Source: Pandoraea fibrosis | GTDB lineage: Bacteria; Pseudomonadota; Gammaproteobacteria; Burkholderiales; Burkholderiaceae | NCBI RefSeq assembly: GCF_000807775.2 | Contig: NZ_CP047385.1 | Span: 4,030,001 to 4,094,000, forward strand | Reading direction: 5' to 3' | DNA length: 64,000 nucleotides | In this document: positions 1 to 64,000 of the stretch, piece by piece | How positions within the stretch are numbered: position 1 is the first letter of the stretch | Layout of the letters: the number at the start of each line of letters is the position of its first letter | Position numbers and translations under genes: made by a program | Notes under the pieces: generated by a model | Databases searched by the model: none | What the model was told of the DNA's origin: nothing | The model's input: the letters and a program-made list of their open reading frames with translations, nothing else

Positions 1-132
1 GCCGCCAAGCCAAACGGAGAGAATCAAGGGATAGAGGCGGAACCACTCCAACTTCATCGTGACGGAGTCGCAGCCAGGAATTCTGCGAAAGTCGTGACTG
101 AGATCGTATGAAATCACGTCATACGGCCGCAT
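1..132 (-). CDS. Unrecognised partial ORF running off the left edge
   Basis: An open frame on the minus strand begins at an ATG at 132 and continues past position 1. It reads MRPYDVISYDLSHDFRR and later a hydrophobic stretch YPLILSVWLGG, so it could be the N-terminus of a membrane protein. A second ATG at 57 would also fit. The frame stays open upstream of 132 to a TGA near 187. Codon use (AGA, ATT, CCT) is poorer in GC than its neighbours. No family is recognised and the visible part is only 44 residues, so it may be spurious. Confidence 0.25.
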   Translation of the reverse strand, partial: MRPYDVISYDLSHDFRRIPGCDSVTMKLEWFRLYPLILSVWLGG

Positions 133-227
133 GAAGCCGCGAGTAGAGGGGATATTGCCCGTCAAATGGCTGCATCGCGACTGTCATGTCAACCAGCGGC
201 CTGAAACCGACGAAGCACGCATAAAAC

Positions 228-266
228 AAAACAGGCGGGCCATCTTCCGATGTCACCGCCTGTTTG
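228..266 (-). terminator. Rho-independent terminator of the purA-phosphoribosyltransferase unit
   Basis: On the minus strand the arms AAACAGGCGG and CCGCCTGTTT enclose a 17-nt loop and are followed by TTTTGTTTTAT. It lies about 55 nt past the stop of the phosphoribosyltransferase gene. Confidence 0.75.
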
Positions 267-320
267 CTGGGTTTCCCCACTCGAATCACGCCTCTCGGTG
301 CGCGATCCTGTCAGTTTCGC

Positions 321-857
321 TCAGGTACCGCGCTTGATCCACGCCGACAAATTGTGCGGACGCAGCGTGTCGTACTCTTCGAAAGGCTGATGGATCCAAG
401 GGTTGGTTGCCAGAAAATCGACCGCATAATCCGGCGCCACCTTCGAACAGGCCTTGTGCCACAGCACTGCCGAGCGGACATCGGTCACCTTCGGGAAACG
501 CTCCTTGAGGTGCTTGCCAACACGTTCGAGTGTCACGCCGGAATCGACCAGATCGTCGACCAGCAGCACGCGGCCTTCCAGCTCGCCGCGCGTGATGGTG
601 ATGTACTGGGCGATGTCGAGATCGCCACGAACAGTGCCTTCGGCCTCACGATACGAACTGGTCGCCAGAATCGCGAGGGGCACGTCGTAGATGCGTGCGA
701 GCTGATCGCCCACACGCAAGCCACCACGGGCCAGGCACAGGATCTTGTCGAACTTCCAGTTGGACTCGTAGACCTTGAGCGCCAGGCGCTCGATCAGTCG
801 GTGGTACTCATCCCACGAGACCCAGAGGTTCTTATCGTCGTTTTGGGGCAGATTCAT
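321..857 (-). CDS. Purine phosphoribosyltransferase (hypoxanthine/xanthine-guanine type)
   Basis: This is a 178-residue cytosolic type I phosphoribosyltransferase that would join a purine base to PRPP to give a nucleotide. The PRPP-binding motif VLLVDDLVDSGVTL is at residues 97-110, and an upstream loop (CLARGGLRVG, 41-50) fits the pyrophosphate-binding region of the family. It follows purA by 27 nt on the same strand, so the two probably share a transcript ending at the hairpin near 228-266. That pairing puts salvage next to AMP synthesis. The exact base preference (hypoxanthine, guanine or xanthine) cannot be read from the sequence. Confidence 0.88.
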   Translation of the reverse strand: MNLPQNDDKNLWVSWDEYHRLIERLALKVYESNWKFDKILCLARGGLRVGDQLARIYDVPLAILATSSYREAEGTVRGDLDIAQYITITRGELEGRVLLVDDLVDSGVTLERVGKHLKERFPKVTDVRSAVLWHKACSKVAPDYAVDFLATNPWIHQPFEEYDTLRPHNLSAWIKRGT

Positions 858-884
858 GGTTTGCCTTGCCAGTCCTACGGTATT

Positions 885-2255
<1,371 letters not shown>

Positions 2256-2299
2256 CTACCCGTGTTGACGGACGCTAGTGCCGCTTTTTTCAGCGAAGC

Positions 2300-3460
2300 T
2301 CAACGGGGTGTCACAACCCACTGACCCGCTTTCTCGACAAGCACACGGTCGCCCGTGAACTCCTCGAAATCCTGGTCGTGGCCCGGCAACATGCGGATGA
2401 CGACTTCGCCCGCATTGCGCAGCTCGTCAATCTTGGCGCGCAGTCCCGGGACATCGTCCGCCGGCGCCAAAATCGCGTTACTACGCGCTTCCACCGGCGA
2501 AATGGCTGCCAATTCACGCAAATCGAGCGAAAAACCGGTTGCAGGACGATCGCGACCGAATGCCTGCCCCACCTTGTCGTAGCGTCCGCCACGGGCAATG
2601 GCATTGGGAATCCCGTCGACGTACGCCGCGAACATCACCCCGCTGTGGTACTGATAGCCACGCAGATCGGCCAGGTCGATGGACAAGACCGCCGGACCGT
2701 CCTTGCTCTGCGACGCCGCCAGATAGGCCAGATCGTCCAGTGCCGCCGTCACGCCAGGCAGATCGGGCAACACCTTACGCGCCCGCGCGAGCGTCTCGGA
2801 CGGCTCACCATACAACGTGGTCAAGGCCAGCAACGCGTCGCGCACGTGCGCCGGCAGGTCACGCGTCAGCGCTTCGATCTGCGGTACGTCCTTGGTTGCG
2901 AGAGCCCCGAACAACTGGCTCTCAATAGCTTCAGCCTCCGGCACACGCTCGATCAACGCTTCCAGAACGCCTGCGTGGCACAAATCGATACGAATCTGCT
3001 TCAGCCCCGCGAGCTGCAGGCAGTAAAGCAGCAGCTCCTGAATCTCGAGATCGGCTTCCAACCCGCTATGCCCAAAGATTTCGGCGCCGATCTGGAACGG
3101 CTCACGCGTCGCCAGCAGGTTACGCGGACGGGTGAACAGCACGCTCCCCGCGTAGCACAGACGCGTCACGCCCTTGCGATTGAGCAAGTGGGCATCGATC
3201 CGGGCGATCTGGGGAGTGATGTCGGCACGCAGGCCCATCGTGCGACCCGAGAGCTGGTCGACGAGCTTGAACGTACGCAGATCGAGGTCGTGGCCGGTAC
3301 CAGTCAGCAGCGACTCGACGTACTCGAGCATCGGCGGCATCACGAGTTCGTACCCGTAGGTGCGGAAGCGATCGAGCATGAGTCGGCGCAGATCTTCGAT
3401 CTTGCGCGCCTCGGACGGCAGCACGTCGGCGATATTTTCGGGAAGTAGCCAGTTCGGCAT
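2300..3460 (-). CDS. hisZ: ATP phosphoribosyltransferase regulatory subunit
   Basis: This 386-residue protein resembles the catalytic core of histidyl-tRNA synthetase but lacks its anticodon-binding end. HisZ of this type pairs with the short form of HisG and gives it allosteric control by histidine in the first step of histidine synthesis. Class II synthetase-like segments include [14 protein letters not shown] N-terminal sequence, [19 protein letters not shown] and [20 protein letters not shown]. The true HisS is encoded separately at 11.2-12.6 kb. The hisZ-purA adjacency is typical of Burkholderiaceae. Confidence 0.93.
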
Positions 3461-3498
3461 GGGTATTTCGGTATTCAGGCGGCGCGGATAAGCGCCGT

Positions 3499-3690
3499 TT
3501 AGTGGTCGGCCAGCAGCATCAGAATCAGCCCCAGCGAGACGGCGGCCAGGCCGAAAAAGCGAATCTGGCCGGACGGCATTTCCGTTATTTTACGAAAACT
3601 CTGCCGCCACCGGTCCGGGGCGACGAACGGAAACAATCCCTCGACGATCAGCATGAGGGCGAAAGCGAGAATTATCGTGCTGCTGGTCAC
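3499..3690 (-). CDS. DUF2065 family small inner-membrane protein
   Basis: This is a 63-residue protein with two predicted transmembrane segments (about residues 3-22 and 41-60) separated by a basic loop, [21 protein letters not shown], typical of the DUF2065 family found beside hflC. The GTG at 3690 is chosen because the longer frame, from a GTG at 3714, would start inside a hairpin lying after hflC and adds residues the family lacks. No good Shine-Dalgarno sequence is visible. It probably belongs to the hflK-hflC transcript; its function is unknown. Confidence 0.75.
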
Positions 3691-3710
3691 AGGGGGGCTC
3701 GGCCAAAACG

Positions 3711-3739
3711 CCACCGCCCGCGTTTGACGCGGGCGGTGG
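3711..3739 (-). terminator. GC-rich hairpin between hflC and the DUF2065 gene
   Basis: The arms CCACCGCCCGCGT and ACGCGGGCGGTGG enclose only TTG, a perfect 13-bp stem. No long T-run follows on the minus strand (TTTTGG only), so it may attenuate or protect the transcript 3' end rather than stop transcription fully. Confidence 0.5.
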
Positions 3740-3762
3740 CAGCTACTCGGGTGTCAAAGGCG

Positions 3763-4662
3763 TTATTTTCCCGCTTTTCCGCTCGACGCGCCAGCACCAC
3801 CGGAACTGCGCATAAATCGGAAGAAATCGCTGTTCGGGTCGGCAATGATCACATCCGCCTTGTCACGGAACGTTGCCTTGTACGCTTCGAGGCTCTGATA
3901 GAACTGCGCGAACTGCGGATCACGGCCAAATGCCTGCGCGTAGATCCCCGCCGCAGCGGCGTCGCCCTCACCCTTGACCTGCTGGGCCTTGGCATAGGCT
4001 TCCGCCACGACGACGTCACGCTGACGGTCAGCATCGGCACGAATCTGCTCGGCCTCGGCAGCACCGGTCGAACGCAATTCGTTCGCCACACGCTTGCGCT
4101 CGGCGGCCATCCGGCTATAGACCGAATCGCTGATGCCTGCCGCCAGATCCACACGGCGCATGCGCACGTCGACAATTTCGATGCCCACTTGCGCAGCGTC
4201 TTCGCCAACCTTCTGCTTGACCCATTGCATCACCTGCTCGCGCTGCGACGACACCACTTCCGTCACCGTGCGCTTGGTGAACGCTTCCTGCAGCGCCGAG
4301 CGAATTTGCTGCGTCAGACGATCCTGAGCGAGGCGGCTGTCGCCCTTGAAGCTCACGTAGAACTTACGCGGGTCGACGATACGCCACTTCACATACGAGT
4401 CGACGATCAGGTTCTTCTTCTCGGCCGTGATGAAGCGTTCCGGCTCGGGGTTATCGATGGTCATGATGCGCTTGTCCAGATACAGCACGGTCTGGAGCGG
4501 CGGCGGCAACTTGAACTTCAAGCCCGGCTGGCTATACACATCGCGGATCTCGCCCAGCGAGAACACCACGGCAAAACGGCGCTGATCCACCACGAACATG
4601 GTCGAGGCAAGCACGATCAACAAAACGATCAGCGCAACAATTACGGTTCCAATACGGTTCAT
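3763..4662 (-). CDS. hflC: HflC, modulator of FtsH protease
   Basis: This is a 299-residue SPFH/band-7 protein with an N-terminal membrane anchor (about residues 5-25) and a periplasmic domain. HflC and HflK form a cage around the FtsH protease and limit its access to membrane substrates. Family segments include VDQRRFAVVFSLGE after the anchor and a long alpha-helical stretch rich in Glu, Arg and Ala (RVANELRSTGAAEAEQIRAD). It lies 12 nt after hflK, so the two genes are co-transcribed. Confidence 0.95.
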   Translation of the reverse strand: MNRIGTVIVALIVLLIVLASTMFVVDQRRFAVVFSLGEIRDVYSQPGLKFKLPPPLQTVLYLDKRIMTIDNPEPERFITAEKKNLIVDSYVKWRIVDPRKFYVSFKGDSRLAQDRLTQQIRSALQEAFTKRTVTEVVSSQREQVMQWVKQKVGEDAAQVGIEIVDVRMRRVDLAAGISDSVYSRMAAERKRVANELRSTGAAEAEQIRADADRQRDVVVAEAYAKAQQVKGEGDAAAAGIYAQAFGRDPQFAQFYQSLEAYKATFRDKADVIIADPNSDFFRFMRSSGGAGASSGKAGK

Positions 4663-4674
4663 GCGCTTATCCCC

Positions 4675-6015
4675 TTAGCGTGAATCGCGGTCGCGGTTGC
4701 GCAATGCCGCGCGCGATCGATCATGGTCGGCGTCCGTGCTGTCGTCAGCAGCAGACGATCCTGTGGCCGCATTCCCGGCAACACCGGAGGCCGGCGCGGG
4801 TGGCGACGCGTCGCTACTGCGCGTACGCTCCATGATCTTGTCCAACGGCAAGTACAACAGACTGTTGTTCTTCGAATCCACCATGATCTTCGTGGTACGC
4901 GAGTAGATCTGCTGCATCGTGTCGAGATACATCCGCTCGCGAATGATGCCCGGCGCCTTGGCATAGGCTTCCTGCACCGACTTGAAGCGATCGGCATCGC
5001 CCTGCGCTTGCGACACGACACGCGCCTTGTAACCCGCCGCCTCTTCCGCCAGACGCGACGCCGTCCCCTTGGCACGCGGAATCACGTTATTGGCGTAGGC
5101 CTGCGCTTCATTCTTTGCGCGCTCCAAATCTTGCCCCGCCTTCACGGCGTCATCGAACGCGGCCTGCACCTGCTCAGGCGGCTGCACGCTTTGCATCGTC
5201 ACGCTCGTGACCAGAATGCCGGTCTTGTAGTCGTCGAGAATGCGCTGGATCGAGGTGACCAGTTCGTTGGCGATTTCCTCGCGGCCGGCGTAGAGCACAA
5301 AGTCCATCTTGCTCTTGCCGACGATTTCACGAACGGCCGTTTGCGCAGCCAGATTCACCGACGATTCGGCATCCACGTTATTGAACAGGAACTCCGTCGC
5401 ATCCTTGATTCGGTACTGCACGGCAAAGCGCACGTCGATGATGTTCTCATCGCCCGTGAGCATCGACGAGTCCTTCAGATCGGTATCGCGAATCGTGTTC
5501 GAACGGCCGATTTCGACCGAACGGATCTGCGACATATTGACGATCTCAACGGACTGGAACGGGTACGGCAGACGCCATTGAATCCCCGAAGTCGTCGTGT
5601 ACTTGTATTTGCCGAATTGCGTGACGACGCCGACCTGACCTTCCTGGACAATGAAGACGCCCGTGGCCAGCCAGATCAGGAAGGCAAGTGCAATGACGAC
5701 GCCCACGCCGATGCTCGATCCACGCGAGCCACCGGAGAAATTGCTCGAGCCGCCGTTATTGCCGCCTCCGCCGCCCTTGCGGCCGAAGATACGGTTAAGA
5801 CGCCGATTGAAATCGCGCCACAGTTCGTCGAGATCGGGCGGGCCATCCTGCTGGGGACCTTGCGGTCCGCGCGGGGGCTCCTTCTGATCTTGCGGATTCG
5901 GAGTGTTCGCGCGATCGGGGCGGTTCGGTTCCTGATTGCCGGACGGCGTATCGCCGCCGCCGTCCCGCCCCCAGCGCGGGTCGTTCAGGGAGAAAATCAA
6001 GCCAACTCGTCGCAT
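4675..6015 (-). CDS. hflK: HflK, modulator of FtsH protease
   Basis: This is the larger SPFH partner of HflC. A cytoplasmic N-terminal tail rich in Pro, Gly and Asn is followed by a transmembrane segment (GVGVVIALAFLIWLATGVF), the band-7 domain and an Ala/Glu-rich helical region. The ATG at 6015 (MRRVGLIFSLNDPRWG) has AAGAG six nt upstream and fits known HflK starts; ATGs at 6033 and 6087 in the same frame are less likely. A 239-nt gap without a gene separates it from hflX, although hflX-hflK-hflC is a common order. Confidence 0.93.
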   Translation of the reverse strand: MRRVGLIFSLNDPRWGRDGGGDTPSGNQEPNRPDRANTPNPQDQKEPPRGPQGPQQDGPPDLDELWRDFNRRLNRIFGRKGGGGGNNGGSSNFSGGSRGSSIGVGVVIALAFLIWLATGVFIVQEGQVGVVTQFGKYKYTTTSGIQWRLPYPFQSVEIVNMSQIRSVEIGRSNTIRDTDLKDSSMLTGDENIIDVRFAVQYRIKDATEFLFNNVDAESSVNLAAQTAVREIVGKSKMDFVLYAGREEIANELVTSIQRILDDYKTGILVTSVTMQSVQPPEQVQAAFDDAVKAGQDLERAKNEAQAYANNVIPRAKGTASRLAEEAAGYKARVVSQAQGDADRFKSVQEAYAKAPGIIRERMYLDTMQQIYSRTTKIMVDSKNNSLLYLPLDKIMERTRSSDASPPAPASGVAGNAATGSSAADDSTDADHDRSRAALRNRDRDSR

Positions 6016-6254
6016 CAAAGCTCTTGGAAGCATAGGTAGAAGCGTGGTGACTGAAGCGGTCTTGGCGTTGCGACCGGCGCGCCTCACTTCGGAGCGCGCA
6101 TGCTGCCGGATCGCGCGTGGTTCCCGAATCTCTGGTGTGCCGATCGGCGGCCTTGTCCGGCCTCCGTCTGGTCTCTTGCCAGTTCGTCACACGCGTTGAG
6201 CTATGCTGCCGGTATTCCCCGTGGCAGCCACCCTTCGCGGCGTGACGTCTCGTG

Positions 6255-7460
6255 TTATCTGTCTTCTGCGCGCGGCACATCGCCCAAACGGTCGATGAGC
6301 CGGACATCGGGCGCTTCGATCTGCGATTGTAACCCAGCAGTGCCGGACACAACCGCCTCGCTAATGGCCTCACGCAGCAGGTCGAGGCCCTGGCCGGTAC
6401 GCGCGCTCAAAAAGACGCGCGTAATGCGCCCGGCTTCATCCCGTTCGATTCTCGGCCCTTGAGCGGCCAGTTCCGGCACCGCGTCGATCTTGTTCCAGAC
6501 GAGAATCTGCGGGATATCGGCCGCATCGATCTCCGCCAAAACCGCGTTGACCTCGGCCATCTGCTCCTGACGCACCTGACTCGAGGCATCCACCACATGC
6601 AGCAGCATGTCGGCGTGTACCGTCTCCTCAAGCGTTGCCCGGAATGCCGCAACCAACTGGTGCGGCAGCTCGCGGATGAATCCGACAGTATCAGACAGCA
6701 CGATGTTCCCGACATCGCCAAGATAAACGCGACGGGAGGTGGTATCGAGCGTGGCAAACAACTGATCCGCGGCGTAGGCGTTGGCCTTCGTCATCGCGTT
6801 GAACAGCGTGGATTTGCCCGCGTTCGTATAGCCCACCAGCGAGATCGACACCGTGCCGCTGCGCTGGCGCGCGCGACGCTGTGTGTCATGCTGACGCCGG
6901 AGCTTCTCTAGGCGCCCCTCGAGCGACTTCACGCGATCGCCCAGCAGACGGCGGTCGGTTTCCAACTGCGTCTCACCCGGTCCGCGCAAGCCGATGCCGC
7001 CCTTCTGACGTTCCAGGTGAGTCCAGGCACGCACCAGGCGCGTGGACACGTACCGCAACTGCGCGAGTTCGACCTGCAGCTTGCCCTCATGACTCTTCGC
7101 ACGTTGGGCAAAGATATCGAGGATCAGGCTGGTGCGATCGACGACGCGACGCTGCAGCAGATGTTCGAGGTTACGCTGCTGACCGGGCGTCAGCGCGTGA
7201 TTGAAAATCACCAGTTCGACGTCGTACGCTTCAATGGCGAGACGCAATTCCTCGGCTTTGCCGCTGCCGATAAAGAGCTTTGCATCAGGGCTGTGACGGC
7301 GACCGGAAATGGTCACGACAGGCTTGGCGCCTGCGGATTGCGTCAGAAGGTCGAGTTCCTGGAGGCTGGCTTCGAAATCGAGCTTACCGAAATCGATGCC
7401 GACGAGCGCGGCGTTGATGGTCAAGCTACGCTGGGGATGGGTATTGGGGCTGTTGGACAA
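6255..7460 (-). CDS. hflX: GTPase HflX
   Basis: This 401-residue GTPase splits stalled or heat-damaged ribosomes in well-studied relatives. The N-terminal HflX domain ends with GLRGPGETQLETDRR (about 158-171), a signature of the family. The G domain then shows the P-loop GYTNAGKST (210-218), DTVGF (G3) and NKID (G4). It follows hfq by 63 nt with a hairpin in between, the arrangement seen in many proteobacteria. Confidence 0.95.
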   Translation of the reverse strand: MSNSPNTHPQRSLTINAALVGIDFGKLDFEASLQELDLLTQSAGAKPVVTISGRRHSPDAKLFIGSGKAEELRLAIEAYDVELVIFNHALTPGQQRNLEHLLQRRVVDRTSLILDIFAQRAKSHEGKLQVELAQLRYVSTRLVRAWTHLERQKGGIGLRGPGETQLETDRRLLGDRVKSLEGRLEKLRRQHDTQRRARQRSGTVSISLVGYTNAGKSTLFNAMTKANAYAADQLFATLDTTSRRVYLGDVGNIVLSDTVGFIRELPHQLVAAFRATLEETVHADMLLHVVDASSQVRQEQMAEVNAVLAEIDAADIPQILVWNKIDAVPELAAQGPRIERDEAGRITRVFLSARTGQGLDLLREAISEAVVSGTAGLQSQIEAPDVRLIDRLGDVPRAEDR

Positions 7461-7485
7461 GTGCGGGCGATGGGGAAGAGAAATT

Positions 7486-7515
7486 CGCCCGGCCGGAGAG
7501 ACTCCCGGTCGGGCG
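7486..7515 (-). terminator. Hairpin between hfq and hflX
   Basis: The arms CGCCCGGCCGG and CCGGTCGGGCG pair around a short loop (one mismatch). On the minus strand the stem is followed by AATTTCTC rather than a U-run, so it may be a partial terminator or an RNA-stability element after hfq. Confidence 0.5.
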
Positions 7516-7523
7516 AGCCTGAA

Positions 7524-7760
7524 TCAGGACTGCTCGGCTTCCGGATGGAAATTCACCGGACGCGCAGGTACGACCGTCGAAATGGCGTGCTTATAGACCA
7601 TTTGGGTAACCGTGTTGCGCAGCAGGACGACATACTGGTCAAACGACTCGATGTTTCCCTGCAGCTTGATACCGTTGACCAGATAGATCGAGACGGGAAC
7701 ATGCTCCTTACGCAAGGCGTTCAGAAACGGGTCTTGTAAAAGTTGCCCTTTGTTGCTCAT
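7524..7760 (-). CDS. hfq: RNA chaperone Hfq
   Basis: This 78-residue Sm-like protein forms a hexamer that pairs small RNAs with messengers. Sm1 (about residues 19-50: [15 protein letters not shown] to VVLLRN) and Sm2 ([10 protein letters not shown], 56-65) are intact, including the family-defining YKH. The N-terminus [14 protein letters not shown] and the C-terminus [10 protein letters not shown] match Burkholderiaceae Hfq closely. A GGAG lies 8 nt before the ATG. A TATAGT hexamer about 75 nt upstream is a possible -10 box. Confidence 0.98.
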
Positions 7761-7886
7761 AAGTTACTCCATTGTATTTTTAGCAAATGACCGTAAGCCA
7801 GGGCATGTGCGCGCTTCCCACCCTGACTTCCACACTATAGCTGATTTTGCTAGCGTCGCCAGCAAAACCCCGCCCCGGACTGGCTT

Positions 7887-9224
7887 TCACTCGCCCTTGG
7901 CGTAAGGGTTCGCGCTGTTGCGGAACTCTATGCGTAATGGAGTGCCCTTCAACTTAAAAGTTTCGCGGAAACGGTTCTCAAGGTAGCGGCGATACGTATC
8001 CGTCACGCCATCGAGACTATTCCCGTGGATGACGATGATCGGCGGATTCGAGCCCCCTTGGTGTGCGTAGCGCAGCTTCGGACGGGAGAACCCGGAACGT
8101 CGCGGTTGCTGGTGCTCCACCGCTTCGATGAGCGCCTTCGTGAGCTTCGGCGTCGGGAGCTTGCTCATCGCTGCCGCATACGCCTCATCCACCGAACGCA
8201 TCAAGGGGCCAATGCCCGTGGCCTTTGCCGCCGAAACGAAGTGAAAGTTCGCAAAAGAGAGGAACTTGAGCTTTCGCTCCAATTCCTGCTTCGTCTGATC
8301 ACGGGTGTACTCGTCCAGCCCATCCCACTTGTTCACGCCAACGACCAGCGCGCGTCCCGATTCGACGATGAAGCCGGCGATATGCGCGTCCTGATCCGAG
8401 ATGTCCTGACGGGCGTCGAGCATGAGGATCACGACGTTCGCGTCAGCGATCGATTGCAGTGTTTTCACCACCGAAAACTTCTCGACGGCCTCGAACACCT
8501 TGCCGCGACGGCGCAGACCGGCCGTATCGATCAGCGTGTAATTACGCCCCTGACGTTCAAACTCGATATGAATCGAGTCGCGCGTGGTGCCCGGCATGTC
8601 GAACGCGATCACGCGCTCTTCACCGAGAAGCGTGTTGACCAACGTCGACTTACCGACGTTCGGACGGCCAACGATCGCGATCTTGACCCGCCCGTCGTTC
8701 TGCTTGTCCTCGTCGTTCTCGTCTTCATTCGCGTAGAACGGTGCGATGGCTTCGTCGATGACTTCCTTCACGCCGTCGCCGTGCGCAGCCGAGATCGCGA
8801 GCGGGTCGCCCAGACCGAGTTCGTAGAACTCGTTCGCGACCGACGAATACTTCATGCCCTCGGCCTTATTGACCACGAGCATGATCTTGCGCCCCGTCTT
8901 GCGCAGATAGTCGGCAATGATCTGGTCGTGAGGCGTAAGACCCTGACGCCCGTCCACGATGTAGATCACCACGTCGGCCTCGACCACGGCCTGACGCGTC
9001 TGCTTGGCCATTTCGTGGAAGATGCCTTCCTTGGCCACAGGTTCGAAGCCGCCGGTGTCGATCAACAGGTACGGATGCTCGCCAACGCGCCCCTCGCCAT
9101 AGTGACGGTCGCGCGTGAGCCCGGGCATGTCGGCGACGAGCGCGTCGCGCGAGCGGGTCAAACGGTTGAATAGCGTCGATTTACCGACGTTGGGGCGCCC
9201 TACGAGCGCGATCACGGGTTTCAT
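7887..9224 (-). CDS. der: Ribosome biogenesis GTPase Der (EngA)
   Basis: This 445-residue protein has two GTPase domains in tandem and a C-terminal KH-like domain, and it acts in 50S subunit maturation. Both P-loops read GRPNVGKST (near residues 7-15 and 186-194), with DTGGF and DTAGL as the G3 motifs and NKAEG and NKWDG as G4. The acidic linker [14 protein letters not shown] between the domains is common in this family. The gene lies 78 nt downstream of bamB in the block that continues to hisS. Confidence 0.97.
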
Positions 9225-9302
9225 GAATAAGCCCTAAAAACGAAGACGGCCGGCGCGCTGCCGGCCGTTCCCGGAAAATGCCCGGGTGCTGCCGGTAACC
9301 GG

Positions 9303-10529
9303 TTACTCCGGACGGAAGCCGTAGATGTTGCCGTCGCGCGTTTGCACGACCAGTGTCTGACCGGCAAGGATCGGTTGCGCACTGATCGCACCGCTCAGCT
9401 TGACGCGAGCCAGAAACTCGCCGTTCTCACGCGACAGGAAATGCAGATAGCCCTGCTTGTCGCCCACTACCACCACACGGCCGAGCGCCAACGGCGCCGA
9501 CAGGTCGCGGTATTTGAGCTTGTCGTTTTGCCACAGTGTACTGCCATCGGACGCGCTGAATGCGTACACAGCGCCATCGGTGTTCACCGCCGCGACCACA
9601 CGTTCATCCTGCGTCACACCGTTGGGCGACGAGAAATCGCGGGCCCACAGGCCATTGCCGGTCTGAATATCGGCACAGCCCACGCGGCCCTGGAACGTCG
9701 CACCGCACACCTGACGACCGAACACGACCGGCGAACCGGTCACGTCGTTCACACGCTCCACTTCCGTCACGCCTTTCGGGAACGACAGCGGCGTGATCCA
9801 CAGCGGATTGCCGGTATTGGCGTCGAGCGCCACGAGCTTGCCGCCCGGGAAGCCCGTGACGACCGCACGGTCGCCGACGAAAGTCATCCCCGTGCCGGTA
9901 CGCAGCGTAAGCGTCGACGACGGTTGCGAATACGACCAACGCACCGAGCCCGTGCCCGAATCGAACGCCGTCACACGGTTGTTGATCGCGCGCACGACAA
10001 CGATGCCCCGGCCGACCAGCGGCGCCGTGAGCACTTCGCTACCGGCGTTGGCCGTCCAGGACGGCTTGCCATCGTGATCGAACGCAATCACGTCGCCCTT
10101 GTGCGTGGCAACGACGGTCGTCTCGCCATCGCTACCCGGGCCAGCAGTAATGTTCGTGTCCGCCTTGGCCGACCACGTCGATGCTCCCGTATCCGCATCC
10201 ACGCGCACGATGCTGCCGTTCGCGCCTGCCGCGAACACGGCGTTCCCGACCGCGACCGGTGCGAAGCTATAAGCACCAGCCTTGCCAACGCTTGCCGTCC
10301 AGATCTGCTTGACGGTCAACGCCTGCTTGATCTCCGTGAGCGGCGTCGGCTCGTGCGCCGGCTTGCTGCCGAAGAGTCCGCAACCACCCAGCGTACCCAG
10401 CACCGCCAGCGTCAGCACGGCAGTGCCCGCGCGCTTGAAAATGCCACGGCGCGTCGACGCTGCCTGCTCGGACTGTGACGTGGCCATCGTTTGCGGCATC
10501 GATCGACGGAAGTCGTTAAGGATCATCAT
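9303..10529 (-). CDS. bamB: Outer-membrane assembly lipoprotein BamB
   Basis: This is a beta-propeller lipoprotein of the BAM complex, which folds proteins into the outer membrane. A basic N-terminus, a hydrophobic stretch and the lipobox LGGC mark a lipoprotein signal. The mature part is built from repeated PQQ-type blades such as AFDSGTGSVRWSY and ALDANTGNPLW. The start is uncertain: ATGs occur at 10529, 10526, 10499 and 10487 and none has a clear Shine-Dalgarno sequence. It is preceded by yfgM and followed by der. Confidence 0.94.
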   Translation of the reverse strand: MMILNDFRRSMPQTMATSQSEQAASTRRGIFKRAGTAVLTLAVLGTLGGCGLFGSKPAHEPTPLTEIKQALTVKQIWTASVGKAGAYSFAPVAVGNAVFAAGANGSIVRVDADTGASTWSAKADTNITAGPGSDGETTVVATHKGDVIAFDHDGKPSWTANAGSEVLTAPLVGRGIVVVRAINNRVTAFDSGTGSVRWSYSQPSSTLTLRTGTGMTFVGDRAVVTGFPGGKLVALDANTGNPLWITPLSFPKGVTEVERVNDVTGSPVVFGRQVCGATFQGRVGCADIQTGNGLWARDFSSPNGVTQDERVVAAVNTDGAVYAFSASDGSTLWQNDKLKYRDLSAPLALGRVVVVGDKQGYLHFLSRENGEFLARVKLSGAISAQPILAGQTLVVQTRDGNIYGFRPE

Positions 10530-10585
10530 GTACCCGGTTATGCGTTATGAGAGGGTAATACTTGCCAACGGAATGCCGACGCGCG

Positions 10586-11215
10586 TCAGGCCCCGAGCGC
10601 GTCAAGCTTGAACTGAACAAACTGGCGCATGCCCGAATCCTGCTTGTCGAGCTTGTCGAGTGCCAGCTTGTATGCGGCACGCGCATCGGCGACCTTGCTC
10701 TGCGCCACCAGCACGTCGCCACGGCGATCGGCGAACACGCCCGCATACGACGCAGGCGGATTGTCGAGCAGCTTGAGTGCTTCGTCGTATGCCTTCTCGT
10801 CAAGCAACACACCTGCCAGACGCAGCTTGGCCAGTTGCTTGTACTCGTCGTCCTTCGCGTTCGACACCGCCCACTGGAGTTGCGCCTTCGAACCCGCCGC
10901 ATCGCCCGCATCTGCCAGCGACTTGGCCGCGAGCAGCGCCGTCATCTGCGCGTAGGGCGTGCCGCTGAACTTGCTTTCCATGTCCGATGCGATACGGGCG
11001 ACCTTCGCCTTATCCTTCGCGTCGATGGCATTTTCCAGCTCGCCGTACAGGACGCCCGCTTCGACCGTCTGCTTACGGTCGTAATAGCGCCAAAGATTCC
11101 AGCCACCATAGGCCAGCATGATGACGACCAGCGTCCAGATAACGTAATTGCCGTACTGCTTCCACCAGGCCTTTACGTTCTCGATCTGTTCCTGTTCCTC
11201 GTGATAGCTGCTCAT
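10586..11215 (-). CDS. yfgM: YfgM-type ancillary SecYEG translocon subunit (TPR)
   Basis: This 209-residue protein has one N-terminal transmembrane helix (about residues 23-45: YGNYVIWTLVVIMLAYGGWN) and a periplasmic tetratricopeptide domain. In E. coli YfgM associates with PpiD and the Sec translocon and passes exported proteins on to periplasmic chaperones. Repeats rich in Ala, Leu and Asp run to the end. Its place between hisS and bamB is the conserved position for this family. Confidence 0.88.
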   Translation of the reverse strand: MSSYHEEQEQIENVKAWWKQYGNYVIWTLVVIMLAYGGWNLWRYYDRKQTVEAGVLYGELENAIDAKDKAKVARIASDMESKFSGTPYAQMTALLAAKSLADAGDAAGSKAQLQWAVSNAKDDEYKQLAKLRLAGVLLDEKAYDEALKLLDNPPASYAGVFADRRGDVLVAQSKVADARAAYKLALDKLDKQDSGMRQFVQFKLDALGA

Positions 11216-11247
11216 TCGCCGGTGCTCTCCGTGTCTGGCGTCTTCGA

Positions 11248-12624
11248 TTAATGAAGGGTTTCGTTACCCGCGCCGACATCGGCCAGGCTTTCGTTCACGC
11301 TTTCGTCCGCACTCGCCACGATCGCGTCGATCAGGTACTCGGCGAGACCCTCGAACACCACGCTCGTCTGGTTGTTCGCCTGATCGGCAGCCCGCAGATG
11401 CTTGACCACGGCAGTGCCCGAGGCGACCTCGTTCTCGCCAATGATCACCGCGAAGTTCGCGCCGCTCGCGTCCGCACGCTTCATTTGGGACTTGAAGCTG
11501 CTGCCTTTGCCATCCGGGCTGCAATGGAAGACGACGTTCAACCCGGCGTCACGCATGCGTTCCGCTGCGATCAGCGCGGGCGCGACGGCCGCTTCGCCCT
11601 GATGCACGACATAGACGTCGGCGCCTTCGGCCTGCGGCACGAGGTCATCTTCGCGCAGCAATTCAAGAATGCGCTCGACGCCCATGGCCCAGCCGCAGGC
11701 TGGCGTAGCATCGCCACCCAGTTGCTCGACGAGCGGATCGTAGCGACCGCCGCCAGCCACCGTGCCCTGTGCGCCCAGCTTGTCGGTCACCCATTCGAAC
11801 ACGGTCAGATTGTAGTAATCCAGCCCGCGCACCAGACGCGGATTGATCGTGAACGGGATGTTGTTCGCCTTGAGCAACGACTGCACGCCTTCGAAGTGCT
11901 TGATCGAATCCTCACCGAGGTAGTCGATGAGCTTCGGCGCCCCTTCGACCATCTCCTGCATCGCCGGGTTCTTCGTATCGAGCACGCGCAGCGGGTTCGT
12001 GTAAAGACGACGCTTGCCGTCTTCATCGAGCAGGTCGACGTGCTTCTCGAGGTAGGCGATCAGATCGGCGCGATGACGTGCGCGCTCTTCACCCTGCCCC
12101 AGCGAATTGAGTTGGAGATGAATGCCCGTCAGTCCGAGATCGTCCCACAGCCGTTGGCACATCAGAATGATTTCGACGTCCGCATCGGGACCGGCGAGGC
12201 CCAGCGCTTCGACGCCCACCTGATGGAACTGGCGATAGCGACCACGCTGCGGCTTCTCGTGACGGAACATCGGGCCGAAGTACCACAGACGCTTCGGGCC
12301 GCTGTACAGCAGGTTGTGCTCGAGCGTCGCGCGAACGGCAGCCGCCGTCCCCTCGGGGCGCATCGTCAACTGCTCGCCATTCAGCGAATCGGTGAAGCTG
12401 TACATCTCCTTCTCGACGATATCGGTCACTTCGCCAATACCGCGCGTGAACAACTGCGTGTGCTCGAGAATCGGGGTACGAATCTGCTGATAGCCGTACG
12501 CACGCAACATGGCGCGCACCGATTCTTCAAAGAACTCCCACAGGGCTTCGTCCTGCGGAAGAATGTCGTTCATGCCTTTGACCCCGGCCAGTTTGGCGGG
12601 GCGCTTCTTCTTTGCGTCAGTCAT
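11248..12624 (-). CDS. hisS: Histidyl-tRNA synthetase
   Basis: This 458-residue class II synthetase charges tRNA-His. Motif 2 lies in [20 protein letters not shown], and the histidine-specific signatures LVRGLDYYN and [14 protein letters not shown] are present, followed by the C-terminal anticodon domain. The ATG at 12624 has AAGAGA just upstream. The frame continues 78 codons further upstream, but that part overlaps ispG and does not look like protein. The gene follows ispG by 23 nt. Confidence 0.97.
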
Positions 12625-12647
12625 ATTCTCTTGTGTGTCCTGCCTGC

Positions 12648-13928
12648 TTACGCGGCGACTGCCCCTTCGGCCTGACCGTAACGGGTCTTCACGTACTCGT
12701 CGACGATCTGCTGGAACTCTTCGGCGATATGATCGCCGCGCAGCGTGCGCACCTTTTCTCCATCGACGAAAACCGGCGCTGCCGGCGATTCGCCCGAACC
12801 CGGCAAGCTGATGCCGATGTTCGCGTGTTTCGATTCTCCCGGGCCGTTCACGATGCAACCCATGACTGCGACGTTCATGTTCTCGACGCCCGGATATTGA
12901 GCCTTCCAGACCGGCATTTGTTCACGCAGATATGTCTGAATGCTCGACGCCAATTCCTGGAACACGGTACTCGTCGTGCGGCCGCACCCCGGACAGGCAA
13001 TGACCATCGGCGCAAATGCGCGCAGGCCCATCGTCTGCAGAATTTCCTGCGCCACCACGACCTCGCCCGTACGCGCGCCGCCCGGCTCGGGCGTCAGCGA
13101 AATACGGATCGTGTCGCCAATACCTTCCTGTAGCAGCACCGACAGTGCGGCCGTCGACGCCACGATGCCCTTCGATCCCATACCGGCTTCGGTCAGCCCG
13201 AGATGCAACGCGTAATCGCAACGCTTGGCCAACTCGCGATATACGGCGATCAGGTCCTGCACCGCGCTCACCTTGCAGGAGAGCAGAATCTTGTCGGCAG
13301 GAAGGCCCACGCGCTGCGCCAGCTCAGCCGATTCCAGCGCCGACGTGATGAGCGCTTCGTACATCACGCTTTGCGCGTCCCAAGGCGTCGCACGGGCCGC
13401 ATTCTCGTCCATGATGCGCGCGAGCAGCGACTGGTCCAGGCTGCCCCAGTTCACACCGATGCGCACCGGCTTGTCGTACTTGGCCGCCATTTCGATCATT
13501 TGCGCGAACTGCGTGTCGCGCTTGGCGCCCTGCCCGACGTTCCCCGGATTGATACGGTATTTCGACAGCGTTTCGGCACACGCCGGATAGTCAGCAAGCA
13601 GCTTGTGACCGTTGTAGTGAAAGTCGCCGACGAGCGGCACCATCACCCCCATGCGATCGAGTTGCTCGCGAATGGCCGGTACAGCAGCGGCCGCTTCCGG
13701 CGTATTCACGGTGATGCGAACCAGCTCGGAGCCGGCTTGCGCCAGTTCCTTGACCTGAATGGCCGTACCGATGACATCTTCCGTATCGGTATTGGTCATC
13801 GATTGCACGCGAATCGGCGAGTCGCCACCGACTGTCACGAGTTGCCCGCCCCAGCGAATCGCGACCTTGCGCGACTGACGACGAGGTGCCGGACCGCCGA
13901 TGATCGGCATGCATTCTACAGAAGCCAT
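12648..13928 (-). CDS. ispG: 4-hydroxy-3-methylbut-2-enyl diphosphate synthase (flavodoxin)
   Basis: This 426-residue iron-sulfur enzyme reduces MEcPP to HMBPP near the end of the non-mevalonate isoprenoid pathway. The cluster ligands fit [14 protein letters not shown] and the later GCIVNGPGE. The N-terminal TIM-barrel part has [11 protein letters not shown] and INPGNVG. It sits between rodZ and hisS, as in many proteobacteria. Confidence 0.96.
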
Positions 13929-13946
13929 GATTACCCTCTTTCGGTC

Positions 13947-15017
13947 TTACTGGAGCGTCAGACGCGCCACGTTGCCCGCGTTGCGGGACTTGATCTCGAC
14001 CGGTTGACCGTTGAATTCCAGCGACTCGACGCCCGCGACGTTACCCACAACGATCTTGAGCGGCGCGTCGCCCGTAATTTCCTGTTCGGCACCTGCGCGC
14101 ATCAACTGGGAGAACAGCACCTTGCCGTCCTTCGAACGCACTTCCACCCAGCTATCCGCCTTCAGGTGCAACGCAATCTTGCCATTGCCCGGCACGCCCG
14201 CGCTGGACGCCTTGGCATCGACCGGCGTCACCGCGGTCGCGACGACCGGTGCCGCTGCGGCGCTGGCGCCCGCCAATCCTGCGACCACATGCGTCGGATC
14301 GGTCGCAGCGATCAGGCCTGCGCCTGCGGTCGCTGCACTGGCCGACGCGCTATTGACCGTACCTTCCGTATTTCCGTTGTTCGCCGCATTGGTGCCGTCT
14401 GCACCCGGGGGCGTTCCATTGGCATCGGCCACCACCGGCTGACTCGCCGGCTCGGCAGCGTCCGCCGCCCCCTGGGCCGACGTCGCGCTGGCCAGCTCTG
14501 CCGGCTCGGTCGAACCACGACCCGGCTTATGCGCATTGCCGAAATACCAAGCGGCGCCGGCGATCACCACGAGCGCTGCCAGGGCCCAAGGCCATTTGGC
14601 TTGCGAGGCGGCAACCGGCGAACGAAAACGCACCGGGCTCTTCGGAATACTCGGCTGCCCCGTCTGGGGCTGCGGAATATCGATGGGAGCGGCGCGGCCA
14701 AAACGGCGCAGCGGCTCGATCATCGGTTCCGGATCGGCACCGAGCATACGTGCGTAGCTACGCACGACGCCCTGAATAAACGGCATTTCCGGCAAGGCAT
14801 TCCACTCGCCGGCTTCAAGACGTTTGAGCTTTTGCACCGAGACTTTCAGGCGCGCCGACACGTCTTCGATCGACATGCCGCGCTTCTCGCGCAATGCAGC
14901 CAGTTGCGCACCCACCTGCGCCCCAAGCTCAGCCCATCCGGCGGTCGCGCTCTGCGGCAATCCCTGGCTGTCGGCCCCGGCTTGCCCGCCTGCATCCGCC
15001 TGATTCTGGTTATCCAT
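13947..15017 (-). CDS. rodZ: RodZ-like cell-shape protein
   Basis: This 356-residue protein has an N-terminal Cro-type helix-turn-helix domain (REKRGMSIEDVSARLKVSV and LPEMPFIQGVVRSYAR are typical of RodZ), one transmembrane helix (WPWALAALVVIAGAAWYF), an Ala/Ser/Thr-rich linker and a C-terminal beta domain (DUF4115 type). RodZ ties MreB to the cell envelope. The ATG at 15017 follows GGGGGCG and is preferred over an upstream in-frame ATG at 15089. In several related genomes a PilF/PilW-type TPR gene lies between rlmN and rodZ; here the 261-nt gap (15018-15278) holds no convincing gene. Confidence 0.85.
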   Translation of the reverse strand: MDNQNQADAGGQAGADSQGLPQSATAGWAELGAQVGAQLAALREKRGMSIEDVSARLKVSVQKLKRLEAGEWNALPEMPFIQGVVRSYARMLGADPEPMIEPLRRFGRAAPIDIPQPQTGQPSIPKSPVRFRSPVAASQAKWPWALAALVVIAGAAWYFGNAHKPGRGSTEPAELASATSAQGAADAAEPASQPVVADANGTPPGADGTNAANNGNTEGTVNSASASAATAGAGLIAATDPTHVVAGLAGASAAAAPVVATAVTPVDAKASSAGVPGNGKIALHLKADSWVEVRSKDGKVLFSQLMRAGAEQEITGDAPLKIVVGNVAGVESLEFNGQPVEIKSRNAGNVARLTLQ

Positions 15018-15278
15018 CGATACGCCCCCGTTCGTAAGCAGCCGCCCGCAGCGGCTGAGGATATGCTGGCGACAGTTCCACCACCTCACCTCTCGTGCGC
15101 GCGACGTGAAAATCTGCGCAACGCATCGAACGGTTCAGCGAGGAACTGACGGAATCGCGCAAGGCACGAAACGCGCCCCGCGCAAAGAATGCTGTCGTGC
15201 GAGACTGATCCGACGGGCGGCATGGCGCGTGCGGGGCCGACGGCCCTCGCCACGGTCCACGCCCGCCCATGCGCAACC

Positions 15279-16400
15279 TCATACGGTGCGCACCTCGACC
15301 GCGATTTTCCCGAATTTGCCGCGCTGTGCAAGTCGCGTGCGATCCTGCACCTCACCGGCAAGCTGACCGCAGGCGGCATCGATGTCGTCGCCGCGGGTCT
15401 TGCGCACGGTCGTCACGAGCCCTGCGTCGAGCAGAATTTGCGCAAAACGCTTGATCTGCGGGTCTTTCGAGCGCAGCAGGCCGGACTCGGGAAACGGGTT
15501 GAACGGAATCAGATTGAATTTGCACGGCACGTCGCGCGTCAGGGCGACAAGCTCGCGCGCATGCGCCTCGGTGTCGTTCACACCGTCGAGCATGCAGTAC
15601 TCGAACGTGATGAAATCGCGCGGCGCTACTTCCAGGTAACGCTCGCACGCGCCCATCAGCTCGCGTAACGGATATTTCTTGTTGAGCGGCACGAGTACAT
15701 CGCGCAAGGCGTCGTTCGGCGCATGCAACGACACGGCCAGCGCCACAGGCAACTCCTGCCCCAGGCGGTCCATCATCGGCACGACACCCGAGGTCGACAG
15801 CGTGACGCGGCGACGAGACAGCCCGTAGGCGTTATCGTCGAGCATCAGGCGCATGGCGCCCACGACATTTTCGAAATTGAGCAGCGGTTCGCCCATGCCC
15901 ATCATCACCACATTGGTGATGACACGCTCGTTCTTGCCCTCGCGCCCGAGGTCGCGGCGCAATGCGAATTCGGCCATCCACAATTGGCCGATGATTTCAC
16001 CCAGCGACAGATTGCGCGAGAAACCCTGCTTGCCGGTCGAACAGAACCGGCAGTTGACGGCGCAGCCTGCCTGCGATGAAACGCAAAGCGTGCCGCGCGT
16101 CTCCTCGGGGATGTAGACGGTCTCAACGGCATTGCCGTTACCCACGTCAAGCAGCCATTTGCGCGTGCCATCGGTCGACACGTGGTCGGTGATGGCCGTC
16201 GGCGCGGCGATGATCGCACGGGTGTGCAACTTCTCGCGCAGCGACTTGGCGAGATCGGTCATGCCGTCGAAATCGGCGGCACCCATCTGGTGGATCCAAC
16301 GCTGGAGCTGGCGCGCACGGAACGGCTTCTCGCCGAGCGTGCCGCAATAGGCGGCCAGACCGTCCGGATCGTAATCAAGCAGATTCGTAAGGTTGGTCAT
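15279..16400 (-). CDS. rlmN: Dual-specificity RNA methyltransferase RlmN
   Basis: This 373-residue radical-SAM enzyme places the C2 methyl group on A2503 of 23S rRNA and on A37 of some tRNAs. The cluster motif CAVNCRFC (C-x3-C-x2-C) lies near residue 112 and is followed by [11 protein letters not shown]. The SAM-binding segment GMGEPLLN is typical. It is downstream of ndk by 59 nt on the same strand. Confidence 0.97.
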
Positions 16401-16459
16401 GGCCCTGGTCCGTCAACATCCCTTCGGTATCTTCCTGCGATTGAGCGGCTAAACGCGTA

Positions 16460-16885
16460 TTAACGCGCGTAGACGTTCAAGCCGGCGAAGAAGAACGACA
16501 CTTCGGCAGCAGCCGTTTCGGCGGCGTCCGAACCGTGAACAGCATTCGCGTCGATGCTGTCGGCGAAATCGGCGCGGATCGTGCCCTTTTCAGCCTTCTT
16601 CGGGTCGGTGGCGCCCATCAGTTCGCGGTTCTTCGCGATGGCGTTTTCACCTTCCAGCACTTGAATCATGACCGGACCCGAGATCATGAAATCGACCAGA
16701 TCCTTGAAGAACGGACGTTCCTTGTGCACGCCGTAGAATTGCTCGGCTTCAGCACGCGAGAGGTGCACCAGCTTGGCAGCGGCGATCTTCAGGCCTGCGC
16801 CTTCGAAACGGCTGTAAATCTGGCCGATCACGTTCTTGGCAACGGCATCGGGCTTGATAATCGACAAAGTGCGTTCGACTGCCAT
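16460..16885 (-). CDS. ndk: Nucleoside diphosphate kinase
   Basis: This 141-residue enzyme moves the gamma phosphate from ATP to other nucleoside diphosphates through a phospho-histidine. The active-site histidine is in [10 protein letters not shown] near residue 117, and [12 protein letters not shown] is the usual N-terminus. The ATG at 16885 is preferred over the TTG-type extension four codons upstream because it matches known Ndk starts. It heads the long minus-strand block. Confidence 0.97.
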
Positions 16886-17292
16886 GAAAAACTCCAAAAA
16901 ATTAAGCAGTTATATAACCAACATGAACCCGTAATTGTAGCACGAAGGCTGTTATGATGGGGATGGAACCTACAGTGCGCGTACCGCTCAAACGCAGGAC
17001 GGCCGGGACGATCCGGCTTTTCGGGAAGTTGACGTAAGGGTGCGAATCCGGCACCTTACCCTAATGGGAAGGTTGGAAGGTGTATCGGCGAATTGAAATT
17101 CGGGCATTTGCCCTGAAATTTCGAGAATCGTCTGAACGCCTCCCCGGGAGTCTTTCGGTATCCTTTGACTTCGACGACAAGCCAGACCTACGGCTGCGGG
17201 GGATTTACCGGCAACAAGGCCGGTCATCGTAAGCGTCAAGAGGCGCTTGCCGGCCCCGCCGGCGGGCACAATGACCACGGAGAACACAAGAT
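16886..17292. other. Divergent intergenic region with several hairpins
   Basis: This 407-nt gap between ndk (leftward) and the Bax-inhibitor-1 gene (rightward) holds no convincing gene. The ndk side has an AT-rich stretch with TATATAAC that may form its promoter. Towards the rightward gene there are hairpins at 17034-17059 (GTAAGGGTGC/GGCACCTTAC), 17095-17122 (GAAATTCGGGC/GCCCTGAAATTTC) and 17217-17259 (GGCCGG with an inner AAGCG/CGCTT and closing CCGGCC). None has a T-tail, so they look like a structured 5' leader rather than terminators. Confidence 0.45.
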
Positions 17293-17994
17293 ATGAACCA
17301 GGATTTCCAACGTTTCGGCTACGGTGGGACGCAAGGCGTCACGACCGTACAAGTGCGCAACAAGGTACTGCGCAATACGTACTGGCTGCTCGCACTGTCG
17401 ATGCTGCCGACGATTGCGGGCGCCTGGCTGGGCGTCAATTATGGCTTCTCGCTGTTCGCGGGCAGCCCGATGGTCAGCGTGATCGCTTTCCTCGCCATCG
17501 CCTTCGGCTTCATGTTCGCCATCGAGCGCTTCAAGAATAGCGGTGTGGGTGTGGCGCTGTTGCTGGGCTTCACGTTCTTCATGGGCCTGATGCTCACGCG
17601 CCTGCTGAGCTTTGTGCTGGGTTTCTCCAACGGCGCGTCGCTCATCATGATGGCGTTCGGCGGAACTGCCGTGATTTTCGGGGTGATGGCAACGGTCGCT
17701 ACGGTCAGCAAGCGTGACTTCAGCGGTCTGGGCAAGTGGTTGTTCATGGGCGTGCTCGTGATCCTGCTGGCCTCGGTTGCCAATATCTGGCTGCAATTGC
17801 CGGCGCTGATGCTGACGGTCTCGGTGCTCGCGATCGCCATCTTCTCGGCGTACATCCTGTTCGACGTGCAGCGTGTCGTGAACGGCGGCGAGACGAATTA
17901 TGTGACGGCGACGCTCGCGATTTACCTCGACCTGTACAACATCTTCACCAACCTGCTCGCCATCCTTGGCGTGCTGGGCGGCAACCGCAACTGA
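17293..17994 (+). CDS. Bax inhibitor-1/YccA family membrane protein
   Basis: This 233-residue protein has seven predicted transmembrane helices and the family signature near the C-terminus (AYILFDVQRVVNGGETNYVTATLAIYLD is interrupted here to its key parts DVQRVVNGGE and YLDLYNIF). YccA of this family binds FtsH and counters its action on jammed translocons in E. coli; other members are proton-linked calcium leak channels. A GGAG lies 11 nt before the ATG. It stands alone between a structured leader and a strong terminator. Confidence 0.9.
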   Translation: MNQDFQRFGYGGTQGVTTVQVRNKVLRNTYWLLALSMLPTIAGAWLGVNYGFSLFAGSPMVSVIAFLAIAFGFMFAIERFKNSGVGVALLLGFTFFMGLMLTRLLSFVLGFSNGASLIMMAFGGTAVIFGVMATVATVSKRDFSGLGKWLFMGVLVILLASVANIWLQLPALMLTVSVLAIAIFSAYILFDVQRVVNGGETNYVTATLAIYLDLYNIFTNLLAILGVLGGNRN

Positions 17995-18056
17995 CGCGGC
18001 GAACGGCAGAGACGGCGAAGCGGGCCTCGCCCGCATCGCCCAGATGCCCTGGATGC

Positions 18057-18088
18057 AAAAAAGCCAGTCCCTCGGGACTGGCTTTTTC
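18057..18088 (+). terminator. Rho-independent terminator after the Bax-inhibitor-1 gene
   Basis: AAAAGCCAGTCC and GGACTGGCTTTTT form a perfect stem around CTCG with T-rich sequence on the plus strand and A-rich sequence on the other side, so it could stop transcripts from both directions. Confidence 0.85.
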
Positions 18089-18196
18089 TTTGCGCGACAG
18101 CATTGGCTCGGACAGCCTAGCCGCGCGGCCTGCGAGTGACTCCCCTCCTCGCGTGAATCGGGCAGTTACCGGGCAAGCCACCCATCGAACGAGCGA

Positions 18197-19726
18197 TCAG
18201 GCCTCGTCGTGGATGACGCCATCGCCCCCGACGGCGCCAGCCACGGCCTCAACGCCTTCGTCCGCCGGGTCCGCATCGGCGTCGGACTCCGACACCCGCA
18301 TGCGCGGCACCCACGGCTGACCGATACTCTCATGCTCGAACACGGCCATCGACTCGACGTGTGAAGTGTGCGGGAACATGTTCACCACTCCTGCAAGCGT
18401 CAGGCGATACCCCGCTTCGTGCACGAGCAATCCGGCATCCCGAGCCAGCGTTGCGGGGCTGCAGGACACGTAGACGATGCGCTTGGGCAGGCCCTCATAC
18501 CCCTGCTGAGCGAGTTCGGCCAGCGCCTTCGATACGGCGAGCGCCCCTTCTCGTGGCGGATCGATCAGGTAACGATCAAAGGCGCCCAGGGCACGGATGT
18601 CGTCCGGCGTGATATCGAACAGATTCCGGCAAGCGAATTCGGTGCGCTCCGCCACGCCATTGCGCTGCGCGTTGGCGAGTGCGCGTTCGGTCAGCGTCGT
18701 GCTGCCTTCGATGCCCACGACCGTTCCGGCGCGACGCGCCAGCGGTAACGTGAAATTGCCCAGACCGCAGAACAGATCGAGCACGCGCTCATGCGGCTGC
18801 GGCGCGAGCAATCGCAACGCGCGATGCACGAGCACGCGATTGATCTGATGATTGACCTGCGTGAAGTCGGTCGGCTTGAACGGCATCCGAATCTGGTACT
18901 CGGGCAGCGTGTAGTGCAACTCCGGCTCAAGCGGATAGAACGGCACGGCGGTGTCCGGCCCTTTCGTCTGCAACCAGAATTGCACGCCGTTCGCGTCAGC
19001 GAATGCGCGCAGGATGTCTTCATCCGCCGGCGTGAGCGGTTCAAGGATACGCAGTACCAGCGCGGTCACGTCCGCGCCGATCGCCAACTCGATTTGCGGC
19101 AGACGCTCGCGAATCGACAGCGACTCGACCAGGCGCCGCAGCGGTACCAGCATGTCCGACACGTGACGCGGCAACACCTCGCATGAGTCCATGTCTGCGA
19201 CGTAGCTGCTCTTGCGCTCGTGGAAACCGATGAGAACGCCGCCCTTCTTCGGCACGTCACGCACCGTCAGGCGCGCACGGAATCGATAACCCCAGTCGGG
19301 CCCCTGAATCGGCCGAAGCATGGCCTCGGCTTTTACCTTGCCAAGACGGGCCAGATTGTCTTCGAGCACGCGCTGCTTGATCGCAATTTGCGCACGCGGC
19401 TCGAGATGCTGCATCGAACACCCGCCGCATTTGCCGAAATGCGGACATTGCGGCTTGGCGCGCATCGGGCTCGCACGCAGGATGTCGATAGCCTCGGCCT
19501 GTTCGAATTTGGGTTTGCGTCGGTAGCTGAGATACGTAACGCGTTCGTCCGGCAGCGCGCCTTCGACGAAAATCACCTTGCCGGGTTTGTACTCTGGAGT
19601 CCCTGGTTCGCCCTCGGGTGCGGTACGGCCAACGCCGCGCGCCTCCATGTCGAGCGATTCGATATCGATGATGCCGGGCTCGGCGCTGGGCCGATTGCGC
19701 GAGGAGTTTCGGGAGGAGCGGGTCAC
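18197..19726 (-). CDS. rlmD: 23S rRNA (uracil-1939-C5)-methyltransferase RlmD
   Basis: This 509-residue enzyme uses SAM to methylate U1939 of 23S rRNA. An N-terminal TRAM domain is followed by iron-sulfur ligands C94, C100 and C103 ([10 protein letters not shown]) with a fourth Cys in MDSCEVL near 183. The methyltransferase fold shows [20 protein letters not shown] and the catalytic Cys in [12 protein letters not shown]. Its acidic C-terminal tail ([16 protein letters not shown]) is longer than in E. coli RlmD. Confidence 0.95.
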
Positions 19727-19835
19727 GTCTTTATTCTCATATGCGACAGCAAACCCGGCATTTTAATCGATTCGCTCGCCACCGATGCAGCGAGGGTGTG
19801 GGCACCGTCGCCTCATGCGTCGCCAATGAGCAAAA

Positions 19836-20612
19836 TCACACCCAGGCGGCGAGATACTCTTTCCAGTGCGGCGCCGCTTCCTGCTCGAGCGAGCGCCTCA
19901 CAAACTCGATTTCCTGGTCGTATTCCGCCTGACGCAATCCCCCTCGCATCAATTGATAACGGCAATAGACAAGGTACGTATTCACAACATCCGTTTCGCA
20001 GTAATTGCGAATCTCTTCGAGTTTGCCGTCGCGATAGGCTTCCCAGACCTTACTGCCGTCCATACCCAGCTTGCCGGGAAAACCGCACAGCTTCGCGAGA
20101 TCATCGAGCGGTGCATTTGCGCGCGCCTGATACATCGCCAGCAAATCCATCAAATCCAGATGGCGCTGGTGATAGCGGCTGATGTAGTTATTCCACTTGA
20201 ACTCGCGATCGTCTTCGCCCATATCCCAATATCGGGGCGCCGCAATGCCGTGAATCATCGCGCGGTAATGCAATACCGGCAAATCGAATCCGCCGCCGTT
20301 CCACGACACGATCTGCGGCGCGTACTTTTCGATGGTGCGATAGAAACCGGAAACCAGCGGCCCCTCACCGTCTTCGAGTGTGCCGAGCGATTTCACGCGA
20401 AACCCGTCGCGATCGCGAAATACACAGGAAATGGCGGCAACGCGATGCAAGTGCAACGGCAGGAAATCGTGCCCTACCTTTTCGCGGCGGGCAGCGAAGG
20501 CCGCTTCGGCAACGGCGTCGTCGGAGAGGCCGGCATACGCGGGTTCCAGCTTGCGCAAGCCGTCAACGTCGGGAATCGTTTCAATGTCGAAGACGAGTAC
20601 GGGAGATGGCAT
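19836..20612 (-). CDS. PolB-like 3'-5' exonuclease
   Basis: This 258-residue protein carries the DEDD exonuclease motifs: FDIETIPD (residues 8-15), SWNGGGFDLPVL in the middle and YCETDVVNTY near 205-214. It belongs to the family annotated as predicted 3'-5' exonuclease related to the proofreading domain of DNA polymerase B. It would cut single-stranded DNA with two metal ions. It stands alone between rlmD and rpoS; its biological role is unknown. Confidence 0.88.
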   Translation of the reverse strand: MPSPVLVFDIETIPDVDGLRKLEPAYAGLSDDAVAEAAFAARREKVGHDFLPLHLHRVAAISCVFRDRDGFRVKSLGTLEDGEGPLVSGFYRTIEKYAPQIVSWNGGGFDLPVLHYRAMIHGIAAPRYWDMGEDDREFKWNNYISRYHQRHLDLMDLLAMYQARANAPLDDLAKLCGFPGKLGMDGSKVWEAYRDGKLEEIRNYCETDVVNTYLVYCRYQLMRGGLRQAEYDQEIEFVRRSLEQEAAPHWKEYLAAWV

Positions 20613-20713
20613 GATGAAAATCTGAAAAAAGAATCGGCGGGCGTCGCAACACGGTATCGGTGCAGTGCCGACGCGCGCTCAACACAAGACGCGCCGTCAG
20701 ACGCCGACATCCA

Positions 20714-21811
20714 TCAGAGCACGGCGTCCTTACGCACGCCATTCGACGCGAAATAGCGCTTGAGTTTGACGAGCGCCTCTTGCTGGATCTGACGCACGCG
20801 CTCGCGGGTCAATCCCATTTCGTCGGCCAGCTCCTCAAGCGTGGCGGGCTCCACGCGATTGAGACCGAACCGGCGCTCGATGACATAACGATGTTTGGTG
20901 GACAGTCGCGAGAGCCACAATCGCATGAGGTCTTCCAGTTCCCGATGCTGCACCTCCTGCTCCGGCGCCTGACTATGATCGTCGGAGAGCAGGTCGAGCA
21001 GACTGCTGCCGGGATCGATTTCGAGCGGCGCGTCGAGCGATGCCACATGCTCGTTGAGCGCGAGGATGTCGGTGATCTCTTCGGGTGTCTTGCCGGTTAA
21101 ATCGGCAATGTCCTCGATGCGGGCATCACGTTGTTCGCCACCGTCGACATACGCGGCACTCTTTTCCAGGTGACGCTTCGCGCGAAGCACCTGATTGAGT
21201 TCTCGAATGACGTGCACCGGCAGGCGTACCGTGCGCGCCTGATTCATGATGGCGCGCTCGATGCTCTGACGAATCCACCACGTCGCATACGTGGAAAAGC
21301 GGAAACCGCGCCCCGGATCGAACTTCTCGATGGCATGCATCAGACCGAGGTTGCCCTCCTCGATCAGATCGAGCAACGGCACACCACGATTGAGATAGCC
21401 TTTCGCAATGCTCACGACGAGGCGCAGATTGCGCTCGATCATGACCTGACGCGCGGCAAATTCGCCTGCTTGCGCGCGCGTAGAGTAATCGAGTTCCTCT
21501 GCGGGCGTGAGCAGCGGTTTGACACTGATGCGATTGAGATAGTGCTGGACGGTATCGGCCGTAAGCTCGGCCTGCAGCACAGTGCCGAAATCGTCGCCGT
21601 CGGCGGACTTTCGCTTGCGGCCGGTGGCCGTTGGGGTACCGCCCTCTTCGGCGGCGTCGGACGACGAGGCGTCCTCCTCCTCCGCCTCGCGCTCGTCGAA
21701 AGCGTCGTCCACGTCCTCATCCTGCCGGGATTGCCGATCGTCAACGTCCTGATCGGTCTCCGGGGCAGCGAGGTCTTCCTCTTGCGAAGTACGACGCTTT
21801 CTCTTGAGCAT
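20714..21811 (-). CDS. rpoS: RNA polymerase sigma factor RpoS
   Basis: This 365-residue stationary-phase sigma factor has region 1.2-2 ([19 protein letters not shown], then [20 protein letters not shown] and [16 protein letters not shown]), region 3 and the region 4 helix-turn-helix ([19 protein letters not shown]). About 70 N-terminal residues rich in Asp, Glu, Ser and Arg precede region 1, a longer acidic leader than in E. coli RpoS. It follows nlpD by 15 nt, the classic nlpD-rpoS arrangement in which an rpoS promoter often lies inside nlpD. Confidence 0.97.
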
Positions 21812-21826
21812 TCGACCCTGCCTAGT

Positions 21827-22663
21827 TTATTGAGGCGGCAAATACTTCATCGGATCTACAGGCTTGCCGTCGCGGCGCACCTCGAAGTGCAGCATGACAC
21901 GATCTGCATCCGAGTTACCCATTTCGGCAATTTTCTGACCCCGCGTGACGGAGTCGCCTTCCTTGACCAACAGTGTGCGGTTGTGCGCATACGCCGTCAA
22001 GAAGGTGGCATCGTGTTTGATGATGACGAGGTTGCCATAGCCACGCAGGCCGGCACCCGAATACACCACTTTACCCGCGCCGGCCGCGTAGACGGGATCG
22101 CCAGGATTACCGGCGATATTCAGGCCCTTGTTCTTCGAATCGTCGAAACGACCCACGACGCTCCCCTTCGCCGGCCATGAGAGCTGCAGCTCGCCACTCG
22201 ACACGGCCGACGGCGCCGCCGAGGCGGACGAGCTCGTTGGCGGCGGCACGACGGCCGGCGGCACCGATGCCGGATTGTTGCTGGCGGACGACGGCGTGCT
22301 GCCCATCGGCGCTGGCAGCGGGGTCCCGGTATCGCCTGCTGGCGGCTTCACACGCAGTACCTGACCCACTTCAATCTGGTCCGGGTTCTGGATGTTGTTC
22401 CAGCGAGCAATGTCGCGATAGTTCTGACCATTCTCCAGCGCAATGCGATAGAGACGATCGCCCGGCTTGACGCGATAAAACCCGGCCGGCACCGGCGTGT
22501 TGTCGATGACGGGCGCACCGCCCGGCACACTGCTGTCGGTCGTCGTACCGCCTACGGTACGGTCAACGACCGGCGCCCCGACTTGTCGCGATGCGCACGC
22601 TGCCAGCATGCTCAGCAACAGGACACTGGCGACGCGTTGTTGGAAACCCGCTCGCAAATTCAC
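21827..22663 (-). CDS. nlpD: NlpD-type lipoprotein, amidase activator
   Basis: This 278-residue lipoprotein has the lipobox LAAC near residue 22, a LysM domain (FYRVKPGDRLYRIALENG to VGQVLRV), a Pro/Ser/Ala linker and a C-terminal LytM/M23 domain. The metal-binding residues look degenerate: the usual H-x(3)-D site reads NKGLNIAG. That fits the NlpD/EnvC group, which activates N-acetylmuramyl amidases at division instead of cutting peptidoglycan itself. It lies between pcm and rpoS. Confidence 0.93.
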   Translation of the reverse strand: MNLRAGFQQRVASVLLLSMLAACASRQVGAPVVDRTVGGTTTDSSVPGGAPVIDNTPVPAGFYRVKPGDRLYRIALENGQNYRDIARWNNIQNPDQIEVGQVLRVKPPAGDTGTPLPAPMGSTPSSASNNPASVPPAVVPPPTSSSASAAPSAVSSGELQLSWPAKGSVVGRFDDSKNKGLNIAGNPGDPVYAAGAGKVVYSGAGLRGYGNLVIIKHDATFLTAYAHNRTLLVKEGDSVTRGQKIAEMGNSDADRVMLHFEVRRDGKPVDPMKYLPPQ

Positions 22664-22694
22664 TCAAATCCTCCGCAGAATAGGCCCGACGGGC

Positions 22695-23843
22695 TTAAAT
22701 GATGCCCGATTTTAAGGGGACGAATAACACCCTATCAAGCTGCGTCTCGCGCCACTGGCGCGCACCGACGCGCTCGATGAGGGTCAAAATCTGTTGCTCA
22801 CCGCCCACGGGGGCGACGAGACGTGCGCCAACGGCGAGCTGATCGATCAGCGCATCCGGAATTTCCAGCCCGGCGGCCGCGATCACTATGCCGTCAAAAG
22901 GCGCGACGGCGGGCAGCCCCAGGCGCCCGTCGCCATAATGCAAGCGAATATTGGGCACCCGTAGCGGCCGCAGGTTGGCTTTGGCCCGCTCATGTAGCGG
23001 GCGCACGCGCTCGATTGAATAGACGTCGCGCGCTACGCATGACAACACGGCCGCCTGATAGCCACACCCGGTGCCGATTTCCAGCACCTTCTCCAGCGGA
23101 CGCCCGCCGGCGAGCAGCAACTCGATCATGCGTCCGACGACCGATGGCTTCGAAATCGTCTGCCCATGCCCGATCGGCAATGCGGCGTCTTCATAAGCCT
23201 GATTCGCGAGCGCTGCATCGACGAACCCATGACGCGGCACCATCGCCAGCGCCGCCAGCACGCCCGGGTGTTTGACGCCCGAGGCCGCCACGCGTTCAGC
23301 CATTCGCGCGCGAACCCGATCCGATGTCAACCCAATGCCATCGGGCGAATTGGCAAGCATCGGGGTATTCGCACGCGCTGTGCCGCCAGTCAAAACCTTC
23401 ACGGAGGTCGAACTACGCACCGTACTTTTTGCCCCGGCCACACCGCCCTTTTGAGGAACGCCCGCCCCCGTCGCCTTGGCGGCAGGCCGAGGCGTGCTTT
23501 TCGCGGTATGCGGCGCTGGCTGAGCATGCGGTGCAGACGCCGGCCTTGCAAGTCCTTTCGGCACGACCGCGTGCGGCGTGTGCGCCCCGCCGGGTCGGGC
23601 CGAGGCCCCTGCCATCGGGGTGGACGCTGCTCGCAAACCGTTATGCGGCGAGGCGGAAGGACTCCCGTTTGCCGGCGTTTTTCCATTCCCCTGGCTCGTG
23701 GGCGCCGCGCCGCGCGTCATGGCGGCAGGCGGTGCACCCGCGGGGCTCGCGCGCGACGCCTTGTCGAGCACCGGCGCCTTGCGTTGCCGGCGGGCCATCA
23801 CTTCGGCCAGAGGAAGGGGAAAACGCTTCGGCGGTGTCGTCAT
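22695..23843 (-). CDS. pcm: Protein-L-isoaspartate O-methyltransferase with long N-terminal extension
   Basis: This enzyme uses SAM to start repair of isoaspartyl residues in aged proteins. The catalytic domain fills the last 215 residues or so, with [14 protein letters not shown] as the SAM loop and [17 protein letters not shown] as the substrate segment. The first 165 residues are rich in Pro, Ala, Thr and basic residues and show no fold. The ATG at 23843 overlaps the surE stop as ATGA, which suggests coupled translation; the ten codons upstream are less likely. Confidence 0.93.
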
Positions 23844-24601
23844 CGTTGGGCCACCCCTGCGCTGGCCAGCCAATCGTGCACGACGCCAAGTCGTGCGGTA
23901 TGCGTGAGATCCAGTTGCAAGGGGGTGACCGAGACGTAATCGTGCGCCACGGCGTGGAAATCGGTGCCTTCGCTGCTATCGCGAGCATCGCCGGCCGGGC
24001 CGATCCAGTAAATCGTTTCGCCGCGCGGATTTTCCTGACGGATCACCGGCTGCGATTGGTGTCGTTTCCCAAGACGCGTGGCGAGTGAGCCTTTCAGGCG
24101 GTCGTACGGCAAATTGGGGATATTGACATTCAAAAGGAAGGGGGCGCCCAGCGGGCGCTCCATATAGCGCTCGACAATCTCGCGCGCCACACGCGCGGCA
24201 CTCTCAAGATGGTCCCAGCCTTTGTTCACTTGCGAAAACGCGAACGAGGGAATACCGAAGAGGAAACCTTCGGTGGCCGCCGCCACGGTACCGGAGTACA
24301 GCGTGTCTTCGCCCATGTTCTGACCGTTGTTGATCCCGGAGACAACGATATCGGGCCGTTCATCGAGCAACCCGGTCAGCGCAACGTGCACACAGTCGGT
24401 CGGCGTGCCGTTGATGAACGTGAAACCGTTACCGGCCTTGAACACCGAAAGCGGTCGTTGCAGGGTGAGAGAATTGGACGCACCACTACAGTTCTGTTCG
24501 GGCGCCACCACGGTAATGTCGCCAAGCGGTGCCAGCGCTTCATAAAGCGCGGCCAGGCCTGGCGCCTGATACCCATCGTCGTTGCTGAGCAGGATTCGCA
24601 T
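23840..24601 (-). CDS. surE: 5'/3'-nucleotidase SurE
   Basis: This 253-residue metal-dependent phosphatase acts on nucleoside monophosphates and is linked to stationary-phase survival. It starts [10 protein letters not shown], where the two Asp residues bind metal, and shows [16 protein letters not shown] and [19 protein letters not shown], all typical. The ATG at 24601 gives the usual length; the longer frame to 24697 is rejected. It begins the surE-pcm-nlpD-rpoS set. Confidence 0.96.
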
Positions 24602-24784
24602 GCGGCAATTGTAACCGAGGAAAGGTGCTCGGATATGACGCCGTGGCGGCATCGGTCGCGTCTTCGCCACGACACACGGCGCCGACAAAATTGCCACCGT
24701 TCTGCCACATATTGACTGCCGATCCGTCTCGGCCGCCGGCGCTGATACGGTGATTCAGCCACCGGCGAACGACCAGATCCGCAG

Positions 24785-25603
24785 TTACATCTTCTCGGTC
24801 TCTCCGGCTTGCGGCTGCCAGACCAGCAAACGCCGCTCAACCACACCGACAAGCCCGTCGAGCACCAGTGCGAACGCCGTCAGGATCAGCACCCCCGCGA
24901 TGACCGCGTTAATGTCGAACGTTCCTTCCGCCTGCAGGATCAGATACCCCACGCCGCGCGCCGAGCCAAGGTACTCCCCGACGACCGCCCCGACAAACGC
25001 CAGACCGACCGAGTTGTGCAGACTGGAGAACACCCAGCTGGTGGCGCTCGGCAGATACACCCGACGCAACAACTGACGCTGATTTGCGCCCAGCATGCGC
25101 GCATTGGCCAGCACGACCGGGCTCACTTCCTTCACGCCCTGATAGACGTTGAAGAACACGATGAAGAACACCAGCGTCACCCCCAACGCGACTTTCGACC
25201 AGATGCCAAGCCCGAACCACACGCCGAAGATAGGGGCGAGAATCACGCGAGGCATCGAGTTGGCCGCCTTGATGTACGGATCGAGCAGCGCACCCGCACT
25301 TGGCGACAGCGCCAGCCACAACCCCACGGCCAACCCGAATACGGTACCGATCGCAAACGCGAGCACCGTCTCGAGCAGCGTGACACCGAGATGAAGATAG
25401 ATCTCCCCGCTGGCGAACCATTGCCAGATCTGGAGCAGCACTTTCTGCGGCTCACCGAAGAAGAAAGCCGCCTTGTCGGGGCTGTCGAAATAGAACGCGG
25501 GCAGCAGGGTCGGGCTCGTGAGCACGTACCAGACAAGAAAACCCAATACCAGCAGCAGCCACTGCCACAACCGCAAGTGCCGCATGATCGAACGATTACG
25601 CAT
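24785..25603 (-). CDS. ABC importer permease, SsuC/TauC type
   Basis: This 272-residue protein has about six transmembrane helices and the inner-membrane signature region EAA (LLRRVYLPSATSWVFSSLHNS). It forms the channel for the neighbouring ATPase and binding protein. The substrate class (sulfonates, taurine, nitrate, thiamin precursors or others) cannot be fixed from sequence alone. It is separated from the ATPase gene by 162 nt, which is looser than in most such operons. Confidence 0.85.
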   Translation of the reverse strand: MRNRSIMRHLRLWQWLLLVLGFLVWYVLTSPTLLPAFYFDSPDKAAFFFGEPQKVLLQIWQWFASGEIYLHLGVTLLETVLAFAIGTVFGLAVGLWLALSPSAGALLDPYIKAANSMPRVILAPIFGVWFGLGIWSKVALGVTLVFFIVFFNVYQGVKEVSPVVLANARMLGANQRQLLRRVYLPSATSWVFSSLHNSVGLAFVGAVVGEYLGSARGVGYLILQAEGTFDINAVIAGVLILTAFALVLDGLVGVVERRLLVWQPQAGETEKM

Positions 25604-25765
25604 GACGAACGAATTCCGGGAATATCAGACAAGCCACCAGGCGAATCAGACAGGCCAATCGAACAGGCCGAAGCCGTCTGGCAAATTGAACCATTCCATC
25701 CAGTCCAGCCAGCGAACCCAGCCGCACACACCTATCAGAAGCCCTGAGATATCACACATGACGAT

Positions 25766-26581
25766 TCAGACGGCCTTCAACTGTTGCGCATAGCCCTTGA
25801 GCACCTCTTCGCGCAACACGTCCCATATCTGTGCATGCAGTTCGGTAAAGCGCGGATGATTCCGGATCTCCGCCACATCCCTCGGACGCGGCAGATCGAT
25901 CCGGAATTCGCCGATGGGATGCGTACCCGGCCCTGCGGCAAGCACCACGACACGGTCCGACAGCGCAATTGCCTCATCCAGATCATGCGTGATGAAGAGC
26001 ACTGCGCGGCGCTTCGCAGCCCATAACTCAAGCAACTCGTTCTCCATGAGTTGACGCGTCTGGATATCGAGCGCCGAGAACGGCTCGTCCATCAGGATGA
26101 TGTCCGGATCGAGAATCAGTGTCTGCGCCATGGCTACACGCTTGCGCATGCCGCCCGAGAGTTGGTGCGGGTATCGATCGCCGAACCCGCCCAGTCCCAC
26201 ACGCTTGAGCCACTCGTTCCCGCGTGCCGAGGCTTCCTCAGGCGCCACGCCACGAAACTCCAGACCGGCGGTCACGTTGTCGATCGCGTTACGCCACGGC
26301 ATTAACGCTTCGGCCTGAAACATATAGCCGGCGCGCGAATTGATGCCCTTTAGCGGCTCGCCAAACACCTTGACCGTGCCGGACGACGGCGCCAGCAAGC
26401 CGGCAGCGACGTTGAGCAATGTCGACTTGCCGCACCCCGTCGGACCGACGACCGAGACGAACTCGCCCGGCGCAATGTCGAGCGACGTGTCGGCGACCGC
26501 CGTGTAACGCGCTGAACGGTCGTCTCGCGCGACGAACGTACACGAAATACTGTCGAAACTCAGAGCCGGCGCAGTCATCAT
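25766..26581 (-). CDS. ABC importer ATP-binding protein, SsuB/TauB type
   Basis: This 271-residue ATPase has Walker A GPTGCGKST, signature LSGGMRKRVAMAQ, Walker B IILMDEPFSALD and the His-loop HDLDEA. The ATG at 26581 overlaps the stop of the binding-protein gene as ATGA. The same frame extends 114 codons upstream into that gene and is rejected. It energises uptake through the adjacent permease. Confidence 0.9.
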   Translation of the reverse strand: MMTAPALSFDSISCTFVARDDRSARYTAVADTSLDIAPGEFVSVVGPTGCGKSTLLNVAAGLLAPSSGTVKVFGEPLKGINSRAGYMFQAEALMPWRNAIDNVTAGLEFRGVAPEEASARGNEWLKRVGLGGFGDRYPHQLSGGMRKRVAMAQTLILDPDIILMDEPFSALDIQTRQLMENELLELWAAKRRAVLFITHDLDEAIALSDRVVVLAAGPGTHPIGEFRIDLPRPRDVAEIRNHPRFTELHAQIWDVLREEVLKGYAQQLKAV

Positions 26582-27609
26582 TTGTACTTGGCGTCGGCCT
26601 TCTTGGTGAACTCGTTCGTGAACGTCTTCGACAGATCGATCGACTTGCCCTTGACCGTCTCGTCGAACGCTTGCAACGTGCGCAACGCGGTGGCCGGGCC
26701 ATCGGCAGGAATCAGGCCGTCCGGCGAAATGGCTTCCTTCACACGACTCCACGCATCGAGGTAAAGCGCGCGGTCGCCAAGCAGGTAGGCGTCGGGCACC
26801 GTCTTGATGAGATCCGACGGACCTGCCGTCTGGAGCCAACGCAAGGCGCGAACCATGGCATTGGTGAGCGCCTGGGTGGTGTTCGGATTTTTCTGAATGA
26901 ACGATTCGTTCGTGTACAGGCAACCTGCCGGCATGTTCCCGCCGAACACCGACACCGTTTCCTTGAGCGTGCGCGTGTCCGAGATCACACGGATCTCCTT
27001 GTCGCGCTCCAGCATCGTGATGACCGGATCGAGATTGACGATGGCGTCGATGTTGCCCGACCGAATTGCGGCGAGCGCGCCGGACGACGCACCGACACCG
27101 ACGAATGCCACCTCGTTGGGTTTGACACCGCCCTTGGCGAGCACGAAGTTCGCCATGATGTTTGTCGACGACCCCGGCGCGGTCACACCGATTTTCTTGC
27201 CGCGCAAGTCGGCCAGCGATTTGTAGTTCGGCAGCGTCTTGTTCGACACCCCGAAGACAATCTGCGGCGCACGTCCCTGCAGTACGAACGCGCGAATGTA
27301 CTGGTTTTTTGCCTGCAACAGGATCGTGTGTTCGTAAGCGCCCGACACCACATCGGCGCTCCCGCCCACGAGCGCTTGCAGCGCTTTCGAGCCGCCGGCG
27401 AAGTCCGAGATCTCGACGTCGAGTCCTTCGTCCTTGAAGTAGTTCAGGCGTTCGGCAATCGTGAGCGGCAAGTAATAGAACAGATTTTTGCCGCCGACGG
27501 CAATCGCGATTTTGGTCTTTTCGAGCTTGGCTTGAGCGAATCCGGGCCGAATGCCCGTGCCGATCAGACCAGTGGCGGCCAGTGCCGTGACGAACTGACG
27601 TCGTTGCAT
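26578..27609 (-). CDS. ABC importer substrate-binding protein, SsuA/NMT1 type
   Basis: This 343-residue exported protein starts MQRRQFVTALAATGLIGTG, a signal with paired Arg that could use Tat or Sec. The mature part is a type II binding fold of the SsuA/TauA/NMT1 family (GKKIGVTAPGSSTNIMANF, AFVGVGASSGALAAI). The ATG at 27609 has GGAG nine nt upstream; the frame up to 27666 adds 19 polar residues and is unlikely. Gene order binding protein, ATPase, permease suggests one operon, perhaps fed by the CoA-transferase upstream. Confidence 0.9.
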   Translation of the reverse strand: MQRRQFVTALAATGLIGTGIRPGFAQAKLEKTKIAIAVGGKNLFYYLPLTIAERLNYFKDEGLDVEISDFAGGSKALQALVGGSADVVSGAYEHTILLQAKNQYIRAFVLQGRAPQIVFGVSNKTLPNYKSLADLRGKKIGVTAPGSSTNIMANFVLAKGGVKPNEVAFVGVGASSGALAAIRSGNIDAIVNLDPVITMLERDKEIRVISDTRTLKETVSVFGGNMPAGCLYTNESFIQKNPNTTQALTNAMVRALRWLQTAGPSDLIKTVPDAYLLGDRALYLDAWSRVKEAISPDGLIPADGPATALRTLQAFDETVKGKSIDLSKTFTNEFTKKADAKYK

Positions 27610-27716
27610 GGTGTTTGTCTCCGTGGTTGCAGCGTTCTTTCTTTGTTTGGCGTGCTTTTTATTCACGAATCGCGGCGATTGCCGCGCCCCGTGTTCCTGC
27701 GCAAAATCGTGTCAGT

Positions 27717-29042
27717 TCAAATGACGCCACCCTCGCGCAGTGCTTTGATTTGCCCGGCATCATAACCCAGTTGCCCGAGCACTTCGTCCGTATGCGCACC
27801 GAGTTCCGGGCCGAGCCATTGCGTCTGTCCCGGCGTCTCCGAGAGCTTCGGCGTCACGTTCGGCAGCTCGATCGGCGTGCCATCCGGGAAGGTGTGTCGC
27901 TGGATCATCTGACGCGCGATGAACTGCGGATCCTTGAACATATCGGCAACGGTGTAAATGCGGCTGGCCGGCACATCGGCGCCCTGAAGCACCGCAAGCG
28001 CCTCGTCGATGGGACGCTCACTCGTCCAGTGCCCGATCGCCTCGTCGATTTCCTGCGTGCGCGGCACACGGCCATCGTTATGCGCCAGCGCCGGGTCTTC
28101 GGCAAGATCGGACCGGCCGATCGCATGCATCAGACGCTTGAAGATCGGATCGCTGTTGCCCCCCACCACAATCATGCCGTCGGCACAGGGATAGGTATTC
28201 GACGGCACAATGCCAGGCAACGATGCGCCCGTGCGCTCCCGCACCATGCCCGCCACGCTGTACTCCGGCACCACGCTTTCCATCAGATTGAAGACAGCCT
28301 CGTACAGCGCGACATCGACCACCTGCCCTCGCCCGCCGTTCACGTTGCGGTGATGCAGCGCCATCATCGCGCCGATCACACCGTGCAGTGCGGCGATGGA
28401 ATCGCCGATAGAAATACCGATGCGTGGCGGCGGCAGTTCCGGATAACCGGTGATATGACGCAACCCGCCCATCGACTCGGCAATCGCGCCGAAGCCGGGC
28501 CGGTCACGGTACGGTCCCGTCTGCCCGTAGCCCGACAGTCGCACCATCACGAGCCCCGGATTCTCCGCCGACAATTGCTCGTATCCCAGCCCGAACCGCT
28601 CGAGCAACCCCGGGCGGAAATTCTCGACCACGATGTCGGCCTGCGCGGCGAGCTTGCGCACGATCTGCTGCCCCTCGGGGGACTTGAGATTGATCGTCAC
28701 CGACTTTTTGTTGCGAGCCTGCACGGCCCACCACAGCGATGTGCCTCCCGCATCCGGATGCAGCTTGCGCCACTTTCGCAGCGGATCGCCATGCTGCGGG
28801 TCTTCGATCTTGATGACCTCGGCTCCGAACTCCCCCAACATGCGCGCGGCAAACGGACCGGCGATCAGCGTGCCGAGTTCGAGGACCTTCACACCGGCAA
28901 GCGCCCCCTTGGCCGGCAGGCCGGTGCCACCGGTGACAGGCGAAGCGGAAGATTCGGGAGACGAGCCGGCAGCGGATGCCGTAGACGTCGGGGCAGGACC
29001 TTGCGGCGATGCAGATTCAAACGGCTTGGACGACTTGGACAA
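27717..29042 (-). CDS. CaiB/BaiF family CoA-transferase
   Basis: This is a type III CoA-transferase that would move CoA between carboxylic acids. Family segments are VLELGTLIAGPFAARMLGEFGAEVIKIE, shortened here to its ends VLELGT and GAEVIKIE, followed by NKKSVTINLKSPEGQ, NFRPGLLERFGLGYE and LSGYGQTGPYRDRPGF. The catalytic Asp would lie in DALYEA-like DVALYEAVFN. A TTG at 29042 has AGGAG eight nt upstream and is preferred; an ATG at 29129 has no ribosome site. About 40 Ser/Pro/Ala-rich residues precede the domain. It lies 107 nt from the ABC genes; a shared substrate is a guess. Confidence 0.88.
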   Translation of the reverse strand: MSKSSKPFESASPQGPAPTSTASAAGSSPESSASPVTGGTGLPAKGALAGVKVLELGTLIAGPFAARMLGEFGAEVIKIEDPQHGDPLRKWRKLHPDAGGTSLWWAVQARNKKSVTINLKSPEGQQIVRKLAAQADIVVENFRPGLLERFGLGYEQLSAENPGLVMVRLSGYGQTGPYRDRPGFGAIAESMGGLRHITGYPELPPPRIGISIGDSIAALHGVIGAMMALHHRNVNGGRGQVVDVALYEAVFNLMESVVPEYSVAGMVRERTGASLPGIVPSNTYPCADGMIVVGGNSDPIFKRLMHAIGRSDLAEDPALAHNDGRVPRTQEIDEAIGHWTSERPIDEALAVLQGADVPASRIYTVADMFKDPQFIARQMIQRHTFPDGTPIELPNVTPKLSETPGQTQWLGPELGAHTDEVLGQLGYDAGQIKALREGGVI

Positions 29043-29272
29043 CGCGTGGACTCCTATGCCTCGTCGACGACGGTCGTCGTCGACTTCGAGACGCCACCTG
29101 AGGGCAGCGCCGATACCAATGGGTGGCAAATGAAGTTCGTATAGTAATTCGACAGTCGGCTATCGGCCAATCACCTCGCAGCAGATCCTGGAATGTTCCG
29201 AGTCAAATCGCGCCGAAGTCCGACCAAAGTCCCCCCTCCGATACCTCGGCACCGGGATACGACCACAATGCC

Positions 29273-29998
29273 TCACGTCTCGAATAGATGGCGCGCGCCG
29301 CGCTGCGCCGCAATGTAGATCGCCTCTCCGCGATTGCGTGCACCGAGCCGGCGGTACAACGCGGACACATGCGTCTTGGCGGTGCCCTCGGAAATCACGA
29401 GTTGCTGGCAGATCGTTTTGATAGATAAACCGCGCGAGAGCAGTGCGAGAATTTCGTACTGCCGCTGAGAGATGCCGAGCAACGCCGACTCGGCCAGTTG
29501 TGTCGCCTTGTCGCCCCCCAATGGGAACACCGGCAGACGCGAGAGAGGCAACGCCTCGCCCATGGCCTCCTGCCGCCAGAGCACGAGTAACGCCGAGAGT
29601 GCCTCGTCCGGGACGAATCGCCCGCCCGAGAACGCCAGATCGAAGACCGAACGAATTCTCGCGACCGAATTCGGCCACGGCAGGCAGGCGGCAACACCCG
29701 CTTGCAGCCAGCGAATGATTTCATCGGGAAAACCCGCATCGCCGATGACGATAACGGGCACCGCCGGCACGCATTCGGCCGCCATCGCACACAAGGTGTC
29801 GATCGCAGGCGTGCGAGCCACGGACTCCTCAAGGACAAGCGCGCGACGCGACGGCAATTCGCGCAACCAGACCCAGTCCTGCACCGTCACATCGTCGACG
29901 TGACGCAAGACCGGCGGTGTCGCGTTCGCTTCGGTCTGCAACGCGACTTGCAGGCCGCTCAGCCAGGTGGCAGCCTCACCCACGACCAGCACACGCAT
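29273..29998 (-). CDS. LuxR-family regulator with degenerate receiver
   Basis: This 241-residue protein has a receiver-like N-terminal half and a C-terminal LuxR helix-turn-helix (SQRQYEILALLSRGLSIKTI, then SEGTAKTHVSALYRRLG). The receiver lacks key residues: the phospho-acceptor position reads LVLEES, there is no acidic pair near the N-terminus (RVLVVGEA), and the usual Lys near ACLPWP is missing. It therefore probably does not use normal phosphorelay. The ATG at 29998 has AGGGGA five nt upstream. It is divergent from the small exported protein at 30.4 kb and may control the amyloid locus. Confidence 0.85.
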   Translation of the reverse strand: MRVLVVGEAATWLSGLQVALQTEANATPPVLRHVDDVTVQDWVWLRELPSRRALVLEESVARTPAIDTLCAMAAECVPAVPVIVIGDAGFPDEIIRWLQAGVAACLPWPNSVARIRSVFDLAFSGGRFVPDEALSALLVLWRQEAMGEALPLSRLPVFPLGGDKATQLAESALLGISQRQYEILALLSRGLSIKTICQQLVISEGTAKTHVSALYRRLGARNRGEAIYIAAQRGARHLFET

Positions 29999-30396
29999 GG
30001 TTTCCCCTGTCGTTCCGGTCGACACGTTCGTGCCGCCGTTCCCCCGCTGTTTTTGTCACGCCCGTCGCGTGTTTTGTTGACTCGGCCGGAAAATCATCAT
30101 CCTCCCCATCGCCGGGACAAAAAACCGAAGAAACCCTCGGTCCCTCGTCATCTTTTACGCATCGGGCGTCACCTCGCTTTCGGCTCAGTTTACGCGCGAA
30201 GCCCGCATGGCAACACGTCTGCCTCGCGCAGACGCCCATGATTGTTGCCTCTGCGCGACAAACCGCAATCTGCGTAAATTATTTACTCAATTTTCGGAAA
30301 TTCCGCTATTACTTTTTTCCCCTTTCCTTTCTCAAATCGCGCAATAGAATACAAGCAGTGCTGGGAGGACAGCATGCGGAGGCCGGGGGGCACGCC
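29999..30396. other. Divergent promoter region of the LuxR gene and the LWDE protein
   Basis: This 398-nt stretch holds no gene. The last 120 nt before the rightward gene are AT-rich (AAATTATTTACTCAATTTTCG and on) and contain TAGAAT near 30344, a possible -10 box. TGGCAACACGTCTGCC at 30209-30224 has the GG-N10-GC spacing of a sigma-54 site but matches the consensus only in part. Confidence 0.4.
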
Positions 30397-30861
30397 ATGA
30401 TCAGAATCACCATCAAGACGACGCGCACTGCCATGCTCTGCCTGGCGACGGCGTGTTTTGCAAGCGCCGCTCAGGCCGATATCACCGGCGTTGCCGGCGT
30501 ACCGGCCATTGTGAGCGACGCGCTGCTTGCGAGTACTCGCGCCGCGAACCTCCAGCCAAGCGTTGTTGCCAATCTGTCCGGCATCACGCGCGCCGGGGTC
30601 GCTCCCATCAATGCGACCAACACGGCAAACGCAACCACCACGATCGCCAACAACGTCCGTTTGTGGGACGAAGTGATTCCGCCAGCGCCCGCGCCCAAAC
30701 CCACGCAGGCAACGATGATGTCGCCGGGTCAGCCGCCTTCGGCCGTCACCGCAGCGTCGTATTCTTCCAATTCACCGTCGTCCCTCGCATCGGGATTGCA
30801 GCCGGCGAGCCTGAAAGTCAACGCCAGCGCCGGTCGCATCCCTGTCGGCATCTCGCGCTGA
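30397..30861 (+). CDS. Small exported protein with LWDE motif, amyloid locus
   Basis: This 154-residue protein has a clear Sec signal (residues 1-27, cleavage after AAQA). The mature part is rich in Ala, Asn, Thr, Ser and Pro. Two segments match the protein encoded at 36.8-37.3 kb: SDALLASTRAANLQ (40-53) against DDEQLGTQRGRNLQ, and NNVRLWDEV (85-93) against NGVTLWDEL, each followed by a Pro-rich run. GGGGGG lies close before the ATG. No known family is recognised. It is likely a second copy of a locus component, on the opposite strand at the other edge of the cluster. Confidence 0.7.
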   Translation: MIRITIKTTRTAMLCLATACFASAAQADITGVAGVPAIVSDALLASTRAANLQPSVVANLSGITRAGVAPINATNTANATTTIANNVRLWDEVIPPAPAPKPTQATMMSPGQPPSAVTAASYSSNSPSSLASGLQPASLKVNASAGRIPVGISR

Positions 30862-31043
30862 TCGCCGCACCGAAAGCGTCGGCGGAGGCGGCTATGGCCG
30901 GCACTGCCGCTGCGCATTCCCGCGACCGTTTGCCTTCACGTTCACCTTCCCTGCCTTAGCGCCACTGCGCGTCGCCAATTCGGCCGACGCGCAATGCGCC
31001 TTTGCACAGCCTTGTCCTGCCCGACTCCCCTCCCCTCACATGA

Positions 31044-32375
31044 TCAGAACGTGTACGGGAAGCGCAGACCGATGACATAGTTCGGCGCATCCGGCGACAT
31101 GCCGGCGTTGACGTAACCGTTCACGGTCCAGTGCTTGTTGATGGCGTAGTTGATACCGAAGTTGAGCGACGCCGCGTTCGTCGTGCTGCCTGCCACCGTG
31201 GTCCACGAGCTGCCCGGCGTGGCGGTCTTCGTTGCCCGCGAGATCGCCGTCGAGTACGAGATTGACAATGCGGTCTTGTCGTTGAGCGCCAATGCCATAC
31301 CGGCCCCCACCTGAACGATGTCGCCGAGCTTGACCTTCGCGGGTTGCGTCGTGCCTTCGATCGTCGAGATGTCGTCGAACGAGCGGGCCACGTTGTACGT
31401 GTACGCCACGTTGGCGAACAACACGATCGGATCGTAAGTCCGCAGGAACGACAGCCCGGCCGTGAACGCCCAGATCCCGTTCCCCGTCGGCAGCCGCGAG
31501 GGTGTCGTCAGGTTGTTGTTGGTCGGATCGGGCGTACCGAGCTTGATACCGAATGGCGAGGTGCCGGTCGGTGCCGTCACGCGGAACGACGCCACGATAT
31601 CGGGCCAGTTCGCGTTCTCCTTGACGATCTGGTAGTACAGAGACGCATTCACGTCGCCGATGTTCGCCGAGTTCTTGCTGATGTCGCTGACCGACGACGC
31701 CGCGCCGCCAACCCCGCCCGAAATGAAGTCCGAATTGCGGTAGAGGTAGGGCACGTCGAACGCCACACTCAACCGGTCGTTGATGCCGTAGCGCGTGTTG
31801 ACGTCGAACGTCCACACGTTGGCCTTGGTCTCGCCAAGGTTCAACTGTCCCAGGAAGATCGCGTCGAGGGCGAGGAAGCCGCTCAACACAAGTTGGCGCC
31901 GGTCGTAGTAGCTGTAGCTGATACCGGCATCGATCGTGAGCTTGCGATCGAACAGGGGCGCGTGCTGCGCCTGCACCACGGCTTCTTCCGCCGGGGTGCG
32001 CTGCGAGTCACTCTCGCTCTTTTGCATCTGCTGCGTTTCGCCGATCGGCGTGGCCGAGGTCGGGCCCGCAGCACCGGCGGCGCCGCCGCCGGGGGTTCCT
32101 GCTGAGCCGGCGGCAGAACCATCGCCGGGTGAGACCTGTGCAATCTGCGCAGTGTCCCACGCGGTCAGACCACGACCGCGTTGCGCCATCTCAATGTCGG
32201 TGAGGCGCTGTTTCAGAGAAGAAATTTCCCGCTGCTGCCGGTCGACCATGTCCATCAACATTTGCAGACGGTCGTCCGGCGATGGGTTCGTATGCTCCTG
32301 AGCCTGGGCCGATAGCGTGAAAAGCAGTACCCCCAACGGAATAGCGGCAACGGGAAAAAAGCGGTGAGTGTTCAT
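31044..32375 (-). CDS. FapF-like outer-membrane barrel with N-terminal coiled coil
   Basis: This 443-residue exported protein has a signal peptide ending SAQAQ near residue 26, a coiled-coil helix (33-66, RLQMLMDMVDRQQREISSLK), a Gly/Ala/Ser-rich linker (82-112) and a C-terminal domain of alternating strands from about 145 that ends GLRFPYTF, an aromatic BAM recognition end. This order of parts matches FapF, the secretion pore for amyloid subunits in Pseudomonas. The ATG at 32375 follows GGGGGGG. A sigma-54 type promoter lies 230 nt upstream. Alternative: another porin-like transporter. Confidence 0.75.
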   Translation of the reverse strand: MNTHRFFPVAAIPLGVLLFTLSAQAQEHTNPSPDDRLQMLMDMVDRQQREISSLKQRLTDIEMAQRGRGLTAWDTAQIAQVSPGDGSAAGSAGTPGGGAAGAAGPTSATPIGETQQMQKSESDSQRTPAEEAVVQAQHAPLFDRKLTIDAGISYSYYDRRQLVLSGFLALDAIFLGQLNLGETKANVWTFDVNTRYGINDRLSVAFDVPYLYRNSDFISGGVGGAASSVSDISKNSANIGDVNASLYYQIVKENANWPDIVASFRVTAPTGTSPFGIKLGTPDPTNNNLTTPSRLPTGNGIWAFTAGLSFLRTYDPIVLFANVAYTYNVARSFDDISTIEGTTQPAKVKLGDIVQVGAGMALALNDKTALSISYSTAISRATKTATPGSSWTTVAGSTTNAASLNFGINYAINKHWTVNGYVNAGMSPDAPNYVIGLRFPYTF

Positions 32376-32686
32376 GATCCCCCCCGGGTAAAGGTGCGGA
32401 CGGGCGTCCGCGCGCAATCCAACAAAACACGTATTACCCACAACGTTGTCCTTGCTGCTCGACTGCGGGGTGACGCGTGCGAAACCCGTAACCCGTACCC
32501 CACTCCTTCGATACGGCACGTCCGGGTCCTGCCGACATCACCTTCTTGTGCGCCGCACCTGCTATCGCGGCAATGCCCCACTTCTATTTTTCATGGTGTC
32601 CGTCAGCAACTTGAGTGCCAGACACTGGGACCGGCGTCGCACTGTGCATACACTGCTCGACGCCGTCACTTCACTTGCGCTTCACT
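32376..32686. other. Leader region of the FapF-like gene
   Basis: This 311-nt gap separates the FapE-position gene from the barrel gene. It contains a -24/-12 site at 32604-32621 and, on its upstream side, two direct copies of TTCACTT at 32670-32676 and 32681-32687, 11 nt apart. No gene is seen; the frame extending the barrel ORF into it is not protein-like. Confidence 0.5.
32604..32621 (-). promoter_or_regulatory. Sigma-54 (-24/-12) promoter for the FapF-like gene
   Basis: The minus strand reads CTGGCACTCAAGTTGCTG. Against the consensus TGGCACG-N4-TTGCW only the seventh base differs, and the GG and GC pairs are exactly ten bases apart. Transcription would start near 32592 and give a leader of about 215 nt. 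Confidence 0.7.
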
Positions 32687-33448
32687 TCATCGGCGCACGG
32701 CGACCATATTCGCCATGGCGTTCTGAATTCCCACCTGTCTCAGTGCATTCGACGTGAGCGGATTCGTTTGCAGATTCAACTGCATCGTATTCATGACCTG
32801 CTGCGCGTTACCCGCGACCTGCACGACTTGCATGATCTGATTCATCGCGCCGCCAGCGCCGCCGGCCACGCTCTGGCCGAGATTGCCGTTCGGCGTATTG
32901 AGCGCTATCTGCATGCCGGCCGACGTGATGGCCACGCTCGCACTCAGATTGCCCACCGTTGTCTGCGAATTGTTTGCGCCCTGCCCGCTGACCGGTACCA
33001 GCGTGGAGATCGATATGCCAGGGCCAAACTGGATTGTGGCTTTGTTCAGTGCATTGTTCGCGTCGCCCGCAACCTGCGTAATCTGTGCGACGCCGTTCAC
33101 GAGCACGCTCGCCGCACCCGCGACGGCCTGCGTGATCGGTGTAGTCGCGTTCACGAGGCCGGGGATAATGCCGGTCGCCGCACCGGTCTGTATCTGCACG
33201 CCGCCACTGCCCTGACTCACGCCAAGCACCCCTGTGGCGGCAAGGCTCGCGCCAGTCGGCATTTGCCACTGCGATTGCATAACGAGCTGGAAGCCCGTGA
33301 TCATGTTTTGTTGTGCATACTTGCCGGTCGCGTGCGAGAGCACTTCATCGCTCACAGGCGTCCAGGTCTCGGGCACCACACTCGACGCGAATGCCGGCAC
33401 GGCGCTCGCGAGCAGCGGGATAGCCAGCATCGGAACATATCGATTCAT
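32687..33448 (-). CDS. Exported protein at the FapE position
   Basis: This 253-residue protein has a Sec signal (residues 1-21, PAFA then SS). It follows the C39 peptidase by 12 nt and precedes the barrel gene, the same place as fapE in Pseudomonas. The mature part is rich in Ala, Gln, Val, Asn and Gly with NALNKATIQFGPGISI and SVAGGAGGAMNQIMQVVQ. Near the N-terminus VSDEVLSHATGK (32-43) resembles a double-glycine leader. Homology to FapE is inferred from position and composition, not from a clear motif. Confidence 0.65.
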   Translation of the reverse strand: MNRYVPMLAIPLLASAVPAFASSVVPETWTPVSDEVLSHATGKYAQQNMITGFQLVMQSQWQMPTGASLAATGVLGVSQGSGGVQIQTGAATGIIPGLVNATTPITQAVAGAASVLVNGVAQITQVAGDANNALNKATIQFGPGISISTLVPVSGQGANNSQTTVGNLSASVAITSAGMQIALNTPNGNLGQSVAGGAGGAMNQIMQVVQVAGNAQQVMNTMQLNLQTNPLTSNALRQVGIQNAMANMVAVRR

Positions 33449-33460
33449 GATGGTCTGATC

Positions 33461-34171
33461 TCAAAACAGGTCCGCCCGGATGATGCCGAAATCCACCATC
33501 GGGGTCGGTGACGTCCCGGTCGCCAGCGCGCTGTCGCGCAGCTTGGCCGCCAGGGATTCGTTTCCTTTGAGCAGCGGTGAATCCTCCAGAAACGGCTTGC
33601 CGATGACCGCCAGCACCAAGCCGTTCCACTGCTTGGCAAAATCGGCTTGCTCGATGATGCGATTGCCGAGCGCCGGGTCGGACACGAACACGCGTCCGTC
33701 CTTCGCTGCCTTGATGACCACAAAATGCTGATAGCCGTTGACGTCGATCAGCGCGATGACCGGGATCTTCAGGTCGTACAGCGCACTCACGTCAACTTTG
33801 AATCCGCGCCCCTCGAGTCCGAGCGTCTCCACGAATTTCTTCATGTCGAGCATCGAGAAGCCATTTTTGATGACCGTTTCCGGGTTGGAAAACACCATCA
33901 TTTTCTGGATCATTTCCGGCTCGGGAATATCGATCCCGTAGCCATAACGCAGCAGTGTTGCGAGCGCTGCAGATCCACAACTGAAGTCGTATTCCTGCTG
34001 GACCAGATTCACGTAGTGCATCGATTTGAATGACCGCATCTTCTTGACCGCCGGTACACCAGTCGAAGATTCGAGATTCACCGATGCGTACTGCGCGTGC
34101 CCGGCCACGCTTGCGCACGCCAGAGCGCAAACCGTAGCGATCCTTACTGCGGCACGACGCGCATCATTCAT
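33461..34171 (-). CDS. C39-family cysteine peptidase, FapD-like
   Basis: This 236-residue exported protein has a signal peptide (about 1-26) and a papain-like C39 domain. Gln59 and Cys65 (QEYDFSCGSAALATLL), His149 (NGYQHFVVIKA) and Asp165 (VSDPALGN) make up the expected active site. C39 domains cut after double-glycine leaders in bacteriocin exporters; a stand-alone one between amyloid subunit genes and a barrel gene corresponds to FapD. The ATG at 34171 has GAGGTG six nt upstream. It lies 52 nt after the main repeat-protein gene. Confidence 0.85.
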   Translation of the reverse strand: MNDARRAAVRIATVCALACASVAGHAQYASVNLESSTGVPAVKKMRSFKSMHYVNLVQQEYDFSCGSAALATLLRYGYGIDIPEPEMIQKMMVFSNPETVIKNGFSMLDMKKFVETLGLEGRGFKVDVSALYDLKIPVIALIDVNGYQHFVVIKAAKDGRVFVSDPALGNRIIEQADFAKQWNGLVLAVIGKPFLEDSPLLKGNESLAAKLRDSALATGTSPTPMVDFGIIRADLF

Positions 34172-34223
34172 GACACACCTCATGAAAAAACCGGTCCGGG
34201 AATTCCCGGACCGGTCAGCGACA

Positions 34224-35603
34224 TCACTTGATTGCCGAGATGGCGAGGCTGTTGGCCTGCACGTTGCCGATACCCGCTGCCACGTTCACACCGACGTTGC
34301 CGCTAGCCCAGGCGAGTGCGCCGTTGCCCAGCGAAGCGTTGGCGATGAAGTCGCCCGAGGCCTTCATGCTTGCCGTTTGGTCGGTTTGAGCCGTCGAGTT
34401 GGCTGCACCGCCCTTGAACCAGCCGTGTCCGCCTTGCGAGACGGCTGCGGCCAGACCGTTTTGCTGCACGTTACCCACACCCGACGCCACGTTCACACCC
34501 ACATTCCCGGTCGCACCGGCAAGGGCACCATCACCCACGCTGGCGTTGACATAGAACTGCGAGATGCTGGCCGAGCCCTTCGACGACTGGTTCGCGAACA
34601 CCTGCGCCGAGGCATACACCGGCTGAGCGTTGAGCGAAGCGATCGCGACGTTGTTGGCCTGCGCGTTGTCGGCACCTGCTGCCACGTTCACGCCGATGTT
34701 GCCGTTGGCGTTAGCCAGCGCGCCATTGCCGAGCGTTGCGCCCATCGTTTGCAACGTCGAAGTGTTGACGTGGAGCGTGAGCGCACCCTTGGTCCAGGTG
34801 GTGGACTTCATGTACGTATCCTGGAAGCCCCACAGTGCGCCTGCCGCAATCGAATCGCTCTCGATCGATGCATTGCCGTGGTTCAGGACCGCATGGAACG
34901 CCGCATCAAAACTCTTCTGCGTGTTCAGGAAGCCTGCCGCCAGGAACCCGGCAGCCTGCTGCGATTGCTGGCCATAGGCATAACCGCCCCAGGCCGAGCC
35001 CTGACCCGCACCGAAGTTGCCGACAAGGTAGCCGCCATACAGTGCCAACCCGCCCGGCAGCGGAATGACGCCGCCACCGATGATGCCTCCGCCGCCAGCG
35101 ATGTTCGAGTATTGATACCCGCCACCGGCGATGAAACCACCCGAACCCGAGCTGGATTGCCCTGCCACATAAGCAGCACCGGCCTGGAACGCCTGACTCG
35201 TGTTCAGGTGGCCGTTCGCGCTGGCGTTCACCCACGACGTGGAATCGTCGTAGTGCGTCGTCGTCTTGCTGCCAATCAGGTAGGCACTGCCTTGATTCGA
35301 CACCGTGGTGGTCTTCGAATCAACGCCGTACGTTACGTGGCCCGTCGTGTAAGAACCGAGCAGCGGGCCCTTCAGATTGACGTGGTGTACGTCTACGCTC
35401 TGATTGCTTTGCACAACCGCGTTGCCGGTGTTATCCACCGTGACGCAGCCCTTGATGCCGATCAGCCCGAAAATGCCGACCAGGTTCAGAACGTTGGTCT
35501 CGTTGCCGATGAACGAGAAGCTATATTGCTGGTGATGGGGTGACGCCAGGGCGCTACCCGTTGCTACCAGCAGTGCAGCCGCTGCAATGGCTTTCGTTTT
35601 CAT
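34224..35603 (-). CDS. Major Fap-type amyloid repeat protein (FapC-like)
   Basis: This 459-residue exported protein has a signal peptide (1-20, SALA then SPHH), a Gly/Ser/Tyr-rich middle (about 150-220) and three related repeats at 289-322, 354-388 and 423-456. Each repeat reads close to NGALA-x-A-x-GNVGVNVAAG then GNVQANSLAI. The pattern G-N-[IV]-G-V-N-V-A-[AS]-G-x(2)-N-x-Q-x-N is that of Pseudomonas FapC/FapB amyloid repeats. There is a lone Cys at 53. The ATG at 35603 has AAGGAG six nt upstream. It is the best candidate for the fibre subunit. Confidence 0.82.
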   Translation of the reverse strand: MKTKAIAAAALLVATGSALASPHHQQYSFSFIGNETNVLNLVGIFGLIGIKGCVTVDNTGNAVVQSNQSVDVHHVNLKGPLLGSYTTGHVTYGVDSKTTTVSNQGSAYLIGSKTTTHYDDSTSWVNASANGHLNTSQAFQAGAAYVAGQSSSGSGGFIAGGGYQYSNIAGGGGIIGGGVIPLPGGLALYGGYLVGNFGAGQGSAWGGYAYGQQSQQAAGFLAAGFLNTQKSFDAAFHAVLNHGNASIESDSIAAGALWGFQDTYMKSTTWTKGALTLHVNTSTLQTMGATLGNGALANANGNIGVNVAAGADNAQANNVAIASLNAQPVYASAQVFANQSSKGSASISQFYVNASVGDGALAGATGNVGVNVASGVGNVQQNGLAAAVSQGGHGWFKGGAANSTAQTDQTASMKASGDFIANASLGNGALAWASGNVGVNVAAGIGNVQANSLAISAIK

Positions 35604-35633
35604 GACCATCTCCTTGACGAGAGAGTTACCCAG

Positions 35634-36284
35634 TTAAAAAGATGTGCCCGCCGGGGGACGGAGCACAAAAACATTTGCGGTTACATTGCCTATCCCAGCC
35701 GACTGGTTGACTTGGACCACACCGCTCGCACCGCGGAAGGCGTCACCGGAAATCGACGCCGTGCGGAATTGATCGTTGAGGTTGTCGCGCCCAGCCGGGC
35801 CACCCTTGGAGATCGCAGCGGATAGTGCCGTATCCGATACGCTCGCCACTCCAGACGCATCGCCGGTCACAATGACGGTCGCGTTGCGTTGAAGATTGCC
35901 GGCACCGCTCGCCTGGTTGACTTGCGTCAGCCCCGAGGTGCCTGAAAATGCGTTGCCTTGAATTGCGGCGCTGGCAGCGCCGGTCGTCGACGTGACGAGG
36001 GCTTGCTGATTGGTACTAGATGCGCCGACCGTCAGCCCGCCGCCGTTCGCGATCAGCGCGCTGTTGGCCTGCGCGTTGTTGACGCCCGCCGCCTGGTTCA
36101 CCCCAAGCGCGCCGGTCACCCCTACGGCGACGCCGTTCTCGATGGTGGCGTGCGTGCCGTTGAGTTCACCGTTCGTGATCCAGATATCCTGCGCCGACGA
36201 CGCTCCGGCAAATGCACCCAGCAGGGCAGCGACCGTCAGAGGGAGGGCGCGCTGCGCGCCACGCGACCCGCGATGTGCGCTCAT
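35634..36284 (-). CDS. Minor Fap-type repeat protein (FapB-like)
   Basis: This 216-residue exported protein has a signal peptide ending near SSAQ (residue 32) and three repeats at about 49-79, 109-139 and 179-208. Each carries V-N-Q-[AS]-[AS]-G-x(2)-N (GALGVNQAAGVNNAQAN, GLTQVNQASGAGNLQRN, GVVQVNQSAGIGNVTAN). They are a variant of the repeats in the neighbouring larger protein, which suits a nucleator or minor subunit like FapB. Its ATG overlaps the stop of the upstream gene as ATGA, so translation is probably coupled. Confidence 0.78.
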   Translation of the reverse strand: MSAHRGSRGAQRALPLTVAALLGAFAGASSAQDIWITNGELNGTHATIENGVAVGVTGALGVNQAAGVNNAQANSALIANGGGLTVGASSTNQQALVTSTTGAASAAIQGNAFSGTSGLTQVNQASGAGNLQRNATVIVTGDASGVASVSDTALSAAISKGGPAGRDNLNDQFRTASISGDAFRGASGVVQVNQSAGIGNVTANVFVLRPPAGTSF

Positions 36285-36793
36285 TTCGCCGCTCCTGCTG
36301 CGCCGAGACTCGTGAGCGGCGCCAGCGCCGAGCTGATCACCGACGGCACGAGCGTGCCGATGCTGCCGATGCCACCCCCACCGCCAGCGCCGGCGCCGAA
36401 TCCGCCGCCCACGCCGTTAGAGGTATTGAGCGCGTTGCCGCCACGGGCATTGCCGACGAGCACGCCCATGACCGGGTTGATGCCCGATTGCACGGCGCCC
36501 GTGACGAGCCCCGCGTTGGCACGGCCGGTCAATTCGCCATCAGTGACCTGATTGACGGCGCCCATGGCGGTATTGAACGGTCCCGTCGGGAAGGCCGGCA
36601 CCGCGACGCCAATGGGGTTCTCGACACGCGGCAGACCGCGGTACGCGATCTCCGGGCCGATGTTGCGCTCGACCACGATGTCGCCCGGCGTGGCCGGTTC
36701 GGCATGGGCTCGGCCGGGCTGCATCGCCGGGGCCAGCGCCACGAGCATCGTGGCGAGCAGACTTCCGGCATGCGTCATGGAGAGTTGGGGCAT
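36281..36793 (-). CDS. Small Gly-rich exported protein of the amyloid operon
   Basis: This 170-residue protein has a signal peptide (about 1-31, GRAHA then EP). The mature part is rich in Gly, Asn, Val and Ala and includes NARGGNALNTSNGVGGGFGAG, given here as NARGGNAL and GVGGGFGAG. VTDGELTGRANAG at 83-95 resembles a double-glycine leader. It starts 5 nt after the previous gene, with no strong ribosome site; an ATG at 36778 is an alternative. No family is recognised; its place suggests a role like FapA or an added subunit. Confidence 0.65.
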   Translation of the reverse strand: MPQLSMTHAGSLLATMLVALAPAMQPGRAHAEPATPGDIVVERNIGPEIAYRGLPRVENPIGVAVPAFPTGPFNTAMGAVNQVTDGELTGRANAGLVTGAVQSGINPVMGVLVGNARGGNALNTSNGVGGGFGAGAGGGGGIGSIGTLVPSVISSALAPLTSLGAAGAAK

Positions 36794-36798
36794 CTTGT

Positions 36799-37335
36799 TC
36801 ACCGCGTCGTGTAAGTCACACGCGTCACCTGAACGTTGTTCACGCCATTCGACAGTTGCTGCGGGCGCGGCGTCGGCGTCACGGCGCCGGGCAATTCGTC
36901 CCACAACGTAACGCCGTTGGCGAGCGCCATTCCGGGTGACTTGACCATCGCGCCGCCTTGCAAATTGCGGCCGCGCTGGGTTCCGAGTTGTTCATCATCG
37001 ATACGGGCTGCCGCAAGCGGCATACCATCGGCAACGTTGCCGGCGTCTTCACGGCTCGCGACGGCCGGCGCTTCGTCCGCCGGGGTCTGTACCGCAACCG
37101 GCGGCACGAGGCTGACATCGGCGTCGGAGATCGGCATGGCCGGCAGCGTGGTCGCGCCAAACGAAGCCGGCATCATCGAACCCGTCAGCATCGCCACGTG
37201 CATGAGCGGCGAGCGTGTGACGTCCTGGGCTTGCGCTGGTACGGCGCACAGACCGAGCGTCACAACGATGGCTGCGCTCAATGCGCTGGCGCCTTGTCGT
37301 ACGCGGTACTGCATTTCGGTGGTGAGAATTCGCAT
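36799..37335 (-). CDS. Exported LWDE-motif protein, first gene of the amyloid operon
   Basis: This 178-residue protein has a signal region ending PAQAQ near residue 37. It contains IDDEQLGTQRGRNLQ (112-126) and NGVTLWDELPG (140-150) followed by a Pro/Thr/Gln-rich end, both shared with the protein at 30.4 kb. The ATG at 37335 has a strong AAGGAGG eight nt upstream, and a sigma-54 type promoter sits about 30 nt before the start codon. No named family is recognised. FapA, a chaperone-like protein, heads the Pseudomonas operon; equivalence is only positional. Confidence 0.7.
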   Translation of the reverse strand: MRILTTEMQYRVRQGASALSAAIVVTLGLCAVPAQAQDVTRSPLMHVAMLTGSMMPASFGATTLPAMPISDADVSLVPPVAVQTPADEAPAVASREDAGNVADGMPLAAARIDDEQLGTQRGRNLQGGAMVKSPGMALANGVTLWDELPGAVTPTPRPQQLSNGVNNVQVTRVTYTTR

Positions 37336-37362
37336 CGCTGTGCCCTCCTTGCCCGGCTCAAT

Positions 37363-37381
37363 AAAGCGACTTCCGTGCCAC
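37363..37381 (-). promoter_or_regulatory. Sigma-54 (-24/-12) promoter of the amyloid operon
   Basis: The minus strand reads GTGGCACGGAAGTCGCTTT. It matches TGGCACG-N4-TTGCW except for one T to C change, with GG and GC ten bases apart. Transcription would start near 37353, just upstream of the AAGGAGG ribosome site of the first gene, giving a leader of about 18 nt. Confidence 0.72.
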
Positions 37382-38015
37382 CCGCCTTAAGTGTTTGAAA
37401 ACATTGGCGTTAATTTTTTCAGTGGGATGGCGCTCCGGGGCATGTGTGCGAAAACGTTTCAGCATTGATACGTGGGCTGCGTCTGATCGCCAATGACGGC
37501 GAAATCGCACAAGCGACAAACATTCCGAACTGCGAACGATATCGGCGTGAGCAGCGACGCGTGCCCGGAAGGCCCGTTTTACAAGGGTTTCGCGTGACAG
37601 ATTTGCGGCGAAATGCCGGGCTGGCGGCAAAGCGACACGCAGACGTCACATGAAGACGCCCTTGGCATCGCGTGCTTCGCCTCCCCGGATGTTTCATCTT
37701 TGATGTGTTCGCGGGACAACCCTCGGTAGCGGTTTCGCGGCAAGACAAACGCGCAAACCTCCGCTCGTGACGGTGTTGTGAAGCCCGCGCGATAACCCAT
37801 CGTCATCAGGCACGCATGACGTCGCGGGACGCGTTCGCTCGCCGTGCGAGACAACGCAATGCGTATGGGAAAGGTGTGTGGGGAACGCGCGCGAAATCGC
37901 TCGAATCGCCCGTCGTTATTGGCGATGGCAGCAATCGTGGAACACGAGGACAACGGGGAAAAATCGACGATTTACCGCAGTTTTTGAACGGTCTGCATGA
38001 CGATAATCAGGAGCC

Positions 38016-38055
38016 CAAAAAGAAACGACCGCCCTGCTCATCACAGGACGGCCGC
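38016..38055 (-). terminator. Rho-independent terminator of the sigma-54 activator gene
   Basis: On the minus strand CGGCCGTCCTG pairs with CAGGGCGGTCG around TGATGAG and is followed by TTTCTTTTTG. Confidence 0.8.
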
Positions 38056-38075
38056 TCTCTCTTCGCCAGAAGATA

Positions 38076-39434
38076 TCAGGCCGGCACGCCCGATTCGTCA
38101 CCACGCAGCCCATACCGGCACATCAGTCGATAGAGGGTGATGCGTGAAATACCCAGCTCTGCGGCCACGTCCGTCAGCCGGTGACAGTGGCGCAGCAATG
38201 CCTGCTCGATGGCCGTTCGTTCGGCCTCCGCGCGAATTTCTTCCAACGTGCGCACCAGCGTCGGCACCCACGGCAGCAAGTCGAGATCCTTGGCCGAGAT
38301 CGTGCGGCTGTCGGCCATGACAATGGCGCGGCGCACGCGGTTGATCAGTTCGCGAACATTCCCCGGCCAGTGATACTCGTACATCGCCTGCACCGCGCAT
38401 TGCGTGAAGCCGCGGATTTTGCGATGGTTATCGCCTTTGAAGCGCTGCAACACATGGTGGGCGAGGATTTCGATGTCTTGCCCGCGTGCGCGCAGCGGCG
38501 GTTCCTCGACGCGCAGCACACACAGGCGATGGTACAGATCCATGCGGAAGCGGCCTTCCTTGACGGCCTCCTCCAGATCCACGTGCGTTGCAGAGATGAT
38601 GCGCACATTGACCGGAATCACCTCATGTCCACCTAGACGTTCGATAGCGCCCTGTTGCAGGAAACGCAACAGACTGGCCTGACTCTCGAACGGAAGATCG
38701 CCGATTTCGTCGAGCAACAGCGTACCGCCGTTGGCTGCCTCGACGCGTCCGATCTTGCGGGCATTCGCGCCGGTGAATGCACCACGCTCATAGCCGAATA
38801 GTTCGGATTGCATCAGATGCGGAGGAATGGCTCCGCAATTGATCGCCACGAACGGCCCCTTCGCGCGCAACGAGCGCTCGTGGATAGCCACCGCGGTCAG
38901 CTCCTTGCCCGTGCCCGACTCGCCCGAGATAAACACGGGCGCGTCCGTATTGGCGACTTTGCGGATCGTGCGGAAAAGTTGCTGCATCGCCTCGCACGTT
39001 CCGACCATTTCCTGATCGCCGCCGACTTGCGGCGTGAAGGTCGGGACCTCCGAGAGCGACGCCATGCCCCACGCATGACCGATCGAATGCGCAAGCTGAT
39101 CGTTCGTGCACGGCACATTGACGTAGTCGAAGCAGTAGTCACGAATCAACCGGCGAATCGCGGTTGTCGTCAGTTGCTCGGGATTTGTGGCCGCAACCCA
39201 GCCGACGGTGGCAGGTTGCATGCAGGACTCGAATGCGCCCATCTCGCGGTCGCTATAACCGCTCGCCAGGTCAATGAGTGCTGCGCTGGTGACCCCGGGA
39301 TTCAGAATGCGACCGACGTCGCTGGCGCTCTTGGCCGGCACGACTTGCCAGCCTTGCTCCCCCAAAAACGACAGCAAACCATCGTTATGCTTTCGGGAGG
39401 CATAAATCAGGGTGCGCCCGGTATCGTTAGCCAT
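38076..39434 (-). CDS. Sigma-54-dependent activator with degenerate receiver (VpsR/BerB-like)
   Basis: This 452-residue enhancer-binding protein has a receiver-like N-terminus (1-120), an AAA+ domain and a C-terminal Fis-type helix-turn-helix ([18 protein letters not shown]). The AAA+ part is complete: Walker A GESGTGKE (171-178), GAFTGA (218-223), which contacts sigma-54, and Walker [10 protein letters not shown]. The receiver reads [10 protein letters not shown] and FDYVNVP, so the usual conserved Lys is lost, as in VpsR-type regulators that respond to cyclic-di-GMP. It lies upstream of, and parallel to, an operon with -24/-12 promoters, so it is the likely activator. Confidence 0.88.
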
Positions 39435-39685
39435 ACCTTAACTCCCTGCCTAAGCAGTGCCTGCGTACAGTTTTTTTCGGTCGTCGACCGCTTCTGCACA
39501 ACAGGTATACGGCCCCACGCCTCTCGAGAGTTATGAAGTTCCCCCTGCTGTTGGGTCCTCAAGTCGGCAGGTTCAGTCTAGAAGACCGGGGGAGGCACAG
39601 GTATAGCGAAAAACAGCTAATCCGATTGGATGAGTGGTAGCAGTACCTACGCGCAAGTGCGGACAGCGTCACGTGCGCGTCATGC

Positions 39686-40282
39686 TCAGAGCGTATGTCG
39701 GTCGAGGACTGCACGGGCGATGGTGCCGGCATCCACGTATTCCAGCTCACCCCCGACCGGCACGCCTCGTGCGAGTCGGCTCACGCGCAAACCACGGGCC
39801 TTGAGCATCTGTCCGAGGTAGTGGGCGGTGGCTTCGCCTTCGTTGGTGAAGTTGGTGGCAAGCACCACTTCCTTGACCACGCCGTCGGTGGCGCGGCGAA
39901 TCAATTGCTCGAAATGTATCTCGCCCGGTCCCACGCCGTCGAGCGGCGAGAGGTGGCCCATGAGCACGAAATACAGTCCCTTGAAGGTCATCGTCTGCTC
40001 GAGCATGTTCTGGTCGGCGGGGGTTTCCACCACGCACAACAGGCTCGTATCGCGCTCGGGATCGAGACACGTCTCGCAGATTTCGACTTCGGAAAATGTG
40101 TTGCAGCGCGCGCAATGGCGAATCTGCTCGGAGGCATGCACCAGCGCTTCGCCCAGCCGCACCGCGCCTTTGCGGTCGCGTTGCAGCAGGTGGTAAGCAA
40201 TGCGTTGGGCCGACTTCGGACCGACACCCGGCAACGCGCGCAGGGCGTCGACGAGTTCTTGCAGGCTCGAGAGCTGGGGCAT
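39686..40282 (-). CDS. recR: Recombination mediator RecR
   Basis: This 198-residue protein helps load RecA at gaps. It has the helix-hairpin-helix start [24 protein letters not shown] (key part [10 protein letters not shown]), a four-Cys zinc site ([16 protein letters not shown]) and a Toprim domain ([16 protein letters not shown], then [12 protein letters not shown]). Normal length. It follows the YbaB gene by 34 nt in the common dnaX-ybaB-recR order. Confidence 0.96.
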
Positions 40283-40316
40283 GCGTCGTCTTTCTCTTGA
40301 TACGGGCGAGCGATGC

Positions 40317-40643
40317 TCAGAACGGCATCTTGAAGCCCGGCGGCAGCGGCAGACCGGCGGTCAGCCCGCCCATCTTTTCCTGCGCGGTCGCTTCGGCCTT
40401 GCGCACGGCGTCGTTGAACGCCGCCGCCACCAGGTCTTCGAGCATGTCCTTGTCGTCTGCCAGCAGGCTCGGATCGATGGTCACGCGGCGCACGTCGTTC
40501 TTGCACGTCATCACCACCTTGACCAGACCGGCACCCGACTGACCCTCGACTTCGATCTGGGCCAACTGCTCTTGCGCCTTCTTCATGTTTTCCTGCATTT
40601 GCTGAGCCTGTTTCATCAGACCCGCGATGTTTCCTTTCAGCAT
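40317..40643 (-). CDS. YbaB/EbfC family nucleoid-associated protein
   Basis: This 108-residue DNA-binding dimer-forming protein shows the family pattern: [20 protein letters not shown] at the N-terminus, [22 protein letters not shown] in the middle and a Gly/Leu/Pro-rich end ([18 protein letters not shown]). It lies between dnaX and recR as in most bacteria. Confidence 0.95.
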
Positions 40644-40746
40644 CTTGACTCCTGAGTAAATCGTATGAGGGGGCGTGGAGCGTATGTAACGCGCGTTTGG
40701 GAGAAAAATTCGAAAACCCGGTGCCGTTTCGCGATAGCGAATTTGC

Positions 40747-42654
40747 TTATTGTACCGGGCGAATGCTGCCTGGCAGGATCTGCGCGCCGAATTCGTCGAT
40801 CAGTTCACGCACGAGCGGATCGTCGGCAATCGCCTGTTCCGCCGCTCGCTGACGCGCGGCCGCCGCTTCTGCCGCAAGCGATGCAGCCGTCGTGCCCACC
40901 TGCCCCAGTTCGACCTGCAATTGCACGTCGGCACCGAAGTGTTCGCTGAGCACCTGACGCAGCTTGTCGGTCGTGGCTGCGTCGGCCAATTGACGCAGTG
41001 GCACGCGCAAATGCAGGGCTCGCCCGGCCACTTCCGTCAGTTCGCTCTGGAAGGCCAGTTGCTGAGCGAGACCCCGTGCGGGAAGCTCCGCAGCCAGTGC
41101 CGGCCATTCGCCGGTAAAAATCGGCGCGACGCCATCGGCTTCACGGTAGACGCAAGCACGCGGCGGGGCCGCTGGGGCAGGCGCCGGCGTTGCAGACCCG
41201 GCAGGCTCGGGCTCGGGATCGGCCCCTGCCGGCGCATCGTCCGACGCGCGCGACGTGCTGCCGCGGTTCGCACTGGCGGCACCACCGCCGGTGCGCCCTG
41301 CCGTACCCTTTCGCCCGGCGTTGAGCGCAGCCAGCGCGGCGCGGGCGGGCGACATCGGCGCACCGTCGGTCGGCGCGCTGGTGCGGGCCGCCGGGGCGCG
41401 ACGTGCTTCAGGTTGTGCCGCTGGCACCGCAGAAGCGACAGGAGCCGACGATGTCGGAGCGCGCGACGGCTCTGCCATCGGCGCACGCGACGGCGCGGCA
41501 GCCGGTGTTGCGGCGCGAGCCGCGCCAGCCGCTTGCGGCGTGGGCGGCTCGGCAAGCGTGCCGCCGGCGAGTAGCGGCGTGAACGCCGCCATGCGCAGCA
41601 GCGCCATCGAAAAACCGGTGTATTCGTCGGGCGCCAGGCCAAGTTCGCCGCGGGCTCGGGTGGCGATCTGGTAATAGAGCTGGACGGCTTCGGGCGACAA
41701 CGCTTCGGCCAGACGTCGCACGTCCGCCGCTTCGGGCCAGTCGTCGGAAACCGCCTGCGGCGCATATTGCGCCAATGCAATTTTGTGCAGCAGGCTGCCG
41801 AGATCCTGCAATCCGGCAGCAAACGAGAAGCTACGCTCGGCCATTTCGTCGGCCACGGCGAGCAGGTCGGTACGCGACTCGTCCTTCAGGGCATCGAGCA
41901 GGCGCACGAGCACGCTTTGATCGATCGCGCCGAGCATGGCGCGCACGGCGCTCTCGCTCAGCGGACCTGCCGCGTAGGCGATGGCCTGATCGGTGAGCGA
42001 CAACGCGTCGCGCATGCTGCCGCCCGCCGCCTTGGCGAGCAGACGCAACGCCTGCGGCTCGCTCTCGATGCCTTCTTCGCCGAGGATGTTCGTGAGGTGC
42101 GAGACGATGTGCCCTGCCGGCATCTGCTTCAGATTGAATTGCAGGCAGCGCGACAGCACCGTGACCGGAATCTTTTGCGGATCGGTCGTCGCAAGAATGA
42201 ATTTGACGTGTGCGGGCGGCTCTTCCAGCGTCTTGAGCATCGCGTTGAACGCGTGCCCCGTGAGCATGTGCACTTCGTCGATCATGTAGACCTTGAAGCG
42301 TGCATCCGCCGGCGCATAGACCGCCTTTTCGAGCAGCGATGTCATTTCGTCGACACCGCGATTCGAGGCCGCGTCCATTTCCAGGTAGTCGACGAAGCGC
42401 CCTTCATCGATCGCACGGCATGCCTTGCAGACGCCGCACGGCTGCGCCGTGATGCCCGTCTCGCAATTGAGGGCCTTGGCCAGAATGCGCGACAACGTGG
42501 TCTTGCCAACGCCGCGCGTGCCGGTAAACAAATAGGCGTGATGCAGACGCTGTTGCTCGAGCGCGTGCGTCAACGCACGCACGACATGCTCCTGGCCCAC
42601 CAGGGTCGAGAAGCCTTTGGGGCGCCATTTGCGCGCGAGTACTTGATAGGTCAT
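40747..42654 (-). CDS. dnaX: DNA polymerase III subunits gamma/tau
   Basis: This 635-residue clamp-loader ATPase has Walker [10 protein letters not shown], four zinc-binding Cys ([16 protein letters not shown]), DEVHML and the SRC motif SRCLQFNLK. The second half holds a long Pro/Ala-rich linker and the tau C-terminal domain. The ATG at 42654 ([12 protein letters not shown]) is the usual family start; the ORF runs 15 codons further upstream. No slippery sequence for making gamma was found by eye. Confidence 0.96.
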
Positions 42655-42695
42655 GCCAAATTGTAACAGTTCGGCGGTGGGCTTCCGCACCCGAG

Positions 42696-42938
42696 TCAAC
42701 GCCCGATCAGACGTGTGAAGCCCGTTGAATCCGGCAGGCTATCGGGGCGATAGAAAAAAATGTTGCGCGATTCTACCAAGCCGATCCGGTCCACGCGATA
42801 CGCGGAGAAGCAGTGCTTGCCTTCTTCGCCGGCCGGCATAGGCCGCCAATGGCAATCGCGTCGCGCCCATTCACAATGGCGACGATAGATGGCAGTTTCA
42901 AGCGAGGAAAGAATTTGCGCAGAAGGCGCGGAGAACAT
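42696..42938 (-). CDS. Hypothetical 80-residue protein between ffs and dnaX
   Basis: This frame begins MFSAPSAQILSSLETAIYRR at an ATG at 42938 and ends GFTRLIGR. It is rich in Arg, Cys, Trp and Tyr and has GC-rich third positions for much of its length, so it may be real. Starts upstream would run into the SRP RNA and are rejected. There is no strong ribosome site. No family is recognised. Confidence 0.4.
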   Translation of the reverse strand: MFSAPSAQILSSLETAIYRRHCEWARRDCHWRPMPAGEEGKHCFSAYRVDRIGLVESRNIFFYRPDSLPDSTGFTRLIGR

Positions 42939-42962
42939 CGATAAAACAAGGAGGTAGGTGAC

Positions 42963-43052
42963 GAGCCTGACCCTCGGCACTGGTAGAAAACGGCTGTGGC
43001 TGCTTCGTTCCCGACCTGACCAGATTGGCCGCGCCACCATGCGAGGAGGCCC
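42963..43052 (-). ncRNA. ffs: Bacterial small signal recognition particle RNA (4.5S)
   Basis: The minus strand contains GGTCAGGTCGGGAACGAAGC followed by AGCC, the conserved domain IV loop bound by Ffh. Flanking sequences pair: GGGCCT at the 5' end with AGGCTC at the 3' end, and CTGGT with ACCAG nearer the loop. The position just upstream of dnaX is the usual one in Burkholderiaceae. End points are set by the outer stem and could be off by a few bases. Confidence 0.9.
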
Positions 43053-43063
43053 GTCAGGAACGA

Positions 43064-43098
43064 ATTCTACCAGAGTCGACGCGTCAACAGAAGCGCAA
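43064..43098 (-). promoter_or_regulatory. Probable promoter of the SRP RNA gene
   Basis: TAGAAT lies 11 nt before the 5' stem of the SRP RNA and serves as a -10 box. Upstream, TTCTGT sits 17 nt away as a weak -35 box; TTGACG is present too but only 12 nt away. Confidence 0.4.
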
Positions 43099-43346
43099 TT
43101 TCCGCGAGAGGGTCATAGATGACAGCCCGCCGGCGGTGTCGCGGCACGTGAGGCACTGCGCGCAAGCGTTTGCGATTTCCGCTAAGATGGGCACAAACTG
43201 CATTGGCGCACGCTATTGAAGCACGCGATTGCAGCCTCCATATGGAGAATGCACGCCTGGAAATACTGGGTGACATCTCTAGCGTCGGTGAAAGCGGGTC
43301 GTTTTCGCCGGACGTTTCCGAATAGTCAGACGAGGCAACTTTACTC

Positions 43347-43673
43347 ATGAGCGAACAAATCAAGCACATTTCCGACGCCAGCTTCGACGCGGACGTTTTG
43401 AATTCCGACAAGCCGGTCCTTCTCGATTTCTGGGCAGAATGGTGTGGTCCGTGCAAGATGATTGCCCCGATCCTGGAAGACGTGGCCAAGGAATACGGCG
43501 ACAAGGTGCAGATCGCCAAGATGAACGTCGATGACAACCAGTCAACGCCGGCCAAGTTCGGCATTCGCGGCATCCCGACGCTGATCCTGTTCAAGAATGG
43601 CGCCGTCGCTGGCCAGAAGGTCGGCGCACTGGCCAAGGGTCAACTGACCGCATTCCTCGACCAGCATCTGTAA
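43347..43673 (+). CDS. trxA: Thioredoxin
   Basis: This 108-residue redox protein has the active site WCGPC at residues 32-36, the cis-Pro segment [11 protein letters not shown] and the usual start and end. It reduces disulfides in the cytoplasm. It stands divergent from the SRP RNA gene and 190 nt before rho; trxA-rho is a common pair. Confidence 0.97.
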
Positions 43674-43689
43674 TTCTGAGCCGAAGGCA

Positions 43690-43725
43690 GCCGGGGCCTT
43701 TGTCGTCACTGTGCGACACCCCGGC
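43690..43725 (+). terminator. Two-part hairpin after trxA
   Basis: GCCGGGG pairs with CCCCGGC, and inside it GTCG pairs with CGAC around TCACTGTG. No T-run follows, so it may be a Rho-type or weak terminator for trxA. Confidence 0.35.
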
Positions 43726-43746
43726 GCCCAACAATTGGCACAGCGC

Positions 43747-43774
43747 TTGCGCCCCGCGCTGCTTGCTATATAAT
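43747..43774 (+). promoter_or_regulatory. Sigma-70 promoter of rho
   Basis: TTGCGC (43747-43752) and a perfect TATAAT (43769-43774) are 16 nt apart, about 90 nt before the rho start codon. The long leader agrees with the autoregulated rho leaders known elsewhere. Confidence 0.65.
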
Positions 43775-43863
43775 CCGGCGAAAAGCATCCCAAAGTTCTT
43801 CGAGCGTTCGCTCATCTTTTTTCCCTGATCATTCACTTGTCGTCCAATGGACGGCACCTCCGT

Positions 43864-45126
43864 ATGCATTTATCCGAACTAAAGTCCCAGCACGTCTCCG
43901 AACTGCTTGAAATGGCGAATGGTCTCGAGATCGAGAACGCCAACCGCCTTCGCAAGCAGGAGCTGATGTTCGCCATTCTGAAGAAGCGCGCAAAGACCGG
44001 CGAAACCATCTATGGCGACGGTACGCTCGAGGTGCTGCCGGATGGCTTCGGTTTCCTGCGCTCGCCCGAGACGTCGTATCTGGCCAGCACGGACGATATC
44101 TATATCAGCCCGTCGCAGATCCGTCGTTTCAACCTGCATACCGGAGACACGATCGAAGGGGAAGTGCGCACGCCGAAGGACGGCGAGCGTTATTTCGCGC
44201 TGGTGAAGGTCGACAAAGTCAACGACCATCCGCCCGAGGCCTCGAAACATAAGATCATGTTCGAGAACCTCACGCCGCTGCACCCGAACAAGCCGCTGCT
44301 GCTCGAGCGCGACATTCGCGGTGAAGAGAACGTGACGGGCCGCATCATCGACATGATCGCCCCGATCGGCAAGGGTCAGCGCGGTCTGCTCGTGGCCTCG
44401 CCGAAGTCGGGTAAGACCGTGATGCTGCAGCACATCGCTCACGCGATTGCCACCAACCATCCGGAAGCCAAGCTTTTCGTGCTGCTCATCGACGAGCGCC
44501 CGGAAGAAGTGACCGAAATGCAGCGTTCGGTGAAAGGCGAAGTGGTCGCTTCGACGTTCGACGAACCTGCCACGCGTCACGTGCAGGTTGCCGAAATGGT
44601 GATCGAGAAGGCCAAGCGCCTGATCGAAATGAAGCAGGACGTGATTATTCTGCTCGACTCGATCACGCGTCTGGCTCGCGCCTACAACACCGTGATCCCG
44701 GCATCGGGCAAAGTGCTCACCGGCGGTGTGGACGCCAATGCACTGCAACGTCCGAAGCGCTTCTTCGGTGCTGCACGTAACGTCGAAGAAGGCGGTTCGC
44801 TCACGATCATCGCCACGGCGCTGATTGAAACCGGCAGCCGCATGGATGACGTGATTTACGAAGAATTCAAGGGCACCGGCAACATGGAAGTGCACCTTGA
44901 GCGCCGCCTTGCGGAAAAGCGCGTCTACCCGGCGATCAACCTGAACAAGTCGGGCACGCGTCGCGAAGAACTGCTCATCAAGCCGGAAATCCTGCAAAAG
45001 ATCTGGGTGCTGCGCAAGCTCATCTACGATATGGACGAGGCCGAAGCGATGGAATTCCTGCTTGGCAAGATCAAGCAGACGAAGAACAACGCAGAGTTCT
45101 TCGACCTGATGCGCCGCGGCGGCTGA
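43864..45126 (+). CDS. rho: Transcription termination factor Rho
   Basis: This 420-residue hexameric RNA helicase has an N-terminal RNA-binding domain ([18 protein letters not shown], then [13 protein letters not shown]), a P-loop ATPase (VASPKSGKT, 178-186) and the Q- and R-loop parts with [13 protein letters not shown] near the end. The ATG at 43864 is the family start; nine codons upstream are rejected. In many relatives rpmE follows; here a terminator and a TPR gene follow. Confidence 0.97.
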
Positions 45127-45147
45127 TTTCGCCCCGCGCATCCAGTG

Positions 45148-45177
45148 AAAAAGCCGCGACGAATGTCGCGGCTTTTT
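45148..45177 (+). terminator. Rho-independent terminator after rho
   Basis: AAAAAGCCGCGAC and GTCGCGGCTTTTT form a perfect stem around GAAT, with T and A runs on both sides, so it may work in both directions. Confidence 0.85.
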
Positions 45178-45356
45178 CATTACGGCGCATCGTCGGCGGC
45201 CCCGCCCCTGCCTGTTTCCCGCCCGTTTCAGCATCACCGCAAGCCCCTGCCGGCGCGGTGCGGGCTGTCACGATGACTGTTATATGATGGGACGGTACCG
45301 TGCGCAGGCCGCCGGCACGCCTTCCCCCCAAAGCTGTTCCCGAAGGAGAAATTGCA

Positions 45357-46364
45357 ATGTCCGAGCAAGACGAATTGATGGCGGAAGCCTTTGCCCACCT
45401 CGAAGCCGGCGATCCTGAGTCGGCGCTGGAGATCGGCAAACGGCTCGAGTCGATGCAGTACTCGGGCGCCTATGAGGTGCAGGCAATGGCCTACGCCGAC
45501 ATGGACGAAATGGAACAGGCGGTGGCCGTACTCGAAGCCGGCGTTGCCCATGCACCGGGCGTCTGGCTGCTCTGGCAACTGCTTGGCAATTACCGCTCCG
45601 ATCTCGGACGCTTCCCCGCCGCCATCGAGGCCTATGAGGCCGCAGGCAACTGCGCGCCCGATGAAGACCTCGTGATCGTCGACTTCAATCACGCCAACGC
45701 CCTCGCCCGCCATGGCGACTTTGCGTCGGCGCAGACGCGTCTCGATCGAGTGCTCGAAAGCCCGCACCTGGCGCAGGCCGGTCGCGCCTTCATCGAAAAT
45801 GCCATTGCTCTGCGCATGCATCTGTTCAATGCGCAAGGCGAGCCCAAAGCTGCCATTGCCACCTATGAGGCACTGCACAAGCAGGAGCCCGACGACGAAG
45901 GCAGCAATGTCTCGATGGCCGACGTCGTCGCCGAGCTGTCGCTGGCTTACAAGCAGTCGGGCGAGAACGACAAGGCGCTCGCCTCAGCGCTGGAGGCCGT
46001 GCAGTTGTACAAGTGGAGTGACGCGGCCCTGTGGGCACTGCGTGCTGCGCGCGACGCGCAATCGGACACCGCACGCGGAATGCATCTGATCGTGGAGGGC
46101 CAGTGGTACGAGCCGCTGGAAGATGAGGACCCGGACGGCCCTGCGCCGGAGTTCGTGACGACCTACGATGTTGTCGCCGACGATGAAGCTGAAGCGTTGC
46201 GCCTGATCGCCGAATGCGAGCCGCCGCAAGTCCGCGAATCGCTTCGCATCGTAGAGACGCACCCTGTCGATCATGAAGACGAGTCGCCCATGCCGTACAA
46301 GGGTGTGTATGCCACGGGCGATTACCACATGTACCAGCCGGGCGAAGAGGAAGACGTCGCCTGA
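45357..46364 (+). CDS. Tetratricopeptide repeat protein of unknown role
   Basis: This 335-residue acidic protein lacks a signal peptide and is built of TPR-like helix pairs (AFAHLEAGDPESALEIGKRL, AVAVLEAGVAHAPGVWLLWQ, ALASALEAVQLYKW). The last 80 residues are not TPR and are rich in Asp, Glu and Pro. The ATG at 45357 has AAGGAG eight nt upstream. It stands alone between two hairpin regions. No specific function is recognised. Confidence 0.8.
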   Translation: MSEQDELMAEAFAHLEAGDPESALEIGKRLESMQYSGAYEVQAMAYADMDEMEQAVAVLEAGVAHAPGVWLLWQLLGNYRSDLGRFPAAIEAYEAAGNCAPDEDLVIVDFNHANALARHGDFASAQTRLDRVLESPHLAQAGRAFIENAIALRMHLFNAQGEPKAAIATYEALHKQEPDDEGSNVSMADVVAELSLAYKQSGENDKALASALEAVQLYKWSDAALWALRAARDAQSDTARGMHLIVEGQWYEPLEDEDPDGPAPEFVTTYDVVADDEAEALRLIAECEPPQVRESLRIVETHPVDHEDESPMPYKGVYATGDYHMYQPGEEEDVA

Positions 46365-46684
46365 CGAGTCACCCCGGCTGACGGCGAATCACAAAGCCGT
46401 CAGCTACGACAAACAAAAAATGGGCACCGGAGCTGAAACACCCCCAAAAGTTGGAAAACATCCAGCTGGGGGGATAGATCAGCGACCGCGTGCCCATTTT
46501 TGCGCCCACCGGGCGTTGGCAGAGACGGATCGGGGCTCCTTTCTGCAGCGAGTTGGGTTTATGTCTGAGAGGCGGAAAGGGGCCCCGATCCGTCTGAGGG
46601 GAGGTGTTTATCGCCCCCCGAAGAGGCAGGGGGCAGGGAGACAGGGAAGCAGAAGACGGAAAGCAGCCGCCCCTGCCCGCCAGC
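46365..46684. repeat. Convergent intergenic region with three inverted repeats
   Basis: The 320 nt between the TPR gene and the leftward iron-binding gene hold CTGACGGC/GCCGTCAG at 46378-46403, a 12-bp pair AAAAATGGGCAC/GTGCCCATTTTT at 46416-46501 enclosing an inner hairpin (46441-46473), and a 21-bp near-perfect pair at 46523-46543 and 46575-46595 (AGACGGATCGGGGC core). The middle one has A and T runs and may act as a two-way terminator. The large one has no T-run and a 31-nt loop. No gene is seen. Confidence 0.6.
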
Positions 46685-47740
46685 TTATTTATAGCCAGCG
46701 CGATCCAGAATGCGCTGCGCTTCCGGCAGGTTCTTCGCGATCGTGCCGATCGGCACGTCTTCCGCCTTGAAGTCGCCCAGAGCGGCGAGTGCCGGATTAT
46801 CGACCTTGGTCGTCGTCACTGCGGGCCACTCGTTGTTACCGTTGGCGAAGTATTGCTGAGCTTCATCGCTCGCCAGGTACTCGAGGAATTTCACGGCGTT
46901 GGCGTGGTTCGGCGCGTGCTTGGCGACACCGGCGCCCGCCACATTCACGTGGGTCCCCTTACCTGCCTGATCCGGCCAGATGAAGCCGACCTTCGACATG
47001 AGGGCCTTGTCTTCCGGCTTGTCGGAGCGTGCCATGCGCACGTAGTAGTAAGAGTTCGCCAGCGCCACACCGCACTCGCCGGTCGCAACGGCCTTGATCT
47101 GGTCGGTGTCGCCGCCGCGCGGCGCGCGGGCGAAGTTCGCCACCATGCCTTCGGCCCACTTCTGCGTCGCTTGAGCGCCTTCGCGGGCGATCAGTGCACC
47201 GACCAGCGAGAGCATGTACGGGTGCGAGCCCGAGCGCGTGCAGACCTGCCCCTTGTGCGACGGTTCCGCGAGCGATGCATACGTTTGCACCGTCTTCGGG
47301 TCGACCTTGTCCTTGTTGTAGACGATCACGCGAGCGCGTGTCGAAAAGCCGTACCAGTCCGTACCTGCCTTGGTGCTGGCAGCGTGCAGCTTGGACGGAA
47401 TGCGGGTGTCGAGTGTGGCCGACTTGGTCGGCTGGAACAGCCCGGCTTCGTCGGCTTTCGCCAGACGAGCCGCGTCGACCATCAGGATGACGTCCGCCGG
47501 ACTCTTTGCACCCTCGCTCTTCAGACGCTCCAGCAATGCTGCGTCATCTGCCTCAATGCGATTGATCTTGATACCGGTTTGCTTGGTGAATGTGCCGAAA
47601 AGTTGCTCGTCGGTTTGATAGTGACGTGCCGAGTACAAATTCAGCACGCCATTGGTATCCGCTTGTGCGCCGAATGCCGCCGCCATCGTCGTGCCGAGCA
47701 CCGTCAGTCGCGCCAATTTACCGATCGTCTTCGCCTTCAT
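46685..47740 (-). CDS. Ferric iron ABC transporter substrate-binding protein (FbpA/FutA type)
   Basis: This 351-residue periplasmic protein has a signal peptide (about 1-27, GAQA then DT). It matches the class that binds bare ferric iron: NLYSARHYQTDEQLF near the N-terminus and the paired Tyr in LANSYYYVRM supply ligands. The ATG at 47740 follows GGGG; the longer frame is rejected. It has no permease or ATPase beside it, so it must work with one encoded elsewhere. A Fur-like site lies over its promoter. Confidence 0.9.
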   Translation of the reverse strand: MKAKTIGKLARLTVLGTTMAAAFGAQADTNGVLNLYSARHYQTDEQLFGTFTKQTGIKINRIEADDAALLERLKSEGAKSPADVILMVDAARLAKADEAGLFQPTKSATLDTRIPSKLHAASTKAGTDWYGFSTRARVIVYNKDKVDPKTVQTYASLAEPSHKGQVCTRSGSHPYMLSLVGALIAREGAQATQKWAEGMVANFARAPRGGDTDQIKAVATGECGVALANSYYYVRMARSDKPEDKALMSKVGFIWPDQAGKGTHVNVAGAGVAKHAPNHANAVKFLEYLASDEAQQYFANGNNEWPAVTTTKVDNPALAALGDFKAEDVPIGTIAKNLPEAQRILDRAGYK

Positions 47741-47778
47741 GGGCCATTCCCCGCAGTCGTAGTTTCGTAGAGAGGAAC

Positions 47779-47807
47779 AGCATAATGAAAAACATCCATT
47801 AACGCAA
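47779..47807 (-). promoter_or_regulatory. Sigma-70 promoter of the iron-binding protein gene
   Basis: On the minus strand TTGCGT (plus 47802-47807) and TATGCT (plus 47779-47784) are 17 nt apart, about 40 nt before the start codon. Confidence 0.6.
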
Positions 47808-47825
47808 ATGATTCCCATTCGCATT
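47803..47825 (-). promoter_or_regulatory. Fur-box-like operator
   Basis: The minus strand reads AATGCGAATGGGAATCATTTG, close to the A/T-rich GATAATGATAATCATTATC pattern with the core GAAT-x-GGAATCATT. It covers the -35 box, so iron-bound Fur would block transcription. The gene is for iron uptake, which agrees. Confidence 0.6.
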
Positions 47826-48244
47826 AGTTTCGATATTCACTATCGAAAACCGATAGGCGTTGGTGCATGGAATTTGCAGCGACGAGGCTGCGAGGCGAAG
47901 AGACGTTCGGCTCGCCGGGGCCGTCGGGCTGCCGAGCAAAAAAGCGGTGGCACCGGCGAATGACGATGCGCTGCGTGGGTTGCGGCTGATAAGACGGGCG
48001 ACAGCGAGAAAGGTTCCACTGCGGGTGCCCGCACATTGATATCCCCCTCGAAAAGTGAACTGAATTACTCCCCCACCGCTCCAATCGCCGTAAAATTGCG
48101 CGTCGACGCGTGCCGGTAGCCCCCCCATCCTGATGATCAACGGCACCGCGAGCGTCAGTCCTGCCCTGCCGGAGTTTCCCCTTGTTGTCCTTGATTCGAA
48201 TCTTGCGCCGTGCGCTCACACCGACCGCCGACGGCGCCCCCACT

Positions 48245-49291
48245 ATGTCGTCTTCCGCCCTGCCCGCCCTCGCACCAACGCGACGCTGGCTTGTTACGTC
48301 CCCGCGCACTGCACTGGGCACCCTCGCCATGGCCGCTGTGCTGGCCGGATGCGCCAGCGCCCCGCGGGTCGACTCGCAGGGCAACGTCCCTGTTGCACCC
48401 ACCAGCCCCGTACCGCCCGTTGCGCAGACCCCGACAGTCCCCGCCACACCAATCGCCCCGCCGAAGGTCGTGCGACCGTTGAAAATCGGCCTGGCACTCG
48501 GGGGCGGCGCAGCGCGTGGCTTCGCCCATGTGGGGGTGATCAAGGCGCTCGAAGCCCGGGGCATTCACGCCGACATCGTCGTCGGCACCAGTGCCGGCAG
48601 CGTTGTCGGCGCGATGTACGCCTCCGGGTTAAACGGCTTCCAGCTCAATCGCCTGGCCTCGACGATGGATGAAGCGTCGATCAGCGACTGGACGATGCCC
48701 TTCCGCTCGCGCGGCATGCTGCGCGGCGAGGCTTTGCAGTCCTACGTCAACAAGATTCTCAAGGATCGTCCGATCGAACAGATGCCGCGTCAGTTGGGCA
48801 TCGTGGCGACCGACTTGCAGAGCGGCGCGCCGATTTTGTTCCGGCGCGGCAATACCGGACAGGCCGTGCGTGCGTCGAGCAGTGTGCCGGGCGTGTTTGA
48901 GCCCGTGCATATCGGCTCGCGCGATTACGTCGACGGTGGCCTCGTCGCCCCCGTGCCGGCCGAATATGCTCGCCAGATGGGGGCCGACTTCGTGATTGCG
49001 GTCGACATCTCCGCCAACCCGACGGCGCAAGCCACGCAGGGCCAGTTCGACATCCTCATGCAGACGTTCACGATCATGGGACAGTCGATCAAGCAGTACG
49101 AGCTGGAGAAGAATGCCGACGTCGTGATTCGTCCGTCGCTGGCAAAGATGGCCGCTTCCGACTTTCAGGGCCGCAACCGGGCCATTCTGGCCGGTGAGGA
49201 GGCCGTTGCGAAGCTGTGGCCGGAGATCCAGCGCAAGCTCGCCGAAGCGCAGACGGACGCCACGCGCGGCATGCCCCAGGCGTCGCGCTGA
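48245..49291 (+). CDS. Patatin-like phospholipase lipoprotein (RssA-like)
   Basis: This 348-residue protein starts at an ATG at 48245 and has a lipobox LAGC at residues 33-36, so it is a lipoprotein with a Pro-rich spacer. The patatin domain follows: oxyanion loop GGGAARG (86-92), nucleophile Ser in GTSAG (114-118) and the catalytic Asp in YVDGGLVAPVP. It would hydrolyse acyl esters at the envelope. A TTG at 48182 could extend it by 21 residues. A strong terminator follows. Confidence 0.88.
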   Translation: MSSSALPALAPTRRWLVTSPRTALGTLAMAAVLAGCASAPRVDSQGNVPVAPTSPVPPVAQTPTVPATPIAPPKVVRPLKIGLALGGGAARGFAHVGVIKALEARGIHADIVVGTSAGSVVGAMYASGLNGFQLNRLASTMDEASISDWTMPFRSRGMLRGEALQSYVNKILKDRPIEQMPRQLGIVATDLQSGAPILFRRGNTGQAVRASSSVPGVFEPVHIGSRDYVDGGLVAPVPAEYARQMGADFVIAVDISANPTAQATQGQFDILMQTFTIMGQSIKQYELEKNADVVIRPSLAKMAASDFQGRNRAILAGEEAVAKLWPEIQRKLAEAQTDATRGMPQASR

Positions 49292-49386
49292 AGCATTGCC
49301 CAACACCTTCGCCTGCCAGACCACGCGCGCGGTCCCGGTAGGCGGGGCACCCCATACGGCGTCATTGTTGACGAACGGACGCCGCA

Positions 49387-49423
49387 AAAGAGAAAGCCGC
49401 CCATGGTGGGCGGCTTTCTCTTT
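49387..49423. terminator. Bidirectional terminator between patatin and NlpC/P60 genes
   Basis: AAAGAGAAAGCCGCCCA and TGGGCGGCTTTCTCTTT pair perfectly around TGG. It lies between two genes that converge. Confidence 0.82.
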
Positions 49424-49458
49424 GCACCGAGGCCCGCTACGTCGGCGAGCCTCGCCAC

Positions 49459-50157
49459 TTACATCGGATGGTCGTTCTTGAAGAGTTGCTCAACGCGCGT
49501 GAGTTCGGCGCTGGCCTTGAGCGTTTCGACGCGGCGCGCGCCGTTGTAACGAGCCGACCAGTACGACCCATTCAGTTCTTCCACGCGAATCTTGCCGCCC
49601 GTGGCCGGCGCGTGCACGAACTTGTCGCCACCAATATAGATACCGACGTGCGAGAAGCTGCGACGCATCGTATTGAAGAACACGAGATCGCCCGGCTTCA
49701 GATCGGTCTTGGCAATACGCTCGCCCACCTGGCTCATTTCTTCCGAGCGGCGCGGCAGCATGAAATTGAGCGTGTCCTGGAACACATAGCGCACGAAGCC
49801 GCTGCAATCCAGACCGCTATCCGGCGTGTTGCCACCGTACTTGTAGCGCACGCCGATGTAGTTCAGCGCGCCAAGTACGACGTCCGACGCCTTGTCGGTA
49901 ACGTTCGAGAGCAACTTCTGCGCACGTTGCACGTGCGACTCTTCGACCGCCACTGGCGCAACGTCGGAAACGTTGGCCGTCGTTGCATTCTGGGAAGCGT
50001 TTTTGGCCTGAATGGCGGCGGCGGCGGCCCGGGCAGCGGGGCTCGGGCCATTGTTGTAATCGTCAGCCTTCGCCGTCAACGAGGCGGTGACGAGGCCTGC
50101 GGCAGTGAACGCGAGAAGGAGTGTCTTGCGGGTGCGCGAAGGGGTCGTCGTCTGCAT
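49459..50157 (-). CDS. NlpC/P60 family peptidoglycan hydrolase
   Basis: This 232-residue exported protein has a signal peptide (about 1-31, LTAKA then DD) and a C-terminal NlpC/P60 domain, a cysteine peptidase that cuts peptide stems of peptidoglycan. The catalytic residues are Cys118 (GLDCSGFVRYVF), His170 (SFSHVGIYIG) and His182 (FVHAP). The ATG at 50157 gives a proper signal; the longer frame is rejected. A strong promoter with palindromic sites lies upstream. Confidence 0.92.
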   Translation of the reverse strand: MQTTTPSRTRKTLLLAFTAAGLVTASLTAKADDYNNGPSPAARAAAAAIQAKNASQNATTANVSDVAPVAVEESHVQRAQKLLSNVTDKASDVVLGALNYIGVRYKYGGNTPDSGLDCSGFVRYVFQDTLNFMLPRRSEEMSQVGERIAKTDLKPGDLVFFNTMRRSFSHVGIYIGGDKFVHAPATGGKIRVEELNGSYWSARYNGARRVETLKASAELTRVEQLFKNDHPM

Positions 50158-50468
50158 TGGTCGCCGGGTTGAGTGAGTCGGATGGCCGATGAGTAGCTCG
50201 TCAGATGCAACAGGATGCTGCCGTGTCGAACACCGTCGAGTCACGCCCGGCTAACCCCACCACCGAACTTGTCGTCTGAACTGACCTGTTAACTCGTTGA
50301 ATATTCAACTTAATTGGTACGCGATAGTAATGTGAACGTCACATGATGTCAAAAGGTAATAGAAAAAAACAATCAGCACAATCAGAAAATTTTCATTAAC
50401 AATCAAGCCTCTGCGATTTAGCCGACGTTCCGCGACGTTATGTGACGTTTCACGGCCCTGTCACGCCC
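50158..50468. other. Upstream region of the NlpC/P60 gene with palindromes
   Basis: This 311-nt AT-rich gap holds no gene. It has a sigma-70 promoter (50324-50352), the perfect 14-bp palindrome GTTGAATATTCAAC at 50296-50309, and three GACGTT copies exactly 10 nt apart at 50424-50449. The motif TGTGACGTT(T)CAC is present once on each strand, at 50331-50343 (minus) and 50441-50453 (plus). Confidence 0.6.
50324..50352 (-). promoter_or_regulatory. Sigma-70 promoter of the NlpC/P60 gene
   Basis: TTGACA (plus 50347-50352) and TACTAT (plus 50324-50329) are 17 nt apart. The spacer holds the inverted repeat TGTGACGTTCACA, a natural place for a repressor. Confidence 0.7.
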
Positions 50469-52064
50469 CTATAACATGGCCGCCGCGACCAATTCTCGGG
50501 TGTACTCGTTTTGCGGATCAAAAAATACCGATTCCGTATCGCCTTGCTCCACGAGATGCCCGTCCTTGAACACCAGAACCCGGTGCGCCATGGCCCGCAT
50601 GACCGCCAGATCGTGACTGATGAAGAGGTAGCTCAGGTTGTATTTGATCTGCAATTGCGCCAGCAGATGGAGCACCTGCTGCTGAATCGAGACGTCGAGC
50701 GCGCTGGTCGGCTCATCGAGCACAAGGATCTGCGGATCGACGACAAGGGCGCGCGCAATCGCGATCCGCTGGCGCTGACCGCCCGAGAACTCATGCGGAT
50801 AGCGTGACATGGCGCGCGCATCGATCCCGACCTCGCGCAACATGTCCGCCACGCGGGTGCGCCGCTCGTTCTCCGTCTGCTTCGGACGGTGAAGGGCCAG
50901 TCCCTCCCCCACGATCTCCTCGACGGTCATGCGCGGCGAGAGCGACCCGAAGGGATCCTGGAATACGATCTGCATGCGTGAGCGCAGCACCCGTTGCGCC
51001 GTCCCGCGATAGGACGAAAGCGGCTCGCCCTGAAACTCGATCTGTCCGGCGCTGGCGCGCTGAAGCCCGAGCAACGCCATGGCGAGCGTCGACTTGCCGG
51101 AGCCCGACTCCCCTACCACGCCAAGCGTCTCGCCCTGACGCAACGCCAGATCGACCGGATGCACCGCCCGGAAGCGCCCGCGCCGGAACCAGCCGCGTAT
51201 GCCCGGCTGCGCCGTCGGATAATCCACCGTAACGCCGCGCGCTTCGAGCAACACCGGGGCAATCGGCAGCACCGGATGAATCTCGCGTTGCGGGCGGCTA
51301 TCGATGAGCTTCCGCGTATACGGATGCTGCGGATTCTCGAAGAGCGTCTCGGTGTCGGCACACTCCACGAGCACGCCCTTCTCCATCACGGCCACGCGTT
51401 GCGCAAACCGCCGCACCAGATTCAGGTCGTGCGTGATGAGCAGCACCGCCATCCCGCGCTTCTCGGCGGCGTCGCGCTGCAATTCGAGCAGCAGCTCAAT
51501 GATCTGTGCGCGAATGGTCACGTCGAGTGCCGTCGTCGGCTCGTCCGCCAGGAGCAACTTGGGACGGCAGGCGAGCGCCATCGCAATCATGGCGCGCTGA
51601 CGCTGACCGCCGGACAACTCATGCGGGAAATGCGACACGCGGCGTTCCGGCTCGGGAATGCCCGTGCGGCGCAGCAACGCCACCGCGCGCGTCTTGGCCT
51701 CGCGGGAAGACAGTCCCTCGTGCAACTCGAGCGCCTCGGCAATCTGCTCACCAATCGGATAGAGCGGATTGAGCGCGGTCATCGGCTCCTGAAAAATCAT
51801 GGCGACGTCGTTGCCGCGCACGCCTCGCATGGCACGCTCGCTCAGCGACGCCAGGTCAACGCCGTCGAGCATGACGCGCCCCTGAATCTGCGCATCCTGT
51901 AACAGACGCAGGATAGCCAGCGCCGTCACGCTCTTGCCCGAGCCCGACTCGCCGACCAGCGCAACGCGCTCGCCGCGCTCGATGGCGAGGCTCACGTCCT
52001 TCACCGCGTCGGTATCGCCGAAACGCACCGACAGATTTTCGATACTGAGAAGCGGTGCGCTCAC
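50469..52064 (-). CDS. yejF: Peptide ABC importer ATPase, YejF type (two cassettes)
   Basis: This 531-residue protein carries two complete ATPase cassettes in tandem, each with GESGSGKS as Walker A, LSGGQRQRAMIA or FSGGQRQRIAIA as signature and a D-E-P Walker B. Such fused ATPases energise oligopeptide importers; YejABEF of E. coli takes up microcin C. The GTG at 52064 overlaps the yejE stop as GTGA, showing coupling; the frame upstream lies inside yejE. Confidence 0.92.
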   Translation of the reverse strand: MSAPLLSIENLSVRFGDTDAVKDVSLAIERGERVALVGESGSGKSVTALAILRLLQDAQIQGRVMLDGVDLASLSERAMRGVRGNDVAMIFQEPMTALNPLYPIGEQIAEALELHEGLSSREAKTRAVALLRRTGIPEPERRVSHFPHELSGGQRQRAMIAMALACRPKLLLADEPTTALDVTIRAQIIELLLELQRDAAEKRGMAVLLITHDLNLVRRFAQRVAVMEKGVLVECADTETLFENPQHPYTRKLIDSRPQREIHPVLPIAPVLLEARGVTVDYPTAQPGIRGWFRRGRFRAVHPVDLALRQGETLGVVGESGSGKSTLAMALLGLQRASAGQIEFQGEPLSSYRGTAQRVLRSRMQIVFQDPFGSLSPRMTVEEIVGEGLALHRPKQTENERRTRVADMLREVGIDARAMSRYPHEFSGGQRQRIAIARALVVDPQILVLDEPTSALDVSIQQQVLHLLAQLQIKYNLSYLFISHDLAVMRAMAHRVLVFKDGHLVEQGDTESVFFDPQNEYTRELVAAAML

Positions 52065-53167
52065 ATCGCCCCCCCGGCCGCAGCCTGCTTGTCCGCGACA
52101 CGTGTGTCGAGCGCATTGCGCAAGGCGTCTCCCATGAACGTGAGCAACAACAGCGTCAGTACCAGCACGACGAACGTGGCCAGCGAAATCCACCAGGCGT
52201 CGAGATTCGCCTTCCCCTGATTCAGGAGTTCGCCAAGACTTGGCGTGGGCGGCGGCACACCGAGTCCGAGGAAGTCGAGACTCGTGAGCGCCAGAATCGC
52301 CCCGCTCATGCGAAACGGCAAGAAGGTAATGACAGGCGTCATGCTGTTGGGCAACACGTGGCGGCGAATGATCTGCCAGTTCGAAAGCCCCATCGCCCGC
52401 GCCGCACGCACGTAATCGAGTTGACGATTACGCAGAAACTCGGCTCGCACGTAGTCGGACAAACCGATCCAACCGAACAACGAGAGCAACACAAAGAGTA
52501 GCCACAGATGCGGCTCGAAGATCGACGCGAAAATAATGAGCAGATACAGCTCGGGCAACGATCCCCAGATTTCGATCAGGCGTTGCAGCGTCAGGTCGAT
52601 ACGCCCGCCATAAAAACCTTGCACCGCGCCGGCCAGCACGCCAAGCAAGGTGCCGGAGACGGTCAGCGCCAGCGCGAAGATCACAGAGAGCCGGAACCCG
52701 TAAAGCAGACGCGAGAACACATCGCGCCCGCGATCGTCCGTCCCCAGCCAGTTCTCCGACGACGGCGGCGCCGGATTGGGCACCGTCGCAAAGTAGTTGA
52801 TGGTGTCGTAGCGATAGCGCACCGGCGGATAAATCGCGAAGTTATCGCCCGCGCGAATCCGGTCCTCGATGAACGGATCGAGGTAATCGGTCGGCGTGGG
52901 AAAGTCGCCGCCGAAGGTCGATTCGGGATACGTCTTCACGAGCGGGAAATACCATTGCCCCTCGTAGCGAACGACCCACGGCTTGTCGTTGGCGATCACC
53001 TCGGCAAAGAGGCTGATGCCGAACAGCACCACGAATGCGACAAGGCTCCAATAGCCCATGCGGTGGCTACGAAAGCGCCGCCAGACACGCCAGCGCGGCG
53101 AGCGCGATGGCGAAGACGACGAGGCGAACGACGACGGGCGTGGCGATGGCGTGGCGGATCGGGTCAC
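52061..53167 (-). CDS. yejE: Peptide ABC importer permease, YejE type
   Basis: This 368-residue permease has a basic Ser/Arg-rich N-terminus, one helix (YWSLVAFVVLFGISLFAEVI), a periplasmic part with WLGTDDRGRDVFSRLLYG, the family signature, and five more helices with the EAA loop RAARAMGLSNWQIIRRHVLP. It begins with a GTG just after the yejB stop, seven nt after GGAG. Confidence 0.92.
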   Translation of the reverse strand: MTRSATPSPRPSSFASSSSPSRSPRWRVWRRFRSHRMGYWSLVAFVVLFGISLFAEVIANDKPWVVRYEGQWYFPLVKTYPESTFGGDFPTPTDYLDPFIEDRIRAGDNFAIYPPVRYRYDTINYFATVPNPAPPSSENWLGTDDRGRDVFSRLLYGFRLSVIFALALTVSGTLLGVLAGAVQGFYGGRIDLTLQRLIEIWGSLPELYLLIIFASIFEPHLWLLFVLLSLFGWIGLSDYVRAEFLRNRQLDYVRAARAMGLSNWQIIRRHVLPNSMTPVITFLPFRMSGAILALTSLDFLGLGVPPPTPSLGELLNQGKANLDAWWISLATFVVLVLTLLLLTFMGDALRNALDTRVADKQAAAGGAM

Positions 53168-53168
53168 G

Positions 53169-54224
53169 TCAGTGCTCCAGTCGATCGAATTGAATGCGTG
53201 GGTCGACCAGCACGTAGCACAGGTCGGAGATGAGCTTGGTCAGCAAGCCGATGAGAGTGAACAGATACAGCGAGCCGAGCACGACCGGATAGTCGCGACG
53301 CTGCACCGATTCATACGACAGACGGCCCAGACCGTCGAGCGAGAACAGTGTCTCGATCAGCAGACTTCCCGCGAAGAATGCCCCGATGAAGGCTGCCGGA
53401 AAGCCGGTAATCAGCGGAATCAGCGCGTTGCGAAAGACATGCTTGAACAGCACCTTGCGCTCCGAGAGCCCCTTGGCGCGCGCCGTCAGCACATACTGCC
53501 GGCGAATTTCGTCGAGGAACGCGTTCTTCGTGAGCATGGTGATCACCGCGAAACTACCGACGACCGACGCCGTCACCGGCAGCGTGATGTGCCAGAGGTA
53601 ATCGGTGATCTTCGCCGGCCACGACAGATCGCTCCAGTTATCGGAGACGAGCTCGCGCAACGGAAACAACTGCCAGAACGTACCGCCGCCGAAAAGCACC
53701 AGCAGCAACACGCCGAGCACGAAGCCGGGGATGGCATAGCCCACGAGTACGACCAGACTCGTGAGCGTATCGAACCGGGAACCGTTGCGCACCGCCTTGG
53801 CGATGCCCAACGGCACCGATATCAGATACGTGAGGAAAAACGTCCAGAGGCCAAGAGAAATCGACACCGGCAGCTTCGAGACGATCAGCGACCACACGCT
53901 CTGATGCCGGAAGTAACTCTCGCCGAGGTCGAATTTCGCGAAGCGTTTAAGCATCAGCCAGTAACGCTCTCCCGGTGTCTTGTCGAAACCGTAGAGGGCC
54001 TTGATTTGCGCAAGCTGCTGGGCGTCGATGCCACGCCGTCCACGGTAGTCGCTACCGCCCCCGCCGCCGCTCGCCTCACCGCCACCGGCGCGCCCCTTGA
54101 GTTCGAGCATCACCTGCTCGACCGGGCCGCCCGGCACGAATTGAATGACAACGAACGTCAGTGTGATCACACCGAGCAACGTCGGAATCATGATCAGCAG
54201 GCGTTTGAGTATGTAGGACCACAT
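53169..54224 (-). CDS. yejB: Peptide ABC importer permease, YejB type
   Basis: This 351-residue permease starts MWSYILKRLLIMIPTLLGVI, usual for the DppB/YejB group, and has six helices with the EAA loop LTARAKGLSERKVLFKHVFR. A Gly/Ser/Arg-rich insert (RAGGGEASGGGGGSDYRGRR) in the first periplasmic loop is longer than I would expect in E. coli YejB. It pairs with YejE. Confidence 0.93.
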   Translation of the reverse strand: MWSYILKRLLIMIPTLLGVITLTFVVIQFVPGGPVEQVMLELKGRAGGGEASGGGGGSDYRGRRGIDAQQLAQIKALYGFDKTPGERYWLMLKRFAKFDLGESYFRHQSVWSLIVSKLPVSISLGLWTFFLTYLISVPLGIAKAVRNGSRFDTLTSLVVLVGYAIPGFVLGVLLLVLFGGGTFWQLFPLRELVSDNWSDLSWPAKITDYLWHITLPVTASVVGSFAVITMLTKNAFLDEIRRQYVLTARAKGLSERKVLFKHVFRNALIPLITGFPAAFIGAFFAGSLLIETLFSLDGLGRLSYESVQRRDYPVVLGSLYLFTLIGLLTKLISDLCYVLVDPRIQFDRLEH

Positions 54225-54268
54225 GGTTGGGGGACAGCTCCTGTCGGTGCCTGACGCTCAGTGAAAAT

Positions 54269-56380
54269 CTATCGGGACGCAGCGGATGCGGCGGATGCCG
54301 GGGATGCCGACGACGGGGGCACCTCGGGCGTCGCCGCCTTGCCCTGCCCCACACGCGAGTCCCACCACATCGACACGAGCCAGCCTTCCGCCGTGTAGTA
54401 GAGCGGCAATTTTTCCGGGAAACGCAGATATCGCTGGTACGCCATGCGATGCGTCGACGAGAACCAGTGCGGCACGATGTAATAGCCGTGCATCAGCACG
54501 CGGTCGAGTGCCCGCGCCGAAGCGACCAGGTCTTCATAGGTATGCGCGCGCACCAGCGACGCCAGAAGCGAGTCGACCGCAGGGTCTTTCAGGCCGATCA
54601 CGTTATCCGAGCCGTCCACATTGGCCGACTGACTGCCGAAGCGGTCAATCAATTCGGTGCCGGGAATTTGCGAATCCGGGTAGCGCAGCGAAATCATGTC
54701 GAAGTCGAACGTCTCGATACGTTTCTGATACAACGCGAAGTCACTCGTGCGGAAGTTCAGCGTAATGCCGAGCTTCGCTAGATTGCGCGCGTAGGCAGAC
54801 GCCACCGGCCCCATCGAACCGCCGTCGTCGAGAAACTCGAACACGAACGGCTCGCCCTTCGCGTTACGCAACGCGCCATCGCGATAGGTCCAGCCAGCCT
54901 GCGCCAGCAGTTCCCGAGCCTTGCGCAGGTTCTCGCGCAGGCTCTCGGGCGGCGTGGTCGTCGGCTGCACGACCATCGGCCCCAACACGGCCGGATCGAG
55001 CTTGCTGCGCAACGGCTCGAGCAGCTTCAGCTCTGCCGCGCTCGGCATGCCACGCGCCGCGAGATCGCCGTTGGTGAAGTAGCTGTAGATGCGCTGATAC
55101 TGGTTGTAGAACAGTTGCCGGTTGAGCCACTGGTAGTCGAGCGCGAGATCGAGCGCGTGTCGCACGCGCACGTCGCGGAACATATCGCGCCGCACGTTCA
55201 GGATGAAGCCCTGCATGCCGGCCGCATTGTGATGCGCGAACTCGCGCTTGAGGAGTTCGCCGTCGCGAAAACGCTTGCCCACATAGCTGCGCACCCAGCT
55301 TCGGGCGCGGTACTCGGTAATCGCATCGAACTCGCCCGCCTTGAAACCTTCGAGCCGCACGATGTCGTCGGAGTACAGCTTGTAGACGATACGATCGAAG
55401 TTATACGTACCGCGCCGCACCGGGAGGTCGCGCCCCCAGTACTTCGGATCGCGGCGGAAGGTGATACGCCGCCCGCCGTCGTAAGACTCGATCAGATACG
55501 GGCCGCTCGCCACCGGCGTCTCGAACGTCAGCGCGTCGAAGGCCTTGCGTTTGCCGTCGGCGCCCACCCCCCATTTGGGCGAGAACACCGGCACCGTTGC
55601 CACGAGCAACGGCAGGTCGGGACTCACGCGACGAAAGTCGAAACGCACGCGACGACTGTCGAGCACCGTCACGCCCTTCACGTCGGAGAGCATGACCTTG
55701 AAACCCGGCGCCGCCTGCGGACTCATCAGCGCATCGAAGGAATACTTGACGTCCTGCGCCGTCACCGGATCGCCGTTGTTGAATCGAGCCGCAGAACGGA
55801 GATGAAACGTGACCGAGGCGCCGTCGGCAGCCACGGCAATGTCGTCAGCGAGCAGACCATAGACGGTCGCCGGCTCGTCGGCGCTGCCGATGCCAAGCGT
55901 CTCGAACATGAGGCCGGCCACGCCTGGCGGCGATGTGCCACGCAGCGTGAAGGGGTTGAACTTGTCGAAGCTGGTACGGCGATCGGGGTTCGCCAAGGTC
56001 AGCGTGCCGCCGCGCGGCGCGTCCGGATTGACGTAATCGAAGTGCGTGAACCCCTCCGGGTACTTCGGCTCACCGTATTGCGCGATGGCGTACTTGGCAT
56101 GCGCCGTGGGCGCCAGCACGAGCCCCGTCGCAAGGAACGGAACGATCGTCAGGGCGCGTAACAAGGCGCGGCAGAGGCTAGGGTGACGGAGATGCACAGC
56201 CCCAGCGGCATCACCAACGCGCGCGCCACGAACCCGGGAAGCCGCGAACGATGCCGCAGTGGAGCATGGCGTAGTCAAACGAGCGCGCGACGTCGGAATT
56301 GCGAAAGAAGCCAGAGAAGACACGAAACCACGAAGCGAGACCCGCGTGGTGTGTGGATGCCGTGTTGTGCGCGCTTTCAT
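54269..56380 (-). CDS. yejA: Peptide ABC importer substrate-binding protein, YejA type
   Basis: This SBP family 5 protein captures peptides in the periplasm. The mature part (about 608 residues) begins KYAIAQYGEPKYPEGF after a signal ending PTAHA; family segments include AAGMQGFILNVRRDMFRDVR-type sequence (HNAAGMQGFILN) and GTELIDRFGS. The start is uncertain. An ATG at 56380 has AGGAG five nt upstream but would place about 70 odd residues before the signal; a GTG at 56197 gives a normal signal but a poor ribosome site. Confidence 0.88.
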   Translation of the reverse strand: MKARTTRHPHTTRVSLRGFVSSLASFAIPTSRARLTTPCSTAASFAASRVRGARVGDAAGAVHLRHPSLCRALLRALTIVPFLATGLVLAPTAHAKYAIAQYGEPKYPEGFTHFDYVNPDAPRGGTLTLANPDRRTSFDKFNPFTLRGTSPPGVAGLMFETLGIGSADEPATVYGLLADDIAVAADGASVTFHLRSAARFNNGDPVTAQDVKYSFDALMSPQAAPGFKVMLSDVKGVTVLDSRRVRFDFRRVSPDLPLLVATVPVFSPKWGVGADGKRKAFDALTFETPVASGPYLIESYDGGRRITFRRDPKYWGRDLPVRRGTYNFDRIVYKLYSDDIVRLEGFKAGEFDAITEYRARSWVRSYVGKRFRDGELLKREFAHHNAAGMQGFILNVRRDMFRDVRVRHALDLALDYQWLNRQLFYNQYQRIYSYFTNGDLAARGMPSAAELKLLEPLRSKLDPAVLGPMVVQPTTTPPESLRENLRKARELLAQAGWTYRDGALRNAKGEPFVFEFLDDGGSMGPVASAYARNLAKLGITLNFRTSDFALYQKRIETFDFDMISLRYPDSQIPGTELIDRFGSQSANVDGSDNVIGLKDPAVDSLLASLVRAHTYEDLVASARALDRVLMHGYYIVPHWFSSTHRMAYQRYLRFPEKLPLYYTAEGWLVSMWWDSRVGQGKAATPEVPPSSASPASAASAASR

Positions 56381-56581
56381 GCGTCTCCTGTATTGGTCGG
56401 CGCGAGCGCCTGACTGCCAGGGCCCGGACGCATCCAGCCCCTCCCCTTCGTCTGACCGCGACATCTGGTAACGTCTCGTAACCACGCCGTCACGCACATT
56501 TCCCGCATGAGGCTTGGCGGCACGGCCGGACCGCGCGACAATTGTACCCAAAAGCCCGGCGTTCACCGCACTGAAAGACAC

Positions 56582-57517
56582 ATGCCCGCCGGCCCGGTTC
56601 CCTCATTCCCGCCCTGGAGGCCGACGTTGAGTGCTACACGATCGCCCGTGCAGAACCCCAACCGTACTCTTCCCCGCTGGCTCGCCAAATTTTTCTTTCA
56701 GTGTGTTGAAGCCGCGCAACGTCGCATTGCCCGTAGCTCACTGGTTGGCGACAAGCCCATCTTCGATAACGCTCAGTTCCCCTGGGTCGATGCCCTCGAA
56801 GCGCAGGCGCCCGCGATCGCGAAGGAACTCGAAGCGGTGCTGGCCAACCCAGGGCGTCTGCCTGCGTTTCACGAGATCTCGCCCGACGTCGCCACGATCA
56901 CGCAGGATCATCAATGGCAGACCTTCGTGTTTCTCGGCTATGGCATGCGCGCCGAGCGAAATCTTGCGCGATGTCCGGCCACGGCGCTCGCGCTCGAAGG
57001 CATTCCCGGACTGCGCACGGCCTTCTTCTCCATCCTCTCGCCCGGCAAACAGATCCCGTTGCATCGCGGCCCCTACAACGGGGTACTGCGCCTGCACCTC
57101 GCATTGAAGGTGCCGCAACAGCGTGAGCACTGCTGGATCGAAGTCGATGGCCAGCACTATGTCTGGCAGGCGAATCGTGCAGTGATCTTCGACGACGCAT
57201 ATCCGCATCAGGTGCACAACGATACCGACGAGACCCGTGTCGTGCTGTTCGTCGACTTCGAACGCCCTTGCAAAGCGCCCGTGTCCTGGCTCAACAAACT
57301 GCTGCTGGCCTTCGCCCCGCTCACCCCCGAGTTGCAGCAGGCCAAAGCCAATCACGAGAAGTGGGAACGCGACTACTACGCCACGCCCGCCGCGACCCCA
57401 CCGCATGCCACCGACACCCCGGCGGCAAATGCGCCGGATGCCAACCCGGCACTGCATGCCGAGCATGCCGATGCGCATCGCCGGGAAGCCGTCACCGACG
57501 AGCGCGCACACGGTTGA
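56582..57517 (+). CDS. Aspartyl/asparaginyl beta-hydroxylase family protein
   Basis: This 311-residue protein belongs to the iron and 2-oxoglutarate dependent hydroxylases that include LpxO (lipid A) and Asp/Asn hydroxylase. The first metal His lies in PLHRGPYNGVLRLHLAL and the second in YPHQVHND, with the 2-oxoglutarate Arg in DETRVVLFVDF. The end is rich in Ala, His and Pro. A TTG at 56627 has GGAGG six nt upstream and is a good alternative start. The substrate, lipid A or protein, is undecided. Confidence 0.87.
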   Translation: MPAGPVPSFPPWRPTLSATRSPVQNPNRTLPRWLAKFFFQCVEAAQRRIARSSLVGDKPIFDNAQFPWVDALEAQAPAIAKELEAVLANPGRLPAFHEISPDVATITQDHQWQTFVFLGYGMRAERNLARCPATALALEGIPGLRTAFFSILSPGKQIPLHRGPYNGVLRLHLALKVPQQREHCWIEVDGQHYVWQANRAVIFDDAYPHQVHNDTDETRVVLFVDFERPCKAPVSWLNKLLLAFAPLTPELQQAKANHEKWERDYYATPAATPPHATDTPAANAPDANPALHAEHADAHRREAVTDERAHG

Positions 57518-57529
57518 GCCCCAGCCCAT

Positions 57530-57565
57530 AAAAAAACGCCAGCGAATGTTCCGCTGGCGTTTTTC
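57530..57565. terminator. Bidirectional terminator between the hydroxylase and MFS genes
   Basis: AAAAAACGCCAGCG pairs with CGCTGGCGTTTTT around a short loop, placed between convergent genes. Confidence 0.85.
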
Positions 57566-57585
57566 ATTGTTGGCCCTGCCGACGA

Positions 57586-58812
57586 TTAGCGTCCCGGTTG
57601 TGCAAGGGCATCCTGCGCGGGCGGCGGCACGAAGTTCGCGGCCAGCACAGCGACAAGTGCCGCAGCGATCATGGCGCCGATGCCGAGCGCCGCATCCCCG
57701 AAGTGGAGATACGCCACCTTCATCGCCTCGATCACGGCCACGGCGACCACGATGGTGATCATGCTGAGCATGCCCGCCACCGTCGCGCGATTGGGGCTGT
57801 CTACCGCGAACAGCGACTGTCGATAGACGACCCCGTAGCACATGCCCATCCCGAACGCGTGCAACGACGTGCCCACAAGCAACGCCGGATACCCCGGCGC
57901 CAGAATCGCCGTACCGATCAGCGATACCGCCGCACCGATCAGCATGGCGGCGACACCCGTCGCGAGCAGCCGGCCGTTGGACCAGCGACCGACCTGACGC
58001 GCAAGCAACACGTTGCCGAGAATCAACGCCGCGAACACTGGCACTTGCAGCATGGCGTATTGCATCTGCGACAGGCCGGCACGCTCGATCAGGAACACGG
58101 GGCCGAGTGCAATCCACGTGAGCAGCGGCGTCACGGCAATGCCCGTCAGCACGGCACCACGCCAGAAGCGTGCGCTCGACAGCGGCAGCTTGTAGCCCGC
58201 CCAGAGTTGCTTCGCGTTCAACGCGCTACGGTCATGACGCGAGAGTTCCGGCATGGTGCGATACAGCCCGATGAACGAGAACACGGCCACGAGCGCGATC
58301 AACCAGAAGATGCTGCGCCACGGCCAGTACGAGACCACCGCAGCGCCAGCCAGCGGGCCGAACAACGGCGAGAGCAACGAAACGTTTGCCATGAGCGCCA
58401 TGACGCGAACCGCCGTCTTCTCTTCGAAGGCTTCGTGCACCGTCGGATAGCCAACCGTCAGCACGAAACAGCAGCCCATGCCCTGGAGGAAGCGCAACAC
58501 GATGAATTGCGGCATCGTCTGCACGTAATGCATCGCCAGACACGCCACGACGAACATCGCGAGGCCGGAGAGCAGCACGCGACGGCGTCCGAAACGATCG
58601 GCCAGCGGACCGAGCAGCCATTGCAGACTGGCGTTGCCGAGCATGGCAGCGGTGAGCGCGAGCGTGGTCATGTCCGCCGACGCACCGAACTCGCGTGTCA
58701 CGAGCGGCATGCCGGGCATGATCATGTCGTTCGAGATGTAGACGGCAAACTCGAAGAGCACAAGCGAGAAGGGAAACCAGAATCTGGAAACCGATGTTAC
58801 TGAGTGAGACAC
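57586..58812 (-). CDS. MFS efflux transporter, Bcr/CflA or MdtM-like
   Basis: This 408-residue protein has twelve predicted transmembrane helices. The loop between helices 2 and 3 reads GPLADRFGRRRVLLSG, the MFS signature, and the start FSLVLFEFAVYISNDMIMPGMP is typical of MdtM-type multidrug/proton antiporters. The GTG at 58812 has AGGAG about ten nt upstream; the frame further up overlaps the terminator of the FKBP gene. Substrates are unknown. Confidence 0.88.
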   Translation of the reverse strand: MSHSVTSVSRFWFPFSLVLFEFAVYISNDMIMPGMPLVTREFGASADMTTLALTAAMLGNASLQWLLGPLADRFGRRRVLLSGLAMFVVACLAMHYVQTMPQFIVLRFLQGMGCCFVLTVGYPTVHEAFEEKTAVRVMALMANVSLLSPLFGPLAGAAVVSYWPWRSIFWLIALVAVFSFIGLYRTMPELSRHDRSALNAKQLWAGYKLPLSSARFWRGAVLTGIAVTPLLTWIALGPVFLIERAGLSQMQYAMLQVPVFAALILGNVLLARQVGRWSNGRLLATGVAAMLIGAAVSLIGTAILAPGYPALLVGTSLHAFGMGMCYGVVYRQSLFAVDSPNRATVAGMLSMITIVVAVAVIEAMKVAYLHFGDAALGIGAMIAAALVAVLAANFVPPPAQDALAQPGR

Positions 58813-58868
58813 CTCGTAAAGGCTCCTTTGTGAAGTCAGCGCTCGTGACGATGACCCACGGAAAAGAC

Positions 58869-58903
58869 AACACCCCCGGTGCCTGCGAGGCACCGGGGGT
58901 GTC
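58869..58903 (-). terminator. Terminator of the FKBP gene
   Basis: ACACCCCCGGTGCC and GGCACCGGGGGTGT pair perfectly around TGCGA and are followed on the minus strand by TGTCTTTTCC. Confidence 0.7.
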
Positions 58904-58944
58904 TGTGGTATCGACGTTGCCGTTGCGTTACGGCATTCGATCGT

Positions 58945-59286
58945 TCAGACGTCCAACAGTTCGACCTCGAAGACCAGCGTCGCGTTGGGCGGAATCACGC
59001 CGCCGGCGCCGCGTGCGCCGTAGCCCAGTTCGGGCGGAATGACCAGCTTGCGCTTGCCGCCGACCTTCATGCCGGCAACCCCTTCGTCCCAACCGCGAAT
59101 GACCATGCCGCCGCCGAGCACGAAGGCGAACGGGTCGTTACGGTCTTTGCTGGAATCGAATTTCTTGCCGTCGGTCAGCCAACCCGTGTAGTGAACGGTG
59201 ACGGTTTTGCCCGGCGTGGCTTCGGTGCCGTCGCCCACTTGCAAATCGTCGTACTGCAGGCCGGAATCGGTGGTGATGATCGACAT
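58945..59286 (-). CDS. FKBP-type peptidyl-prolyl isomerase
   Basis: This 113-residue single-domain isomerase has the usual FKBP residues: [55 protein letters not shown] (key parts GYGARG and IPPNATL). It has no signal peptide, so it acts in the cytoplasm. The ATG at 59286 follows GAGGA. It is the last core-genome gene before the island. Confidence 0.95.
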
Positions 59287-59351
59287 CGTTGTCCTCGCTC
59301 GAAGAAGAGATGGTATCGACGCGCGAGGTATCGCCAACGCGCGAACTCGGG

Positions 59352-59391
59352 AAAGAAAAAACCCCCGGCTCTCCGCGAAGAGCCGGGGGTG
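59352..59391 (-). terminator. Terminator of the displaced tRNA-Ser gene
   Basis: On the minus strand ACCCCCGGCTCT pairs with AGAGCCGGGGGT and is followed by TTTTTTCTTTC. No gene now ends in front of it except the tRNA-Ser fragment, so it is probably the original tRNA terminator. Confidence 0.75.
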
Positions 59392-59407
59392 TTCCGCCAA
59401 GGCGACT

Positions 59408-59424
59408 TGGCGGAGACGGAGGGA
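59408..59424 (-). other. Attachment site: 17-bp tRNA-Ser 3' end fragment
   Basis: The minus strand reads TCCCTCCGTCTCCGCCA, the T-arm and acceptor 3' end with CCA that is common to tRNA-Ser genes. The rest of the tRNA is absent to the right. Islands that enter a tRNA 3' end leave such a copy at the far side. This marks the left edge of the element. Confidence 0.72.
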
Positions 59425-59926
59425 GGCGTCCACCTAAAGATAATTTCGTTAAAAATCAATGTGTTACGTTAACGTCCGATGGCCGTTTTGTACCTAGCTT
59501 GGCACGGATTGTACTTCGTCATTGGGAGGCCGGCAAAGCAGCACTCCCATCCGTGGGCGCTCTCAAGCCTCATCGGGACGCTACCGTCTCAGCTTGCAGG
59601 GATTCACCGCCCCCATGTACAAGACCGCCGCGAATGTTCGTCATGGGGAAGGCCGAGCCATAGGCACGCCCTCCCCCATGCCTACAGCGTAGCCATCACC
59701 ACGGCGTCAAGGCCGGGCGGCTCCGCCGTCGCTGCGCGAACCTTGACCCCGGATGCGTTAGCGGTAAGTCCCGCAGTCGTCCGAGCCGAATATTTCTCAT
59801 ACAGACCCTAAATAATTTTGTCCCGCTGCCGTTAACTCCGGTGGTCGCTTATCGTGACCACAGAGACCCTTATTTGTCCCGGAAATAGGTTACCGCCACG
59901 AAATTTTCAGTTAATTGAAATTAAAT
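59425..59926. other. Island edge without a clear gene
   Basis: About 500 nt of mixed composition. A minus-strand sigma-70 type promoter is visible (see the entry at 59508). Short frames (58-125 codons) lack ribosome sites. The last 110 nt before the next gene are AT-rich and probably hold its promoter. Confidence 0.4.
59508..59536 (-). promoter_or_regulatory. Leftward sigma-70 type promoter at the island edge
   Basis: TTGCCG (plus 59531-59536) and TACAAT (plus 59508-59513) are 17 nt apart on the minus strand, pointing at the attachment site. What it transcribes is unclear. Confidence 0.35.
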
Positions 59927-60955
59927 ATGAAGATATCGAATTTTATTGCGCTTGCTGTTTTGGCGGTTAGCCATCAATCGTATGCACAAGACATTCGAGA
60001 CCAGATGGACATCAAAACTGGACGTGCGACGCTGGTAATACCCAATGCGCAACCTGACCAAGCCGCCGAAAAAATAAAAGAAGCGATTAGCCAATTTGCC
60101 ATTCCAATAAATATCAATTTCAACTCAACTTCGTCAACCCTCCCCGCAAGACCGGGTTCGCCGGTAGAACGAAAGGTTGTTATTCAGGGAACCCCTGCGA
60201 CGGATTATACATGCCCAGGCTCCTATGCTGAAATTGTGAAAAGCCCCGCGCCTGTAAAAAATGTATTTTACTACAACCGCGAAGCATTGCGGGCATGTCT
60301 ATATGCCTTTCAAGGCGGCGTAAAGGTTGAAATGATTTTCCACAGAATGAAGAAAACCGAATCGCTGACGTCCGGGATATTCAATGGAATCACGAAGGCT
60401 ATCCAGGGAAGTGACGAAGACCGCATCTCCGCACAATTGAAAACCAATATTGACAAGATAAAGGAAGCGTTTCCATCGACCTTGATTGCCAGTATCCAAG
60501 TGCCCGGACTTCCCGCCGAAGAACCTGACAAGGACGCTGCGGCACAATTGATTCCGCCTTTGGCCGAATCCGAAGCGACACTTCCAGCTGCACAGAACAC
60601 CCATGCTGTAGCCGCGGCTTCGTCTGCGTCGTCCCAATCGGCCGCCCAGCAGCAACAAAGCAATGGTGTTGACCTCTCTTTCGTCGGCGCGCGAAAGGAA
60701 CTGGCGGCAATGGGGTTCAAGTTTTACGACCAGGACCAATTCGTTGATGCAGCGCGTCGTAACGATTTATTGACAGTCCGACTTTTTCTCGCGGCTGGAG
60801 GGATTCATCCAAGCGCTCCTGATAGTAAGGGTTCAACGGCGTTAGATTTTTCGAATGGCAATATGGAAATGAAAATGATTTTGACCGCCTTTGTTGAAGC
60901 GGACAAGCAAGGTCAATATCCAGGGAAGATTAGCGAAATGGTTTTTTCAAAATAG
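59927..60955 (+). CDS. Secreted protein with ankyrin-like C-terminus, island-borne
   Basis: This 342-residue protein has a Sec signal (residues 1-21, SYAQ). The middle is rich in Ala, Ser and Gln. The last 90 residues (FVDAARRNDLLTVRLFLAAG, then SKGSTALDFSNG) resemble one to two ankyrin repeats. Codon use is markedly poorer in GC than in the core genome, a sign of transfer. The ATG at 59927 is chosen over a TTG four codons up; neither has a strong ribosome site. It lies 108 nt before another secreted-protein gene. Confidence 0.75.
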   Translation: MKISNFIALAVLAVSHQSYAQDIRDQMDIKTGRATLVIPNAQPDQAAEKIKEAISQFAIPININFNSTSSTLPARPGSPVERKVVIQGTPATDYTCPGSYAEIVKSPAPVKNVFYYNREALRACLYAFQGGVKVEMIFHRMKKTESLTSGIFNGITKAIQGSDEDRISAQLKTNIDKIKEAFPSTLIASIQVPGLPAEEPDKDAAAQLIPPLAESEATLPAAQNTHAVAAASSASSQSAAQQQQSNGVDLSFVGARKELAAMGFKFYDQDQFVDAARRNDLLTVRLFLAAGGIHPSAPDSKGSTALDFSNGNMEMKMILTAFVEADKQGQYPGKISEMVFSK

Positions 60956-61063
60956 AATCTAGAATCGCAAAAGATGGAGTTGCCAGAAATGGACGAGCCA
61001 TTGTATTACTCATCGGCAAAGTATCGAGCAAGACCGGGATTTTTAATAACGAACTTAGAAGCC

Positions 61064-61438
61064 ATGAAAAAATCAGCTATTGCAGGGGCCTTACTTATTC
61101 TCATGCCCGTGATTTCTCACGGACAAAGCATGGACGCGGCTGAAATCAGGAAGTTAAATCATGACCAGAGCGTCAGAGCCGAGCAAGAGTATTTGCAGAA
61201 AAAACGAAAAGAGGAAGCCAAAAATATTGCAGCCATGGCACAGCTCCCCCGAGGTTCCGAGGACTCATGCAAGAGAGACAAGCAGGCGCATATTTCCGGG
61301 CCGGATTACTCCACCCTTAACTGTCAATTGGGCGGAATAGTAGAATTGGATGATTTAAGAAATGCCGGGTGGATTGTCGTTAATAAAATGGAAGGCCAAT
61401 ATGGGTTCGAGGATTACCTTATCAGAAAAGCACGATAA
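61064..61438 (+). CDS. Small secreted protein, island-borne
   Basis: This 124-residue protein has a signal peptide (1-21, ISHGQ), then a charged helical stretch (NHDQSVRAEQEYLQKKRKEEA) and a C-terminal part with two Cys (DSCKRDKQ and STLNCQLGG) that could pair. The ATG at 61064 follows AGAAG. It is low in GC like the gene before it, and both may form one unit. No family is recognised. Confidence 0.68.
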   Translation: MKKSAIAGALLILMPVISHGQSMDAAEIRKLNHDQSVRAEQEYLQKKRKEEAKNIAAMAQLPRGSEDSCKRDKQAHISGPDYSTLNCQLGGIVELDDLRNAGWIVVNKMEGQYGFEDYLIRKAR

Positions 61439-61738
61439 ATAATCGCGGCCTACAATCGGCGCACTCACAAATCTAGTGTGCCGATTCACGAATCATCCTC
61501 CCCTCACGGACATATACTCATCTGTCACACGTCGGCCGAGCACGAGCCGCCCGACGCAGTACCGCCCCGGCCATTGACGGGTTTCGGTGGTGACCGCCTT
61601 ACTGGTCGGCTAAAAATACACGGCAGCGGTAAGGGGATACCGGTTTCTGTGGGGGCAGAGTTGAGACAACCGGCACGCGGGCGACGATAGCGCGTGACTC
61701 GAATGACTGTCTGAATCATCCGCGCGTACGGATGGTGG

Positions 61739-61769
61739 AAGGCTCCCGGCGCACCATGCCGGGGGCTTT
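61739..61769 (+). terminator. Terminator after the island secreted-protein genes
   Basis: AAGGCTCCCGGC pairs with GCCGGGGGCTTT (two wobble pairs) around GCACCAT and is followed by GCTATTTCT. Confidence 0.5.
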
Positions 61770-61780
61770 GCTATTTCTAA

Positions 61781-61910
61781 GCGAAGATATATATAAGATA
61801 TCAAAGCGAAGAAATATACCTTAAAACAGCATATTTATGCTTAAGCATAGAATAGGCTATTCCCGATATATGTTTGCGAAGAAATAGCCCGGAATAGCCG
61901 ATATATGTTT
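61781..61910. repeat. AT-rich block of direct repeats and palindromes
   Basis: GCGAAGA begins at 61781, 61806 and 61876, with GCGAAGAAATA at the last two. CGATATATGTTT occurs at 61864-61875 and 61899-61910. ATGCTTAAGCAT (61837-61848) is a perfect palindrome and GAATAGGCTATTC (61850-61862) a perfect inverted repeat. Such an arrangement resembles iterons of a replication origin, a partition site or an operator cluster. Confidence 0.6.
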
Positions 61911-62088
61911 AATCGAGAAAATTTCTCTCCTGGTCCAGCGAATATTTTTTATGACCGCTGCGCGGCCAGCAACCAGGGCGGCCGATGGCCGCTCGCGCCC
62001 GATGCACCGCCCAAGTCTTATCGCCAGCGGGCATCTTTTCCCGAAATCGGCGCTATACGCATTATCGAAACCTGATTCCGCGTGTGCA

Positions 62089-62358
62089 ATGCGCCACCCC
62101 TTCGCATCCTTTCTTTTGCCCTACGCCGTCATGGCCGCGCTGGTCGCGGCCTGCGGCGTCACGCTTGAGCTTCACGCCCCGGCTCTCGTGTCTATCCTGG
62201 ACGACCTGCTGACCGGGCATATGATGCTGTTCGGGGCCTGGCTGAGCTTGGCAGCGGCAGGCGTCGATTACGTGCTCGTCACGCTGCATCGTAAGCTGCG
62301 CATGGGCGAGGTCGGCGCGAAATCGTCCGCGCAGCTTCACCTTTCCGGGAGGCGGTAA
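62089..62358 (+). CDS. Small two-helix membrane protein of the island
   Basis: This 89-residue protein begins MRHPFASFLLPYAVMAALVA and has two hydrophobic segments (about 7-25 and 44-62) followed by a basic tail. Its stop overlaps the next ATG as TAATG, so the two are probably translated together. No strong ribosome site precedes the ATG at 62089; the frame up to 61951 is an alternative. No family is recognised. Confidence 0.55.
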   Translation: MRHPFASFLLPYAVMAALVAACGVTLELHAPALVSILDDLLTGHMMLFGAWLSLAAAGVDYVLVTLHRKLRMGEVGAKSSAQLHLSGRR

Positions 62359-62510
62359 TGCGCGGACGTACTGAACGCAAGCAGCCGGTTCGCGCGCACG
62401 AGCAGCGGACCGGAGACAGGCAGCCACCCGCCATCAGCGAAGCCGTGGCGCGCATCATGAAAGCCCTTGGAATTCGCAATGGCGACCGTACCGAACAGCC
62501 GAAACGTTGA
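62358..62510 (+). CDS. 50-residue basic protein of the island
   Basis: This short frame begins MRGRTERKQPVRAHEQRTGD and ends NGDRTEQPKR. GGAGG lies about six nt upstream and the ATG overlaps the stop of the membrane protein gene. It overlaps the recombinase start by 32 nt. The basic composition could suit DNA or RNA binding, but this is only a guess. Confidence 0.5.
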   Translation: MRGRTERKQPVRAHEQRTGDRQPPAISEAVARIMKALGIRNGDRTEQPKR

Positions 62511-63537
62511 CCGGTTCGACTCGGTCCGAATCACGCCGCACCGGGCACCCGGCGGGCACGAGCGCCTTCGGCTGGCCGAGCGCGTCACAGCGCTGCGCGA
62601 GCGGCTGGAAGCGCGAGCCGACGCGCGCTCGGCAGCACAATTGCAGGCCGACGTGCGGGAAGCGCGCGGCTTCGTGCGGGGCTTCGACTCGCGCGCCGTG
62701 TCGGACCGCACGGCAGACCGATATGGCCGAGTCGTCGCGCGGATGCGGGCGGCAGGCGAGCGGCCCGAGGATGCCGCCGGGAGCAAGAACACATTCGAGT
62801 ACCGTCGCGCCGCGCTCGTGCATGTCACGCGCGCCGAAGTCAAAAGTGCGTTGCGCGACCTCGACCGGGCCAAGCGCTCGAAAGACCTGGACCGTGCCGC
62901 CGAAGCGTACAACCGGGTCCGTACCGGGCTCGAAACGCTGCGGCGCTATCCACCGACCACCGGGAACCGCGAAGCCGACCGGATGCGGCGCAGCGCGTAC
63001 AACGGGCCATCGCGCGCTGCCCCCGACCGCAGCAACGGCAAACGGGCTTCGTTGTCCGGCTTGCCGGACGACTGGCGCGATGCCGTGCAGCGCGCAGCAC
63101 CGGACCGGGACCGCGCCGCGTTCGCCGTCATGGCGCTGACCGGCGCGCGCCCTGCCGAAGTCAGGGGAACCAAGGTTCGACAGCACGGCGATGCGGTCAC
63201 GCTCACCATCCAAGGCGCGAAGGTAGACGATGCACGGGGTATCGACGTGCGCACGCTGACCTTCACGCGCGATGAACTCGCGGATACCCAGGCGGGCCGT
63301 GACTTGGCGGAATGGCTCGGGGCGCGTGAGCAGCGCACCGTCACGCATACCGGCTCCGTCGAAGCATTCCGTGAGCGCGTGGGTCGCGCGGCGGACCGTG
63401 CTGGCTTGCCGCAGGTGTCGGCTTACACGTACCGTCATGCCGCCGCACGCGACATGAAGAACGAGGGCGTTTCGCGCGAAGCTATTGCGGAACGCTTGGG
63501 ACATCGTAGCGAACGCTCGCAGAGCGTCTACGGCTGA
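62479..63537 (+). CDS. Tyrosine recombinase (phage integrase family)
   Basis: This 352-residue protein has an Arg-rich N-terminal part and a C-terminal catalytic domain. The first Arg is in ALTGARPAEV (224), the second in AYTYRH (319), the following His in RLGH (342) and the nucleophile in SVYG (Tyr351). The His that usually starts the H-x-x-R box is Tyr316. It is the likely integrase or a plasmid-type resolvase for the element. The ATG at 62479 is chosen; a TTG at 62467 would add four codons. Confidence 0.82.
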   Translation: MATVPNSRNVDRFDSVRITPHRAPGGHERLRLAERVTALRERLEARADARSAAQLQADVREARGFVRGFDSRAVSDRTADRYGRVVARMRAAGERPEDAAGSKNTFEYRRAALVHVTRAEVKSALRDLDRAKRSKDLDRAAEAYNRVRTGLETLRRYPPTTGNREADRMRRSAYNGPSRAAPDRSNGKRASLSGLPDDWRDAVQRAAPDRDRAAFAVMALTGARPAEVRGTKVRQHGDAVTLTIQGAKVDDARGIDVRTLTFTRDELADTQAGRDLAEWLGAREQRTVTHTGSVEAFRERVGRAADRAGLPQVSAYTYRHAAARDMKNEGVSREAIAERLGHRSERSQSVYG

Positions 63538-63549
63538 TAGGGGCAGGCG

Positions 63550-64000
63550 ATGAGCTTGTGGGCGTTCGACCAATTGATTGTCAAGATGCTGCGCGCGGCG
63601 GGCTATAACGAACGCGCGGATGCCGTGGCGCGCTCCGCATCCGAGGATAGCGGCGCATCGCGTCCAGCGCACTACGAAGCACCGGACGATGACGGGCCGA
63701 GTACTGCACCGCTTCATCAGCCCGGCGCAGCTATCGCGGATAGCGATACTGAATCCGCGCGCGCCGCGCATGCGGCATCCGCCGCGCCAGGCCACGGCGC
63801 AGCAGGCAGCGACACCGCCGGAGCCGAGCCGCACGCGACAGATAGCGTAGCCGCTTCTCCTGGTCAGCCTGCGGCGTCAGCCGCTGAAGTCACGCACGCC
63901 GGAGACAGTCCAAGTGCCAGCGGACATGCTGGCACGTCGCACGGTGCAACATCCGACGCGCCGACCGAATCGCCCGGTCCGGCGACTCGCCCCGCGCCGG
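63550..64000 (+). CDS. Pro/Ala/Ser-rich protein, runs off the right edge
   Basis: The frame opens MSLWAFDQLIVKMLRAAGYN at an ATG at 63550, 12 nt after the recombinase stop with GGGGCAGG just upstream, and stays open to the window end (150 codons seen). After about 35 residues it is low-complexity, rich in Ala, Ser, Pro, Gly, His and Asp. Such tails are found in some conjugation and replication proteins, but nothing visible identifies this one. Confidence 0.6.
   Translation, partial: MSLWAFDQLIVKMLRAAGYNERADAVARSASEDSGASRPAHYEAPDDDGPSTAPLHQPGAAIADSDTESARAAHAASAAPGHGAAGSDTAGAEPHATDSVAASPGQPAASAAEVTHAGDSPSASGHAGTSHGATSDAPTESPGPATRPAP

What the first reader, a model, noticed from the sequence alone, without database searches (positions are those of the whole stretch)
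30397..37335. A Fap-like functional-amyloid export locus in a Burkholderiaceae-type genome
Two neighbouring exported proteins carry three repeats each with the G-V-N-V-A-A-G-x-x-N-x-Q-x-N signature of Pseudomonas FapC/FapB. They are followed, in the Pseudomonas order, by a C39 peptidase (FapD-like), a FapE-position protein and a coiled-coil plus barrel protein (FapF-like). Three further small exported proteins with no known family are part of the locus. The repeat motifs, active-site residues and order are seen; the amyloid function is inference.
Basis: partly seen in the sequence, partly recalled or inferred. Interest (0 to 1): 0.9.

Follow-up and report, generated by a model that had tools for sequence, protein, structure and literature searches.

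The report
Fap amyloid operon with extra peptide
This is a complete operon for the known biofilm amyloid Fap in a Pandoraea bacterium; beyond that, it carries two copies of an unnamed small exported protein that shares with FapE a bacteriocin-like leader, which suggests what the operon's protease recognises.

Summary
The locus is a Fap operon: FapA to FapF are found in order by NCBIfam profiles, all below NCBI's naming cut-offs; FapF and FapC match solved structures; FapB and FapC have three repeats each. Fap in Burkholderia and Pandoraea is already in print, so that part is ordinary.

The other two small proteins (36799-37335, 30397-30861) are paralogues of an unnamed family, here called LWDE. 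In a 369-genome sample, the six LWDE loci from genomes outside the alignment all lie beside fap genes.

S3 and FapE share a 12-residue motif that fits the C39 'double-glycine' leader except at -1, where all 79 distinct FapE leaders have R/K; all 79 have G at -2 and L/M at -7. FapD is the only PF03412 peptidase in this genome. In 8 of 11 diverged loci the motif is a true RGG. Published work leaves FapD's target undetermined, with FapE and FapF suspected. I propose that FapD reads this leader in FapE and LWDE proteins. Recognition is inferred; cleavage is untested.

The parts
36799..37335 (-). S3: LWDE-family exported protein, probably first gene of the operon, 178 aa
   Evidence: no Pfam or NCBIfam match at E<=1
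36967..37002 (-). S3 leader-like motif IDDEQLGTQRGR (residues 112-123)
   Evidence: score 18.5 with a matrix of 24 leaders from outside the genus, against a best of 8.6 among 180 signal-like ORFs (18.1 and 8.5); predicted helix 114-119
36895..36906 (-). S3 LWDE motif (residues 144-147)
   Evidence: invariant in 30 of 30 aligned family members, which were picked through this motif
37365..37380 (-). sigma-54 -24/-12-like site TGGCACGGAAGTCGCT, first base 45 nt upstream of the S3 start codon
   Evidence: same place (within 1 nt) in 13 of 13 same-genus loci checked, one base changed in two of them
36281..36778 (-). FapA
   Evidence: NF058617 E 1.1e-7, below NCBI cut-off; position before fapB
35634..36284 (-). 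FapB, three repeats
   Evidence: NF058557 E 1.3e-23
34224..35609 (-). FapC, long N-terminal region then three repeats
   Evidence: NF058558 E 1.8e-18; PDB 9nqd E 1.2e-13
34189..34216 (-). terminator-like hairpin between fapC and fapD
   Evidence: a hairpin in the same gap in 13 of 13 same-genus loci, with a T run in 10 of 13
33461..34171 (-). FapD, exported C39 peptidase
   Evidence: PF03412 E 2.5e-26; NF058616 E 6.3e-60; only PF03412 match in the genome
32687..33448 (-). FapE
   Evidence: NF058559 E 1.3e-15
33320..33355 (-). FapE leader-like motif VSDEVLSHATGK (residues 32-43)
   Evidence: score 16.3 (16.1); predicted helix 34-46 just before the folded part that starts at residue 50
31044..32375 (-). 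FapF, coiled coil plus barrel
   Evidence: NF058560 E 2.9e-111; PDB 5o65 E 2.5e-78
30397..30861 (+). S1: second LWDE-family protein, convergent with the operon
   Evidence: E 1.3e-19
30511..30546 (+). S1 degenerate leader VSDALLASTRAA (residues 39-50), A in place of G at -2
   Evidence: score 3.0, rank 19 of 180
38076..39434 (-). sigma-54 activator with VpsR domain
   Evidence: PF00158 E 8.2e-69, PF20161 E 5e-22
29273..30025 (-). LuxR-type regulator beside S1
   Evidence: PF00196 E 1e-12

Best explanation
The locus is a Fap functional-amyloid operon, probably sigma-54-controlled, with one extra kind of substrate. The products of S3, S1 and fapA-F enter the periplasm by Sec (inferred from signal-like N-termini). 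There the C39 peptidase FapD recognises a leader-like helix, hydrophobic-x-D-x-x-L-x-x-x-R/T-G-R/K, in FapE and in the LWDE protein S3, and most likely cuts at or next to its glycine. This would free mature FapE and a disordered peptide of about 55 residues that carries V-T-LWDE and an N-x-Q tail. FapB, FapC, FapE and perhaps the LWDE peptide then leave through FapF; processing couples export to an intact FapD-FapF machine. Shown by computation: gene identities, the motif, its near-restriction to FapE and LWDE among the proteins of canonical Fap loci, and the position of LWDE genes beside fap genes. Inferred: recognition by FapD. Untested: cleavage, export and role of the LWDE peptide. The LWDE role most likely in my view is a minor fibril-associated or gating factor, at low confidence.
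For: Fap identity. Motif: a matrix of 24 leaders from outside the genus gives S3 18.5 and FapE 16.3, against a best of 8.6 (mean -0.60, sd 3.06) among 180 signal-like ORFs of 20 stretches of this genome plus the window (one search used 25 leaders, one from a second locus of a same-genus genome, with like results). Over 116 loci, scores of 12 or more occur in 115 of 115 FapE (16 of them trained on), but in 1/73 FapA, 2/115 FapB, 0/113 FapC, 4/116 FapD, 4/112 FapF. 79 distinct FapE leaders: G-2 79, L/M-7 79, L/I/V/M-12 78, E-8 56, against the published consensus L-12 xxx E-8 L-7 xxxx G-2 G-1 with a helix from -10 to -4 (PMC6959990). FapE model: helix 34-46 covers the motif; the fold begins at 50. 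Nine of 11 diverged FapD/FapF loci encode an exported protein near FapD with such a motif, RGG in eight; the RGG form is in 13 of 85 signal-like ORFs there, against 1 of 180 in the control. FapD is the only PF03412 match in the genome. LWDE proteins with a leader-like stretch: 44 of 116 loci; 6 of 6 LWDE loci outside the alignment's source genomes sit beside fap genes. Published: FapD cysteine needed for FapC secretion, FapE N-terminal peptides missing (PMC5557850).
Against: Position -1 is R or K in 79 of 79 distinct FapE leaders, whereas the C39 cleft is described as narrow, which explains GG specificity. In the window -8 is V (FapE) and Q (S3), not E. A matrix of only the 8 diverged-locus leaders gives FapE 13.3, just above the best of 180 control ORFs (12.6), but S3 only 9.1, below it. 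Of the six held-out LWDE proteins, four have a leader above the best control score; L218 has 7.9 and L217 none by score. Of two PCAT1 residues that grip L-7 and L-12 (A55, I59), one is Leu/Met in FapD but the other reads as Lys in my by-eye alignment. S1 scores 3.0 and has lost the glycine. In Pseudomonas the motif ends at residue 38-62 by crude start choice, while the published gap in FapE peptides reaches about residue 70; the same study saw FapA-D peptides throughout. LWDE proteins were found in 0 of 47 Pseudomonas loci. FapE stays conserved right after the motif.
Confidence: 0.65

Rival explanations
1. The shared motif is not a peptidase signal but a docking helix or structural cap of FapE and LWDE that binds FapF, FapB or the fibril; FapD cuts something else, such as the FapF linker.
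For: R/K at -1 in 79 of 79 distinct FapE leaders; conserved sequence continues after the motif; FapF and FapE are both suggested targets in print; RGG motif in the N-terminal part of FapF of four diverged loci.
Against: The motif matches C39 leaders in spacing and helix position, is RGG in 8 of 11 diverged loci, and is rare in FapF of canonical loci (4 of 112).
Confidence: 0.23
2. FapD only binds the leader, as a chaperone-like C39 domain, and holds FapE and LWDE for export without cutting them.
For: Non-cutting C39-like domains exist (PMC5557850, PMC5135000); odd -1 residue.
Against: Catalytic residues are in place, and change of the FapD cysteine abolished FapC secretion in the published assay.
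Confidence: 0.1
3. S3 and S1 are bystanders unrelated to the amyloid.
For: Not found in 47 Pseudomonas loci; no function known; S3 predicted mostly without structure.
Against: 6 of 6 held-out LWDE loci lie beside fap genes; S3 is the first gene after the conserved sigma-54-like site; its leader resembles that of FapE.
Confidence: 0.05

Closest known systems
Fap functional amyloid system of Pseudomonas (fapABCDEF)
   Same: All six genes in the same order, three repeats in FapB and FapC, C39 FapD, FapF barrel matching PDB 5o65
   Different: Two LWDE-family genes added, adjacent VpsR-type sigma-54 activator, scores below NCBI's equivalog cut-offs
Double-glycine leaders of PCAT substrates (CtA of PCAT1; microcins)
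   Same: Hydrophobic -12, L -7, G -2, predicted helix from -10
   Different: R/K at -1 in FapE; the leader follows a Sec-type signal, and the peptidase is an exported protein not fused to an ABC transporter
FilB/FilC (putative pilus system)
   Same: C39 peptidase plus related barrel; NF050078 matches FapD at 6.5e-37 and NF050079 matches FapF at 3e-13
   Different: FapD and FapF profiles score higher here
Unnamed proteins of Pandoraea, Paraburkholderia and Pararobbsia found with the LWDE alignment
   Same: Same family: 287 proteins at E<=0.001 among a capped 7994 candidates; 120 listed, the named ones mostly 'hypothetical'
   Different: No link to Fap in the papers I saw; a few carry other names (ESPR domain, PRC-barrel, copper resistance, pseudopilin)

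Membership tests
Fap system | FapB and FapC with three imperfect repeats | tested here: met
   three each; NF058557 and NF058558 matches
Fap system | fapABCDEF order in one cluster | tested here: met
Fap system | FapD: exported C39 peptidase with Q, C, H, D in place | tested here: met
   PF03412 2.5e-26; Q59 C65 H149 D165; signal sequence judged by eye
Fap system | FapF barrel homologous to the solved structure | tested here: met
   5o65 E 2.5e-78 over residues 143-443
Fap system | FapF trimer and N-terminal coiled coil | not tested
   coiled-coil-like stretch seen by eye only; no oligomer prediction available
Fap system | Scores above NCBIfam equivalog cut-offs (a naming rule, not part of the published definition) | tested here: not met
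   0 of 6 reach it; for FapF 0 of 101 genomes
Fap system | Amyloid fibres formed | not testable with these tools
   no experiment
C39 double-glycine leader | Hydrophobic residue at -12 and L at -7 | tested here: met
   FapE V and L, S3 I and L; -12 in 78 and L/M at -7 in 79 of 79 distinct FapE leaders
C39 double-glycine leader | E at -8 | tested here: inconclusive
   V in window FapE, Q in S3; E in 56 of 79 distinct FapE leaders
C39 double-glycine leader | G at -2 | tested here: met
   FapE and S3 yes, S1 no; 79 of 79 distinct FapE leaders
C39 double-glycine leader | G or A at -1 | tested here: not met
   K in FapE, R in S3; so called leader-like here, not a member
C39 double-glycine leader | Short helix from -10 to -4 | tested here: inconclusive
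   helices at FapE 34-46 and S3 114-119, low model confidence
C39 double-glycine leader | Cleaved by a C39 peptidase | not testable with these tools
   no experiment

The most novel reading that the evidence does not exclude
Fap loci and their diverged FapD/FapF cousins run a general periplasmic leader system: Sec delivers precursors, an exported C39 peptidase removes a double-glycine-like leader from FapE and from a family of short secreted LWDE peptides, and this cut licenses export through the FapF barrel. The LWDE peptide would be an unrecognised seventh Fap component that acts on the fibre or the gate.
Probability: 0.4. Interest if true: 0.82.

Novelty: new variant of a known kind. Interest (0 to 1): 0.6.

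Why it matters
FapD is needed for Fap secretion, yet its target was called unclear in 2017, undetermined in 2018, and in 2025 was only 'thought to' be FapE and FapF. A precise motif in FapE turns that into a one-peptide test. Large surveys of fap clusters used profiles for the six known genes only and described Fap as evolutionarily fixed; an extra family linked to many clusters would change that picture.

Tried and rejected
FapA as a FapD substrate: its D-x-E-L stretch scores 0.5 in the window, and FapA passes in 1 of 73. FapF linker in the window (LTDIEMAQRGRG, 7.1): weak; FapF passes in 4 of 112. A perfect sigma-54 site before fapF (32605-32620): absent from that gap in 13 of 13 relatives, so dropped. 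FapE model against the PDB: best E 0.083, no credible match. Coevolution of FapD with the -1 residue: several columns differ between canonical and diverged FapD, none with a conserved acidic residue in canonical FapD only. FapE/LWDE co-occurrence over 369 genomes: p 2e-8, but six of the genomes supplied alignment rows; without them 1 both, 4 LWDE only, 9 FapE only, p 0.13, so I rely on gene position. The loose motif pattern is uninformative alone: 25 of 85 signal-like ORFs near FapD, 31 of 180 control ORFs. Rfam: none. Sigma-70 scan: none found.

Limits: the 116 loci are my choice (window, 20 places out of the FapF hits, 16 class loci, 79 of 583 confirmed, itself a capped list), are heavy in Pseudomonas (47) and Pandoraea (14), and are not independent. 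L150, one of the 79, has only a weak FapE match (E 4.8e-4, motif score 5.8); by that E-value it is the one locus of 116 without FapE at E<=1e-4. Signal sequences and starts come from a crude hydropathy rule. The 180 control ORFs come from greedy gene choice; S3 and FapE themselves are not in that list. No preprints were searchable.
Full report
What is there. The window lies at 4030001-4094000 of a single 5,592,065-base chromosome. The genus is inferred to be Pandoraea: a relative of S3 named Pandoraea pulmonicola lies on a contig of 5,867,621 bases, the length of the contig of same-genus genome G013. On the minus strand, from 37335 down to 31044, lie S3, FapA, FapB, FapC, FapD, FapE and FapF; S1 lies convergent at 30397-30861. 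NCBIfam profiles give FapF 2.9e-111, FapD 6.3e-60, FapB 1.3e-23, FapC 1.8e-18, FapE 1.3e-15 and FapA 1.1e-7; all stay below NCBI's equivalog cut-offs. FapF matches the FapF crystal structure 5o65 at 2.5e-78 and FapC the solved FapC fibres at about 1e-13. Three repeats in FapB and in FapC are confirmed.

Is it new as a Fap locus? No. Dueholm 2013 (PMC3792158; first two of five parts and passages seen) reports Fap in Burkholderia and Ralstonia, and Rouse 2018 (PMC6173800; section 6 and passages seen) names Pandoraea. FapF-profile matches at E<=0.001 occur in 51 of 101 genomes, the window's own included; some are weak.

The neighbourhood is conserved. By tblastn over 20 fetched loci, all 13 same-genus loci keep fapF to fapA, S3, S1, the VpsR-type sigma-54 activator and the LuxR gene. 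A -24/-12-like site TGGCACGGAAGTCGCT begins 45 nt (44 in one) before the S3 start codon in 11 of these 13 and differs by one base in the other two; one base of the usual -12 element is not the consensus. S3 is thus probably the first gene of the operon. A terminator-like hairpin separates fapC from fapD.

S3 and S1 are one family. They share LWDE and a D-x-x-L motif. A search of the whole genome with their alignment returns S3 (8.8e-37), S1 (1.3e-19) and third, weakly (E 0.4), an N-terminal stretch of FapE that holds its motif. A protein search gives 287 relatives at E<=0.001 from a capped candidate list; those named among the 120 listed come from Pandoraea, Paraburkholderia and Pararobbsia and are mostly hypothetical. 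LWDE proteins with a leader-like stretch upstream are in 44 of 116 canonical Fap loci, including Halomonas, Methylophaga and Acidiferrobacterales loci, and in 0 of 47 Pseudomonas loci (names). In a sample of 369 genomes of the class, 11 hold a match. Six of these, this genome included, supplied alignment rows. The other five genomes hold six matching loci (L214-L218 and L080, the last already fetched as a Fap locus), and six of six lie beside fap genes: FapB in L214, L215, L216 and L080, FapD in L215, L217, L218 and L080, FapF in L216, L217 and L218. Their leaders score 16.2 (L214), 21.8 (L215), 8.6 (L216), 7.9 (L218) and 10.2 (L080), with none by score in L217.

The shared motif. FapE proteins carry L-S-D-x-E-L-x-x-M/L-R-G-R/K, starting 27-74 residues into the precursor in 77 of 79 named loci by a crude start choice (130 and 144 in two). 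The published consensus for C39 leaders is L-12 xxx E-8 L-7 xxxx G-2 G-1, with a helix from -10 to -4 that docks on the peptidase (PMC6959990, sections 7 and 8 and passages seen). Among 79 distinct FapE leaders G-2 is kept in 79, L or M at -7 in 79, a hydrophobic -12 in 78, D-10 in 71 and E-8 in 56; -1 is always R or K. A strict form ([LIVM]-12, E-8, [LIM]-7, G-2) occurs in 55 of the 79, and in 2 of 31,028 other 12-residue windows of FapE. The same pattern is found in 83/115 FapE against 0/73 FapA, 0/115 FapB, 1/113 FapC, 12/116 FapD and 9/112 FapF. A matrix of 24 leaders from outside the genus puts S3 (18.5) and the window's FapE (16.3) above all 180 signal-like ORFs (best 8.6) of a 464-kb sample that includes the window; a stricter matrix of 8 diverged-locus leaders keeps FapE above (13.3 against 12.6) but not S3 (9.1). 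In the FapE model residues 1-46 are of low confidence, with a helix at 34-46, and the confident fold starts at residue 50. In the S3 model the only helix of four or more residues besides the signal region is 114-119, inside the motif, and model confidence is low.

Diverged loci. Eleven second-type loci with a FapD and a more distant FapF were fetched. In nine of eleven an exported protein near FapD has such a motif, ending in RGG in eight; L088 and L091 showed none in such a protein, though L088 has one in FapF. The RGG form occurs in 13 of 85 signal-like ORFs around these FapD genes (the FapF of L087, L088 and L093 and one FapD among them) against 1 of 180 control ORFs. L218's FapF has it too. 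FapD is the only PF03412 protein in the window's genome; other C39-like families were not searched there.

What it means. In print, FapD's catalytic cysteine is required for FapC secretion, its target was unclear, Fap proteins were said to lack canonical C39 sequences, GG and GA motifs in FapE and FapF were pointed out, and FapE lacked N-terminal peptides in cells (PMC5557850, section 8 and passages; its supplement not seen). A 2016 review notes a double glycine in FapF (PMC5135000, passages). A 2025 review says FapD is thought to process FapE and FapF (PMC12822426, section 10 and passages). Of PMC8794836, PMC10233263, PMC11787515, PMC6173795, PMC9268375 and PMC12392863 I saw passages. I saw no description of this leader motif in FapE, nor of an extra exported family in Fap loci, in what I opened. 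I propose that FapD reads this leader in FapE and LWDE. The weak points are the R/K at -1, the Lys where PCAT1 has I59 (my reading), the stricter matrix for S3, and the degenerate S1.

Noticed in passing
34189-34216: Terminator-like hairpin between fapC and fapD, kept in relatives with changed loop; might lower fapDEF relative to fapABC.
   Followed up: partly
32605-32620: Perfect sigma-54-like site before fapF, in this window but not in that gap of 13 relatives.
   Followed up: yes
32687-33448: FapE itself carries a FapB/C-like repeat core (GVAQITQVAGDANNALN at residue 119).
   Followed up: partly
L087, L088, L093, L218: FapF of these diverged loci has an RGG motif in its N-terminal part, before the barrel.
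   Followed up: partly
38076-39434: Sigma-54 activator with a VpsR domain; ORFs similar to it lie in 13 of 16 class-level Fap loci, where the VpsR domain itself was not tested.
   Followed up: partly
L080:9472-9825: LWDE-family variant with LWDS in place of LWDE, beside fapB.
   Followed up: no
L076 and L080 FapC: Leader-like stretches (LSDKVLQNATG, LSDQVLQHASG) inside FapC proteins of two loci.
   Followed up: no
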